DNA of 42,548 nt from Desulfuromonadales bacterium (GTDB lineage Bacteria > Desulfobacterota > Desulfuromonadia > Desulfuromonadales > JACZKF01), in assembly GCA_029289095.1 (NCBI GenBank), contig JARFUG010000023.1:1-42548 (forward strand), written 5' to 3'. The notes under the pieces are model-generated. The model did not search any database, was not told where the DNA came from, and saw nothing but the letters and a program-made list of their open reading frames with translations. Each line of letters begins with the position of its first letter. Within the stretch, counting starts at the first letter, position 1. Both the position numbers and the translations under genes were made by a program. This document shows positions 1-42,548 of this stretch, one piece after another.

Positions 1-53
1 ATCAGTCGGTATATCTTTGAGAGCAATCAGTAGGAAGCTGGGGAGCAGAATCC

Positions 54-137
54 AGGAGCCAGGAGCCAGGAGCCAGGAGCCAGGAGCCAGGAGCCAAGAG
101 CCAAGAGCCAAGAGCCAAGAGCCAAGAGCCAAGAGCC
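54..137 (+). repeat. Heptanucleotide tandem array, RRGAGYY family (12 units)
   Basis: Six perfect copies of AGGAGCC (54-95) are followed by six perfect copies of AAGAGCC (96-137). The sharp switch between two homogeneous blocks suggests slippage expansion of each variant. The array ends 12 bases before the first MlaA start, and the sequence just after it (AAGGAA) is the only visible ribosome-binding site for that gene. Related short arrays lie at 1578, 5266, 7956, 17977, 23497, 27258 and 34540. Confidence 0.95.
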
Positions 138-149
138 AAGGAACCCTCT

Positions 150-914
150 ATGCGATTGCCCGGATATCTATTCGTAATTCTCCTGCTTTTCTGCAGCACA
201 GCGGTTGCGCAGGAGGGGATTTCTCCCGACCCGCAGGCTCAGGAGGCGTTCAGCGACGAGTGGGACGACTTCGATGACTGGGAGGAGTTCGAAGATCCTT
301 TCGCCGTCGAGGAGGTGACCATTGCAGACCCTCTGGAGCGGCTCAACCGGGCGACCTTCTGGTTCAACGATCGGTTCTACTTCTATCTTCTCAAGCCGAC
401 GGCCAGGGCGTATCGCATCGTTCCGTCTCCTGCAAGGCAGTCGGTGCAGAATTTTTTTTCCAACATCGCCTTTCCGGTACGGTTCATCAACAACACGCTC
501 CAGGGCAAGTTTGCCGCCGCCGGGAACGAAACGCGGCGATTTCTGCTCAACAGCACTGTCGGAGTGGCCGGATTGTTCGATCCCGCTACGCAGCACGGAT
601 GGCACGCCAGCAATGAGGACTTCGGACAGACCCTGGGACACTACGGCGCTGGAGGAGGCTTCTATCTCGTCATCCCCTTCATCGGACCGTCCACCTTGCG
701 CGACGGCGCCGGACGCATTGTCGATTATTATCTCGCTCCGCTCAACTACATGCTGGAATGGGAAGAACTGCTTGCCGTAAGGAGCTATGAAGCCGTCAAC
801 GACGTCTCGCTCGATGACGACACCTACGAGAAGCTGATCGAACAGGCCATTGATCCTTATCTCTTCATTCGCAATGCCTTTATTCAGCGCCGACAGGCTC
901 TGATCCGCCGCTAG
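150..914 (+). CDS. mlaA: MlaA/VacJ family outer-membrane lipid-asymmetry protein
   Basis: This 254-residue protein carries the MlaA hallmarks: DPLERLNRATFWFND near residue 57, then NNTLQGKF, and a central block around RFLLNSTVGVAGLFDPAT followed by LVIPFIGPSTLRDG. In characterised bacteria MlaA sits in the outer membrane and removes mislocalised phospholipid from the outer leaflet, passing it to periplasmic MlaC. The N-terminus is a secretion signal (hydrophobic to about residue 20). No good lipobox is seen (LLFC is a poor match), so a lipid anchor is doubtful. A very acidic stretch (about residues 30-52) precedes the domain. The ATG follows AAGGAA at the end of the heptamer array. The gene lies 46 bases upstream of mlaC and is probably cotranscribed with it. 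Permease and ATPase genes are not in the window and may lie upstream. Confidence 0.93.
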   Translation: MRLPGYLFVILLLFCSTAVAQEGISPDPQAQEAFSDEWDDFDDWEEFEDPFAVEEVTIADPLERLNRATFWFNDRFYFYLLKPTARAYRIVPSPARQSVQNFFSNIAFPVRFINNTLQGKFAAAGNETRRFLLNSTVGVAGLFDPATQHGWHASNEDFGQTLGHYGAGGGFYLVIPFIGPSTLRDGAGRIVDYYLAPLNYMLEWEELLAVRSYEAVNDVSLDDDTYEKLIEQAIDPYLFIRNAFIQRRQALIRR

Positions 915-960
915 CTTCGCTGGATGCGGGCACACGTTCCATCAAGCATCGGAGACCTTT

Positions 961-1572
961 ATGAAGACGAAAAAAGCACTAGTCCTTTTCCTCATAATCC
1001 TCATGGTCGCCCTGCCGGCCTTTGCGGCGCCCCAGAGTCCGAGAGAGCAGGTGCAGACGACCGTCGATACGGTTCTTGAAACGCTCGCCGACCAGAGTCT
1101 GAGCGCCGAAGCGCGTGACCGGCGGCTGGAGGAGCTGATCCGTCAGAAATTCGATTTTCAACTCATGTCCCAGTGGATACTCGGCGTTCACTGGCGGCGC
1201 GCCACACCGGAGCAGCGCGATCGCTTCATCGATCTGTTCACCGAACTGCTCGAGACAACGTATCGTGACCGGATGTCGGAATACGCCGACCAGTATGCCG
1301 GCGAGCAGGTCGAAGTCGTTTCCGAGCGCATCATCGACAATCGTGCCCTGGTCGATACCATTGTCGTGACACAGGACCGAAAAAGAATTCCCATCAGCTA
1401 CAAGCTTGACCTTCAGCAGGGTGAATGGCGCGCCTACGATGTGGTAATCGAGGAGGTCAGCCTGGTGAATACATATCGTGCCGAATACTCCGAACTCGTG
1501 CGTCGCCATGGGTTCGAAGGTCTTTTCAGCAGGATGGAGACCAGAATCGCCGAGTTGAGAGCGAGAAAGTGA
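961..1572 (+). CDS. mlaC: MlaC/Ttg2D family periplasmic phospholipid-binding protein
   Basis: This 203-residue protein starts with a clear Sec signal (MKTKKALVLFLIILMVALPAFA). The rest matches MlaC: a helical N-terminal part (VQTTVDTVLETLADQ), FDFQLMSQWILGVHWRRATPEQRDRFIDLFTELLETTYRDRM, then the beta-rich part with VDTIVVTQDRKRIPISYKL and W-x-AYDVVIEEVSLVNTYR. MlaC shuttles phospholipids between the outer-membrane MlaA complex and the inner-membrane MlaFEDB transporter. The start has GGAG about 7 bases upstream. Its position between two mlaA-type genes supports the role. The length is typical of the family. Confidence 0.94.
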   Translation: MKTKKALVLFLIILMVALPAFAAPQSPREQVQTTVDTVLETLADQSLSAEARDRRLEELIRQKFDFQLMSQWILGVHWRRATPEQRDRFIDLFTELLETTYRDRMSEYADQYAGEQVEVVSERIIDNRALVDTIVVTQDRKRIPISYKLDLQQGEWRAYDVVIEEVSLVNTYRAEYSELVRRHGFEGLFSRMETRIAELRARK

Positions 1573-1577
1573 AAAGC

Positions 1578-1632
1578 AGGAGCCAGGAGCCGGAATCCAG
1601 GAGCCAGAATATAATTCCTCCTGGCTCCTGGA
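1578..1632. repeat. Heptamer repeat with a 12-bp inverted arm; possible terminator hairpin
   Basis: Four degenerate heptamer units (1578-1605) follow the mlaC stop. The last part (1596-1607) is repeated in perfect inverted orientation at 1621-1632, giving a 12-bp stem with a 13-base loop. This is the only place in the window where the heptamer also occurs inverted. No T-run follows, so intrinsic termination is unproven, but the hairpin could separate the downstream mlaA-like gene from mlaC. Confidence 0.8.
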
Positions 1633-1712
1633 AAATGAAACCTTAGGTTCGATTGTCACGGGCAAGATGCTCTGCTATGGTTGGTCTGCCTTATTACAAG
1701 GAGACTGAGACC

Positions 1713-2420
1713 TTGAAACCTTTGAACCTTCTTGCCCTGATTTTCATCCTTTCGCTGATCTTTTCGGCTCCGGCCTGGTCGTTTGATGACGATTTTCACG
1801 ACCCTTTTGAAGACGTCGGGACGGCGGCGCCGGACATTACCGATCCTCTCGAACCGCTGAATCGTCTCTCTTTCTGGGTCAATGACAAGATATACCGCTA
1901 CTTCCTTTCTCCGCTGAATGAGAGTGTTTCGGCGGGGTTACGGGAGGCGCTCTGCAACGGGCTCTCCGTCTGCATCGCTCCGGTGCGGACGGTCCATGGA
2001 GGGATGGAATTTCGCTTCAGAGACGGGGGAAGCGAGTTCGGCCGACTGGCGCTCGGGTATCTTCTCCAGGTTCTGGACAGACCCTTCAGCGACGGGGAAG
2101 TTCCCGACCTCGAGCGGATCCTTGCGAGGGCAGGCCTCGGAACGGGACCTTATCTCGTCCTTCCGGTTCTTGGGCCTTCCACCGTGCGCGACGGGGTTGG
2201 GAAAATCGCTTCTTTCTACCTGGAATCTCCGGTGGCTCTTCTTGAGCCTGCGGGGGCCGAATCCGGTTCATCTCTGGGCGATGCGCTTGTGACCTATAAC
2301 AATATTCACCGCGGCGCCCTGGATCCCTACCTTTCCGTCCGCTCGCTCTTCTCGCAGCAGAACGAAAAGGAGAACCGCTCTTTTCAGATCGCCTCCAATT
2401 CCTACCTGGAAGGTGGTTGA
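1713..2420 (+). CDS. Divergent second MlaA-family protein
   Basis: The protein has about 235 residues from a TTG start at 1713, chosen because AAGGAG lies 9 bases upstream and the translation then begins with a proper signal peptide (MKPLNLLALIFILSLIFSAPAWS). An in-frame ATG at 1653 would add 20 residues without a ribosome-binding site. The domain keeps DPLEPLNRLSFWVNDKIYRYFLSPL and the late LVLPVLGPSTVRDGVGK block. The central NSTVGxxGLFDPA-type motif of ordinary MlaA is replaced by a diverged RLALGYLLQVLDRPFS. It is probably a paralogue of the gene at 150 with altered specificity or partnering. The gene converges on the cytochrome gene at 2453 with 32 bases between stops. Confidence 0.82.
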   Translation: MKPLNLLALIFILSLIFSAPAWSFDDDFHDPFEDVGTAAPDITDPLEPLNRLSFWVNDKIYRYFLSPLNESVSAGLREALCNGLSVCIAPVRTVHGGMEFRFRDGGSEFGRLALGYLLQVLDRPFSDGEVPDLERILARAGLGTGPYLVLPVLGPSTVRDGVGKIASFYLESPVALLEPAGAESGSSLGDALVTYNNIHRGALDPYLSVRSLFSQQNEKENRSFQIASNSYLEGG

Positions 2421-2452
2421 CCCCCGCTGAGAAATTCGCGACTCATGCGGCC

Positions 2453-2836
2453 TCAGGGCCTTTCCTGGCGGAATTTTCCACTCTCCCGAACGAGATACGC
2501 GACGGCTGAGGAGATCTGATCGTTGTCCGGTCCGAAGCCCTCGGGGGGAGAAAGAAATCCGAGGCTTCGATGCTCCTCCATCGCATGCGCAATCATGGGG
2601 GGCATCCCTTTCTCGATCCGCCTATCCCACTCTCTCGCATCGCCGATTGCGGGCGCTCCGGCGCCGCTTTCGCCATGGCAGCGATGACAGTGCTCGAAGT
2701 AGACCTCTCTTCCCGTCTCGATGACCTCATGAGGCACCGCATATCCCTCGGCCACCAGGAGCATCTTCTCACTCGCCACAGCCATGTAGATCAACAGGGC
2801 CAGGGACAGGAAAAGGCCGAGTTCCTTCTTCTTCAT
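2453..2836 (-). CDS. Monoheme cytochrome c, class I (c5-like)
   Basis: This 127-residue protein has an N-terminal hydrophobic export signal or anchor (about residues 7-22) and one heme site, C50-H-R-C53-H54. The sequence after the heme, GESGAGAPAIGDAREWDRRIEKGMPPMIAHAM, follows the cytochrome c5 pattern, and the C-terminal DQISSAVAYLV helix also fits. It is expected to be a periplasmic or membrane-tethered electron carrier. At the place where c5 proteins usually have the axial methionine (an MPP-type loop), this protein reads FLSPPEGFG, so the usual sixth ligand appears missing. The start has GAGGGAAG upstream. Partners are unknown. Confidence 0.85.
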   Translation of the reverse strand: MKKKELGLFLSLALLIYMAVASEKMLLVAEGYAVPHEVIETGREVYFEHCHRCHGESGAGAPAIGDAREWDRRIEKGMPPMIAHAMEEHRSLGFLSPPEGFGPDNDQISSAVAYLVRESGKFRQERP

Positions 2837-3005
2837 CCGTTCTTCCCTCTGGGTTGCGGGCGCACGAGAGTGATCGTGAAGATATTATCATTGATGGCCT
2901 GTATATCTACGAACCATCGGGCTCGAATCATCGACTTTGAGTTGACACGAAATGAAGATCGGGTTTAAGGTGCTCACTCAAGGTTTGAATAATGCAGGAG
3001 ATTCG

Positions 3006-3995
3006 GTGAATCAGACGTCCTCTAAGCTGCGGTTCTTTGCCGGCAGGGCCTCCATCCTCCTCTTCAGTTTTCTCGGGGCGCTTTATTGTCTGCTCAATGC
3101 CAGCGGCGCGGACCTGTTCTGCCTGACGCAGGGCTGCCGCATTTATGCCGGCTACAGCTTCCTTGGGATCGGATTCTACGTCTACGGATTGGCTGGGTTT
3201 ATTCTTATCTTCGTCCTGGCTCTCGCTTATCCTCGCGCCCGCACCGCCCTCTGGCTCTCGCTCGTCGTTGGGGCGATCCTCGTGCTCGACGGCTTCTTCC
3301 TGTTCTATCAGTATCTTTTCTGGGCCTGTCTGAGCTGCCTCGTCGTTGCGGCCCTGATCGGACTGATCGCCCTGGCCGGGATCTGGGTCCTTCGTCTTCC
3401 GGGTCGATCTATTCTCACGGTGATCGCAGGGTTCTGGTTTCTGTTGTTCGGATATGTGTCTCTGGAGGCCGTCAAGGAAGTCTACTTCGAGCCGTGGGCC
3501 ATTGCAGGGGAGGCCGATGCACCCATTCAGGTCTTTTTTTCCCCCGTCTGCCCGGCTTGCAGCGAGGTCGTGACACGGATACTGCAGGACCCCGAAACGG
3601 CACGTCTCGCCGCCTTTTATCCGGTAGCCAAGAACAAGAGGGACGAAGAGCGCATCGCTGTGTGGCTCGAAGCCGCTGCAAGGCAAGGGGAGCCTCCGGC
3701 CCTGACCGATCTCTTCAGCGCCCCGGAGAACAGCGCAGAACTCAGCGGCGTCGACAGGGCACGACTGCGCGCAAACAAGGTGGGCCTCGCTAAGCGCGGT
3801 GGAACCTCGGTCCCTTTCATCGTGACTCCCTTCCTGCCCGAGCCGGCTCCTCCGGTTCCGGTATTTACACCGCCTTCCGGCGACCTTTTTTCCCCTCCCG
3901 GCGCCTCGCCCTTCGGAGTGCGCACCCCTTTTTCGCCCCCTGTCCAGGGGTGCGGGTTCATCGAGGAAGTCGACTGCGAAGAGAACGGTCGCTGA
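3006..3995 (+). CDS. VKOR-like membrane protein fused to a thioredoxin-fold domain
   Basis: The GTG at 3006 is chosen because GCAGGAG ends 5 bases upstream; an in-frame ATG at 2952 has no such site. From GTG the protein is about 329 residues. The N-terminal half has four to five hydrophobic segments with a loop pair C39...C44 and an in-membrane CLSC pair (C108, C111), as in vitamin K epoxide reductase homologues that regenerate disulfide-forming proteins. A thioredoxin-like part follows with C182-P-A-C185 in a VFFSPVCPACSEVV context. The protein is probably involved in oxidative disulfide formation at the cell envelope. The C-terminus is an unusual proline-rich tail that carries two more cysteines (GCGF and VDCEE). 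It appears monocistronic. Confidence 0.78.
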   Translation: MNQTSSKLRFFAGRASILLFSFLGALYCLLNASGADLFCLTQGCRIYAGYSFLGIGFYVYGLAGFILIFVLALAYPRARTALWLSLVVGAILVLDGFFLFYQYLFWACLSCLVVAALIGLIALAGIWVLRLPGRSILTVIAGFWFLLFGYVSLEAVKEVYFEPWAIAGEADAPIQVFFSPVCPACSEVVTRILQDPETARLAAFYPVAKNKRDEERIAVWLEAAARQGEPPALTDLFSAPENSAELSGVDRARLRANKVGLAKRGGTSVPFIVTPFLPEPAPPVPVFTPPSGDLFSPPGASPFGVRTPFSPPVQGCGFIEEVDCEENGR

Positions 3996-4136
3996 GTCGG
4001 CCCCGCCTCAAATCCCCCCTCCATTTTTTCCTACATTCGGCTTGAGCGCCGCCCCTGTTCGGCTTTTTGTTCGCCAGCTTTAATTTGTTTCGAACAACGA
4101 TAAACTGTAATTCACCTGCCGTTGCACCGCGCTCGT

Positions 4137-4445
4137 TCAGTCATGGACGTTGTAAAGGGCGACGGAAGGGTTTTCTTCCTGGTAGTCTGCGATCCCGTTG
4201 ACGATCTGCTGATAGAGACTGCTTTGCAGGTAGGCTTCAGCGCTCTCGCGGGTGTCGAAGCCGTGCAGGATCGCGATATCCTCCGGACGAACCAGCAGGT
4301 TCTTGGAAATAGCGCCGGAGATTCGTTCCAGAAAGCGCGTGCGGTTCGGTTCGTACACTTTGTCGATCATCTCCTCCCTGCGGGACTCGTCGATTTTCAC
4401 TCTGATCAGCAGGTGAGCGCGAACAGCCGGTTGTATCGTAGGCAT
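4137..4445 (-). CDS. Small soluble protein of unknown function
   Basis: This 102-residue protein has no signal peptide or membrane segment and is not recognised. The start has a good ribosome-binding site (AAGGAA, 7 bases upstream). The pattern of an early beta strand (AHLLIRVKIDESRREEMID), a helix, and a later IAILHGFDTRESAEAYLQSSLY resembles small dimeric alpha-beta barrel (ABM-like) proteins, where a residue-stretch 'F-x-T-x-E-x-A-x-A-Y' is common. That is a fold guess only. It is transcribed divergently from the MgtC-like gene at 4562. Confidence 0.6.
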   Translation of the reverse strand: MPTIQPAVRAHLLIRVKIDESRREEMIDKVYEPNRTRFLERISGAISKNLLVRPEDIAILHGFDTRESAEAYLQSSLYQQIVNGIADYQEENPSVALYNVHD

Positions 4446-4503
4446 GGACGGCTTCCTTTCGAAAAGTTTGGCTTGGCTGGAAAACTCGTCACGGTCGAAA
4501 TTT

Positions 4504-4531
4504 ACGCTAGCACGGAACCTTTGACTGTCAA
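4504..4531 (-). promoter_or_regulatory. Candidate sigma70 promoter for the 4445 gene
   Basis: On the minus strand a perfect TTGACA (4531-4526) is followed after 16 bases by TAGCGT (4509-4504), a weak -10 match. The -35 lies inside the 11-bp palindrome TTGAC-T-GTCAA (4521-4531), which could also be an operator in this divergent spacer. Confidence 0.4.
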
Positions 4532-4561
4532 CGAAGCCCGAAGGAGGCTTCCGGAGCGACC

Positions 4562-5266
4562 ATGTTCCTTCCCCATGAGCTGTATGGAAGTTATGGACTC
4601 GGCGTTTTCGTCAAGATCGTGATGGCCGCGCTCGCCGGTGCTCTGGTCGGTCTGGAGCGCGAAAAGCACGGGCGTCCAGCCGGGCTGCGAACCCACCTTC
4701 TTGTCGCGCTCGGCGCCTGTCTCATGGTGGTCGTTTCGGAAGGTTTCCATCTTAAATACAACGGCATGGATGGTTCTGAAACCGCCCTTCGCATCGATCC
4801 GGGACGTGTCGCGGCGCAGATCGTCTCTGGAATCGGTTTTCTCGGCGCCGGCGTGATCATCAAGGAGGGGCTCAGTGTCCGCGGGCTCACCACTGCCGCG
4901 TCCCTTTGGCTGGTTGCTGGGCTGGGAATGGCTTTTGGGGTCGGTCTTGTCGTCCCCGGTCTGCTCGCAACCGCTGTCGCGCTCTTTTGCCTGGTCACGC
5001 TGAAGCGCCTGGAACCGACCTTGAAAAAAGACCGTTATCTCCATCTGAAGGTGATTGCCCGATCCGAACCCGATATCTACCCGGAACTGACGGAACTCTT
5101 CGAGCGACGAAAGCTGCGCATCACCGATCTGAGTTCCACCCTTGATCTGGAGAATGGCACCGTCACCTATCAGTTCAACGTCGTTCAGCACCGCAAAGTT
5201 ATCGGTCGCGAGCTGACTTCAGTCATTGCCGGGATGCCAGGGGTGAAAAGAATCAGTTTTCAGTGA
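4562..5266 (+). CDS. MgtC/SapB family membrane protein
   Basis: This 234-residue protein has the MgtC-family N-terminal membrane domain: ALAGALVGLEREKHGRPAGLRTHLLVALGACLM, then IVSGIGFLGAGVIIKEG and VRGLTTAASLWLVAGLGMAFG, with about five transmembrane segments up to residue 150. A soluble C-terminal domain (about 155-234) with an ACT-like beta-alpha pattern ends in GMPGVKRISF. In pathogens MgtC affects magnesium adaptation and ATP synthase; the role in free-living bacteria is unclear. GGAG is 5 bases before the ATG. The stop codon overlaps the first base of a three-unit heptamer repeat. Confidence 0.9.
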   Translation: MFLPHELYGSYGLGVFVKIVMAALAGALVGLEREKHGRPAGLRTHLLVALGACLMVVVSEGFHLKYNGMDGSETALRIDPGRVAAQIVSGIGFLGAGVIIKEGLSVRGLTTAASLWLVAGLGMAFGVGLVVPGLLATAVALFCLVTLKRLEPTLKKDRYLHLKVIARSEPDIYPELTELFERRKLRITDLSSTLDLENGTVTYQFNVVQHRKVIGRELTSVIAGMPGVKRISFQ

Positions 5267-5286
5267 GGAGTCAGGAGTTGGGAGAA
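5266..5286 (+). repeat. Heptanucleotide repeat, RRGAGYY family (3 units)
   Basis: AGGAGTC, AGGAGTT and GGGAGAA lie in register. The first base is the last base of the TGA stop of the MgtC-like gene. Confidence 0.75.
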
Positions 5287-5399
5287 TGAACGCCTAGCGG
5301 AGGGGGTACGGGCCCATCGCCCTGTGGTTTGGTGGTACGGCTCTTCGAGCCTGTTGATGGTTGCCACTACAGGCCGACTGGCGGCGTCCGTACAACAGG

Positions 5400-5488
5400 C
5401 TGCGAAGCAGCCGTTCAACAGACTGCGAAGCAGCCGTACGAAGGCCTGCGAAGCAGCCGTACAAAAGCCTGCGAAGCAGCCGTACGCC
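5400..5488. repeat. 23-bp tandem repeat, about 3.9 copies
   Basis: Units start at 5400, 5423, 5446 and 5469 with core CTGCGAAGCAGCCGT followed by a variable 8-base tail. A degenerate partial unit precedes them (about 5377-5399). The array fills most of the gap between the convergent MgtC-like and LuxR-type genes. No protein-coding role is supported. The core resembles the GCGAAGCGG units at 15187-15239. Confidence 0.92.
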
Positions 5489-5500
5489 TAGTCTTTAAGT

Positions 5501-6121
5501 CTAATGAAAAAACTGCTCCGAGTCCTGGCTGGAGGCGAGAAGAGCCAGCTTCAGCCGGTTCTTGACACCGAATTTTTTGTAGAGGCGGTTGAAATGGCTC
5601 TTGACCGTCTGCTCCGTAATGAAGAGTTTCTGGGCGATCTCCTTGTTCGAATCTCCGGCTTTGAGACAGTTGAGGATTTCGGTTTCGCGCCGCGTCAGGG
5701 CCACTTCCTCTTTCCCCTTGTGCACGAGAGTCTCCTTCATCGTCTTGCGGTCGATCCAAAGTTCTCCCCTGGAGACCGATTCGACTGCCTTGAGGAGCAT
5801 CGTGCGGTCTGCGTAGCTCGGAAGAAAGCCGGCGAACCCTTTGCTGACGACCTCGGAAAGATCGCCGTACTCGGTCAGAAAGCCGCGGCTCTCGTTGATG
5901 CAGAGGACCTTGCTGGCTTCCGGGACGTTGTTGCTCAGAATGCTTCTGCTCAGCGCCTGGTCGGTCAGGATGACGTCGGGCGCCGAGTCGATGATCTCGC
6001 GCAGATCCTCAAGAGACCCTGCCGTCCCCACGATCTCGATTCCGGGTTCGTCTTCCAGTATCGACTTCAAGCCTTCGGCAAACAGATTGACCCTGCACCC
6101 AATGCCGACTCGTATGCCCAT
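5501..6121 (-). CDS. LuxR/NarL-type regulator with degenerate receiver domain
   Basis: This 206-residue protein has an N-terminal receiver-like domain and a C-terminal GerE/LuxR helix-turn-helix (about residues 140-200: LTRRETEILNCLKAGDSNKEIAQKLFITEQTVKSHFNRLYKKFGVKNR). A candidate phosphoacceptor is present (D54 in DVILTD). The acidic pair that binds magnesium in true receivers is absent: the usual DD-H region reads GIGCRVN (C9, R10). The conserved lysine after the fourth strand is also not evident. It may act without phosphorylation. No histidine kinase is adjacent. The start has GGAG 8 bases upstream, and the leader carries two palindromes (6139-6180). Confidence 0.85.
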   Translation of the reverse strand: MGIRVGIGCRVNLFAEGLKSILEDEPGIEIVGTAGSLEDLREIIDSAPDVILTDQALSRSILSNNVPEASKVLCINESRGFLTEYGDLSEVVSKGFAGFLPSYADRTMLLKAVESVSRGELWIDRKTMKETLVHKGKEEVALTRRETEILNCLKAGDSNKEIAQKLFITEQTVKSHFNRLYKKFGVKNRLKLALLASSQDSEQFFH

Positions 6122-6138
6122 GTTTTTTCTCCGTAGCG

Positions 6139-6180
6139 TTTGGTTATGTATCTTTTAACCAAATTGCCGTTGAATTCAAC
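6139..6180. promoter_or_regulatory. Two palindromes in the luxR-type leader; candidate operators
   Basis: TTTGGTTA (6139-6146) and TAACCAAA (6156-6163) form a perfect 8-bp inverted repeat with a 9-base spacer. Six bases further on, GTTGAATTCAAC (6169-6180) is a perfect 12-bp palindrome. Both lie 18-59 bases upstream of the regulator's start codon in an AT-rich gap (6122-6240) that must hold its promoter. They could be binding sites for the regulator itself or another dimeric factor. Confidence 0.5.
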
Positions 6181-6240
6181 TAACAAATTAGAAAATATTT
6201 AAAATATTGGCCTGAAGCGGGGGTGGACTGGAGGCGGGGG

Positions 6241-7953
6241 TCAGCGCAGGTACGCTTCGGTTACATAGCGGCGCATCATTACGTGTGTATTGAAGTAGTA
6301 GGCGTTTTTCCCGATGGCGTTTTTCATGATGCGGATCCACTCGTGCCGGTTCTCGTAATACATCGGGATAATGATGTTCTCGAGCTTGTCGTAGAGGTCG
6401 ACGATGTCCTCGTCGGAGTGGTTGCCGTCAACCGAGGATTCAGTCGGAGGGGGGCCGATGGACCATCCCGTCACCCCTTCGATGTGCCCTTCGATCCACC
6501 AGCCGTCCAGAACGCTGAAATTGGGAACGCCGTTGAGGGCGGCCTTCATTCCGCTGGTGCCGGAGGCTTCAAGGGGGCGCAGAGGATTGTTGAGCCAGAG
6601 ATCGACGCCGGGGATGAGCCGGGAGGCGACTTCCATGTTGTAGTTCTCGAGGTAGACGCACTTCAGGCGCCCCTGGAGGACTTTGGCATGACTGATGATG
6701 CGGTGAATGAGTTCTTTGCCGGGAACGTCCTGGGGATGGGCCTTTCCTCCGAAGACGAACTGGAGTTTCCCCTTGCCGATTCTTACGAGCCGCTCGATGT
6801 CGCTCAGGATCAGATCGCCTCTTTTGTAGGCAGCGGCCCTGCGGGCGAATCCGATGGTGAGGATGTCGGGATCGAGCCTCACCCCCGTGGTTTCTTCGAT
6901 GAACTGGAAGAGATAGGCCTTGGCTCCACAGTGAGCATCCCAGATCTCTTCATCGGGAATGGTGTCGACGCGCACCAGCAACTCAGGCTCCTTGGCCCAG
7001 CTCGGAAGGTATCGGTTGAAGAGACTGACGAAATAGGGAGAGGCCCAGGTAAAAGGATGAATGCCGTTGGTGATGGCGTGGATCTCGAAACCCGGGAAGA
7101 GGACCTTGGAGATCTCTCCATGCTTCTTGGCGACACCGTTGACGTAGCGGGAAAGGTTCATGGCGAGTACGGTGGTGTTGAGAACGTCCTTTCCGGCCAG
7201 TTCCGCCAATAGGGACAACGGGACGGGTTCCCCCATGATCTTCCGGACCATTTCGTAGGGGAAACGGTCGTGCCCGGCTTCGACGGGGGTATGGGTTGTG
7301 AAGACGCACTGCTCCATCACCCGGCGGGTATTCCACGAGGCCCGCTCGTCCCACGTCTCTTCCAGAGGCAGACGGGAGCGGTTGAGGAGTTCGAGGGTGA
7401 GAAGACTCGCATGCCCCTCGTTCATATGGTATTTGCGGATCTCGAAACCCAGGGCGTCGAGCATCCGTGCCCCGCCGATGCCCAGAACGATTTCCTGTTT
7501 CAGCCGATACTCCTGATCGCCGCCATAGAGTTCATCGGTGATGCGGCGGTCTCTTTCGTCATTGCCCGCAATATCGGTATCGAGAAAGAGTATCGGAACC
7601 TCGCCTCCCGTAGGGCTCTTGACGCGATAAAGCCATGCCTGCACCTTGACGTCGCGGTTCTCGATGTAGACAAGAATTTTCGTGGGGAGAAGGTCCATGA
7701 AGTTGGCTGGGTTCCACGGGCGCAGGATCTCCTCCTGCCATCCATTCGGGGAAATTTTCTGTGCGAAATATCCCTTGTGGCACACCAGGGTGACTGCCAC
7801 CATCGGGACCTTCAGGTCGGCGGCGCTCTTGATGGTGTCGCCCGCCAGCACGCCAAGGCCCCCGCTGTAGGTGGGGATATCGGCGCTCAGGCCGATTTCC
7901 ATGGAGAAATACGCGATGACGGGCTCTTTGGTGAAGGTCTTCAGATCGGTCAT
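6241..7953 (-). CDS. glgP: Alpha-glucan (glycogen) phosphorylase, short form
   Basis: At 570 residues this is a short GT35 phosphorylase lacking the long N-terminal regulatory region of the 800-residue glycogen phosphorylases. It opens with VIAYFSMEIGLSADIPTYSGGLGVLAGD, has KYHMNEGHASLLTLELL and FTTHTPVEAGHDRF, and the pyridoxal-phosphate site EASGTSGMKAALNG with Lys470. It is expected to release glucose-1-phosphate from glycogen or maltodextrin in the cytoplasm. It is the last gene of a minus-strand run after the M1 peptidase and ChaN-like genes (57 bases after the latter). A heptamer array ends 3 bases from its start codon, and no Shine-Dalgarno sequence is visible on the coding strand. Confidence 0.94.
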   Translation of the reverse strand: MTDLKTFTKEPVIAYFSMEIGLSADIPTYSGGLGVLAGDTIKSAADLKVPMVAVTLVCHKGYFAQKISPNGWQEEILRPWNPANFMDLLPTKILVYIENRDVKVQAWLYRVKSPTGGEVPILFLDTDIAGNDERDRRITDELYGGDQEYRLKQEIVLGIGGARMLDALGFEIRKYHMNEGHASLLTLELLNRSRLPLEETWDERASWNTRRVMEQCVFTTHTPVEAGHDRFPYEMVRKIMGEPVPLSLLAELAGKDVLNTTVLAMNLSRYVNGVAKKHGEISKVLFPGFEIHAITNGIHPFTWASPYFVSLFNRYLPSWAKEPELLVRVDTIPDEEIWDAHCGAKAYLFQFIEETTGVRLDPDILTIGFARRAAAYKRGDLILSDIERLVRIGKGKLQFVFGGKAHPQDVPGKELIHRIISHAKVLQGRLKCVYLENYNMEVASRLIPGVDLWLNNPLRPLEASGTSGMKAALNGVPNFSVLDGWWIEGHIEGVTGWSIGPPPTESSVDGNHSDEDIVDLYDKLENIIIPMYYENRHEWIRIMKNAIGKNAYYFNTHVMMRRYVTEAYLR

Positions 7954-7955
7954 TT

Positions 7956-8004
7956 GGGAGCCAGGAGTTGGGAGTTAGGAGCCAGGAGCCAAGAGCCAAG
8001 AGCT
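7956..8004 (+). repeat. Heptanucleotide repeat, RRGAGYY family (7 units)
   Basis: Seven in-register units (GGGAGCC, AGGAGTT, GGGAGTT, AGGAGCC twice, AAGAGCC, AAGAGCT) fill almost the whole gap between the ChaN-like gene and glgP. The genes here run on the minus strand, but the repeat is still purine-rich on the plus strand. Confidence 0.92.
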
Positions 8005-8010
8005 AGATCC

Positions 8011-8889
8011 TCAATGCAGTATTGGGTCTTCATCGAGGCCGATCAAAAGATAATCGGCTTCGTCCGTGGTGACGTCCTGGGCGGTGACGCGTCCGGGTAT
8101 TTCGGGAAGCACCACGCGGTATTCGACATTCATTTCATATTCGACCTGCCGGGGGATGCCGTACTTCCAGGCGTGAGCGCTTCCGGCCAGTACGACGGCG
8201 ATTTTCCGGGGGTTTGCCTTTACGTAGTTGACCAGATTGTGCGCCATGGCGGTATCCCAGACCATCTGCGCTTCACAAAAGTGCCGGAATTCCATATGGC
8301 CGTGGGCATGGGCTCCGAGGCTGCGACGGATATACTCCTCGTACTCGGGATCGACATCGCAGCGCACCCCCGGGACCATCTCAAGTTGCTCGGGGGTGAG
8401 CGACTCGAACCCCTCGCGTGCGACCTGTTGGGTAATCTCCCGGGGGATGTTCAACGCCACCAGGGGAATCCCTTCGTCACGGGCGAACCGGAAGATGTCG
8501 GCGTACACCTCCCAGTATCCCCAGTTGCGTTCGAACTCGAAGCGAAATGCCGCCTCATCGATTTCTCCGGCTACCCATCGGTCGAGGATCTCCTGGTTCT
8601 GGACGCGGAACATCTCGAGACCGATGGCCACCTCTTCTCCGGCACGATGCAGAGCCTCGATGATCTGCAATTGCGCCTGATGGTGGCTGAGGCGGTCATG
8701 CAACTCGCCGACATAGACGATTTGGGTCTGACGCAGATCGGCGATCATCTCCTCGAAGGGGAGAAAGTCGCGTTTGTGAACATCCAGTATATGGCCTATG
8801 GCGGTGGCGGCACTCAGCAGTGCAGCAAGACAGAGAGCCGTCGCCATCGCTACCCGGAGATGTCGAAATTTTTTCAAGGATCGGATCAT
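8011..8889 (-). CDS. ChaN-like (DUF399) exported protein
   Basis: This 292-residue protein has an N-terminal signal or anchor (about residues 12-31) and a ChaN-type domain: QIVYVGELHDRLSHHQAQLQIIEAL, VAIGLEMF, then VALNIPRE and later VVLAGSAHAWKYGIPRQV. The ChaN family includes a heme-binding lipoprotein implicated in iron uptake; the enzymatic role of the wider family is uncertain. Here no lipobox cysteine is obvious. The region after VPGVRC is rich in histidine (AHAHGHMEFRH), a plausible metal or heme site. It follows the M1 peptidase gene by 45 bases, with GGGAG upstream of the start. Confidence 0.82.
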   Translation of the reverse strand: MIRSLKKFRHLRVAMATALCLAALLSAATAIGHILDVHKRDFLPFEEMIADLRQTQIVYVGELHDRLSHHQAQLQIIEALHRAGEEVAIGLEMFRVQNQEILDRWVAGEIDEAAFRFEFERNWGYWEVYADIFRFARDEGIPLVALNIPREITQQVAREGFESLTPEQLEMVPGVRCDVDPEYEEYIRRSLGAHAHGHMEFRHFCEAQMVWDTAMAHNLVNYVKANPRKIAVVLAGSAHAWKYGIPRQVEYEMNVEYRVVLPEIPGRVTAQDVTTDEADYLLIGLDEDPILH

Positions 8890-8934
8890 GATGGTATTCT
8901 CCCGTTCGGATCTGGTGTTGGATTACTTGGATTG

Positions 8935-10989
8935 TTACTGCCGGACGAAGGTATGAATCAGGGGCGATGTCGTGACAGGCCACACTCCCTGATCGACATT
9001 TTCCCCATCGACGAACGCCAGGTAACTGAATCTGCCGTAATGGGGAATTCTGCGGGCGGCATCGGATGCGGCTGCGGATGATCCGGGAAGAAAAAGGGCC
9101 GCCGCGCGCCCAGGCTCGAATGGGTGGTTCAAAGCGATGAAAAGAGCGCTCTGCGCGTCGTCGTAGGTGCGCCCGTTGAGAACATAACGATCCGGGCTCA
9201 GCTCGAGGCCCTCCGGCAGAGGGGGGAGGAAGCCTTCGCTGGTCGGAAGTCCAAGGTACAGGATGTCGTGACGCCGCAGGTCGCGCTCGGTGATCTCGGA
9301 CTCCCGCCGTACGGGAAGCTCAGGTTTTCCGAGAGCCGCCATCAGGAGCCGGGCGGCATCCAGGGTCTGCTGAGGAAACGTGTCGGCCGCAACGACGAGA
9401 AGGGAGGTCGACCCCCGGATGGCGTTCACCATCGGCGGAATTTCACGCAGGTCGAGGCGCCTGAAGAGATCTGCCTCCGGATCGATCACGAGGCGATGCG
9501 CAGGGGCGTCGACCAGGACTTCGAAGGGAACCACGGGAACGTTTGAGGCAAGAGTCGTTTCAATTATTCCGTCGGCGGTCTCCACTCTCAGCGGGACTCT
9601 CAGGTTGAAAGACGGCGGGCGCTGGCGCAGCACGCCGCTGATTCTCCACTGCTCGCCCCGTTGCTCCTGATGCACGCTCTCTAAAGAGAGGACAGGCGCT
9701 CCGGAGCGCCGCACCCACTGGGCGAAAAAGTCCCTCAGCTCGACACCGGCAGTTTCGCTCAACGTCGCGGCGATATCGTCCCAGGTGATGTATTCGAACA
9801 TCCTCTCGGTCGCCAGGGTGCGCAGCCCAGTCCAGAATGCCTCGTCTCCGATCGTGCGGCGGGCCATGTGAAAGACCATGGCGGCCTTGCCGTACCCGAT
9901 GGCGCGCTCTGCAGCCGTTGTGCGATGGCTGAATTTCTCGAGCGCCATCTCCTCGCCGGGCGAAACGAGGGTGGCGTAATCACGCAGGATCTGCAGGCGG
10001 TACTCGCGCCCCGCAGCCTCGGATTGAAGCTCTTTGTAGAGATAGTCGGCGACATAGGTGGTGAGCCCCTCCGACCAGTTTCCGCCGCGCATGTCGACCC
10101 GCACGCCGTTGCCCCACCACGAATGGGCGATTTCGTGGCCCAGGCTCGTCTCGATGATGAAAGGAAGACGGATGATGGCGCTGCCCAGAAGGGTCCAGGA
10201 GGGAAAGCCGTAGCCGGTGGGAAAGAAATTCTCTACGACCGCGAATTTCTCAAAAGGATAGGGGCCGAAGAGATCTTCGTAGAGCGCGAGGTACTCGATT
10301 GTCGCATCGAGATAGGTGTCGACGTGATCCCGGGTTTGCGGATAGAAAAAGGTGTAGACGGGGATGTCTCCGGCGCTCCTTTGCGTCTTCTCGAAGGGAC
10401 CGGCCGCAAGTGCGAGAGCACGCATCGGACGATCCGATTCCCAGGTGCTGCGACCGGTTTCGTGATGAACGAGCCTACCGTCACTGACGGCGCTCATCTC
10501 GGGCGGGGTCTGGACTTCGAGGCGAAAGGCGCCGAAACTGCCGCGCAGGTTCGGATACCAGCGCGCCCCCCCGCCAAGGAACGCTCCCCGGGGGCCGATC
10601 GTGCCGGCGACGCCGTAGCTCGGATCTTCCGTGATGATCGGAGCCGAAGGAGCATCGTCGGTGAAGCGGGCGCGGTAGCGGATCTCCACCAAGACTTCAT
10701 CGGCCTGCGCCGGAAGACGCACGTTCAACTGTCCCCCTCGAAACGACCACGAGATCTCTTCGCCGTCCGCCTTCACGCCCACGATTTCGGCCGCCGGAGT
10801 CAGGTCGAAGGCGAGGCGCGTGACGCCACCGGTTCGCACGAGAATCTCGGCGCTTCCTTCGAGCATCTGCTGAGCGGGAAGGAGGCGTATCTTCATGTCA
10901 TGATGAAGAGCCTGGGGAGCGGCGAGAAGGGGAGCCGCCGAAAAGACGAGGACGGTCGCGATGATGAAATTCAACCAGAGTCGATGCAT
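8935..10989 (-). CDS. M1 family zinc metallopeptidase, secreted
   Basis: This 684-residue protein has a Sec signal (about residues 1-24) followed by the M1 beta-rich N-terminal domain. The gluzincin site is H285-E-I-A-H289 with the downstream glutamate in NWSEGLTTY (E307), a spacing of 17 residues rather than the classic 18. Bacterial M1 proteins with GNWSEGLTTY share this spacing as I recall. The last 170 residues form a separate alpha/beta-looking region with no peptidase motif. It probably cleaves peptides in the periplasm. GGAGG precedes the ATG. It is first in the run with the ChaN-like and glgP genes. Confidence 0.88.
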   Translation of the reverse strand: MHRLWLNFIIATVLVFSAAPLLAAPQALHHDMKIRLLPAQQMLEGSAEILVRTGGVTRLAFDLTPAAEIVGVKADGEEISWSFRGGQLNVRLPAQADEVLVEIRYRARFTDDAPSAPIITEDPSYGVAGTIGPRGAFLGGGARWYPNLRGSFGAFRLEVQTPPEMSAVSDGRLVHHETGRSTWESDRPMRALALAAGPFEKTQRSAGDIPVYTFFYPQTRDHVDTYLDATIEYLALYEDLFGPYPFEKFAVVENFFPTGYGFPSWTLLGSAIIRLPFIIETSLGHEIAHSWWGNGVRVDMRGGNWSEGLTTYVADYLYKELQSEAAGREYRLQILRDYATLVSPGEEMALEKFSHRTTAAERAIGYGKAAMVFHMARRTIGDEAFWTGLRTLATERMFEYITWDDIAATLSETAGVELRDFFAQWVRRSGAPVLSLESVHQEQRGEQWRISGVLRQRPPSFNLRVPLRVETADGIIETTLASNVPVVPFEVLVDAPAHRLVIDPEADLFRRLDLREIPPMVNAIRGSTSLLVVAADTFPQQTLDAARLLMAALGKPELPVRRESEITERDLRRHDILYLGLPTSEGFLPPLPEGLELSPDRYVLNGRTYDDAQSALFIALNHPFEPGRAAALFLPGSSAAASDAARRIPHYGRFSYLAFVDGENVDQGVWPVTTSPLIHTFVRQ

Positions 10990-11006
10990 GAAAGCCTCCG
11001 GAAGTC

Positions 11007-11012
11007 ATTATA
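11007..11012 (-). promoter_or_regulatory. Candidate -10 box upstream of the M1 peptidase gene
   Basis: A perfect TATAAT is preceded by GGG on the minus strand, 17 bases before the start codon. No good -35 is seen 16-18 bases upstream. If used, the transcript would have a leader of only about 10-12 bases, just enough for the GGAGG site. The same GGGTATAAT arrangement precedes the gene at 15068. Confidence 0.35.
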
Positions 11013-11093
11013 CCCAATGATTTCAGGATGTCTGCTGACGATTGGAAATCAGCCGGCGGCCGCTTCGTCATCCATGCTTTGATTCTGCGGGGT

Positions 11094-11435
11094 TTACGGC
11101 CTCGGCTGCCTCCTCAAATCATTGAGATAGGCGACGACGGCGTCGAGATCAGGATCGGAGAGGACTTCTCGGGGGAAAGGCGGCATGGCGCCGAAACCTC
11201 TGCGCACCTGCATGCGGATGAGGAATCCGGGCAGGGGCTTGTTGTTGATCGCCGGGCCGAGTCCCGCATCCCCGCCGGGATGACACGGTTGGCAGTATCG
11301 CATGAAAACCTCCTCTCCGTGGCGGGATGAGTCGGAGGTGAGGAGCAGATCGCCGAACGGTTCGCCGCGTCGAGCGCTGCCGCAGGCGCAAAGAACTATC
11401 AGAACAACGAGAAGAATCCAGGCAAGCCGCATCAT
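11094..11435 (-). CDS. Small monoheme cytochrome c lipoprotein
   Basis: This 113-residue protein has a lipoprotein-type signal (VLIVLCAC-GS, likely lipidated Cys18), one heme site C48-Q-P-C51-H52, and a downstream GAMPPFP loop whose methionine is the likely axial ligand. The final helix DAVVAYLNDL is typical of class I cytochromes. Its ATG overlaps the TGA of the upstream dehydrogenase-like gene (ATGA), so the two are translationally coupled. It is the natural candidate for electron acceptor of that enzyme. Confidence 0.9.
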   Translation of the reverse strand: MMRLAWILLVVLIVLCACGSARRGEPFGDLLLTSDSSRHGEEVFMRYCQPCHPGGDAGLGPAINNKPLPGFLIRMQVRRGFGAMPPFPREVLSDPDLDAVVAYLNDLRRQPRP

Positions 11436-12910
11436 CCACCTTCTCCAGTTCGAGGGGCGTCCCGGCGGATTCGCCAGAGCACGCCGGTCTTTTCCACGGG
11501 TATCGAGTGATCTCCCTGCTGGAGCATCACGCCGAAATCGACAATGTAGAGGGATTCACCGCCTGGATCGAAGCGAAGGGCCACGGGACGCTCCAGTCCC
11601 CCTCCTCCAATGCGCGATGCCGGTCCGTTGCGTTTGCCGCCGTTCACCGCGAAATCGCGCGTGACCCCCCGCTCGACATCGACCCGCACCACCTTGAACC
11701 CGACGGGGCCCATGACCTTCCCCGTGCCCGACGCCATGTCTCCGAACTGGGCGATGAAGACTTCGCCGACATGGCCGAAGGCTGCACTGCTGGAAAAATC
11801 GAGCCCGTTGGAGGATGAATGGACGGCCAGAATCGCTACGGGACGCGGCGGTTTCCCCGGGTGCCGGGCGAGGAGCGGTTCCGGGTCTTCCCTGCCCGGT
11901 GGGCGAAAGCGCCCCTCGGCGATGAGGTGCTCGCCATGAAAGTCGGGCCACCCGTACCAGGCGCCGGGAACGACCTCCCAGAGCAGATCCCCCGTGCCGA
12001 AGATAGGGCGGCTGCCGCGCACGTCGTAGCTGTTGTCGGTGGCGAAGAGGCGTCCGTCGGGAGAAAAGGCGAGGCCGAATGGATTGCGCATCCCCCAGGC
12101 GACAAGCTCCATTTCTCCCCCTGTCGGGCGCACCCGCAGGATCGCACCGCTGCAGGGGACCTCACCGGGAATGACCTGCCCCTGGGCGGTTGAAGTCCCG
12201 AAGGGGACGAAGGCCCCCGTTTCGATTCTCCCTCGATCATCGGGATCGAGGACGTTGCGGGTGGTGTAGTTGCGTCCAACGAGGGTGATGTTGCGACAGG
12301 GGATGTCGTGAACCTCTGGAAAGCGATGCAGCCAACCGAATTCTGCATTGTCTTCCCCGACGACTCCCGAGTTGGTCGCCGTTCCCTGACCGAAGTAGAT
12401 CCACCCGTCCGGCCCCGCCACCGGCGCGTTGGCATGGTGGTCTCCCCGGCTCGGCAACCCCTCGGCGACGATCGAGATCTCTCCTTCCGGGGAGATCCGC
12501 AGCAGCCGTCCTCCCGTGATCTGGCTCCCCTCGGTCACGAAGAAATCACCCAGGAAGACGGTGACTCCCGTCCATGGACCCCCTTTGTCACTGGAGGCGA
12601 TGAGCCTGGTCCTGCCCTGCGCATCGATTTTCAGAAGTTGCGCGGTGGTGAAGATCTCTCCATAAGAGTATCCAGCCTCCACCACATAGACCCCTCCTTC
12701 CTCGTCGAAGGCGACACCCGTGGGGAAGGTCAGGCCGGTCGCGACCGCCTCCACGATGTAGCCGGCAGGGACGACAATGTCCTCGGCCGCTACCATGCGC
12801 GGCGGCGTGAAGGAGGTCTCACCCCCGCCTGCCGACGAGCGCAGCACATAACACCCGCTCAGAACGTGTGAAAAAATGAGCAAAACGCTCAGGAGGTGGG
12901 GAAGTCGCAT
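11432..12910 (-). CDS. Glucose/sorbosone dehydrogenase-like beta-propeller lipoprotein
   Basis: This 492-residue protein starts with a lipoprotein signal (lipobox LSGC, Cys20). The body has the repeated blade pattern of PQQ-type sugar dehydrogenases and their relatives: GLTFPTGVAFDEEGGVYVVEAG, RGDHHANAPVAGPDGWIYFGQG, AWGMRNPFGLAFSPDGRLFATDN, and late GLERPVALRFDPGGESLYIVDFG. It may oxidise a sugar or aldehyde at the periplasmic face and pass electrons to the overlapping cytochrome. PQQ binding and substrate cannot be told from sequence alone, and many propellers of this type are not enzymes. GGAGG lies 7 bases before the ATG. Confidence 0.82.
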   Translation of the reverse strand: MRLPHLLSVLLIFSHVLSGCYVLRSSAGGGETSFTPPRMVAAEDIVVPAGYIVEAVATGLTFPTGVAFDEEGGVYVVEAGYSYGEIFTTAQLLKIDAQGRTRLIASSDKGGPWTGVTVFLGDFFVTEGSQITGGRLLRISPEGEISIVAEGLPSRGDHHANAPVAGPDGWIYFGQGTATNSGVVGEDNAEFGWLHRFPEVHDIPCRNITLVGRNYTTRNVLDPDDRGRIETGAFVPFGTSTAQGQVIPGEVPCSGAILRVRPTGGEMELVAWGMRNPFGLAFSPDGRLFATDNSYDVRGSRPIFGTGDLLWEVVPGAWYGWPDFHGEHLIAEGRFRPPGREDPEPLLARHPGKPPRPVAILAVHSSSNGLDFSSSAAFGHVGEVFIAQFGDMASGTGKVMGPVGFKVVRVDVERGVTRDFAVNGGKRNGPASRIGGGGLERPVALRFDPGGESLYIVDFGVMLQQGDHSIPVEKTGVLWRIRRDAPRTGEGG

Positions 12911-12941
12911 CGGCAGCCTCCGAATGGTTTGAAATTTCTAA

Positions 12942-12969
12942 AAATTAACCGGGCGCCGGAGGTTGTCAA
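12942..12969 (-). promoter_or_regulatory. Candidate sigma70 promoter for the dehydrogenase-cytochrome operon
   Basis: On the minus strand TTGACA (12969-12964) is followed after 16 bases by TAATTT (12947-12942), placing a start site about 25 bases upstream of the start codon. Confidence 0.6.
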
Positions 12970-13014
12970 CGCCTCTGCTGGTGCGGACTAAGCCTGGGGT
13001 GGATTGAATCGAAC

Positions 13015-13044
13015 TTGACACTCCGAAAGGCGAGCCAGTACATT
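13015..13044 (+). promoter_or_regulatory. Candidate sigma70 promoter for the C_GCAxxG_C_C gene
   Basis: TTGACA (13015-13020) and TACATT (13039-13044) are spaced by 18 bases. They lie 30 bases upstream of the start codon and about 45 bases from the divergent promoter at 12942-12969. Confidence 0.55.
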
Positions 13045-13073
13045 CATGGCCAGTTCGGATAAAGGGTGTGAAA

Positions 13074-13487
13074 ATGTTCGCCAGATTTTTTTTACGTCGT
13101 CGGGTCAGGTTCGATCCCAATGGGGATGTTGCGCAGCGGGCGGGGGAGCTTTTCGCATCGGGGATGAATTGCGCGCAGGCCGTTCTGCAGGCGGTCAGCG
13201 GCCGGGATGATGAAGAACTGATGAGGATGGCCAAGATTTTCGGCGGAGGGATCGCGGGGAGCAAGTGTCTGTGCGGGGCCGTCACCGGAGGTGCCATGGC
13301 TTTGGCCCTTGCGGGAAGGGACAGCGACGGGGAGCGCCTGGTGACGGAGTTCCGAGAAAAGTTCGGCGTTACCTGCTGTAGCGTCCTGACGCGCAAATAT
13401 GTTTGGAAGAGCAGAGAGCATTTGGCGAATTGTCGGCGACTCACCGAAGAGGCGGCGCGCATGTCGGAAAAGATTCTTCGGGGGTGA
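13074..13487 (+). CDS. C_GCAxxG_C_C family redox-type protein
   Basis: The protein has about 137 residues from the ATG at 13074, which sits 7 bases after AAAGGG; an in-frame GTG at 13068 is too close to that site. Motifs in order are FASGMNCAQAV, then FGGGIAGSKCLCGAVTGGAMALAL, TCCSVLT and HLANCRRLTEEAA. The conserved cysteines with a GGG-containing loop are the family signature. Members are often near redox or metal genes, but the biochemical role is not established. There is no signal peptide. The first residues are very basic (RRRVRF). Confidence 0.85.
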   Translation: MFARFFLRRRVRFDPNGDVAQRAGELFASGMNCAQAVLQAVSGRDDEELMRMAKIFGGGIAGSKCLCGAVTGGAMALALAGRDSDGERLVTEFREKFGVTCCSVLTRKYVWKSREHLANCRRLTEEAARMSEKILRG

Positions 13488-13509
13488 GCACGAGGGGGAA
13501 AAGACTCGT

Positions 13510-13533
13510 GGGCGCGATGAATCGCGCCCCTAC
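13510..13533. repeat. GTAGGGGC-type hairpin element
   Basis: GGGCGCGAT (13510-13518) and ATCGCGCCC (13521-13529) form a 9-bp stem with a 2-base centre, ending in CCTAC. Read on the minus strand it begins GTAGGGGC, and its TAG is the in-frame stop codon of the gene at 13530-15068. It may act as a terminator-like hairpin between two convergent genes. Confidence 0.75.
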
Positions 13534-15068
13534 TCGCGGAAACCGGGGATGATCGCGTCGAAGAAGGCGTTTCTCACCAGTCCCGTGACGATCTCCCATG
13601 TACTCGCCTCCGGATCGTCGATTTCTCCACTGAGATCGAACTCGGTGGCGATTTCGTCCCTGGGGCTCTCCAGCAAAGAGGCGATGGCGTCGAGCGCCCG
13701 CTCGTAAAGCTCGCGCAGCATTCCCGCGTCCTCGTCGGGGTCGTGGATCTGAAGTTCTTCGATGAAGGGGCGCGCATAGCCGTCAATATATCCGTCTCGA
13801 ACGGATATTTCGGAATAGAGGGCGAACCACCCTTCGGCCGGCTCAATTCCTACGTGGGCCTGTAGCAGATCGTTCATCGCCGGGATGCGGGTCCCTTCGA
13901 TCCGGACCATCAAATCGAAATCGGGGCCTTCGGTTTCGGGGCGGAAGTTGGCAGCGACCTCAGTCTGGCCGCTCCCCATGAAGAGTCCGGTGACGTGAGC
14001 CTCGGCCGGCCCTTCGCCGAAGCGGTCGGAGACGTTGCGCAGTTCGATCTGTGCCTCGGAGAGATAGATGCGGTAATCGGGATCCTCGTTGTGATTGACA
14101 AGGCCGATTTCCCCGTCGATGATGTGCAGTCTATCGAGGCGGTAGGTAACATCTTCCAGGTCGAGGGGATCGGGCTCTTCAGGCTTTTCAACCAGAAGAT
14201 AATCGGCGTGCAGCCGCTCGACGGCGACTTCTGTGAAATGAAAGTTCTTCACATCGGGTGCGAATTCGATCGCTCCTGCCGCCGAAAAATCGCCCCCCGT
14301 GATCCACAGGTCAGCTCGGGATGCGACAGGGCCGATGCGCTCCAGCGGAATATCGCGCAGATCGATCCGCGCGAGGATCGCCGGATGCGGCTCTGCCAGA
14401 AAATCGCCATCCCCTTCGATGCTCAGAAGTCCGTCCTCCAGTACCGCCGCATCGATCCTGAAGGCGGAGGGGTATCTTTCATCGGGTGTTCCACGCGTCC
14501 TGATATCTTCGACGGTCACGTTGAGCCTGGAGAGACTCAAGGGGTGATCGAATTCCTCGTCGATGTAGGTGATCTCGCCGTTGATGACTTCTATTTTGTC
14601 GAAATGCAGGGGATGGATCTCTTCAAGGGCTTCTCGCCACCCCCGCTCGTCCACGGGCCTCGGGTCTTCCCACTCTTCGCGCAACTGCGCGAGGTTCAAA
14701 TGAAAATGGGGTTCGTAGATTCGCCAGTTGGAGACGAGTTTCCCCCGCAGGAGTTCTCGCCAATGGACGTTCGCCTTGATTTCGGGAATGACCGCCACGG
14801 GGGGATCGGGATGGGCCTCCTGCCGTATAACAAGGTCGTGGACCGTGACGGAGAGTCCGAGGAGGAGAAAGTCGAGATCCGGCACCTCAACGGTGTAGCC
14901 GTCGAGAGCCTCATTCATTCGCTCTTCGATGCTGCGGCGCATCGGTTCTTCTATGAGGACGGAGGCGATGAAGAGGAGGATGGCCAAGAGGACGAGTGCG
15001 GCGCCGATCCAGAGCAGTACACGACCCGAGCGCGTTCGAATTTTAATAAAACCGATTGAATTCCGCAT
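13530..15068 (-). CDS. AsmA/DUF748-like membrane-anchored protein
   Basis: The protein has about 512 residues from the ATG at 15068, chosen because GAGGAG lies just upstream; an open frame extends further but is non-coding leader. One N-terminal transmembrane segment (about residues 17-40) is followed by a large beta-rich periplasmic region. Sequences such as NVHWRELLRGKLVSNWRIYEPHFHLNL, LHFDKIEVINGEITYID and DLWITGGDFSAAGAIEFA are typical of AsmA-like and DUF748 proteins. These are linked to outer-membrane biogenesis or inter-membrane lipid transport. The family assignment is by pattern. The stop codon is supplied by a repeat element. Confidence 0.75.
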   Translation of the reverse strand: MRNSIGFIKIRTRSGRVLLWIGAALVLLAILLFIASVLIEEPMRRSIEERMNEALDGYTVEVPDLDFLLLGLSVTVHDLVIRQEAHPDPPVAVIPEIKANVHWRELLRGKLVSNWRIYEPHFHLNLAQLREEWEDPRPVDERGWREALEEIHPLHFDKIEVINGEITYIDEEFDHPLSLSRLNVTVEDIRTRGTPDERYPSAFRIDAAVLEDGLLSIEGDGDFLAEPHPAILARIDLRDIPLERIGPVASRADLWITGGDFSAAGAIEFAPDVKNFHFTEVAVERLHADYLLVEKPEEPDPLDLEDVTYRLDRLHIIDGEIGLVNHNEDPDYRIYLSEAQIELRNVSDRFGEGPAEAHVTGLFMGSGQTEVAANFRPETEGPDFDLMVRIEGTRIPAMNDLLQAHVGIEPAEGWFALYSEISVRDGYIDGYARPFIEELQIHDPDEDAGMLRELYERALDAIASLLESPRDEIATEFDLSGEIDDPEASTWEIVTGLVRNAFFDAIIPGFRE

Positions 15069-15087
15069 GGTTATCTCCTCTTTGCCT

Positions 15088-15093
15088 ATTATA
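15088..15093 (-). promoter_or_regulatory. Candidate -10 box for the AsmA-like gene
   Basis: On the minus strand GGG-TATAAT lies 19 bases before the start codon. A matching -35 is not evident. The implied leader would be very short and begin just before GAGGAG. Confidence 0.35.
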
Positions 15094-15186
15094 CCCGCGC
15101 AGGGAAAAAATGTGCTGCGGGTGAATCGGTGGGTGTTGGTGAGAATAACTATCCAAGCCGAATGAAAACGGATGAAGTTGAGAAGA

Positions 15187-15239
15187 ATGACGCCGCGAAG
15201 CGGCTGACCAATGACCAATGACATCGCGAAGCGGTTGAC
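15187..15239. repeat. Two-copy 22-bp repeat with GCGAAGCGG core
   Basis: ATGACGCCGCGAAGCGGCTGAC (15187-15208) and a second copy differing at three positions (15218-15239) are separated by CAATGACCA. They sit directly upstream of the thioesterase ribosome-binding site. The GCGAAGC core is shared with the 23-bp tandem repeat at 5400-5488. The rest of the 15069-15251 gap holds only the leader of the divergent gene. Confidence 0.8.
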
Positions 15240-15251
15240 AGGGGAACACGC

Positions 15252-15659
15252 ATGCACGATTACATCTTTACCCTCGATTTTCAGGTGCGCGACTACGAAG
15301 TCGACATGCAGGGGATCGTCAACAACGCCGTCTACCAGAATTACCTGGAGCACGCCCGCCACGAGTTCCTCAAGTCGATCGATCTCGATTTCGCCCGTTT
15401 CGCCCGCGAGGGGATCAATCTGGTGGTCGTGCGCACCGAACTCGATTACCGTCATCCGCTCAGGAGCGGAGACCGCTTCTGGATCGGGCTGAGGCTGGAG
15501 CGCGTCTCGCGGCTCCGTTTCGCTTTCCTGCAGGACATCTTTCGTTCACCAGACAATCGGCCGATCCTCAATGCTCGAGTAACCGGAACCGCCATGAACT
15601 CCAAAGGGCGCCCAGTGCTGCCGCAAGAGCTCGAAGCACGTTTGGGCGCACCGGCTTAG
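15252..15659 (+). CDS. 4HBT/YbgC-type hotdog acyl-CoA thioesterase
   Basis: This 135-residue single-domain hotdog protein has the 4-hydroxybenzoyl-CoA thioesterase signature near the start: VRDYEVDMQGIVNNAVYQNYLEHARHEFL, where the aspartate of EVD-M-Q-G is the catalytic position. The remaining strands (LVVVRTELDYRHPLRSGDRFWIGL) fit the fold and length. It is expected to hydrolyse acyl-CoA or acyl-ACP in the cytoplasm. AGGGG lies about 8 bases upstream. It is probably an independent unit, since the PrkA operon starts 235 bases later with its own promoter. Confidence 0.9.
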   Translation: MHDYIFTLDFQVRDYEVDMQGIVNNAVYQNYLEHARHEFLKSIDLDFARFAREGINLVVVRTELDYRHPLRSGDRFWIGLRLERVSRLRFAFLQDIFRSPDNRPILNARVTGTAMNSKGRPVLPQELEARLGAPA

Positions 15660-15807
15660 ACCCCTCCTCCCGTAAAAATCCGAACACTCTCCCTGCATCC
15701 CCTCTGACGCGGGTGAGGGACGTCGTACCTGATTCCGATTTCTTCGCTCCCCTCGGTATTTCGGCCATCATTAATCCGAGCGTTGCGCGCTTTTTACCCT
15801 CCTCCCC

Positions 15808-15836
15808 TCGAAAAAAGTCTGAGAATTCCGTATAAT
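15808..15836 (+). promoter_or_regulatory. Candidate promoter of the PrkA operon
   Basis: A perfect TATAAT (15831-15836) has TCGAAA at 15808-15813 with 17-base spacing, a partial -35. The strong -10 with a weak -35 is compatible with a stationary-phase or general-stress sigma factor, as known for E. coli yeaGH, but cannot prove it. The leader is about 50 bases. The rest of the 15660-15893 gap shows no gene. Confidence 0.5.
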
Positions 15837-15893
15837 AGCTGTAATCACTCAATCGGGAGCTCCCGTCGCGGGCTCTCATCCCGGAGGAAGAAA

Positions 15894-17957
15894 ATGGCTC
15901 AGAGCAGTGGAAACGGTACGCTTCTTCATCATCTGAAAGCCGTCAAGGGAGGGGAGCGTCGCTTTGAAAACGCATTCCAGGGGGTGGCCCGCATGATTCT
16001 CGAGGACGAGATCGAGAAGGTCGTTGTGAACGGCAAGACGACCTACGATTTCAAGATCTTCCGGACGGGAAGAAAGCATGCCATCGGAATGTACGACGAG
16101 ATCAACTCCCTGGTCTCTTTCGTCAAGGACGCCGCCGAGGGGGGATCGAGCAAGGAGATGGCCTTCGTTCTGGTGGGCGAGCCGGGGAACGGCAAGACGT
16201 TCTTCGTCGAGCTCCTCTGCGCCAAATATCGCCAGTTCCTTATGCGCGATGAAAACCGCAAGTACACTTTCCGTCTTAACGGGATGGACCGTCTCGGCAG
16301 CTATGGGCGCATCCGCAGCATCGACTCGCAGACCTTCGAAGACCCGCTGATTCTCGCCATGAACCTGCACGACGACCCGGAGCTGAACCGCGAGTGGCTC
16401 GCCCGCGAAGGGGGCTTCAGCGACCAGGAGATCGATCGCTTCTACGAGAACTACCGACCGCTTGGCGCCTGCAGCAGCTACATGTGGAACGATATCCGGA
16501 CATTTGCGGGGGGGGATCTCGAAGAGATGCTGAAGTTCGTCGAGATCATCCCCGTGCCTCTGACCGAGAGTCTCGGGACGGTGACCGGCAAGTACGCCGC
16601 CAAGGACAAGATCACCTCCTCGGCCGTCGACCTGCTCGGTGAAGAGTCGATCCAGCGTCTGCTGCACATCACCGATACCAACAATCCCTACCGATTCGAC
16701 CTGCGGCGCGGGGCGCTGGCCCGGGTGGCGGGCGGAGGAATCCATTTCTCGGACGAGATCTACAAGAACAAGAAGGACCTCGTTCAGGTCTACCTCGGGG
16801 TGATCCAGAACCGCGTCATCGAGATGGACGGCTACAAGTGGCCCATCGACACCCTGATCATCGCCACGAGCAACAATGCAGAATTCAACCGCTTCCTTGC
16901 CGAGAAGGAGGAGGCTCCCATCGTCGACCGCTGTCGCATCTGCTATGTTTCCCACAACACCAATTATCGGATGCAGAAGTATCTGACCGACTATGCCATC
17001 GGCAGCGAGACGAAGACGACCCTCACCAAGGAGGAGCTCCATCAGGACCCGAACCTCAACTACGCCGCCTCGGCCGCGGTGGTTCTGTCGCGCCTCCCCC
17101 GCTCGGAGAAGCTCACACCCGTGGAGGCGATGAAGCTTGCCGCCGGCGAAGTGGCCGGAGAAAAGAGCATCAAGACGCTCGCCGAAGTGATCGACGCCCT
17201 CAATCAGGAGCCCGACATCACCAGGCGCTTCGGTCAGAAGGGGCTTGGGCAGCGCAACCTGGGCCGCGCCATTCAGCTCCTGGTGGAGAGCTCGGAGACG
17301 AACGAGGGGCGCTGCATGTTCGCCTACGACGTTTTTATCGCCATAGAGAGGGTGATTCTCGACTATGTCCCCGATGCCGCCGACCGGGCCAAGTACCTGG
17401 AGGATCTCAAGATGGCCAAGGGGCTCTACCGCGAGAGGATCATGACCGAGATGTTCAACGCCTACATGGATGAGCCGTTCGCCATCCGAAAGGACGTGAT
17501 GAACTATGTCAACATGATCATCGGCATCGACGCCGAGAACCTCGGTCCCGACAAGATGTGGAAGTACAAGGACCCCCAGACGAAGGAACTCCGGGCATTG
17601 AAGATCGACGAGCGCTACATCCGCAATATCGAGGAGCGCCTGGGACTCAAGACCGATGAGCAGATCGAGACGTTCCGCACCTCGATCCGCAAGATCTACG
17701 GGCAGAAGATCTCCGTCGATCCGAATTACGACTTCATGGACAACCTCGAGCTTGTCAAGGCGGTCACCGACGTGCGGCTGAAAAGCGACATCGCCGGGGC
17801 GGGGAGCCTCATCGGCGCCCTGGCCAACCGCACCAACGAGGAGAACCAGAAACTCTACGACCGCATGGTCGACACCATGCTCCACAAGCTCGGCTATTGC
17901 AACACATGCGGGCAGAAGACGATCGAATACTTCTGCACGCAGGAGGATGAGATGTGA
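15894..17957 (+). CDS. prkA: PrkA family serine protein kinase / AAA protein
   Basis: The protein has about 687 residues from ATG 15894 (GGAGG 6 bases upstream). It matches PrkA/YeaG: an AAA-type ATPase part with Walker A GEPGNGKTF (Lys101), GGGIHFSDEIYKNKKDLVQVYLG, NAEFNRFLAEKEEAPIVDRCRICYV, and the C-terminal PrkA region from about residue 430. Family members phosphorylate proteins on serine and act in starvation or stress adaptation; an ATP-dependent protease-like activity has also been proposed for one. The extreme C-terminus holds C669-N-T-C672...C681, a possible metal-binding knuckle. It is first of a four-gene run. The module order PrkA-DUF444-SpoVR is widely conserved. Confidence 0.93.
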   Translation: MAQSSGNGTLLHHLKAVKGGERRFENAFQGVARMILEDEIEKVVVNGKTTYDFKIFRTGRKHAIGMYDEINSLVSFVKDAAEGGSSKEMAFVLVGEPGNGKTFFVELLCAKYRQFLMRDENRKYTFRLNGMDRLGSYGRIRSIDSQTFEDPLILAMNLHDDPELNREWLAREGGFSDQEIDRFYENYRPLGACSSYMWNDIRTFAGGDLEEMLKFVEIIPVPLTESLGTVTGKYAAKDKITSSAVDLLGEESIQRLLHITDTNNPYRFDLRRGALARVAGGGIHFSDEIYKNKKDLVQVYLGVIQNRVIEMDGYKWPIDTLIIATSNNAEFNRFLAEKEEAPIVDRCRICYVSHNTNYRMQKYLTDYAIGSETKTTLTKEELHQDPNLNYAASAAVVLSRLPRSEKLTPVEAMKLAAGEVAGEKSIKTLAEVIDALNQEPDITRRFGQKGLGQRNLGRAIQLLVESSETNEGRCMFAYDVFIAIERVILDYVPDAADRAKYLEDLKMAKGLYRERIMTEMFNAYMDEPFAIRKDVMNYVNMIIGIDAENLGPDKMWKYKDPQTKELRALKIDERYIRNIEERLGLKTDEQIETFRTSIRKIYGQKISVDPNYDFMDNLELVKAVTDVRLKSDIAGAGSLIGALANRTNEENQKLYDRMVDTMLHKLGYCNTCGQKTIEYFCTQEDEM

Positions 17958-17976
17958 GGGGCGGAATTCTGAATTC

Positions 17977-18002
17977 AGGAGCCAGGAGTCAGGAGTTGGG
18001 AG
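17977..18002 (+). repeat. Heptanucleotide repeat, RRGAGYY family (3-4 units)
   Basis: AGGAGCC, AGGAGTC, AGGAGTT and GGGAG lie in register in the 92-base gap between PrkA and DUF444. Confidence 0.85.
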
Positions 18003-18049
18003 AAAACCTTAAAGACATGGGCCACTGAAGCGCCCCTGGTTGGCTGAAG

Positions 18050-19417
18050 ATGCGCGACTATTACGAACAACTGAAAAAGCGCGGCATCTCTCCGGATCTG
18101 GAAGAAAAGATCCGGCGGGAGCTGGAGTTTGCGGGATCGCACGATCTTCCCTCTCCCAGGGGGGCTTTTGCGCGTGTTCCTGCGATCTACGACTGGAACG
18201 ATTTCAGCGCTCTCATGCGCCTGGAGCGCCCCCAGAGTCCCTACACGACCAATATCCGCTCCATTGACGAACTTCTGGAACGGGACCGGCAGCGCGAGGT
18301 CGACGGGTTCCCCAGAAAGATCCGTGTGGGGAAACTTGTGCGCCCCGGCAAGGGAGATGCCGGGAAAGTCGTCATCGTGCCGACGACGGTGGAGGAGAAG
18401 CTTCTCCACGACAACACCTTTCCGACGGACGGGGGAGGGGGCGGAAGCGGCGGCAGCACCGGAGGTTCCGGCGACGGAGAGGAAGGTGAAGTCATCGGCG
18501 AACAGGCGGTCCACGATCCCGACCAGGCTGGCGAGGGGGGAGCGGGGCAGGGCGAAGGGGGAGGGCACGAAGTCGAGTCGAGCGCTTATGACCTGGGCAG
18601 GATTCTCACGGAAAAGTTCGAGCTCCCCAATCTCAAGGAAAAGGGGAAGAAGCGGGCGCTGAGCCGCTACACCTACGATTTGACGGACCGCAACCGCGGC
18701 TTCGGGCAGATCCTCGACAAGAAGGCGACCCTTCGGCGCATTCTCGAAACGAACATGAATTTGGGAAACATTCCCGATGTGAACGAGATCGACCCCTCCA
18801 GAATGCTCATCTCCCCCAACGACAAGGTCTACCGGACCCTCTCGCGGGAGAAAGATTACGAGTCGCAGGCGATGGTCTTTTTCCTGCGTGACTACTCAGG
18901 CTCCATGATGGGCAAAGCGACGGAGCTCGTCGTTTCGCAGCACGTTCTGATCTATAGCTGGCTCCTCTATCAGTACGAGCACCAGGTTGAGTCGCGTTTC
19001 GTCCTGCACGACACCGAGGCGCGGGAAGTCCCCGATTTCCACACATATTACAATTCCAGGGTCGCCGGGGGGACGCGGGTGGCCTCGGCCTTTCGCCTCG
19101 TGAACGAAATCGTCGAGGAGGAAAGCCTCGCCCGGGACTACAACATCTATGTCTTTCACGGCACCGACGGGGACGACTGGGACTCGGACGGGCAGGAGAT
19201 CATCCCGGAACTGGAGAAGATGATCGGCTACGCCAACCGGGTGGGAGTCACCATCGCCGAGCACACCTACAGCGGCATTGGCGCCACCGAGGTCGAAAGA
19301 AACCTCAAGAAGTCGGGGCTGCTGGAGGGGCGCCCCGAACTGGTGCGCCTCGACGTCATGGGCGAAGACGCCGACGAGTCGAGGATTATCGAAGGGATTA
19401 AAAAATTGATTTCGTAG
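18050..19417 (+). CDS. yeaH: DUF444 (YeaH-type) von Willebrand A-like protein
   Basis: This 455-residue protein has an N-terminal conserved part, a long glycine- and acid-rich linker (about residues 125-180), and a C-terminal vWA-like domain with a MIDAS motif D281-Y-S-G-S285. Downstream are VAGGTRVASAFRLV and YVFHGTDGDDWDSDG. DUF444 proteins almost always accompany PrkA and SpoVR. In E. coli YeaH works with the kinase YeaG in nitrogen starvation responses; the molecular role is unknown. No strong ribosome-binding site is seen before the ATG. The TAG stop falls inside the GTAGGGGC end of a repeat element. Confidence 0.92.
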   Translation: MRDYYEQLKKRGISPDLEEKIRRELEFAGSHDLPSPRGAFARVPAIYDWNDFSALMRLERPQSPYTTNIRSIDELLERDRQREVDGFPRKIRVGKLVRPGKGDAGKVVIVPTTVEEKLLHDNTFPTDGGGGGSGGSTGGSGDGEEGEVIGEQAVHDPDQAGEGGAGQGEGGGHEVESSAYDLGRILTEKFELPNLKEKGKKRALSRYTYDLTDRNRGFGQILDKKATLRRILETNMNLGNIPDVNEIDPSRMLISPNDKVYRTLSREKDYESQAMVFFLRDYSGSMMGKATELVVSQHVLIYSWLLYQYEHQVESRFVLHDTEAREVPDFHTYYNSRVAGGTRVASAFRLVNEIVEEESLARDYNIYVFHGTDGDDWDSDGQEIIPELEKMIGYANRVGVTIAEHTYSGIGATEVERNLKKSGLLEGRPELVRLDVMGEDADESRIIEGIKKLIS

Positions 19418-19513
19418 GGGCAGGCCCCCGTGCCTGCCCGGACCGAGAGCGCCTGCCCCCAGCCGAGGGCGCCTAAAGGCGAACCGAGGGCGCCCACAGG
19501 GGGGCGCCCCTAC
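19414..19513. repeat. 100-bp GTAGGGGC...GCCCCTAC element
   Basis: The element has 8-bp terminal inverted repeats, GTAGGGGC (19414-19421) and GCCCCTAC (19506-19513). Inside are an inverted pair around GGCAGGC/CCCCCGTGCCTGCC and three near-repeats of CCGAGGGCGCC. Its left end contributes the stop codon of DUF444, and its right end lies 9 bases before the SpoVR start, leaving no clear ribosome-binding site. A short relative is at 13510-13533. Confidence 0.85.
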
Positions 19514-19522
19514 AGGCCATTT

Positions 19523-21136
19523 ATGGAACTTGTCAGCCAACATACAAAAAACATCATGGAAGGGTGCAAGGAGCGCGCGCGGCGTGCCGGTCTGCGTTTC
19601 GAGGACGAGACCCTCGAGTACCTTGTGACCAACCGCGATCTGCTCGAGCTCACGCCGAAGAACATGATCCCGACCCTCTACGACTACTGGGTCCACGATG
19701 TGGAGGTCCTCAAGGAAAAAGGTCGTTACGAGCTTTATCCGGGCAACCCCTACGAGACGGTCATCAACACACGGCCGGCCATCTCCTACTACAACGACAA
19801 CAACCCGGACTGGATGAACGTGATGATCTTCTATCACGTGCTGGGGCATATCGATTTCTTTCAGAACAACCTCTTTTTTCGCCATACCTGGGACTTTGAT
19901 CTGACCGGGCAGGCCCTGGCCGACAAGCGCCTGATCGCCTCGCTTCGCTCAAGGCACGGTCGCTGGGTCGACTACGTCATCGAGTTCTCCCGCGGCATCG
20001 ACAATCTCGTCGGATATTTCGACGAACTCGCGCGTATTTACGCCCCCGGCTCCGGCGATCGTCCTACGCGACTCGATTACTACTTCGATGTCTTTCTGCA
20101 GAGCGAGCGCAAGGTCCGGATCACAGACTACGTCAAGGAAGTGAACCGCTACAATGACTGCGTTCGGCGCCACAAAGAACTGGGAGAACAGACCTTCTTT
20201 GCCGATACGCAGGCCAAATATCCCGAGTTCGAGGCGCTTTACCTGAAGAGCCTCGAGAGCAAACCGGCGCGCCGGCGCGACCTGCTCCAGTTCCTGATGG
20301 AGGAATCCGACTTTCTCAACCGTGAGGAGAACGCCTGGATGAAGCCGGTGCTCCAGATCGTTCGCAAGACCTCCATCTATTTTCAGCCCCAGATCCGCAG
20401 CAAGATCATGAATGAAGGATGGGCCAGCTACTGGCACGAAAAGCTCTTCATGCAGGATGAGCGCATCTGCGGCCACGAAGTCGAATACGCCCGCGTCCAC
20501 TCCGGCGTGGCTTCCCTCCCCAGGGTAGGGTTGAACCCCTACGCGCTGGGGATGCGCATGTTCCAGAACATCGAAGAGATGGCCGATAAGGGGCGGTATT
20601 CAAACACCTATCAGCGCCTTCACGATGCCGAAAGCCGACATCGGTTCGATCTCAGGACGGGCAAAGGATTTGAGACGATCTTCAGGGTGCGCGAGGATTT
20701 CTCCGATTACCTCTTTCTGAGCACGTTCCTCGATCAGGAGTTCGTCGATCGTCACCGGCTCTTCGTCACCGAGCGACGTCTCAACCAGGAGCGCATGGTC
20801 TGGGAATACGTCGTCACGAGTCGCAAGGCCGAGGACTACCGGAAGATGCTCCTGAATCAGCTCTATCATCCGCCGCGGATCGAGATCGACCGGGAGAAGA
20901 GTGCCGGCAATCTCCTCTATCTCGTTCACCGCTTTGAAGGCAAACCCCTGGTGCAGGAGTACATCCCCAACACCCTTTTAGGGATCGAGTTTCTCTGGGG
21001 CGGCCCGGTGCGCCTCGAGACGAGCGAAGCCGTTCGGGCGGCGGGATCGGAAATGGGGCAGGAAGGGGAGATCGAATGGCGAAGGGTCGTCTACGAGATG
21101 AAGGAGCGCAAGCTGTCGAAGACGCCGCTGTTCTAA
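19523..21136 (+). CDS. spoVR: SpoVR family protein
   Basis: The protein has about 537 residues from ATG 19523; upstream in-frame codons lie inside a repeat element and are not likely coding. SpoVR hallmarks are PTLYDYWVHDVEVLKEKGRYELYPGNPYETVINTRPAISYYNDNN, MVYHVLGH-like MIFYHVLGHIDFFQNN, and MNEGWASYWHEKLF with the following HSGVASLPRVGLNPYALGMRMF. It was named for spore cortex formation in Bacillus but is widespread in non-sporulating bacteria beside PrkA and DUF444; its biochemical function is unknown. Conserved His and Glu residues in HVLGH and EGWASYWHE could bind a metal. Confidence 0.94.
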   Translation: MELVSQHTKNIMEGCKERARRAGLRFEDETLEYLVTNRDLLELTPKNMIPTLYDYWVHDVEVLKEKGRYELYPGNPYETVINTRPAISYYNDNNPDWMNVMIFYHVLGHIDFFQNNLFFRHTWDFDLTGQALADKRLIASLRSRHGRWVDYVIEFSRGIDNLVGYFDELARIYAPGSGDRPTRLDYYFDVFLQSERKVRITDYVKEVNRYNDCVRRHKELGEQTFFADTQAKYPEFEALYLKSLESKPARRRDLLQFLMEESDFLNREENAWMKPVLQIVRKTSIYFQPQIRSKIMNEGWASYWHEKLFMQDERICGHEVEYARVHSGVASLPRVGLNPYALGMRMFQNIEEMADKGRYSNTYQRLHDAESRHRFDLRTGKGFETIFRVREDFSDYLFLSTFLDQEFVDRHRLFVTERRLNQERMVWEYVVTSRKAEDYRKMLLNQLYHPPRIEIDREKSAGNLLYLVHRFEGKPLVQEYIPNTLLGIEFLWGGPVRLETSEAVRAAGSEMGQEGEIEWRRVVYEMKERKLSKTPLF

Positions 21137-21164
21137 TGCAGGCTTGAAGCTGCCAGGCCTTTCT

Positions 21165-21249
21165 CCCCCTCCTGGATCAGGAGGGGGTCGGGGGGTGGTA
21201 GAGATTGAGAAAACCTTACCACCTCCCACCCCTCCTAAAATAGGAGGGG
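21165..21249. repeat. 85-bp three-stem hairpin element, copy 1
   Basis: A stem CCCCCTCCT/AGGAGGGGG at the left end (21165-21187), an inner GGTGGTA/TACCACC pair (21194-21200, 21217-21223) and a right stem CCCCTCCT/AGGAGGGG (21229-21249) are all perfect. A second copy of the same length lies at 23533-23617. It occupies the SpoVR to PrkA2 gap. It may modulate transcript stability or termination. Confidence 0.92.
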
Positions 21250-21294
21250 AGAACGATTCGGCACCCGCAGCGTACGTTTGAAAAGGCAGAATCC

Positions 21295-23493
21295 ATGGGC
21301 ACCATAGATCGGGCATTGCAGCAGATCGACCGCAATATCAGTCACTGGGAGCAAAGGAGCGCCATCCCCTTCGAGGGTTTCCTCCAGGTGCTCAACGAGC
21401 GTCCCCAGAGGGTGCTGCGCAATATATTCCAGGTCTTCTACGACCTGGTGAAGACGACCGTTTCCGAAGGGGTCGACGAGTATCCGGATGATCCCGAGTC
21501 GATCCATTTCGTCAACTACGACTGCAGCCGGCTCTTCGTTGAAGGGTCCGACCAGCCGTTTTTCGCCGACCGTCTCTTCGCCAACCGGCTCGTCAACCTC
21601 GTCGAGGCCCTCAAACGCGGCGCCCAGCAGAACAAGATCTATATCTTCGAAGGCCCACACGGCTGCGGCAAGAGCACCTTCCTCAACAACCTGCTCAGCC
21701 GCTTCGAACAGTTCGGCAACACCGAGGAGGGGGCGCGTTTCGAAGTCGTCTGGCGTCTCGACCGCCAGGCACTGGGTCTGCGCGAGTACGGCACTGCTCC
21801 AGGGACGGAAGACACTGTCGAGATCCCCTGCCCGAGCCACGACAACCCGATCCTCCTGATCCCCAAGGCGTACCGTCGTCAGTTTCTGGAGGATCTCTTT
21901 CGGGAAGACCCCTTCCGGGAGACGCTCTTCAGCCAGAAGGAGTACGACTGGGTCTTCCGCGGTGAGCCGTGCACCATCTGCTCCTCACTCTATCAGGCGC
22001 TGCTCGAGCGGCTCGGAAGCCCCAGGGCGGTCTACCGCATGCTCTATGCCCGCCCGTATCACTTCAACCGCCGTCTCTCCGAGGGGATCAGCGTCTTCAA
22101 TCCCGGCGACAAGCCGCTCAAGCAGCCGGTGCTGACCAATGAGATGCTGCAGAACCGCATCAACGAAGTGCTGCGCGACAGCAACCGCGTGCGCTACGTC
22201 TTCTCCCGCTTTGCCAAGACAAACAACGGCATTTACGCCCTCATGGATATCAAGAGCCATAACACCGAGCGCCTCATCGAGCTGCACAACGTCATCAGCG
22301 AGGGGGTGCACAAGGTCGAGGACGTCGAGGAAAACGTCAACTCCCTCTTCCTCGCTCTGATGAATCCGGAGGACCGCGCCAACATCCAGGACTTTCCGTC
22401 CTTCTCGGACCGTATCGAGTACATCAAAGTCCCGTACGTCCTCGACCTTACCACCGAAGTCGAGATCTACCGCAACATCTTCGGGCGCCATATCGACGGC
22501 AGCTTTCTGCCTCGCGTTCTGCACAACTTCGCCAGGGTCATCATTTCGTCGCGCCTGAGCCTGCGCTCCGAGGCGATGCTCGAATGGATTCCCGACCCCG
22601 GCAAATATCGCCTCTACTGCGACGAGAATCTGCAATTGCTCAAGATGGAGATCTATACCGGAAACATCCCCAAGTGGCTCGATGAGGAGGACCGCAAACG
22701 CCTCACCGCCAAGCGCAGGCGACGGATCATCGCCGAGTCGGAGGCCGAAGGGGCGCACGGCTTCTCCGGGCGCGACTCGATCCGCATCTTCAACGAATTC
22801 TATTCGGCCTTCGCCCGCAAGGACCACCTCATCAACATGGGGGTGCTGCACAAATTCTTCACCAAGGCCCACAAGGAGCTGATCCCCTACGGGTTCCTCG
22901 ACAGCCTTCTGCACATGTACGACTACACCATCCTGCAGGAGGTCAAGGAGTCGCTCTATTATTACAACGAGGAACGCATCTCTCGCGACATCCAGAACTA
23001 CCTCTTCGCCGTGAACTTCGAGCCGGGAACGGTGGAGAAATGCCGCTTCACCGGTGAGAAGCTCGAGATCACCGAAGACTTCTTCAATGCGCTGGAGACG
23101 CGCTTTCTCGGCGCCGAGGTCTACCGGGTGCATCGCCTCGCCTTCCGTCACGACACCCAGCGCGAATACACCGCCGATACCCTGACACGGGAGATCATGG
23201 CCGAGGGCAAGGACATCACCGAGACGAAGCTTTACCACGCCCTTAAAGAGCGCTATGTGCACAACCTGAAGGAGAAGGTCCTCGATCCGTTCCTCGACAA
23301 CGAGAACTTCAGAAGGGCCATCAAGGACTACGACAACAAGGAGGCGTTCAAGACGTACGACAAAAGGATCCGGGGGGACGTGACCTTCCTGATGAACAAC
23401 CTGTGCAAGAACTATCACTACACACGCCAGGGGGCCAAGGATATCTGCATCTACGTCGTCGACAACGACCTCGCGCGCAAGTTTGCGGCGTGA
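21295..23493 (+). CDS. Divergent second PrkA-family protein
   Basis: This 732-residue protein is related to PrkA but clearly different from the gene at 15894. Walker A is GPHGCGKSTFL (Lys126). C179-P-S-H182-DNPILLIP and, 44 residues on, C226-T-I-C229 form a likely zinc site in a position where, from memory, Firmicutes PrkA has CPMHEEPLHLIP and a CxxC. A Walker B-like and sensor region follows (YALMDIKSHNTERLIELHNVISEG, FLALMNPEDRANIQDF, RIEYIKVPYVLDLTTEVEIYRNIF). The C-terminal region is kinase-like in PrkA. Its place after PrkA, DUF444 and SpoVR suggests a fourth member of the module. The start has AAAAGG about 10 bases upstream. Kinase activity is inferred only. Confidence 0.85.
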   Translation: MGTIDRALQQIDRNISHWEQRSAIPFEGFLQVLNERPQRVLRNIFQVFYDLVKTTVSEGVDEYPDDPESIHFVNYDCSRLFVEGSDQPFFADRLFANRLVNLVEALKRGAQQNKIYIFEGPHGCGKSTFLNNLLSRFEQFGNTEEGARFEVVWRLDRQALGLREYGTAPGTEDTVEIPCPSHDNPILLIPKAYRRQFLEDLFREDPFRETLFSQKEYDWVFRGEPCTICSSLYQALLERLGSPRAVYRMLYARPYHFNRRLSEGISVFNPGDKPLKQPVLTNEMLQNRINEVLRDSNRVRYVFSRFAKTNNGIYALMDIKSHNTERLIELHNVISEGVHKVEDVEENVNSLFLALMNPEDRANIQDFPSFSDRIEYIKVPYVLDLTTEVEIYRNIFGRHIDGSFLPRVLHNFARVIISSRLSLRSEAMLEWIPDPGKYRLYCDENLQLLKMEIYTGNIPKWLDEEDRKRLTAKRRRRIIAESEAEGAHGFSGRDSIRIFNEFYSAFARKDHLINMGVLHKFFTKAHKELIPYGFLDSLLHMYDYTILQEVKESLYYYNEERISRDIQNYLFAVNFEPGTVEKCRFTGEKLEITEDFFNALETRFLGAEVYRVHRLAFRHDTQREYTADTLTREIMAEGKDITETKLYHALKERYVHNLKEKVLDPFLDNENFRRAIKDYDNKEAFKTYDKRIRGDVTFLMNNLCKNYHYTRQGAKDICIYVVDNDLARKFAA

Positions 23494-23496
23494 GGG

Positions 23497-23524
23497 GGGA
23501 GTTGGGAGTTGGGAGTTGGGAGTT
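23497..23524 (+). repeat. Heptanucleotide repeat, RRGAGYY family (4 units)
   Basis: Four perfect GGGAGTT units start 3 bases after the PrkA2 stop codon. Confidence 0.9.
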
Positions 23525-23532
23525 GGAGTGAG

Positions 23533-23617
23533 CCCCCCTTCCTGGATCAGGAGGGGGATGGGGGGTGGTAGAGGTTTAGGATCTTACCACCCCCGACCCC
23601 TCCTAAAATAGGAGGGG
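23533..23617. repeat. 85-bp three-stem hairpin element, copy 2
   Basis: This has the same architecture and length as 21165-21249: left stem around CCTGGATCAGG, inner GGTGGTA/TACCACC, right stem CCCCTCCT-AAAAT-AGGAGGGG (23597-23617). Differences fall mostly in loops, with GGTGG/CCACC pairing preserved. It lies between the convergent PrkA2 and MscS-type genes. Confidence 0.92.
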
Positions 23618-23644
23618 AGAGTAAAATCCGGCTCGGAACGCGTC

Positions 23645-24910
23645 TTACGCCGATTTTATTCTGGCTGCTGGCTCCAGGCTTCTGGATACTGCATTTTCGG
23701 ATTCCGCCTGCACCATTTCCCGAATGTCCCGCCCTGCCGGCGACTGGAAGGCGCGCAGGTCGAACTCGGGGAGAACGGCGAAGAGGTGGTCGAAGATGTC
23801 GGCCTGGATCGCTTCGTAGAAGGCCCAGCGCGTATCGTTGGTGAAGACGTAGATCTCCAGCGGGAGTCCCTCGGAGGTGGGGGCGAGTTGCCGCACCAGG
23901 AAGGTCATGTCCTGCCGGATGCCTGGATGATTGCGCAGGTAGGCGGCGCAGTAGGCGCGAAACGTTCCGATATTGGTCAGGCGCCGTCCGTTGGCCAGCA
24001 CCTGAAGCTCCATGGAACTGACATGTTCGCGGTTATGATCTTCGATCTCGCGCACCTTCTGCTCCAGGTAAGGGCGCAGAAGCCGTATCCCCTTGAGGTG
24101 TTCGAGCAGATCCCGATCGATGAAGCGGATGGTGTTGACGTCAATGGGAATCGCCCTCTTGATGCGCCGTCCTCCGCTCTCACTCATCCCCCGCCAGTTT
24201 CTGAACGATGACGAGACGAGCTCATAGGCCGGGATCGTCGCGATCGTCCTGTCCCAGTTCTGCACCCGCACGGTCGTTAGTGAAACGTCGATGACATCCC
24301 CGTCGGCGCCGTGCTTCGGCATCTCGATCCAGTCCCCCTGACGCACCAGATCCATCGTGGTGATCTGCACTCCCGCCACCAGCCCAAGAATCGAGTCCTT
24401 GAAGATCAGCAGCAGGATTGCGGTGAGCGCTCCGAGTCCCGAGATGAAGAAGAGGGGGCTTCGGTCGGCAAGCTGCGACAGGACGAGAATGAGACTCAGG
24501 AGAAAGGCGATGAGTTTAAGGGCCTGCACGAAACCCCGGATGGGGACATGCCGGCGCGTCGGGCTTGCCTGATAGAGCTCCGTCCCGGCATTGAGCAGGG
24601 CGTCGAAGACAAGGAATCCGGCCAGGATGAAATAGATGTTGTTGAGACGCCACAGCAGACCGAAGAGCTCGGTGCCGCCCTCCAGCAACAGAGGAAGTCC
24701 GAAGGCCAGGACGACAGCCGGTACAAGGTGCGATGCGCGGTCTACGACCTTGCGCTCGATGAGGACATTGTCCCACTTCACCGGGCTTCGTGCGGCCCCT
24801 TTCTTGATCAGCGGCACAACAATGAGACGGGCGGTGAAATAGGATGCCAAAGCAGCACCGAACAGAAGCGCAAAAGGAAGGATCAGGGAAAAAAGGTCAG
24901 AAGCCATCAT
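23645..24910 (-). CDS. MscS-family mechanosensitive channel, YbdG type
   Basis: This 421-residue protein has about five hydrophobic segments in the first 190 residues, then the MscS core: LGALTAILLLIFKDSILGLVAGVQITTMDLVRQGDWIEMPKHGADGDVIDVSLTTVRVQNWDRTIATIPAYELVSSSFRNW. The long C-terminal cytoplasmic part (YLRNHPGIRQDMTFLVRQLAPTSEGLPLEIYVFTNDTRWAFYEAIQADIFDHLFAVLPEF) is characteristic of E. coli YbdG, a low-conductance channel linked to osmotic stress. Length agrees. It is transcribed away from the cytochrome c7 gene. Confidence 0.92.
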   Translation of the reverse strand: MMASDLFSLILPFALLFGAALASYFTARLIVVPLIKKGAARSPVKWDNVLIERKVVDRASHLVPAVVLAFGLPLLLEGGTELFGLLWRLNNIYFILAGFLVFDALLNAGTELYQASPTRRHVPIRGFVQALKLIAFLLSLILVLSQLADRSPLFFISGLGALTAILLLIFKDSILGLVAGVQITTMDLVRQGDWIEMPKHGADGDVIDVSLTTVRVQNWDRTIATIPAYELVSSSFRNWRGMSESGGRRIKRAIPIDVNTIRFIDRDLLEHLKGIRLLRPYLEQKVREIEDHNREHVSSMELQVLANGRRLTNIGTFRAYCAAYLRNHPGIRQDMTFLVRQLAPTSEGLPLEIYVFTNDTRWAFYEAIQADIFDHLFAVLPEFDLRAFQSPAGRDIREMVQAESENAVSRSLEPAARIKSA

Positions 24911-25075
24911 TAAAGTCTCCAGGATTCGTTTATATCTGCTGGTGGATAATAAGTGATGGGTGCGAAGGTTTTCAAGAGATCCTGAGAGGTTTTCAAAAAA
25001 GTAAGCAATGCCGGTGGATGTGTCAGATGCAAAGAGAGTTTTTTGGGGGGCGATCGGTCATAGAAAATTGAGAGA

Positions 25076-25103
25076 TTGATTTTTAGTCGAACAGTGTTAT
25101 ATT
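25076..25103 (+). promoter_or_regulatory. Candidate sigma70 promoter of the cytochrome c7 gene
   Basis: TTGATT (25076-25081) and TATATT (25098-25103) have a 16-base spacer, followed by a leader of about 60 bases. The remainder of the 24911-25170 gap shows no gene or strong structure. Confidence 0.6.
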
Positions 25104-25170
25104 CGTTTCCACTTCGATAGCGGCGCCCCCGCGCGCCGATTCAGGCACCCCATCACCAGCAGGAGGATGT

Positions 25171-25446
25171 ATGAAACGTTCGTATCTCGCCTTTGTCGCC
25201 GCTGCAATCCTGACCGCTGCGGTCCCAGTTCTCGCTTCCGAGGTTTTCGAGTTCAAGGCGAAGAACGGTACGGTCACCTTCGACCACACCGCTCACCAGC
25301 AGAGACTCAACGGCGATTGCGCCAAGTGCCATCAGGGAACACCCGGAAAAATCGGCATCAACCGGGATGTGGCCCACGATATGTGCACCAACTGCCACCG
25401 CGAGATGAACGGCCCCACCCGCTGCAACGACTGTCACAAGAGATAA
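25171..25446 (+). CDS. ppcA: Triheme cytochrome c7, PpcA family
   Basis: This 91-residue precursor has a Sec signal ending near VLAS. The mature protein opens EVFEFKAKNGTVTFDHTAHQQ and has three CxxCH sites (CAKCH, CTNCH, CNDCH) with the lysine-rich GKIG and MNGPTRC spacing of c7 proteins. In Geobacter these periplasmic carriers move electrons from the inner membrane to outer-membrane conduits during metal or electrode reduction. Which paralogue (PpcA to PpcE) it matches cannot be told here. AGGAGG is 5 bases upstream. The gene has its own promoter and terminator, so it is monocistronic and probably strongly expressed. Confidence 0.94.
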   Translation: MKRSYLAFVAAAILTAAVPVLASEVFEFKAKNGTVTFDHTAHQQRLNGDCAKCHQGTPGKIGINRDVAHDMCTNCHREMNGPTRCNDCHKR

Positions 25447-25475
25447 TCGCTCCGCTGCGACAGCTTCAAGCCGCA

Positions 25476-25509
25476 CGAAAACCCCGCCGATACATTGGCG
25501 GGGTTTTCG
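25476..25509 (+). terminator. Rho-independent terminator of cytochrome c7
   Basis: CGAAAACCCCGCC (25476-25488) and GGCGGGGTTTTCG (25497-25509) form a perfect 13-bp stem with an 8-base loop; the descending arm carries the T-run. It starts 30 bases after the stop. Confidence 0.9.
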
Positions 25510-25632
25510 TGTTCCGGAGACCGGAAAGCATGCATCCACCGATCTTCGCTGCTTCATTGACAGCAACCCGGTTCAGCGGTATTAATTTAATTAAATACCG
25601 AAATTACAATCTGTTTTCACAATGAGGCGACG

Positions 25633-27288
25633 GTGACCATCGGGACTTTCTTCAGCTTCGTAGGGGGGATCGGACTTTTCCTGCTCGGAATGCGGCTCAT
25701 GACCGACGGCCTCAAGGTCGCGGCGGGAGAGGCGCTTCGCGACATACTGGCCACCGGAACCTCGACTGCGGCTAGGGGCATCTTCTCCGGAGCTCTCATT
25801 ACCGCAGTGGTTCAGTCCTCCAGCGCCGTCATCTTCGCCGTCATCGGTTTCGTCAACGCCGGTCTGCTGACCCTCTTCCAGGCGGTCGGCGTCATCTTCG
25901 GCAGCAACATCGGCACGACCGTCACCAGTTGGCTCGTGGCCCTGGTCGGGTTCAAGGTCGACCTGCAGGCTCTCGCCCTTCCTGCCATCGCCATCGGGAT
26001 GTTTCTTCGCGTCTTCGCCGCCGCAACACGGGGGGGCGCCATGGGAGAAGCTCTGGCCGGTTTCGGGGTCTTCTTTCTCGGAATCGATATTCTCAAGGAC
26101 ACCTTCGTCGGTCTCGATCAGCAACTGCGCATTGAAGATTTTGCCGGAGACGGCTTCTCCTCGCTCCTTTTGTTTGTCGGCGTCGGTTTTCTGCTGACGG
26201 TGCTGATGCAGTCCTCGAGTGCGGCTCTTGCGGTCACCCTGACTGCCGCCGGTGGCGGATTCATCCCCTTGACGGCCGCTGCGGCGACCGTCATCGGGGC
26301 CAATGTCGGCACCACCTCGACGGCGGCTTTCGCCGCCATCGGGGCCACTCCCAACGCCAAGCGCGCTGCGTTGGCTCATGTCCTGTTCAATATTGTGACG
26401 GCCTTCGCCGCCTTTCTCTTCCTTCAGCCCCTGATGTGGGTCGTATCCGGGGTCGGCTCCCTTTTCGGACTCCACGAACCGGCGACGTCCCTGGCGATCT
26501 TTCACACTATGACGAAACTCCTGGGGCTCCTTCTGCTTCTTCCGGCGACTCCAGCCCTGGTCCGATATCTGGAAGGACGTTTTCGTGCCGCCGACGAGAA
26601 CGAGAGTCGCCCGCACCACCTCGACCGCAACGTCATCGCCACGCCGGCTCTTGCCGTCGATGCCCTCATCCTCGAACTGAAGCGCATCGGAACCTTCGCC
26701 CGCCAGGCGGCCCTGTCGGCCGTCGCCGTTGCGCCGCCGGGGGTGGGGCGAATCGGTGAGCAGAAAAAGATCGTCGATGCTCTTGTTGTGGCGGTGGCCG
26801 ATTTCACCAGCAAAGCGCAGCAGTCCGATCTTCCTCTCGACCTTGCCGAAGCCTTTCCGCAGGCGCTGCGGGTTACGCAATACTACACCGATATGATGGA
26901 GCGCGCGGAAGAGGTTACGGTGCTGCGAAATTCCATCGGCAGGCTTTCCGATCCCCAGGCGAACGAAGCAGTCGACCGGCTGCGCGAGCGCGCCGCAGAG
27001 CTTCTTGCGGCCACCGACTCCGGCGCAGAAGGGTATTCGCCCCAGCGTTTCGAAGAGGTCTTCACTCTCACCCTTGACGTCTACCAGGAGGTGAAGGCTC
27101 GCATTCTTCAGGCGGGTTCCGGCGCCAGGGTGCCGGTCCGGCAGATGGTGCAGCAACTCGATGAACTCGGAGCCGTGCGCCGCATCCTCGACCAGGCAGT
27201 CAAGGCTGCCCGTTATCTGGAGAAGATCGAATCCCTCGTGCACCAGCACGGCGATGCAGGAGTGAGGAGTGAGCGGCTCGAGGGCTGA
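25633..27288 (+). CDS. Na/Pi cotransporter family protein with PhoU-like tail
   Basis: This 551-residue protein starts at GTG 25633 with GAGG 5 bases upstream. The membrane part (to about residue 310) has two inverted repeats each with a QSSSA motif (AVVQSSSAVIFAVIGF and LMQSSSAALAVTLTAAGGG) and GSNIGTTVT/GANVGTTSTA, diagnostic of the NptA/PhoU family. The cytoplasmic tail is helical and PhoU-like. It is expected to be a phosphate importer driven by sodium. The final residues (GVRSERLEG) are encoded by a heptamer repeat (27258-27278), so the C-terminus looks extended by repeat sequence. Confidence 0.92.
   Translation: MTIGTFFSFVGGIGLFLLGMRLMTDGLKVAAGEALRDILATGTSTAARGIFSGALITAVVQSSSAVIFAVIGFVNAGLLTLFQAVGVIFGSNIGTTVTSWLVALVGFKVDLQALALPAIAIGMFLRVFAAATRGGAMGEALAGFGVFFLGIDILKDTFVGLDQQLRIEDFAGDGFSSLLLFVGVGFLLTVLMQSSSAALAVTLTAAGGGFIPLTAAAATVIGANVGTTSTAAFAAIGATPNAKRAALAHVLFNIVTAFAAFLFLQPLMWVVSGVGSLFGLHEPATSLAIFHTMTKLLGLLLLLPATPALVRYLEGRFRAADENESRPHHLDRNVIATPALAVDALILELKRIGTFARQAALSAVAVAPPGVGRIGEQKKIVDALVVAVADFTSKAQQSDLPLDLAEAFPQALRVTQYYTDMMERAEEVTVLRNSIGRLSDPQANEAVDRLRERAAELLAATDSGAEGYSPQRFEEVFTLTLDVYQEVKARILQAGSGARVPVRQMVQQLDELGAVRRILDQAVKAARYLEKIESLVHQHGDAGVRSERLEG
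27258..27278 (+). repeat. Heptanucleotide repeat inside the 3' end of the Na/Pi gene
   Basis: AGGAGTG, AGGAGTG and AGCGGCT lie in register within the last 10 codons. This is the only copy within a coding region in the window. Confidence 0.65.
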
Positions 27289-27404
27289 GGGGCGGAAGGC
27301 GGAGGGCGAAGGATAGTCCCCTGCTGGAATTTTCTCTTCCCAAATTGATATGATCTCATGGAGTGATATCTTCCTCCTGTCAGCTCCAATGAAAGGGAGG
27401 AGGC

Positions 27405-29024
27405 GTGATCGTCAACGGTCAGTACAATATCGGACATATCTGCACGACCCTGCAGTGCGAAAGAGGTCTGGGGGAGAAGACGGCGATGCGCTGGATCGCT
27501 CCGGCGGAAGATCCCGTCGCGTATTCCTTCCGAGATCTCGACTCGCAATCGAACCGCTTCGCCAACGTGCTTGCTTCGCTGGGGGCGGGCAGGGGCGATA
27601 TCCTTTTCATTTTCCTTCCCAAATGCCCTCCGCTCTTCCTTGCCTTTCTCGGGGCGCTCAAACGGCAGCTCGTCTGCGGAACGCTCTTCGCCAACTTCGG
27701 CGAAGACGCCATTCGCGACAGGCTTGGCGATTCGAGGGCCGCGCTCGTCCTCACCAAGCGCAGCCTCCTGAAGAAAATCGAACGCATCCGTTCTCAACTT
27801 CCCCACCTCAGACGCATTCTCCTCGTCGATGTCGAAGAGGATCTCTGTGCCGACGTTCTGAGCTTCCCCGCATTGATGCGCGGGGCGTCAAGCTCGTTTT
27901 CAACCCCCCGGACGTCTCCCCGCACTCCGTCTGTCCTGCACTATACCTCCGGGTCGACGGGGAAGCCCAAAGGGGTGCTGCATGTCCATGAGAGCCTCTC
28001 GATGATGGCCGCCACCTGCCGCGAGGTGATGGGCCTCGGTGCGCAGGACGTTTTCTGGTGCACCGCCGATCAGGGGTGGGTGACGGGGACCTCTTACGGC
28101 ATCATGGGACCGTGGAGCCTGGGAGTCACCCAGGTTCATTACGGCGGGAAATATGACCCGCGGCGTTGGTACGAGATCATCGAAAAGGAGAAGGTGAGCG
28201 TCTGGTACAGCGCGCCGACGGCCTTGCGGATGCTGATGCGTGAAGAGTCTCCCCTCGCAGCAGGCTGCGACCTGTCGAGCCTCAAGCGTATTTTCAGCGT
28301 GGGAGAACCGTTGAATCCGGAGGTCATCCGCTGGGCCAAGAGAGAGCTGAAGAAAGACATTTTCGACACATGGTTTCAGACCGAGACGGGGGCGATCATG
28401 ATTGCGAACCGTCCCGGAACCGAAATCCGTCCGGGATCGATGGGAAGAGCGGTCGGCGGAATCGAGCCGGCGATCCTCTCGGACCAAGGTGATCCGATTC
28501 CCGATGGCGCACCGGGGAATCTGTGCCTGAGAACGGGTTTTGCATCGATGTTCGAAACCTATCTGAACAATCCCGGGACGTATCGTCAAAAATTCGTGGG
28601 AGAGTTTTATTTCACCGGGGATACGGCAATTAGGGATGCCGACGGTTATTTCTGGTTCAAGGGGCGCAGCGACGACGTGATCAACACCGCCGGACACCTC
28701 CTCAGCCCCTTCGAGATCGAGAGTACGCTGCTGGAAATGGAGGAAATCGCCGAATCGGCCGTCATCGGCGCTCCCGACGGGACTCTCTTTGAGAAGGTGG
28801 TGGCGTTCGTCCTTCTTCACCCGCAATATCTCCCGTCAAGGGAACTGGAGGTCCGAATCCGCCTCCACGTCGCCAACCGGCTTTCGCCCATCGCGACGCC
28901 GCAGGAACTGATGTTCGTCGATCGGGTACCGAAAAACAATAGCGGCAAGATCATGAGGCGGGTGCTCAAGGCGCGGTATCTGGGAGCGGACGAGGGGGAC
29001 CTTTCGACTCTGGAGGACGGATAG
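27405..29024 (+). CDS. AMP-dependent acyl-CoA synthetase / ligase
   Basis: This 539-residue adenylate-forming enzyme starts at GTG, with GGGAGG 4 bases upstream. Motifs are the P-loop YTSGSTGKPKGV (about residues 180-191), DTWFQTETG, GEFYFTGDTAIRDADGYFWFKGRSDDVINTAGHLLSPFEIES, and the catalytic lysine K515 in PKNNSGKIMRR. It activates a carboxylate as an acyl-adenylate and transfers it to a thiol; overall it resembles acetyl-CoA-synthetase-like enzymes of medium length. The directly overlapping ACP gene (one base) suggests the acyl group is loaded onto that carrier rather than, or as well as, CoA. Confidence 0.9.
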   Translation: MIVNGQYNIGHICTTLQCERGLGEKTAMRWIAPAEDPVAYSFRDLDSQSNRFANVLASLGAGRGDILFIFLPKCPPLFLAFLGALKRQLVCGTLFANFGEDAIRDRLGDSRAALVLTKRSLLKKIERIRSQLPHLRRILLVDVEEDLCADVLSFPALMRGASSSFSTPRTSPRTPSVLHYTSGSTGKPKGVLHVHESLSMMAATCREVMGLGAQDVFWCTADQGWVTGTSYGIMGPWSLGVTQVHYGGKYDPRRWYEIIEKEKVSVWYSAPTALRMLMREESPLAAGCDLSSLKRIFSVGEPLNPEVIRWAKRELKKDIFDTWFQTETGAIMIANRPGTEIRPGSMGRAVGGIEPAILSDQGDPIPDGAPGNLCLRTGFASMFETYLNNPGTYRQKFVGEFYFTGDTAIRDADGYFWFKGRSDDVINTAGHLLSPFEIESTLLEMEEIAESAVIGAPDGTLFEKVVAFVLLHPQYLPSRELEVRIRLHVANRLSPIATPQELMFVDRVPKNNSGKIMRRVLKARYLGADEGDLSTLEDG

Positions 29025-29275
29025 TGAATCTGCTTGCGGCGCTGACCGATATTTTCAAGGAGGTTTTCGATGATGACGAGATCCGCATCACGGCCGACAC
29101 GACGTCGGACGACATCGATGCGTGGGATTCGTTTTCCCATGCCAACCTCATCGTCACCATCGAAGAGCGGCTGGGGATCAGGTTCGAGATGCAGGAGCTT
29201 CTCTCGTTCAGAAACGTCGGAGACCTGATGCGATGCATCGAGGGCAAGAGCGGCCGTCCGTCACAAATCCTCTGA
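29024..29275 (+). CDS. Acyl carrier protein
   Basis: This 83-residue protein starts at GTG, sharing one base with the ligase stop (TAGTG) and with GGAGG 7 bases upstream, so translation is coupled. The phosphopantetheine site is S36 in DAWDSFSHANLIVTIEE, a variant of the common DSL with F after the serine. Helices before and after and the acidic FDDDEI segment match ACPs. It is probably dedicated to the neighbouring ligase. The last 15 bases overlap the 3' end of the opposite-strand peptidase gene. Confidence 0.9.
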   Translation: MNLLAALTDIFKEVFDDDEIRITADTTSDDIDAWDSFSHANLIVTIEERLGIRFEMQELLSFRNVGDLMRCIEGKSGRPSQIL

Positions 29276-30718
29276 ATTGACGATCAGTCGATGATAGAAG
29301 GCGATGCTCCGGACGTAGTCGTCAACGGAGATCCGCTCGTTTGTCCCGTGGAGACGGGGGATATCCCCTGGCGCCATTGGAATGCACATAAAGCGGTAGA
29401 TCCGGTTGGTCAGATGCGCATAATAACGCGAGTCGGTGGCGCCGACGACGAGATAGGGGGCGACCTCCACTTCGCCGGCGACCTCGAGGATCGTACGCCG
29501 CAGTAGCGTAAAGGCCGGGGTTTCGATGGGAGAGACGGCAGAGGGCTCGGTCCCCGGTGTCGGCGTGATCTTCACTGCGGGATCGGCGATGATGCGCTCC
29601 ATGCGCGACACCGTCGAGGCGATCGTTTCGCCGGGGAGGATGCGCACGTTCACTACCGCCGAGACGTCGGTGGCCAACACGTTCTCCTTCACCCCCCCAC
29701 GAAGCATGGTGGGCGCCAGGGTCGTGCGCAGGTTCGAGTTGATCTTTGGATTTTTCGCAAGCATCCGTGCCGCGGCAGGGCCGAAAAGTACGAGATTGGC
29801 AAAAAACAGACGCATGGCGAAGGGCAGACGCCTGCCGAGATGCCGGAACATCTCGGAGACGAATTCGATGCGAAGGGGGAAGGGGGAGCGCTCCAGGCGC
29901 ATTAGCGCCCGGCTGAGCGCCCCAACGGCGGTGCGACGCGGAGGCATGGCCGAATGTCCTCCCTCGCCGCGGGCGCTGAGAATGAAGTTGACGAACCCTT
30001 TCTCCGCCGTTCCGACGAGGGCGACCGGCCGGCGCAGACCGGGGATGACCCCCTCGACGATCAGCCCCCCCTCGTCCAGGACGAACTCCAGACGCTCGCC
30101 GCGCTCGGCCAGGAGGGCGGCGATGCGGGCGTTGCCCTGGAAGCCGCCGACTTCCTCGTCGTGTCCCAACGCAAAGTAGATGGTGCGTCTGGGGGTGAAG
30201 CCTTCCTTCAGGAGAAGCTCCACCGCTTCAAAAATCCCGGTAAGAGCCGATTTCATGTCGAGGGCGCCGCGCCCCCAGACAAAGCCCTCGGCGATCTCTC
30301 CGCCGAAGGGGGAATGTTTCCAGTCCCCTTCGGTCCCGGGCTCAACGGGAACGACGTCCTGGTGCGCCATGAGCAGGATCGGTTGGAGCTCCGGCTCCCG
30401 TCCCGGCCAGGTGTAGAGGAGGCTCAGATCGGCGACCTGTTCACGCTTCAGGTGCTGGTGAACCAGGGGAAAGGATTCCTCGAGGACGTGTCGAAGCCGT
30501 TCGAAGGGTTCACGGTCGACGCGTTGCGGATCGAAATCGGAGAGCGTCCGGCAACGAAGGGCTCGGGCAAGGCGTTGAGCCGCAGCATCCCGCTCGATTT
30601 GCGGGGGCGCAGACGGGGGAGGCTTTTCGAGCGACGTGCCGTAGCGCACCGCACGCGCCACGAGAACAGCGGCGGAAAGTCCCAATAGAAGGAGTGAGGA
30701 GCTCAGGCGAACAACCAT
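29261..30718 (-). CDS. M20 family peptidase, PM20D1/carboxypeptidase S-like
   Basis: This 485-residue protein has an N-terminal hydrophobic segment (about residues 5-25) that probably anchors or exports it. Metal-site motifs are MAHQDVVPVEPGTEGDWKHSPFGGEIAEGFVWGRGALDMKSAL and FALGHDEEVGGFQGN, with a lid domain (EGGHSAMPP) and the late LHGTNERISVDDY. The architecture is closest to PM20D1-like M20 enzymes, which hydrolyse or form N-acyl amino acids, and to carboxypeptidase S. Transcription is convergent with the ligase-ACP pair, with a 15-base overlap of coding ends. Confidence 0.88.
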   Translation of the reverse strand: MVVRLSSSLLLLGLSAAVLVARAVRYGTSLEKPPPSAPPQIERDAAAQRLARALRCRTLSDFDPQRVDREPFERLRHVLEESFPLVHQHLKREQVADLSLLYTWPGREPELQPILLMAHQDVVPVEPGTEGDWKHSPFGGEIAEGFVWGRGALDMKSALTGIFEAVELLLKEGFTPRRTIYFALGHDEEVGGFQGNARIAALLAERGERLEFVLDEGGLIVEGVIPGLRRPVALVGTAEKGFVNFILSARGEGGHSAMPPRRTAVGALSRALMRLERSPFPLRIEFVSEMFRHLGRRLPFAMRLFFANLVLFGPAAARMLAKNPKINSNLRTTLAPTMLRGGVKENVLATDVSAVVNVRILPGETIASTVSRMERIIADPAVKITPTPGTEPSAVSPIETPAFTLLRRTILEVAGEVEVAPYLVVGATDSRYYAHLTNRIYRFMCIPMAPGDIPRLHGTNERISVDDYVRSIAFYHRLIVNSEDL

Positions 30719-30910
30719 CCGGGTATCCTTTCAGCGGCATCGTCATTTTATCATGAAAGAAGCCGTGAGCGAGAAGCCCGGGGAGGATGGCCGAAGGTTT
30801 AAGGGGGGCCTCGACAAATGTTCGCGAATGACTGATTTAAGGATGAATCGACGCCTGCACACGCAATTGTGCTGTTGCCGTCTTCAAAATCCTGTAAGAT
30901 GGAAGAAAAG

Positions 30911-30932
30911 GCGTTTTCCCTTAAGAAAACGC
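30911..30932. promoter_or_regulatory. Leader hairpin upstream of the 30962 gene
   Basis: GCGTTTTC (30911-30918) and GAAAACGC (30925-30932) form a perfect 8-bp stem with loop CCTTAA, ending 14 bases before the AAAGGAGG site. No T-run follows. It could be a leader element affecting translation. The rest of the 30719-30961 gap shows no other gene; a 5-codon ATG frame (30943-30960) spans the ribosome-binding site. Confidence 0.45.
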
Positions 30933-30961
30933 TGAGTTCCCAATGAAAGGAGGTGTCTGAA

Positions 30962-31363
30962 TTGGACACTCGCAATGAATCAGTTCGTGCGCAACGTGAA
31001 AGTCTTCTCACCATACTGATAGAGCGGTTGCTGCATCGTGGCTACCAGGACCTGCGGGTCTGTGGCCAGGAACGATATGAAGGGCTTCGCCCCGACTTCA
31101 TTTTCTGGGATGAAACGGACATCGGGTTCATGCCCGACGCAAGCGCGGTCAAGGGCGGCATTCCGTACATTTTCCAGGTCGAGACAAAAGAGTCGCTGCG
31201 CGGTGAGGAAGCGCAGCGGCGCATTGCCCTTTTCAGCGCCTATGCCCGTCACTATCGCAGACAGTTCGTTATTGTAACCCCCGAGGAGGCCGAAGACGAG
31301 GCCCGAGAGATTCTGATGCGAAGCGGCGGTGATGAGCGATTTGTCCGTGTCGTTGCCTTCTGA
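30962..31363 (+). CDS. Small protein of unknown function, possible PD-(D/E)XK fold
   Basis: The protein has about 133 residues from TTG 30962, which is 8 bases after a near-perfect AAAGGAGG; an in-frame GTG at 30953 overlaps that site. It is not recognised as a named family. RPDFIFWDETDIGFMPDASAVKGGIPYIFQVETKES has the spacing of a PD-(D/E)XK core (aspartate, then E-T-K after a beta strand), followed by a helix (EEAQRRIALFSAYARHYRRQ) and a strand FVIVTP. That resembles small nuclease-fold or Holliday-resolvase-like proteins, but activity is speculative. Its end overlaps the queuosine-salvage gene by 32 bases. Confidence 0.72.
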   Translation: MDTRNESVRAQRESLLTILIERLLHRGYQDLRVCGQERYEGLRPDFIFWDETDIGFMPDASAVKGGIPYIFQVETKESLRGEEAQRRIALFSAYARHYRRQFVIVTPEEAEDEAREILMRSGGDERFVRVVAF

Positions 31364-32333
31364 TCCCCAACCTGCGGGCGCAGGGCTGTTCGACGCCGTC
31401 CGCGGCGCCTGCGCCCGTGTCGCCGAAGAGGCGGTTTTCGTCTCTATCCTGACAGATCGTCTGTGCGGTTATTTCGACCAGATCGCAGCAGATTGTCGTC
31501 TCGTGATGGATCCAGACATCCATTTCAAGGGCGGAGAGGACGAGACCGTCGCGTTTTTTCTCACTCTGGATGCCGTCAATTTCGGCTCAGGCTATTTCCC
31601 CGCGATTCTCCCCGATCCGCGTCTGTCGGGATACAGAACCATCGCCTCGGCTCTGACCGATCGATTCAGGGCCGAAGGCCCTTTCAGCGCTGAAGACCTC
31701 TCCTGCATCACCTCCGAGCAGTGCGTTCGTCTTTTCCGCCTCGACTCGCGCAATCCTCTCACTTGGGAACTGGCGGCCCTCTTCAGACAAGCTCTCGGCG
31801 ATCTTGGCCTTTTTCTTCTCGAGCGATTCGACGGTTGTTTCAGCGCTGTGATCGAGGAGACCGGCGGTTCGGCCGAAAGACTTGTCTCTCTTCTTGCCGA
31901 AATGCCGCTCTTCCAGGATACCGCATTCTGCCGCGGAAGAATTGTTCCCTTCTATAAAAGGGCTCAGATCACCGCCGCCGATCTTCATATCGCATTTGGC
32001 GGGAAAGGAGTCGGGCGATTCGACGACATCGGCGCCCTGACTCTCTTTGCGGACAATCTCGTTCCACATGTCCTTCGGCATGACGGACTGCTGCGTTACG
32101 ACCCTTCCCTTGCCGCAAGGATCGACGGTGGAGAGCTGCTGGAGTCAGGATCTGTCGAGGAGATCGAAATCCGCGCCTGCGCGGTACACGTCGTCGAGTT
32201 GCTGGTGAAAGAGGCGAACCACCGTCATCGAGCCCTTTCGCCCCTGCATTTCGACAACCTGCTGTGGCGCCGCGGGCAGCAGCCCCACTACCGATCCCTT
32301 GCACGCCACCGGACGTTAACTCCCTTTTATTGA
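31332..32333 (+). CDS. Queuosine 5'-phosphate N-glycosylase-like protein (Qng1/DUF2419)
   Basis: The protein has about 333 residues. Family features seen: FDAVRGACARVAEEAVFVSI near the start, DIHFKGGEDETVAFFLTLDAVNFGSGYFP, ITSEQCVRLFR, VPFYKRAQITAADLHIAFGG, and FADNLVPHVLRHDGLLRYDPSLAARIDGGELLESGSVEEIEIRACAVHVVELL ending in LHFDNLLW. DUF2419/Q_salvage proteins release queuine from queuosine 5'-phosphate so that it can be reinserted in tRNA. The ATG at 31332 (or GTG at 31329) overlaps the preceding gene, implying coupled translation. The family is best known in eukaryotes and is sporadic in bacteria. Confidence 0.87.
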   Translation: MSDLSVSLPSDPQPAGAGLFDAVRGACARVAEEAVFVSILTDRLCGYFDQIAADCRLVMDPDIHFKGGEDETVAFFLTLDAVNFGSGYFPAILPDPRLSGYRTIASALTDRFRAEGPFSAEDLSCITSEQCVRLFRLDSRNPLTWELAALFRQALGDLGLFLLERFDGCFSAVIEETGGSAERLVSLLAEMPLFQDTAFCRGRIVPFYKRAQITAADLHIAFGGKGVGRFDDIGALTLFADNLVPHVLRHDGLLRYDPSLAARIDGGELLESGSVEEIEIRACAVHVVELLVKEANHRHRALSPLHFDNLLWRRGQQPHYRSLARHRTLTPFY

Positions 32334-32426
32334 ATGGTATTTCGGCATTGCACATCCGCAAAGGACTGCTAACTTTGAAAGAGAGACAGATCTCAGACGT
32401 CTCACTCAGTCAGGGAGAAAACAGCC

Positions 32427-32648
32427 ATGCCGCAGACAGTCACCATGGTTCCCGATCCGCGGGGGGGTTGGATCGTGAGGGCGCCCGGATCCTCAAGCGA
32501 CGAGGGGCACTTCGAGACCCGGGGAGAAGCCGTAAATTTCGGACGTGAACTTTGCAGCCAGGTGAATGCCGATTTCGAGATCCATCACCTGGACGGAAAG
32601 GTAACGCGCGAGCACTTCCGTCGCTCTACTTTCCCGAGCCGTTCTTGA
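32427..32648 (+). CDS. DUF2188-type small protein
   Basis: This 73-residue soluble protein has the pattern GGWIVRAPGSSSDEGHFETRGEAVNFGRELCSQVNADFEIHHLDGKVTRE, matching the DUF2188 layout (W-x-V, a threonine/arginine before the EA helix, then IHxxDGK). Function is unknown. GGGAG lies 9-10 bases upstream. It is followed by a small lipoprotein gene and a terminator. Confidence 0.78.
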   Translation: MPQTVTMVPDPRGGWIVRAPGSSSDEGHFETRGEAVNFGRELCSQVNADFEIHHLDGKVTREHFRRSTFPSRS

Positions 32649-32708
32649 GGTTTCGAGGCATTGCGATAAACTCCAATCGAATGTTCGCAACGCTAAAGGA
32701 GAATCGAC

Positions 32709-32867
32709 ATGTTGAGAAAGCTCATGGCTGTATTGGCAATCGGCGCCATGATGGCCGGCAGCTTGTCCGCCTGCTATACAGCCGGACGTGCCACGGGTGA
32801 GGCCGCCGAGGGGATCGAAAGAGGGGCCGAGCAATTCGAGCGCGGGTATCAGGAAAGAAGGGATTGA
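32709..32867 (+). CDS. Entericidin-like small lipoprotein
   Basis: This 52-residue peptide has a strong ribosome-binding site (AAAGGAG, 7 bases upstream). It opens MLRKLMAVLAIGAMMAGSLSAC with a clear lipobox (LSAC, Cys22), followed by a short alanine/glycine and glutamate-rich mature part (TGEAAEGIERGAEQFE). This resembles entericidin A/B lipoproteins, whose mature parts are similarly short and amphipathic. A toxin-antidote role cannot be claimed. A terminator begins 24 bases after the stop. Confidence 0.8.
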   Translation: MLRKLMAVLAIGAMMAGSLSACYTAGRATGEAAEGIERGAEQFERGYQERRD

Positions 32868-32891
32868 CGCCACCCTGATCGTTACGTCCAT

Positions 32892-32918
32892 CGGCCGCCG
32901 TTCACGGCGGCCGTTTTG
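32892..32918 (+). terminator. Rho-independent terminator after the small lipoprotein
   Basis: CGGCCGCCG (32892-32900) and CGGCGGCCG (32905-32913) form a perfect 9-bp GC stem with a TTCA tetraloop, followed by TTTTGTT. Confidence 0.9.
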
Positions 32919-32974
32919 TTGATACTTCAGCCGTGAGACGCCGATATGATCCTCCTTACCTCCCGCTGACCGCT

Positions 32975-34531
32975 ATGGAATCTCCACCCTCAGCCGTCTC
33001 CATCGGCCGGCGCCCGATTCTCGTTTTAGCGCCGGTTTTCTGGGCGCTGTTTCAACTCATCACTTCGACAACTTTTGCCGGGATCAAATCCGAGCCCGAT
33101 CTCGGCGACGTCTCACGCTACAGCTTCGCCCGAACCATTCATCCCATGATCGAAGAGCACGCCGGTCTGAGCGGGGCTTTCATCCTCGAGGAGGGGGACG
33201 AGAACCTGGTCGTACGCGCCTGGCTCGTTCAGAACGCGGTCGAGAGCATCAGCATTCTCACCTTCATCTACAGTTTCGACACCATCGGAACGATCGCCAC
33301 CCAGGCCCTGATCGACGCCGCAGACCGGGGCGTGCATGTGCGCATTGTGATCGATGATTTCCTGTTGTACCGTGAGCCGATGGATCTGTTGCTGGCTTTG
33401 GCCGCTCACCCTCTCATCGAAATCCGGATCTACAACCCCGTGCGTTCGGTGGGGGTTTCGACGATCCGGATGGTCTGGAACCTCATCAGCGATTTCCGCC
33501 TCTTCAACCAGCGCCTTCACAACAAGACCTTCATTGCCGACGGGGTTGCGGGCATCTGCGGGGGCCGAAACGTCGCCAATGAATACTTCGACTACAAGCA
33601 GGAATACCACTTCAGGGACCGCGACATCCTGGTCATCGGCCCTGTGGTCGAAGAGATGTCGACCAATTTCGAAGCTTTCTGGCAGAGCGAACTCTCCAGG
33701 CCGGTTGAATCACTCCTGCCGGAGATGATCGCCGAAATGACGCAGGAAGACATCCTGCGGATCTATCAGGAGCTTTCAGAGTCCTCTGCCGCACTCCTTG
33801 AAACGCTCGTCGTGGTGCGCAAAGCGCTCGACCGGCAGGAAGATCACCTGCGAAGGATCATGAAGGAGATGGTCTGGACGGACGAAATATGGTTCGTGAG
33901 CGACCGCCCAGGCACAAACCTCGGCAAGCCCGGCCTGGGAGGGGGAGGGGAGATGATGGATGCGCTAAGAGAAGCGATCCTCTCGGCGCAGGAACGAATT
34001 ACCGTACACTCTCCCTACTTCATCGTCGCCGAAGGGGAACTCGGCTTTTTCAGAAAGGCGCGCGAAGGGGTTGAGATCCGCGTCGTCACCAACTCCCTTG
34101 CATCCACCGACAACATCGCCGCCTTCAGCGGCTACGCCAAGAGCCGCGAGACAAAACTGGCCGCGGGGATGATTCTGCGGGAATTTCGTCCCGACCCCTC
34201 GATCGAACAGGAGGCAATGGCGCAGTACGTCGCACCCTGGGAGGAACCTCCTATCGTCGTCATGCACGCCAAGACACTGGTGATCGACGGCGAACTCGTC
34301 TATGTCGGCACCTACAACTTCGATCCCCGTGGGGCCAACCTGAGCACCGAGGAGGGAATCTTTGTTCGAAGTCGCGAACTCGCTCGCAGGATAGAATCGG
34401 TGGTCGAGGTGGAGATGAAAGAGGGAAACAGTTGGAACCCTGCAGATTACTCCCCCGACCGCTATGCCAACTGGTGGCGTCGGGTCAAACTCTGGTTTTT
34501 CAAACTGTGGCCGATCCGCCCTCTGCTGTAA
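32975..34531 (+). CDS. Phospholipase D-like / cardiolipin synthase-type protein
   Basis: The protein has about 518 residues from ATG 32975. An in-frame GTG at 32933 lies only 15 bases past the terminator and is less likely; neither start has a strong ribosome-binding site. After an N-terminal hydrophobic signal or anchor come two HKD motifs: H182-N-K184...D189 in NQRLHNKTFIADGVAGICGGRN, and H431-A-K433...D438 in VVMHAKTLVIDGELVYVGTYNFDPRGANLSTE. This is the layout of ClsC (YmdC)-like phospholipid synthases. A substrate such as phosphatidylglycerol or phosphatidylethanolamine is inferred. A terminator follows the gene. Confidence 0.87.
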   Translation: MESPPSAVSIGRRPILVLAPVFWALFQLITSTTFAGIKSEPDLGDVSRYSFARTIHPMIEEHAGLSGAFILEEGDENLVVRAWLVQNAVESISILTFIYSFDTIGTIATQALIDAADRGVHVRIVIDDFLLYREPMDLLLALAAHPLIEIRIYNPVRSVGVSTIRMVWNLISDFRLFNQRLHNKTFIADGVAGICGGRNVANEYFDYKQEYHFRDRDILVIGPVVEEMSTNFEAFWQSELSRPVESLLPEMIAEMTQEDILRIYQELSESSAALLETLVVVRKALDRQEDHLRRIMKEMVWTDEIWFVSDRPGTNLGKPGLGGGGEMMDALREAILSAQERITVHSPYFIVAEGELGFFRKAREGVEIRVVTNSLASTDNIAAFSGYAKSRETKLAAGMILREFRPDPSIEQEAMAQYVAPWEEPPIVVMHAKTLVIDGELVYVGTYNFDPRGANLSTEEGIFVRSRELARRIESVVEVEMKEGNSWNPADYSPDRYANWWRRVKLWFFKLWPIRPLL

Positions 34532-34539
34532 AACGAGTG

Positions 34540-34560
34540 AGGAGTGAGGCGTCAGGAGTG
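34540..34560 (+). repeat. Heptanucleotide repeat, RRGAGYY family (3 units)
   Basis: AGGAGTG, AGGCGTC and AGGAGTG start 8 bases after the PLD-like stop codon. Confidence 0.7.
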
Positions 34561-34666
34561 AGCAGAATCGCGCAAGGTTGGACAGCAGATGGAAAACGGT
34601 CCTTTGCTGCGCGGCGCTTGACAGGCGAAGGGGTTCTGGTAGGTTAAGAAAAACTAAGAAAATTTT

Positions 34667-34705
34667 GCCCCGTGGCATCCCTTCCTTGGCCGCGGGGCGT
34701 TTTTT
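34667..34705. terminator. Terminator between convergent PLD and LEA2 genes
   Basis: GCCCCGTGGC (34667-34676) pairs with GCCGCGGGGC (34689-34698) with one G-U, followed by GTTTTTT on the plus strand. On the minus strand the hairpin is followed by AAAATTTTC, so it may work both ways. Confidence 0.85.
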
Positions 34706-35177
34706 ATCGAATGCGCAGCATTTCAGGGTCGAACTCCCCTTCGCGCCGGAAGGGGAAGACGGCATCGAACACGCGCATTCCGGTCAGGGTGACGCTTCCG
34801 TCGATGGCGTAGCGGATCGCCTCACCCGGCCTTCTCTGTTGAGAAAACTGAAGGAGGCTCAGGTATCCCGTCGAGAGGCGCAGGGTGGTGTCGGCGTACT
34901 CCCCGGCAGGGATGCTGATGCGCTGAAGCGACTGACCGTCGGCGATGCGGATGCCGTTGAGAAGAAAGTTGTAGCGGACAGTGCCGACGGTGATCGGCGC
35001 CGGGTTGGGATTGTAGATGCGCAGGTCAGCGAGAATATTTGCGTGACTGAGGGTCAGATCGCCGATGCGCAGATCAACGAGATTGACCTCCGGCGCGACA
35101 GGGCGGACTGTTGCGCAGGAGGTCAGCACCATCAGCAAAAAAATACAAGATACGGCCTTAGGTCCGAGTCCCTTCAT
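34704..35177 (-). CDS. LEA type 2 family lipoprotein
   Basis: The protein has about 157 residues from ATG 35177 (AAGGAGG upstream; an earlier in-frame ATG at 35225 lacks one). It has a lipoprotein signal with LTSC, then a single LEA14-like beta domain: VNLVDLRIGDLTLSHANILADLRIYNPNPAPITVGTVRYNFLLNGIRIADGQS, with the typical N-P-N turn. These proteins bind hydrophobic ligands or stabilise envelopes; the role is unknown. The plus-strand terminator abuts its stop. Confidence 0.88.
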   Translation of the reverse strand: MKGLGPKAVSCIFLLMVLTSCATVRPVAPEVNLVDLRIGDLTLSHANILADLRIYNPNPAPITVGTVRYNFLLNGIRIADGQSLQRISIPAGEYADTTLRLSTGYLSLLQFSQQRRPGEAIRYAIDGSVTLTGMRVFDAVFPFRREGEFDPEMLRIR

Positions 35178-35250
35178 CTCTGAGATCCTCCTTCGTGCGT
35201 GATGCTTCACCAGTATAGCACTCACGAAGGGCGGACAGGAAGAGGGCGGC

Positions 35251-35838
35251 TCAGAGGGAGGCGGTGATCTCCTGATCGGCGGAAGGGACCTTTTGCGTCT
35301 CGGCAGCAGGCTCTTCGAACCACATGAGGGTCCCGGTCTGTCTGCCGAAGTGACGCGCCACCTCGATGTCCTCGTGCCAGATGTCCACGCGTTTCGTCCA
35401 GCGACGGTTCATCAGGTCCCGCACCTCGAAGATCCCGTGTCCGGGGATGAAGACCCGCTTTCCGAAATACAGACCCATTTCATCGATCAGGTCTCTCGAG
35501 ACCGCCAGGACGCCGTTCCTCACCCCATGCATCGAAGCGGTGACATACGGCGTTTCGTCACACTGCCAAACCGTCGACGTGTACGCCGTAATCGTCACCG
35601 GAACGGAGCGGACGCTGTCGAGGTCGACGGGATGGCCGAAGATCTCTTCGATCAACTCCATCGCCCTGACGAGTTCGGAGCGGATCTGATGAGCCGTCTG
35701 GACGAATTCCTGCGTGGTTTCTGATCTGGAGGTGGGAATCTCGTCATCAGAGCGGAGATAGAGATCGAGGGCGAAAAGGAGCACGATGACGGGCAGAAGC
35801 AGCCTAGCGCAGACGACATACGCATCAACTTTTTTCAT
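35251..35838 (-). CDS. 3D-domain (double-psi beta-barrel) exported protein
   Basis: The protein has about 195 residues from the ATG at 35838, which has GGAGG 6-7 bases upstream. An N-terminal membrane segment (about residues 8-25) is followed by a helix and a 3D domain: VPVTITAYTSTVWQCDETPYVTASMHG, GLYFGKRVFIPGHGIFEVRDLMNRRWTKRVDIWHEDIEVARHFGR. The aspartates of RDLMN and RVDIW are the domain signature, found in lytic transglycosylase-like and resuscitation proteins. It may act on peptidoglycan, but the catalytic role is inferred. Confidence 0.85.
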   Translation of the reverse strand: MKKVDAYVVCARLLLPVIVLLFALDLYLRSDDEIPTSRSETTQEFVQTAHQIRSELVRAMELIEEIFGHPVDLDSVRSVPVTITAYTSTVWQCDETPYVTASMHGVRNGVLAVSRDLIDEMGLYFGKRVFIPGHGIFEVRDLMNRRWTKRVDIWHEDIEVARHFGRQTGTLMWFEEPAAETQKVPSADQEITASL

Positions 35839-35963
35839 GTTTGCCTCCAAGATTAGAAGCTCTCAATGAAATAAAAAAAGTATACCATCTGATTTCCATC
35901 CGTCAATACCTTCACCTTCTGATGGAAATGGGGTATGGTGGCAATTTTCGGGTACGGATAGAT

Positions 35964-36350
35964 ATGTCCATTTTTAAAAACATCTTCTGGATTACCCTCT
36001 ATTTCCTGTGGATGAGCGCCATTCTCTGGCTCTCTCTCGATCCTACTCCGCCGCAGATCGCGGAGACCGGTCTTCTGGCCTGGGACAAGTTTCATCACGC
36101 CGCGGCCTATGCGATGATGACGATCCTGGGCGGGCTCGGACTGCGCATCTGGATTCATCCGCCCCGTCGTTGCTGGCTCGTTTCAGGGGCGATCGCCGTT
36201 GCGATCGGCATCGGCGTCGAGATCGCTCAGGGGATGATGCGTCTCGGCCGCTTTGCCGACTGGCAGGATGTGGTGGCCAATACCGTGGGAGTTGTGAGCG
36301 CGCTCCTTCTCGTCGCCCTCGTCCGATTGTTTCCGTTCCGGCAGAAGTGA
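35964..36350 (+). CDS. VanZ-like membrane protein
   Basis: The protein has about 128 residues from ATG 35964; upstream in-frame ATGs give a non-membrane extension with no ribosome-binding site. It has four hydrophobic segments with the VanZ-like pattern WDKFHHAAAYAMMTILGGLGL and EIAQGMMRLGRFADWQDVVANTVGVVSALL. Family function is unclear. It ends 6 bases before the AddB-like gene and is probably cotranscribed with it. Confidence 0.82.
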   Translation: MSIFKNIFWITLYFLWMSAILWLSLDPTPPQIAETGLLAWDKFHHAAAYAMMTILGGLGLRIWIHPPRRCWLVSGAIAVAIGIGVEIAQGMMRLGRFADWQDVVANTVGVVSALLLVALVRLFPFRQK

Positions 36351-36356
36351 GAATCG

Positions 36357-39035
36357 ATGATCGACTCCCATCATGAAGAAGTGCTGAAAGCGGTCTGCGG
36401 AGGAGCGCTGGTTCTTACTGCGACCAAGAGACTCGCCCGTCGGCTCCGGAGCGATTTCGACCTGCTCAGAGCCGCGCAGGGGAATGCAGCCTGGCCGAGT
36501 CCCGCTATTCACAGCGCGGACGCATGGCTTCAGGGCGCAGCCGAACGTCTCGGGGAGGGGTGGCGTTTTCTCGAAGCGCAGGCGGCTCGCCGGTTGTGGG
36601 AGAGGATCATCGAAGCGCAGGAGTCAGGCTCCGCGCAGGCCCTTCTGCAGCTTTCGGCCACAGCCCGTATGGCGATGCAGGCACACGAACTTCTCACCGA
36701 ATACCGTTGCGATCCGCGGCGATATCCGCTGAGCGGAGACCATGCTTCCTTCCTGCGCTGGCAGGAGCGCTATGTGAAGATCTGCGCCGCAGAGGGCTGG
36801 CTCGACCGAATGGCACTGTTCGAAACGGTGATCGTCGCCTTCGAGAAGGGCGAACTGCCGCTTCCCGCCACGGTGTGGTTCGTCGGTTTCGACGATCTGC
36901 CTCCGCGGGTGCGGCGCTTGAGGAAGGCTTTTGCCGAGCGGGGGGTGAGCGTCCATGAGACGGCCCCCCCCGCGGAACTTTGGGGGGAATTGACGCGCAT
37001 GCGGTGCGTCGATGCCGGCGAGGAGGTTCGCCTTTCCGCCCGATGGGCGCGTGCCCTCCTCGAAAAGGGTGAGGAAGGGATCGGCATCATCGTTCCCGAC
37101 CTGGAGGGATATCGTCCCCTGATCGATCGGATTTTTCGTGAAGAGATCGATCCCGAGGCGCAGGTCCGCCCCGGCAACGAGGAGGTGCGCTTCAATCTAT
37201 CGTTGGGCGAGCCCCTTTCGGCGCGGGGGGCGGTGAGTGCAGCTCTGGCGATTCTCGCGACCGGGGCGCAGCCGACCCTCGCTCAGGCAAGCTTTCTCCT
37301 TCGGACTCCCTACCTGGGCGGGAGCCGGCGGGAAAGCGCCGCACGCTCTCGCCTGGAGGTGCGGCTGAGAGGTGGAAACAACCCGAAGGTCCCCCTCTTC
37401 ACCCTTGCCAAAGAACCTGCGGAAGCCGAACGGAAAAATCCGAGGGAAATTTCCTTCGCTGGGATCTGCCACCGGTTGATCGAAGGGGCGAACGTCGGGG
37501 GGAAACGCCTTCCCGGCCTCTGGGCGAGACATTTCTCCGAACTGTTGACCGCCGTCGGATGGCCGGGGGACCGTCCTCTGGACAGCATCGACTTTCAGGT
37601 CGTGGAGGCGTGGAACAGGAAAGTCCTTACCCGCATGGCGACGCTCGACGCGGTTTCCCAACCGATGGAGCGCGGCGAAGCGCTCAGCCTCCTTCGTCGC
37701 CTCGCGGCGGAGACCGAGTTCCAGCCCGAAGGCCCCGAGAGCCCCGTGCAGGTCATCGGCCTTCTGGAGGGGGCCGGACTCCGTTTCGATCACCTCTGGG
37801 TGATGGGGCTGCACGACGGCGTTTTCCCGGCGCCGGCCCGTCCGAATCCCTTTCTCCCCGTTCCTTTGCAGGTCGACGCGGAGATGCCCCATGCCGACGC
37901 CTCCCGCGAGGCCGATTTCGCCCGTCGCGTCGCAGGACGCCTCTTCGCTGCGGCCCCGACTGTCGTTCTCAGCCACCCCTGTCGGGAAGGGGACGCGACT
38001 CTCCTTCCGAGTCCGCTGATCGCCGGGATCGCGGCCGGAGAGGTTCCCCTTGCGGCGGCCAACGCTCCCGCACTCCTCTGGCGCTCTCAAGGGGTTGTGG
38101 CCGAGAGGTTCTCCGACAGCCGCGCCCCTGCACTCGGCGAGGGTGAGCGCCCCTCCGGAGGGACGGGCATCCTTCGCGATCAGGCCCTGTGTCCCTTTCG
38201 TGCCTTTGCGCGGCACCGGCTCAGGGCGCAGGCTCTGGAGACGCCCGACATCGGCCTCGATGCGCGGGGGCGCGGCACGTTGCTGCACAAGACGCTCGAA
38301 ATCTTCTGGCGCCGGACGAAAGATCAAGCGTCGTTGCTGGCCCTGGACGGCGCAAATCTCTGGCGTCGGCTCGGGGAGTGCGTGGAGGAGGCGGTGAAGG
38401 CGGTCTATCCGGAAGGGGGGGCAAGACCTCCCGGGGAGCTCCTCGACCTGGAGAAAGCGCGGCTGTGCCTTCTGGTGGGAGAGTGGCTGAGCGAAGTCGA
38501 AGCGCGACGCACTCCGTTCACCGTCCTGGAGCCGGAGCAGGAGCGCCGCGTGAGTTACGGCGGCATCGAGTTCGTCGCCCGGGTCGATCGCATCGACGCC
38601 CTAGAAGGGGGACGGAAAGTCGTGCTCGACTACAAGACGGGGCAGATCGACGCCGCTGACCTGATCGCGGAGCGCCTTGTCGAACCGCAGCTCCCCATCT
38701 ATGGTCTCGGGGAAGGGGGGGATCTCGCCGGAGTCGCCTTCGCGCGTCTTCGTCGGGGGGACTTCTCTTTTGCGGGGGTCGCCCGGGATGCGGATCTGCT
38801 CGCCGGCGTCAAGCCGCTTTCCGACTGGAAGAAGGCCGTCGCCGCCGGTATCGTCGATTGGGACGAACTGCTCGAGCGCTGGCGCAAACAGCTTGATGCC
38901 CTGGGGCGGGATTTTGCCGCTGGTGAGGCCGCCGTCGACCCCGTCAGCGCCGAGAAGGCGTGCCGCATCTGCGACCTGAAGCCCCTGTGCCGGATTGCCG
39001 AGGTGCGCAGCGCCCTCGAGGAGAATGACGAATGA
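36357..39035 (+). CDS. AddB-like PD-(D/E)XK nuclease, probable DNA repair protein
   Basis: This 892-residue protein has an N-terminal inactivated-helicase-like part and a C-terminal nuclease: RVDRID with D744/D747 and LDYKTG with D758, Y759, K760. A cysteine at 612 (ALCPFRAF) and a C-terminal C869-x2-C872-x5-C878 set match the iron-sulfur cluster that holds the nuclease in AddB. It belongs to the 'probable DNA repair protein' type that pairs with a UvrD-like partner. It is expected to process double-strand breaks with the next gene, which overlaps it by ATGA. Confidence 0.88.
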   Translation: MIDSHHEEVLKAVCGGALVLTATKRLARRLRSDFDLLRAAQGNAAWPSPAIHSADAWLQGAAERLGEGWRFLEAQAARRLWERIIEAQESGSAQALLQLSATARMAMQAHELLTEYRCDPRRYPLSGDHASFLRWQERYVKICAAEGWLDRMALFETVIVAFEKGELPLPATVWFVGFDDLPPRVRRLRKAFAERGVSVHETAPPAELWGELTRMRCVDAGEEVRLSARWARALLEKGEEGIGIIVPDLEGYRPLIDRIFREEIDPEAQVRPGNEEVRFNLSLGEPLSARGAVSAALAILATGAQPTLAQASFLLRTPYLGGSRRESAARSRLEVRLRGGNNPKVPLFTLAKEPAEAERKNPREISFAGICHRLIEGANVGGKRLPGLWARHFSELLTAVGWPGDRPLDSIDFQVVEAWNRKVLTRMATLDAVSQPMERGEALSLLRRLAAETEFQPEGPESPVQVIGLLEGAGLRFDHLWVMGLHDGVFPAPARPNPFLPVPLQVDAEMPHADASREADFARRVAGRLFAAAPTVVLSHPCREGDATLLPSPLIAGIAAGEVPLAAANAPALLWRSQGVVAERFSDSRAPALGEGERPSGGTGILRDQALCPFRAFARHRLRAQALETPDIGLDARGRGTLLHKTLEIFWRRTKDQASLLALDGANLWRRLGECVEEAVKAVYPEGGARPPGELLDLEKARLCLLVGEWLSEVEARRTPFTVLEPEQERRVSYGGIEFVARVDRIDALEGGRKVVLDYKTGQIDAADLIAERLVEPQLPIYGLGEGGDLAGVAFARLRRGDFSFAGVARDADLLAGVKPLSDWKKAVAAGIVDWDELLERWRKQLDALGRDFAAGEAAVDPVSAEKACRICDLKPLCRIAEVRSALEENDE

Positions 39036-42000
39036 AGCGCCCCCTCGCCGATGCCCCGCAGCGTCTGGCCGCCATCGACCCGGCCTCTTCATGCATCGTC
39101 CAGGCGCCGGCCGGTTCCGGAAAGACCGAACTCCTCACCCAGCGTTTTCTCGCCTTGCTTGCGGCGGTCGAGAAGCCTGAGGAGATCCTCGCCATCACCT
39201 TCACCCGCAAAGCGGCGGCCGAAATGCGCGCTCGCCTGCTCGAGGCCCTCGACCGCGCCCGGGGAGCCCGCCCCGAGGCCGAGCACGCGGGGCGCACCTG
39301 GGAGCTCGCCCGCGGCGTCCTCGAGCGCGATCAGAAACTCGGCTGGCGGCTGCTGGAGAACCCCGGACGTCTTGCCATCCAGACCATCGACAGCTTCAAC
39401 GCCTCGCTCGTCCGGCGCATGCCGTGGATCACCCGTCTCGGCGGCGTTCCGCGCATCGCCAACGATCCTTCGGCTCTCTACCGCCGGGCCGCCGAGCGAA
39501 CCCTTTCGCGACTCGGGGACGAAGGGAGGGAAGGGGAGGGGATCGCCCATCTGCTGAGCCACCTCGACAACCGCCTCGATCATCTGCGCGACCTCATGGC
39601 GAACCTTCTCGGGCGCCGGGATCAGTGGATGCGCTATCTCCTCGGGCGCGGGGGAGAAGAGAGGCGCCGCATTCTGGAAGATTCGCTCAGGTCCCTCGTC
39701 GAGGCCGAGCTCGCCGGCGCCTCCAAAGCCATCCCTTCCGAGATCCGTGCCGATCTGGTCGCTCTTGCCCCTTTCGCCGCCGCCAATCTCCTGGCCGAGG
39801 GAAAAGACGGACACCTTGTTCGTCTCACCGCTCTCGAGACCTTCCCCAACTCCACCGCCGACGATCTTTCGGTCTGGAAGGGAGTGGCCGAACTGCTGCT
39901 GACGACCGAAGGGGGGCTGCGAAAAGCTGTCGACAAGCGGTGCGGCTTCCCGGCGGACAAGACCGAGCCGTGCCTGAGCATGAAGAAGCGGATGAAGGAG
40001 GTGCTCGACTGGCTCAGGGACGATCCGGAGGTGGCGATACGCCTCGGGCGCGTGCGCGATCTTCCCCCTTTCGTCTATACCGATGAGCAGTGGCGCATCC
40101 TTTCCGCCCTCCTCGACCTTCTCCCCCTCGCCGTGGCCGAACTCTGGCTCGTCTTCCGGGAAGAGGGGACGGCCGATTTCGCCGAGATCGCCCTCAAGGC
40201 CCAGCAGGCGCTGTGCGAAGACGGCAATCCCACCGAACTTCTTCTGCGTCTCGACAACGCCCTGCGCCACATCCTCATCGACGAATTCCAGGACACTTCT
40301 CACCTTCAGTACGCCCTGGTGGAGAGCCTCATCGACGGCTGGACGCCCGGAGACGGCCGGACTCTGTTTCTCGTCGGCGACCCGATGCAGTCGATCTACC
40401 GCTTTCGCGAGGCCGAGGTCGGCCTCTTCCTGCGCGCCCGCGCCCGGGGGATCGGAGAATTCGCCCTGCGAGGGCTCTCTCTGAGCGCCAACTTCCGTTC
40501 CCAGTCGGGGATCGTCGATTGGGTGAACAGTGCTTTCGCCGCGATCTTCCCCCGTGTCGAGGACGCCGCCCGCGGCGCCGTCCCCCTCGCGCCTGCCGAA
40601 GCGGTTCATCCTCTTCTTGACGGTCCCGCCGTGTCGGTCCATCCGCGCATCGCGCGCGAAGACGAGGGCGAGGCGCTTCAGGTGGTCGAACTGGTGCGGC
40701 AAGCTCGCAGAAGTCGCCCGGAGGGGACGACGGCGATTCTCGTGCGTTCGCGAACCCATCTCGCCCGGATTCTCCCCGCGCTGCGCGATGCCGGAATCTC
40801 CTGGCAGGCCCAGGATATCGACCTTTTGGCAGAACGCCCCGTCGCCCGCGATCTCATCTCCCTGACTCGCGCCCTTCTCCACCCCCATGATCGCCTCAAC
40901 TGGCTTTCGGTCCTGCGCGCTCCCTGGTGCGGCTTGACCCTGCAAGATCTTCACGCCTTGTGTGGGGGGCGCAGTGAGTCGATCTCCTCTATGCTGACCG
41001 ACGGCGAGAGCCTCGGCCGCCTGTCGCAAGACGGCCGTCTACGTGCGGCGCGCGTCGCAGAAATCCTCTCCGATTTCGTCTCCCGGCGCGGAAGAGTGGG
41101 GCTGCGACAGCTCGTGGAAGGGGCCTGGCTCGCCCTGGGAGGTCCCGTCCTGCTTGACAACGCCTCCATGGAAGATGCCGAACAGGTCCTCCGTCTTCTC
41201 GAGAACCTCGATGAGGGGGGGGATCTCGCAGATTTCGAGGAACTGGAAGAGGCCGTGCTGCGCCTCTACGCCGCACCCGACACCGAGGCCGACGGGCGCC
41301 TGCAGATCATGACCATCCACAAGGCCAAGGGACTCGAGTTCGACACCGTCATCGTTCCCGGTCTCGGCCGAAAACCGCGTCTGGGAGACCAGCCGCTGCT
41401 GCGCTGGCTCGATCACCCAGAATACGGGCTCCTCCTCGGTCCGATACACCCCCGTGACGGTGTCAGTCGCGATCCCCTCTATGACGCCCTCGGGCGTATC
41501 GAAAAAGAAAAGGACGAGTTGGAAGCAAGACGCCTTCTCTACGTCGCCGCAACCCGCGCCAGGGAGCGTCTGCATCTCCTCGGCCACGCTTCGAGAAACA
41601 GCCAGGGGGACTGCCGTCCCGAATCAGGCTCTTTCCTCCAGAGCTTGTGGCCGGTGGTGGAGCCGTTCTTCGCCGCTCTCCCCGCAGAAGATGAAGTCGA
41701 GCAGAGCGCGCCTGCTGCAGTATCTCTTGTGCGCCGCCTTCCGGCCGGGTGGAATCCGCCTTCGCTTCGGGCCGCCCCTCTTTCGCACCTCCCGCAGCCT
41801 GTAAGCCCTTCGGAACTCGGAAAAGACGACGCACGCCGCATCGTCTTTTCCGGATGGGAGGCTGAAACAGCCCGCCACATCGGCACCGTCGCTCATGCGT
41901 ACCTCGAGCGCATCGCCGGAGAGGGACTGCACCGCTGGCCTTTGGAACGTCTTCAGGAGACCGATCTTCCCATACGACGCAGCCTGGGGCAGCTCGGCGT

Positions 42001-42388
42001 GCCGGTCGACGAGATTCCCCGCGCCCTCGAGAAACTCGGCCGCGCCATGCGTCATATCCTGACCGGCGGGCGCGGGCGCTGGATCCTGCATTCCCATCCG
42101 CAGGCGGCCTGCGAATACGAACTCTCCGGGGTCGTCGAGAAGCGAATTGTCCATGCCGTCATAGACCGCACCTTCGTCGACGGGGACACGCGGTGGATCA
42201 TCGATTACAAGATGAGCGAGCCGCGCCAGGGAGAGACGATGAAGACCTTCATCGAAAACGAAAAGGAGCGCTACACCCCCCAACTCGCCGTCTACGCCGA
42301 CCTTTTCCGGCGCCTCGAACCGAATCGCCCTGTGCGCACTGGCCTCTACTTTCCCCTTGTCGACGGATGGTGCGAGGTGGAGCACTGA
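39032..42388 (+). CDS. AddA-like UvrD-family helicase-nuclease
   Basis: This 1118-residue protein has superfamily 1A helicase motifs: Walker A APAGSGKTELL (K31), ITFTRKAAAEM, LIDEFQDTSHLQ with GDPMQSIYRFREAEVGLF, SANFRSQ, TIHKAKGLEFDTVIVPGL and LLYVAATRARERL. The C-terminal nuclease has IIDYKMSEP with D1058, Y1059, K1060. It is expected to unwind and degrade DNA ends for recombination with its AddB-like partner. The start overlaps the upstream stop (ATGA). It is larger than UvrD and closer to AddA in layout. A 25-bp inverted repeat follows. Confidence 0.92.
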   Translation: MKRPLADAPQRLAAIDPASSCIVQAPAGSGKTELLTQRFLALLAAVEKPEEILAITFTRKAAAEMRARLLEALDRARGARPEAEHAGRTWELARGVLERDQKLGWRLLENPGRLAIQTIDSFNASLVRRMPWITRLGGVPRIANDPSALYRRAAERTLSRLGDEGREGEGIAHLLSHLDNRLDHLRDLMANLLGRRDQWMRYLLGRGGEERRRILEDSLRSLVEAELAGASKAIPSEIRADLVALAPFAAANLLAEGKDGHLVRLTALETFPNSTADDLSVWKGVAELLLTTEGGLRKAVDKRCGFPADKTEPCLSMKKRMKEVLDWLRDDPEVAIRLGRVRDLPPFVYTDEQWRILSALLDLLPLAVAELWLVFREEGTADFAEIALKAQQALCEDGNPTELLLRLDNALRHILIDEFQDTSHLQYALVESLIDGWTPGDGRTLFLVGDPMQSIYRFREAEVGLFLRARARGIGEFALRGLSLSANFRSQSGIVDWVNSAFAAIFPRVEDAARGAVPLAPAEAVHPLLDGPAVSVHPRIAREDEGEALQVVELVRQARRSRPEGTTAILVRSRTHLARILPALRDAGISWQAQDIDLLAERPVARDLISLTRALLHPHDRLNWLSVLRAPWCGLTLQDLHALCGGRSESISSMLTDGESLGRLSQDGRLRAARVAEILSDFVSRRGRVGLRQLVEGAWLALGGPVLLDNASMEDAEQVLRLLENLDEGGDLADFEELEEAVLRLYAAPDTEADGRLQIMTIHKAKGLEFDTVIVPGLGRKPRLGDQPLLRWLDHPEYGLLLGPIHPRDGVSRDPLYDALGRIEKEKDELEARRLLYVAATRARERLHLLGHASRNSQGDCRPESGSFLQSLWPVVEPFFAALPAEDEVEQSAPAAVSLVRRLPAGWNPPSLRAAPLSHLPQPVSPSELGKDDARRIVFSGWEAETARHIGTVAHAYLERIAGEGLHRWPLERLQETDLPIRRSLGQLGVPVDEIPRALEKLGRAMRHILTGGRGRWILHSHPQAACEYELSGVVEKRIVHAVIDRTFVDGDTRWIIDYKMSEPRQGETMKTFIENEKERYTPQLAVYADLFRRLEPNRPVRTGLYFPLVDGWCEVEH

Positions 42389-42428
42389 GGTTTCAGGTTG
42401 TGGGGTTTTGGGTTTGCTTAAAAGGGAG

Positions 42429-42518
42429 AATTTCAAAATTTCAAGAACGTCCCCAAGTTAAGGCGGGGTGCGGGGCGCAGCGCCCTTTGTCAAGGGACGT
42501 TCTTGAAATTTTGAAATT
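42429..42518. repeat. 90-bp element with perfect 25-bp inverted repeats
   Basis: The left arm (42429-42453) and right arm (42494-42518) are perfect reverse complements, both containing TTTCAAAATTTCAAGAACG or its complement. The 40-base centre holds a GGGCG-CAG-CGCCC hairpin. It lies 40 bases after the AddA-like stop. It could be a strong terminator-like hairpin or a small non-autonomous mobile element. No target-site duplication was identified. Confidence 0.93.
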
Positions 42519-42548
42519 TAAGCTGGAATCTATTCCCCCCTCCTAATT

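Follow-up and report, generated by a model that had tools for sequence, protein, structure and literature searches.

The genomic neighbourhoods of the queuosine salvage hydrolase Qng1 (DUF2419, PF10343) have previously been surveyed with EFI tools, with transporters, for example those of the ureide permease family, emerging as recurrent neighbours (PMC11130926). That survey looked for transporters only (PMC11130926), and given this restriction other partners for Qng1 remain compatible with it. The products of tRNA hydrolysis are the source of the queuine base (PMC11130926), and it is this that makes the idea of an accessory nuclease working alongside Qng1 an attractive one. Two groups of nucleases are the closest described systems on the other side of the comparison: archaeal Hjc (PF01870), of ~125 aa and with a PD-(D/E)XK fold in which an Asp is followed by E-x-K/E on adjacent strands, and REase_AHJR-like proteins (PF18743), with the pattern H...PD...E-x-E-T.

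The locus described here lies in a stretch of 42,548 nt, referred to as the window, from contig JARFUG010000023.1 of a Desulfuromonadales bacterium (GCA_029289095.1), where a small gene encoding a protein designated P0001 runs into the start of qng1 (Table 1). The initial annotation had described a 133-residue ORF overlapping a Qng1-like gene by 32 bases and had proposed that the two are made together; both the ORF and the overlap are as described, and an overlap of this kind makes co-translation probable. The GTG at 30953 was not taken as the start codon, as it overlaps the Shine-Dalgarno sequence. The P0001 ORF is not a chance ORF, since a homologue and paralogs of it exist, and with an intact reading frame, a strong Shine-Dalgarno sequence and a confidently predicted fold it is not an obvious pseudogene. 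That a partner for Qng1 is not generally described in bacteria had also been put forward, a statement that needs qualifying, as Qng1 neighbourhoods have been surveyed and transporters reported (PMC11130926).

Table 1. Features of the P0001-qng1 locus, in positions of the window.
Feature	Position	Strand	Remarks	Basis
Shine-Dalgarno sequence of P0001 gene, AGGAGG	30948..30953	+	8 nt before TTG	sequence
P0001 gene, 133-aa PD-(D/E)XK-fold protein	30962..31363	+	open from TTG start at 30962, stop codon 31361-31363; probably catalytically degenerate	fold, family, residues
Codon R12	30995..30997	+	His in 37/39 members	family alignment
Codon D59	31136..31138	+	invariant Asp of 'PD'	family alignment
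Codons Q72-V73-E74	31175..31183	+	aligned with E-x-E (or E-x-K) of the family, first Glu lost	family alignment
Overlap of P0001 gene and qng1	31332..31363	+	32 bases, +1 frame	
qng1 (DUF2419 queuosine salvage gene), P0002, 333 aa	31332..32333	+	ATG start at 31332; K209 and D241 kept	PF10343, PDB homologues
DUF2188 gene	32427..32648	+	directly after qng1, as in sister-family genome	PF09954, 34.5 bits

The identity of the downstream gene as Qng1-like is borne out. Its product, P0002, scores 197.6 bits with PF10343 (4.3e-58), for which the cut-off is 25 bits, and is homologous to solved DUF2419 structures (1e-43). It retains the catalytic K209 and D241. The Lys is replaced by Cys in structure 7u5a and the Asp by Asn in structure 7ulc, and we infer that these changes are deliberate active-site mutations. 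P0002 is thus a bona fide and ordinary member of Qng1/DUF2419 that looks complete without P0001. The DUF2188 gene that follows qng1 has a syntenic counterpart in the same position in a genome from a sister family (L013:2305-2601, 64% identity), an arrangement found at 0 of 40 other Qng1 loci. Elsewhere in the genome that contains the window there are two genes for bacterial-type tRNA-guanine transglycosylase (L074 on C71 and L075 on C29), one of which has a queA-like gene before it and yajC- and secD-like genes after it (all named by eye) while the other stands alone; direct salvage of queuine beside de novo synthesis would fit the presence of a second such gene.

P0001 itself matches no entry of Pfam, NCBIfam, PHROGs or PADLOC, and the reading of the gene as part of a defence system was dropped in the absence of a PADLOC match. 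Neither phmmer nor the A4 profile found a credible relative of P0001 in the PDB by sequence, tblastn against plasmids and phages gave no match, and GTDB and IMG/VR contigs contained no near relative. A nuclease-like fold had nevertheless been suggested for it, and structure prediction agrees: AlphaFold2 run on P0001 with 22 relatives (23 sequences) gave a mean pLDDT of 90.9 and a pTM of 0.84, and was used in place of a run on the single sequence, for which pLDDT was 43. When the model was compared with the PDB by Foldseek the matches were individually weak (best E-value 1.8e-3) and came mostly from one superfamily, PD-(D/E)XK, with R2 endonuclease domains, Bax1, Hjc from several archaea, AF1548, Can2, Cdn1 and RecU-type proteins among them; phage endonucleases are among its structural neighbours in BFVD, and in both collections most neighbours are endonucleases of this superfamily. 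The profile searches proposed for this protein are informative through its relatives, two near ones, including a paralog from the same genome, passing the Pfam cut-off for Hjc of 21.1 bits (with 23.0 and 22.5) and an archaeal one from Thermoplasmatota (L065) passing that for AHJR-like proteins of 26.1 bits (with 27.1), whilst most of the family members tested have no Pfam entry at all. Taken with the neighbours of the predicted model, these matches place P0001 in the PD-(D/E)XK fold superfamily, of which a mixed beta sheet with flanking helices is characteristic.

A homologue of P0001 in a different family within the order is 36% identical (E 1.9e-19), and three paralogs occur in the same genome as P0001. 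Single genes are scattered through the order, the class (9 of 277 genomes) and the phylum (13 of 395 genomes sampled), with distant relatives in Archaeoglobi, Thermoplasmatota, Planctomycetota, Omnitrophota and one viral contig. The family is sparse and scattered, and its members are small PD-(D/E)XK-fold proteins, encoded by stand-alone genes and related to archaeal Holliday-junction-resolvase-like nucleases. P0001 resembles Hjc in its fold, its size and the arrangement of its Asp and following residues but has Q-x-E in place of E-x-K and no match to the Hjc entry itself; the pattern of PF18743 is shared by L065, whereas P0001 does not match the model and lacks both the His and the first Glu. 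In the wider family (L005, L006, L011, L012 and L051-L072) there is an H-D-E-E core in which E-x-E-T replaces E-x-K, recalling the His-containing PD-(D/E)XK nucleases.

It is in the residues of this core that P0001 departs from its relatives. In an alignment of 39 family members D59 is invariant, H12 is found in 37 and E72 in 35, whilst position 74 is Glu in most members and Lys in two, which read E-x-K there; E-x-K is intact in the paralog of P0001 from C125. Their conservation, together with existing knowledge of the superfamily, marks H12, D59, E72 and E74 as the putative metal ligands. P0001 keeps D59 and E74, but has Arg at position 12 and Gln at position 72, and is the only one of the 39 to lack both H12 and E72. 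The PD...ETK pattern from which a nuclease had been suspected is real in its first half, P58-D59 containing the invariant Asp; E74-T75-K76 is likewise present, but the column of K76 is not conserved and the homologous core is H12-D59-E72-E74, so that ETK does not stand as a catalytic motif. P0001 has neither the Asp with (D/E)xK that would mark an active nuclease nor the family's ExE with an N-terminal His, and with two of the four putative ligands replaced, His12 by Arg and Glu72 by Gln, it has likely lost cleavage and is probably, to judge from its sequence, catalytically dead or altered.

Some PD-(D/E)XK enzymes function despite altered active sites, and for this reason the inactivity of P0001 is put forward as likely rather than certain. 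It could be imagined that P0001 still cuts DNA or RNA, with a role in repair or defence that has nothing to do with queuosine, through an altered site in which D59 and E74 are joined by a Lys at a displaced position, for example K64 or K76. The two acidic residues are in place, there are Lys residues close to the site and the kinship of the family is with the Hjc and AHJR nucleases; however, K76 is not conserved, the closest relative of P0001 (L003, of a different family in the order) has also lost E72, having Ala there, and the searches of PADLOC and PHROGs offer nothing to support such a role. We regard an enzyme of this sort as quite unlikely.

If P0001 were a partner of Qng1 the two genes might be expected together elsewhere, and the neighbourhood survey and co-occurrence test suggested at the outset bear directly on this. 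The comparison took in 12 further Qng1 loci from the class and 29 from the phylum with ~1.5 kb on each side, three of them being weak matches to the family and some being cut by contig ends, and a relative of P0001 was found within 1.5 kb of qng1 at 0 of these 41. Conversely, when the neighbourhoods of 48 P0001-family loci (some of them duplicates) were searched by BLAST for Qng1 the only match was that in the window. In the sister-family genome (G001) the order is DUF4112-qng1-DUF2188, so that the locus is syntenic downstream of qng1 but has a DUF4112 gene where the P0001 gene would be. A tree of the family pairs the three other members from the same genome as the window with members from G001 and leaves the window copy unpaired; G001 probably has no orthologue of P0001 elsewhere, a statement limited to probable by the fragmentation of that genome into 640 contigs. 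In the phylum sample the two families occur together in one genome, the one that contains the window, where 1.15 would be expected. The class shows a mild excess, with both families present in three genomes where 0.42 would be expected (P 0.006, uncorrected for relatedness). This excess counts against independence of the two families, although in the two of these genomes other than our own it involves paralogs and the genes are unlinked.

The partnership with Qng1, and with it the accessory role proposed in the initial annotation, is thus not supported by gene order at other loci, by the syntenic locus of G001 or by association across the phylum sample. In its enzymatic form the proposal is that P0001 degrades Q-modified tRNA or its fragments and so feeds queuosine monophosphates to Qng1. 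A nuclease-type fold, the overlap of the genes and the known origin of Qng1 substrates in tRNA breakdown (PMC11130926) all speak in its favour, but the two altered ligands, the lack of adjacency at the other 41 loci and the missing gene in G001 leave it highly improbable. It would seem just as hard to sustain a version in which a single lineage has recruited a catalytically altered P0001 to bind Q-tRNA, or fragments that contain Q, and to channel queuosine monophosphate to a co-translated Qng1.

No other fixed partner of the P0001 family was found. PriA is beside family members in one delta-proteobacterial clade only, Mfd is confined to another clade and a response-regulator/TPR gene to a third, and the Hsp70-like DUF3731 gene adjoins one paralog and is not shared across clades. 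The paralog concerned lies tail-to-tail with the Hsp70-like gene in both our genome and the sister-family genome (L076 and L085, the gene at L085 having HSP70 plus DUF3731).

The reading we favour, at a probability of roughly three in four, is that P0001 is a lineage-specific and probably degenerate protein whose gene has come to lie upstream of qng1 by chance and is likely co-translated with it, with no role in queuosine salvage. An insertion or shuffling event in one lineage would have put the gene upstream of an intact qng1, and its product has most likely lost the ability to cut nucleic acid, being at most able to bind it or else a decaying relic. The overlap probably couples translation of the two genes, in which case the start signals of P0001 would set part of the expression of qng1, and P0001 would have no biochemical part in queuosine salvage. 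The best rival to this reading gives P0001 a regulatory function, as a dead nucleic-acid-binding protein controlling qng1 expression, for example as an autorepressor or a translation-coupling leader. Such a role would account for a fold that is kept at high confidence whilst catalytic ligands are lost, and would suit the first gene of a pair that has a strong Shine-Dalgarno sequence and overlaps the start of qng1. The arrangement is, however, found in one genome only, and with linkage not conserved elsewhere the comparative evidence lends it no support; we consider it unlikely.

A true partnership would have made P0001 the first dedicated nucleic-acid-binding partner of Qng1 and would have shown how the salvage enzyme is supplied with queuosine nucleotides. 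The main lesson of the locus is instead that an overlap in one genome is no evidence of shared function. It also points to a small and unannotated PD-(D/E)XK family with an H-D-E-E core, in which E-x-E replaces E-x-K.
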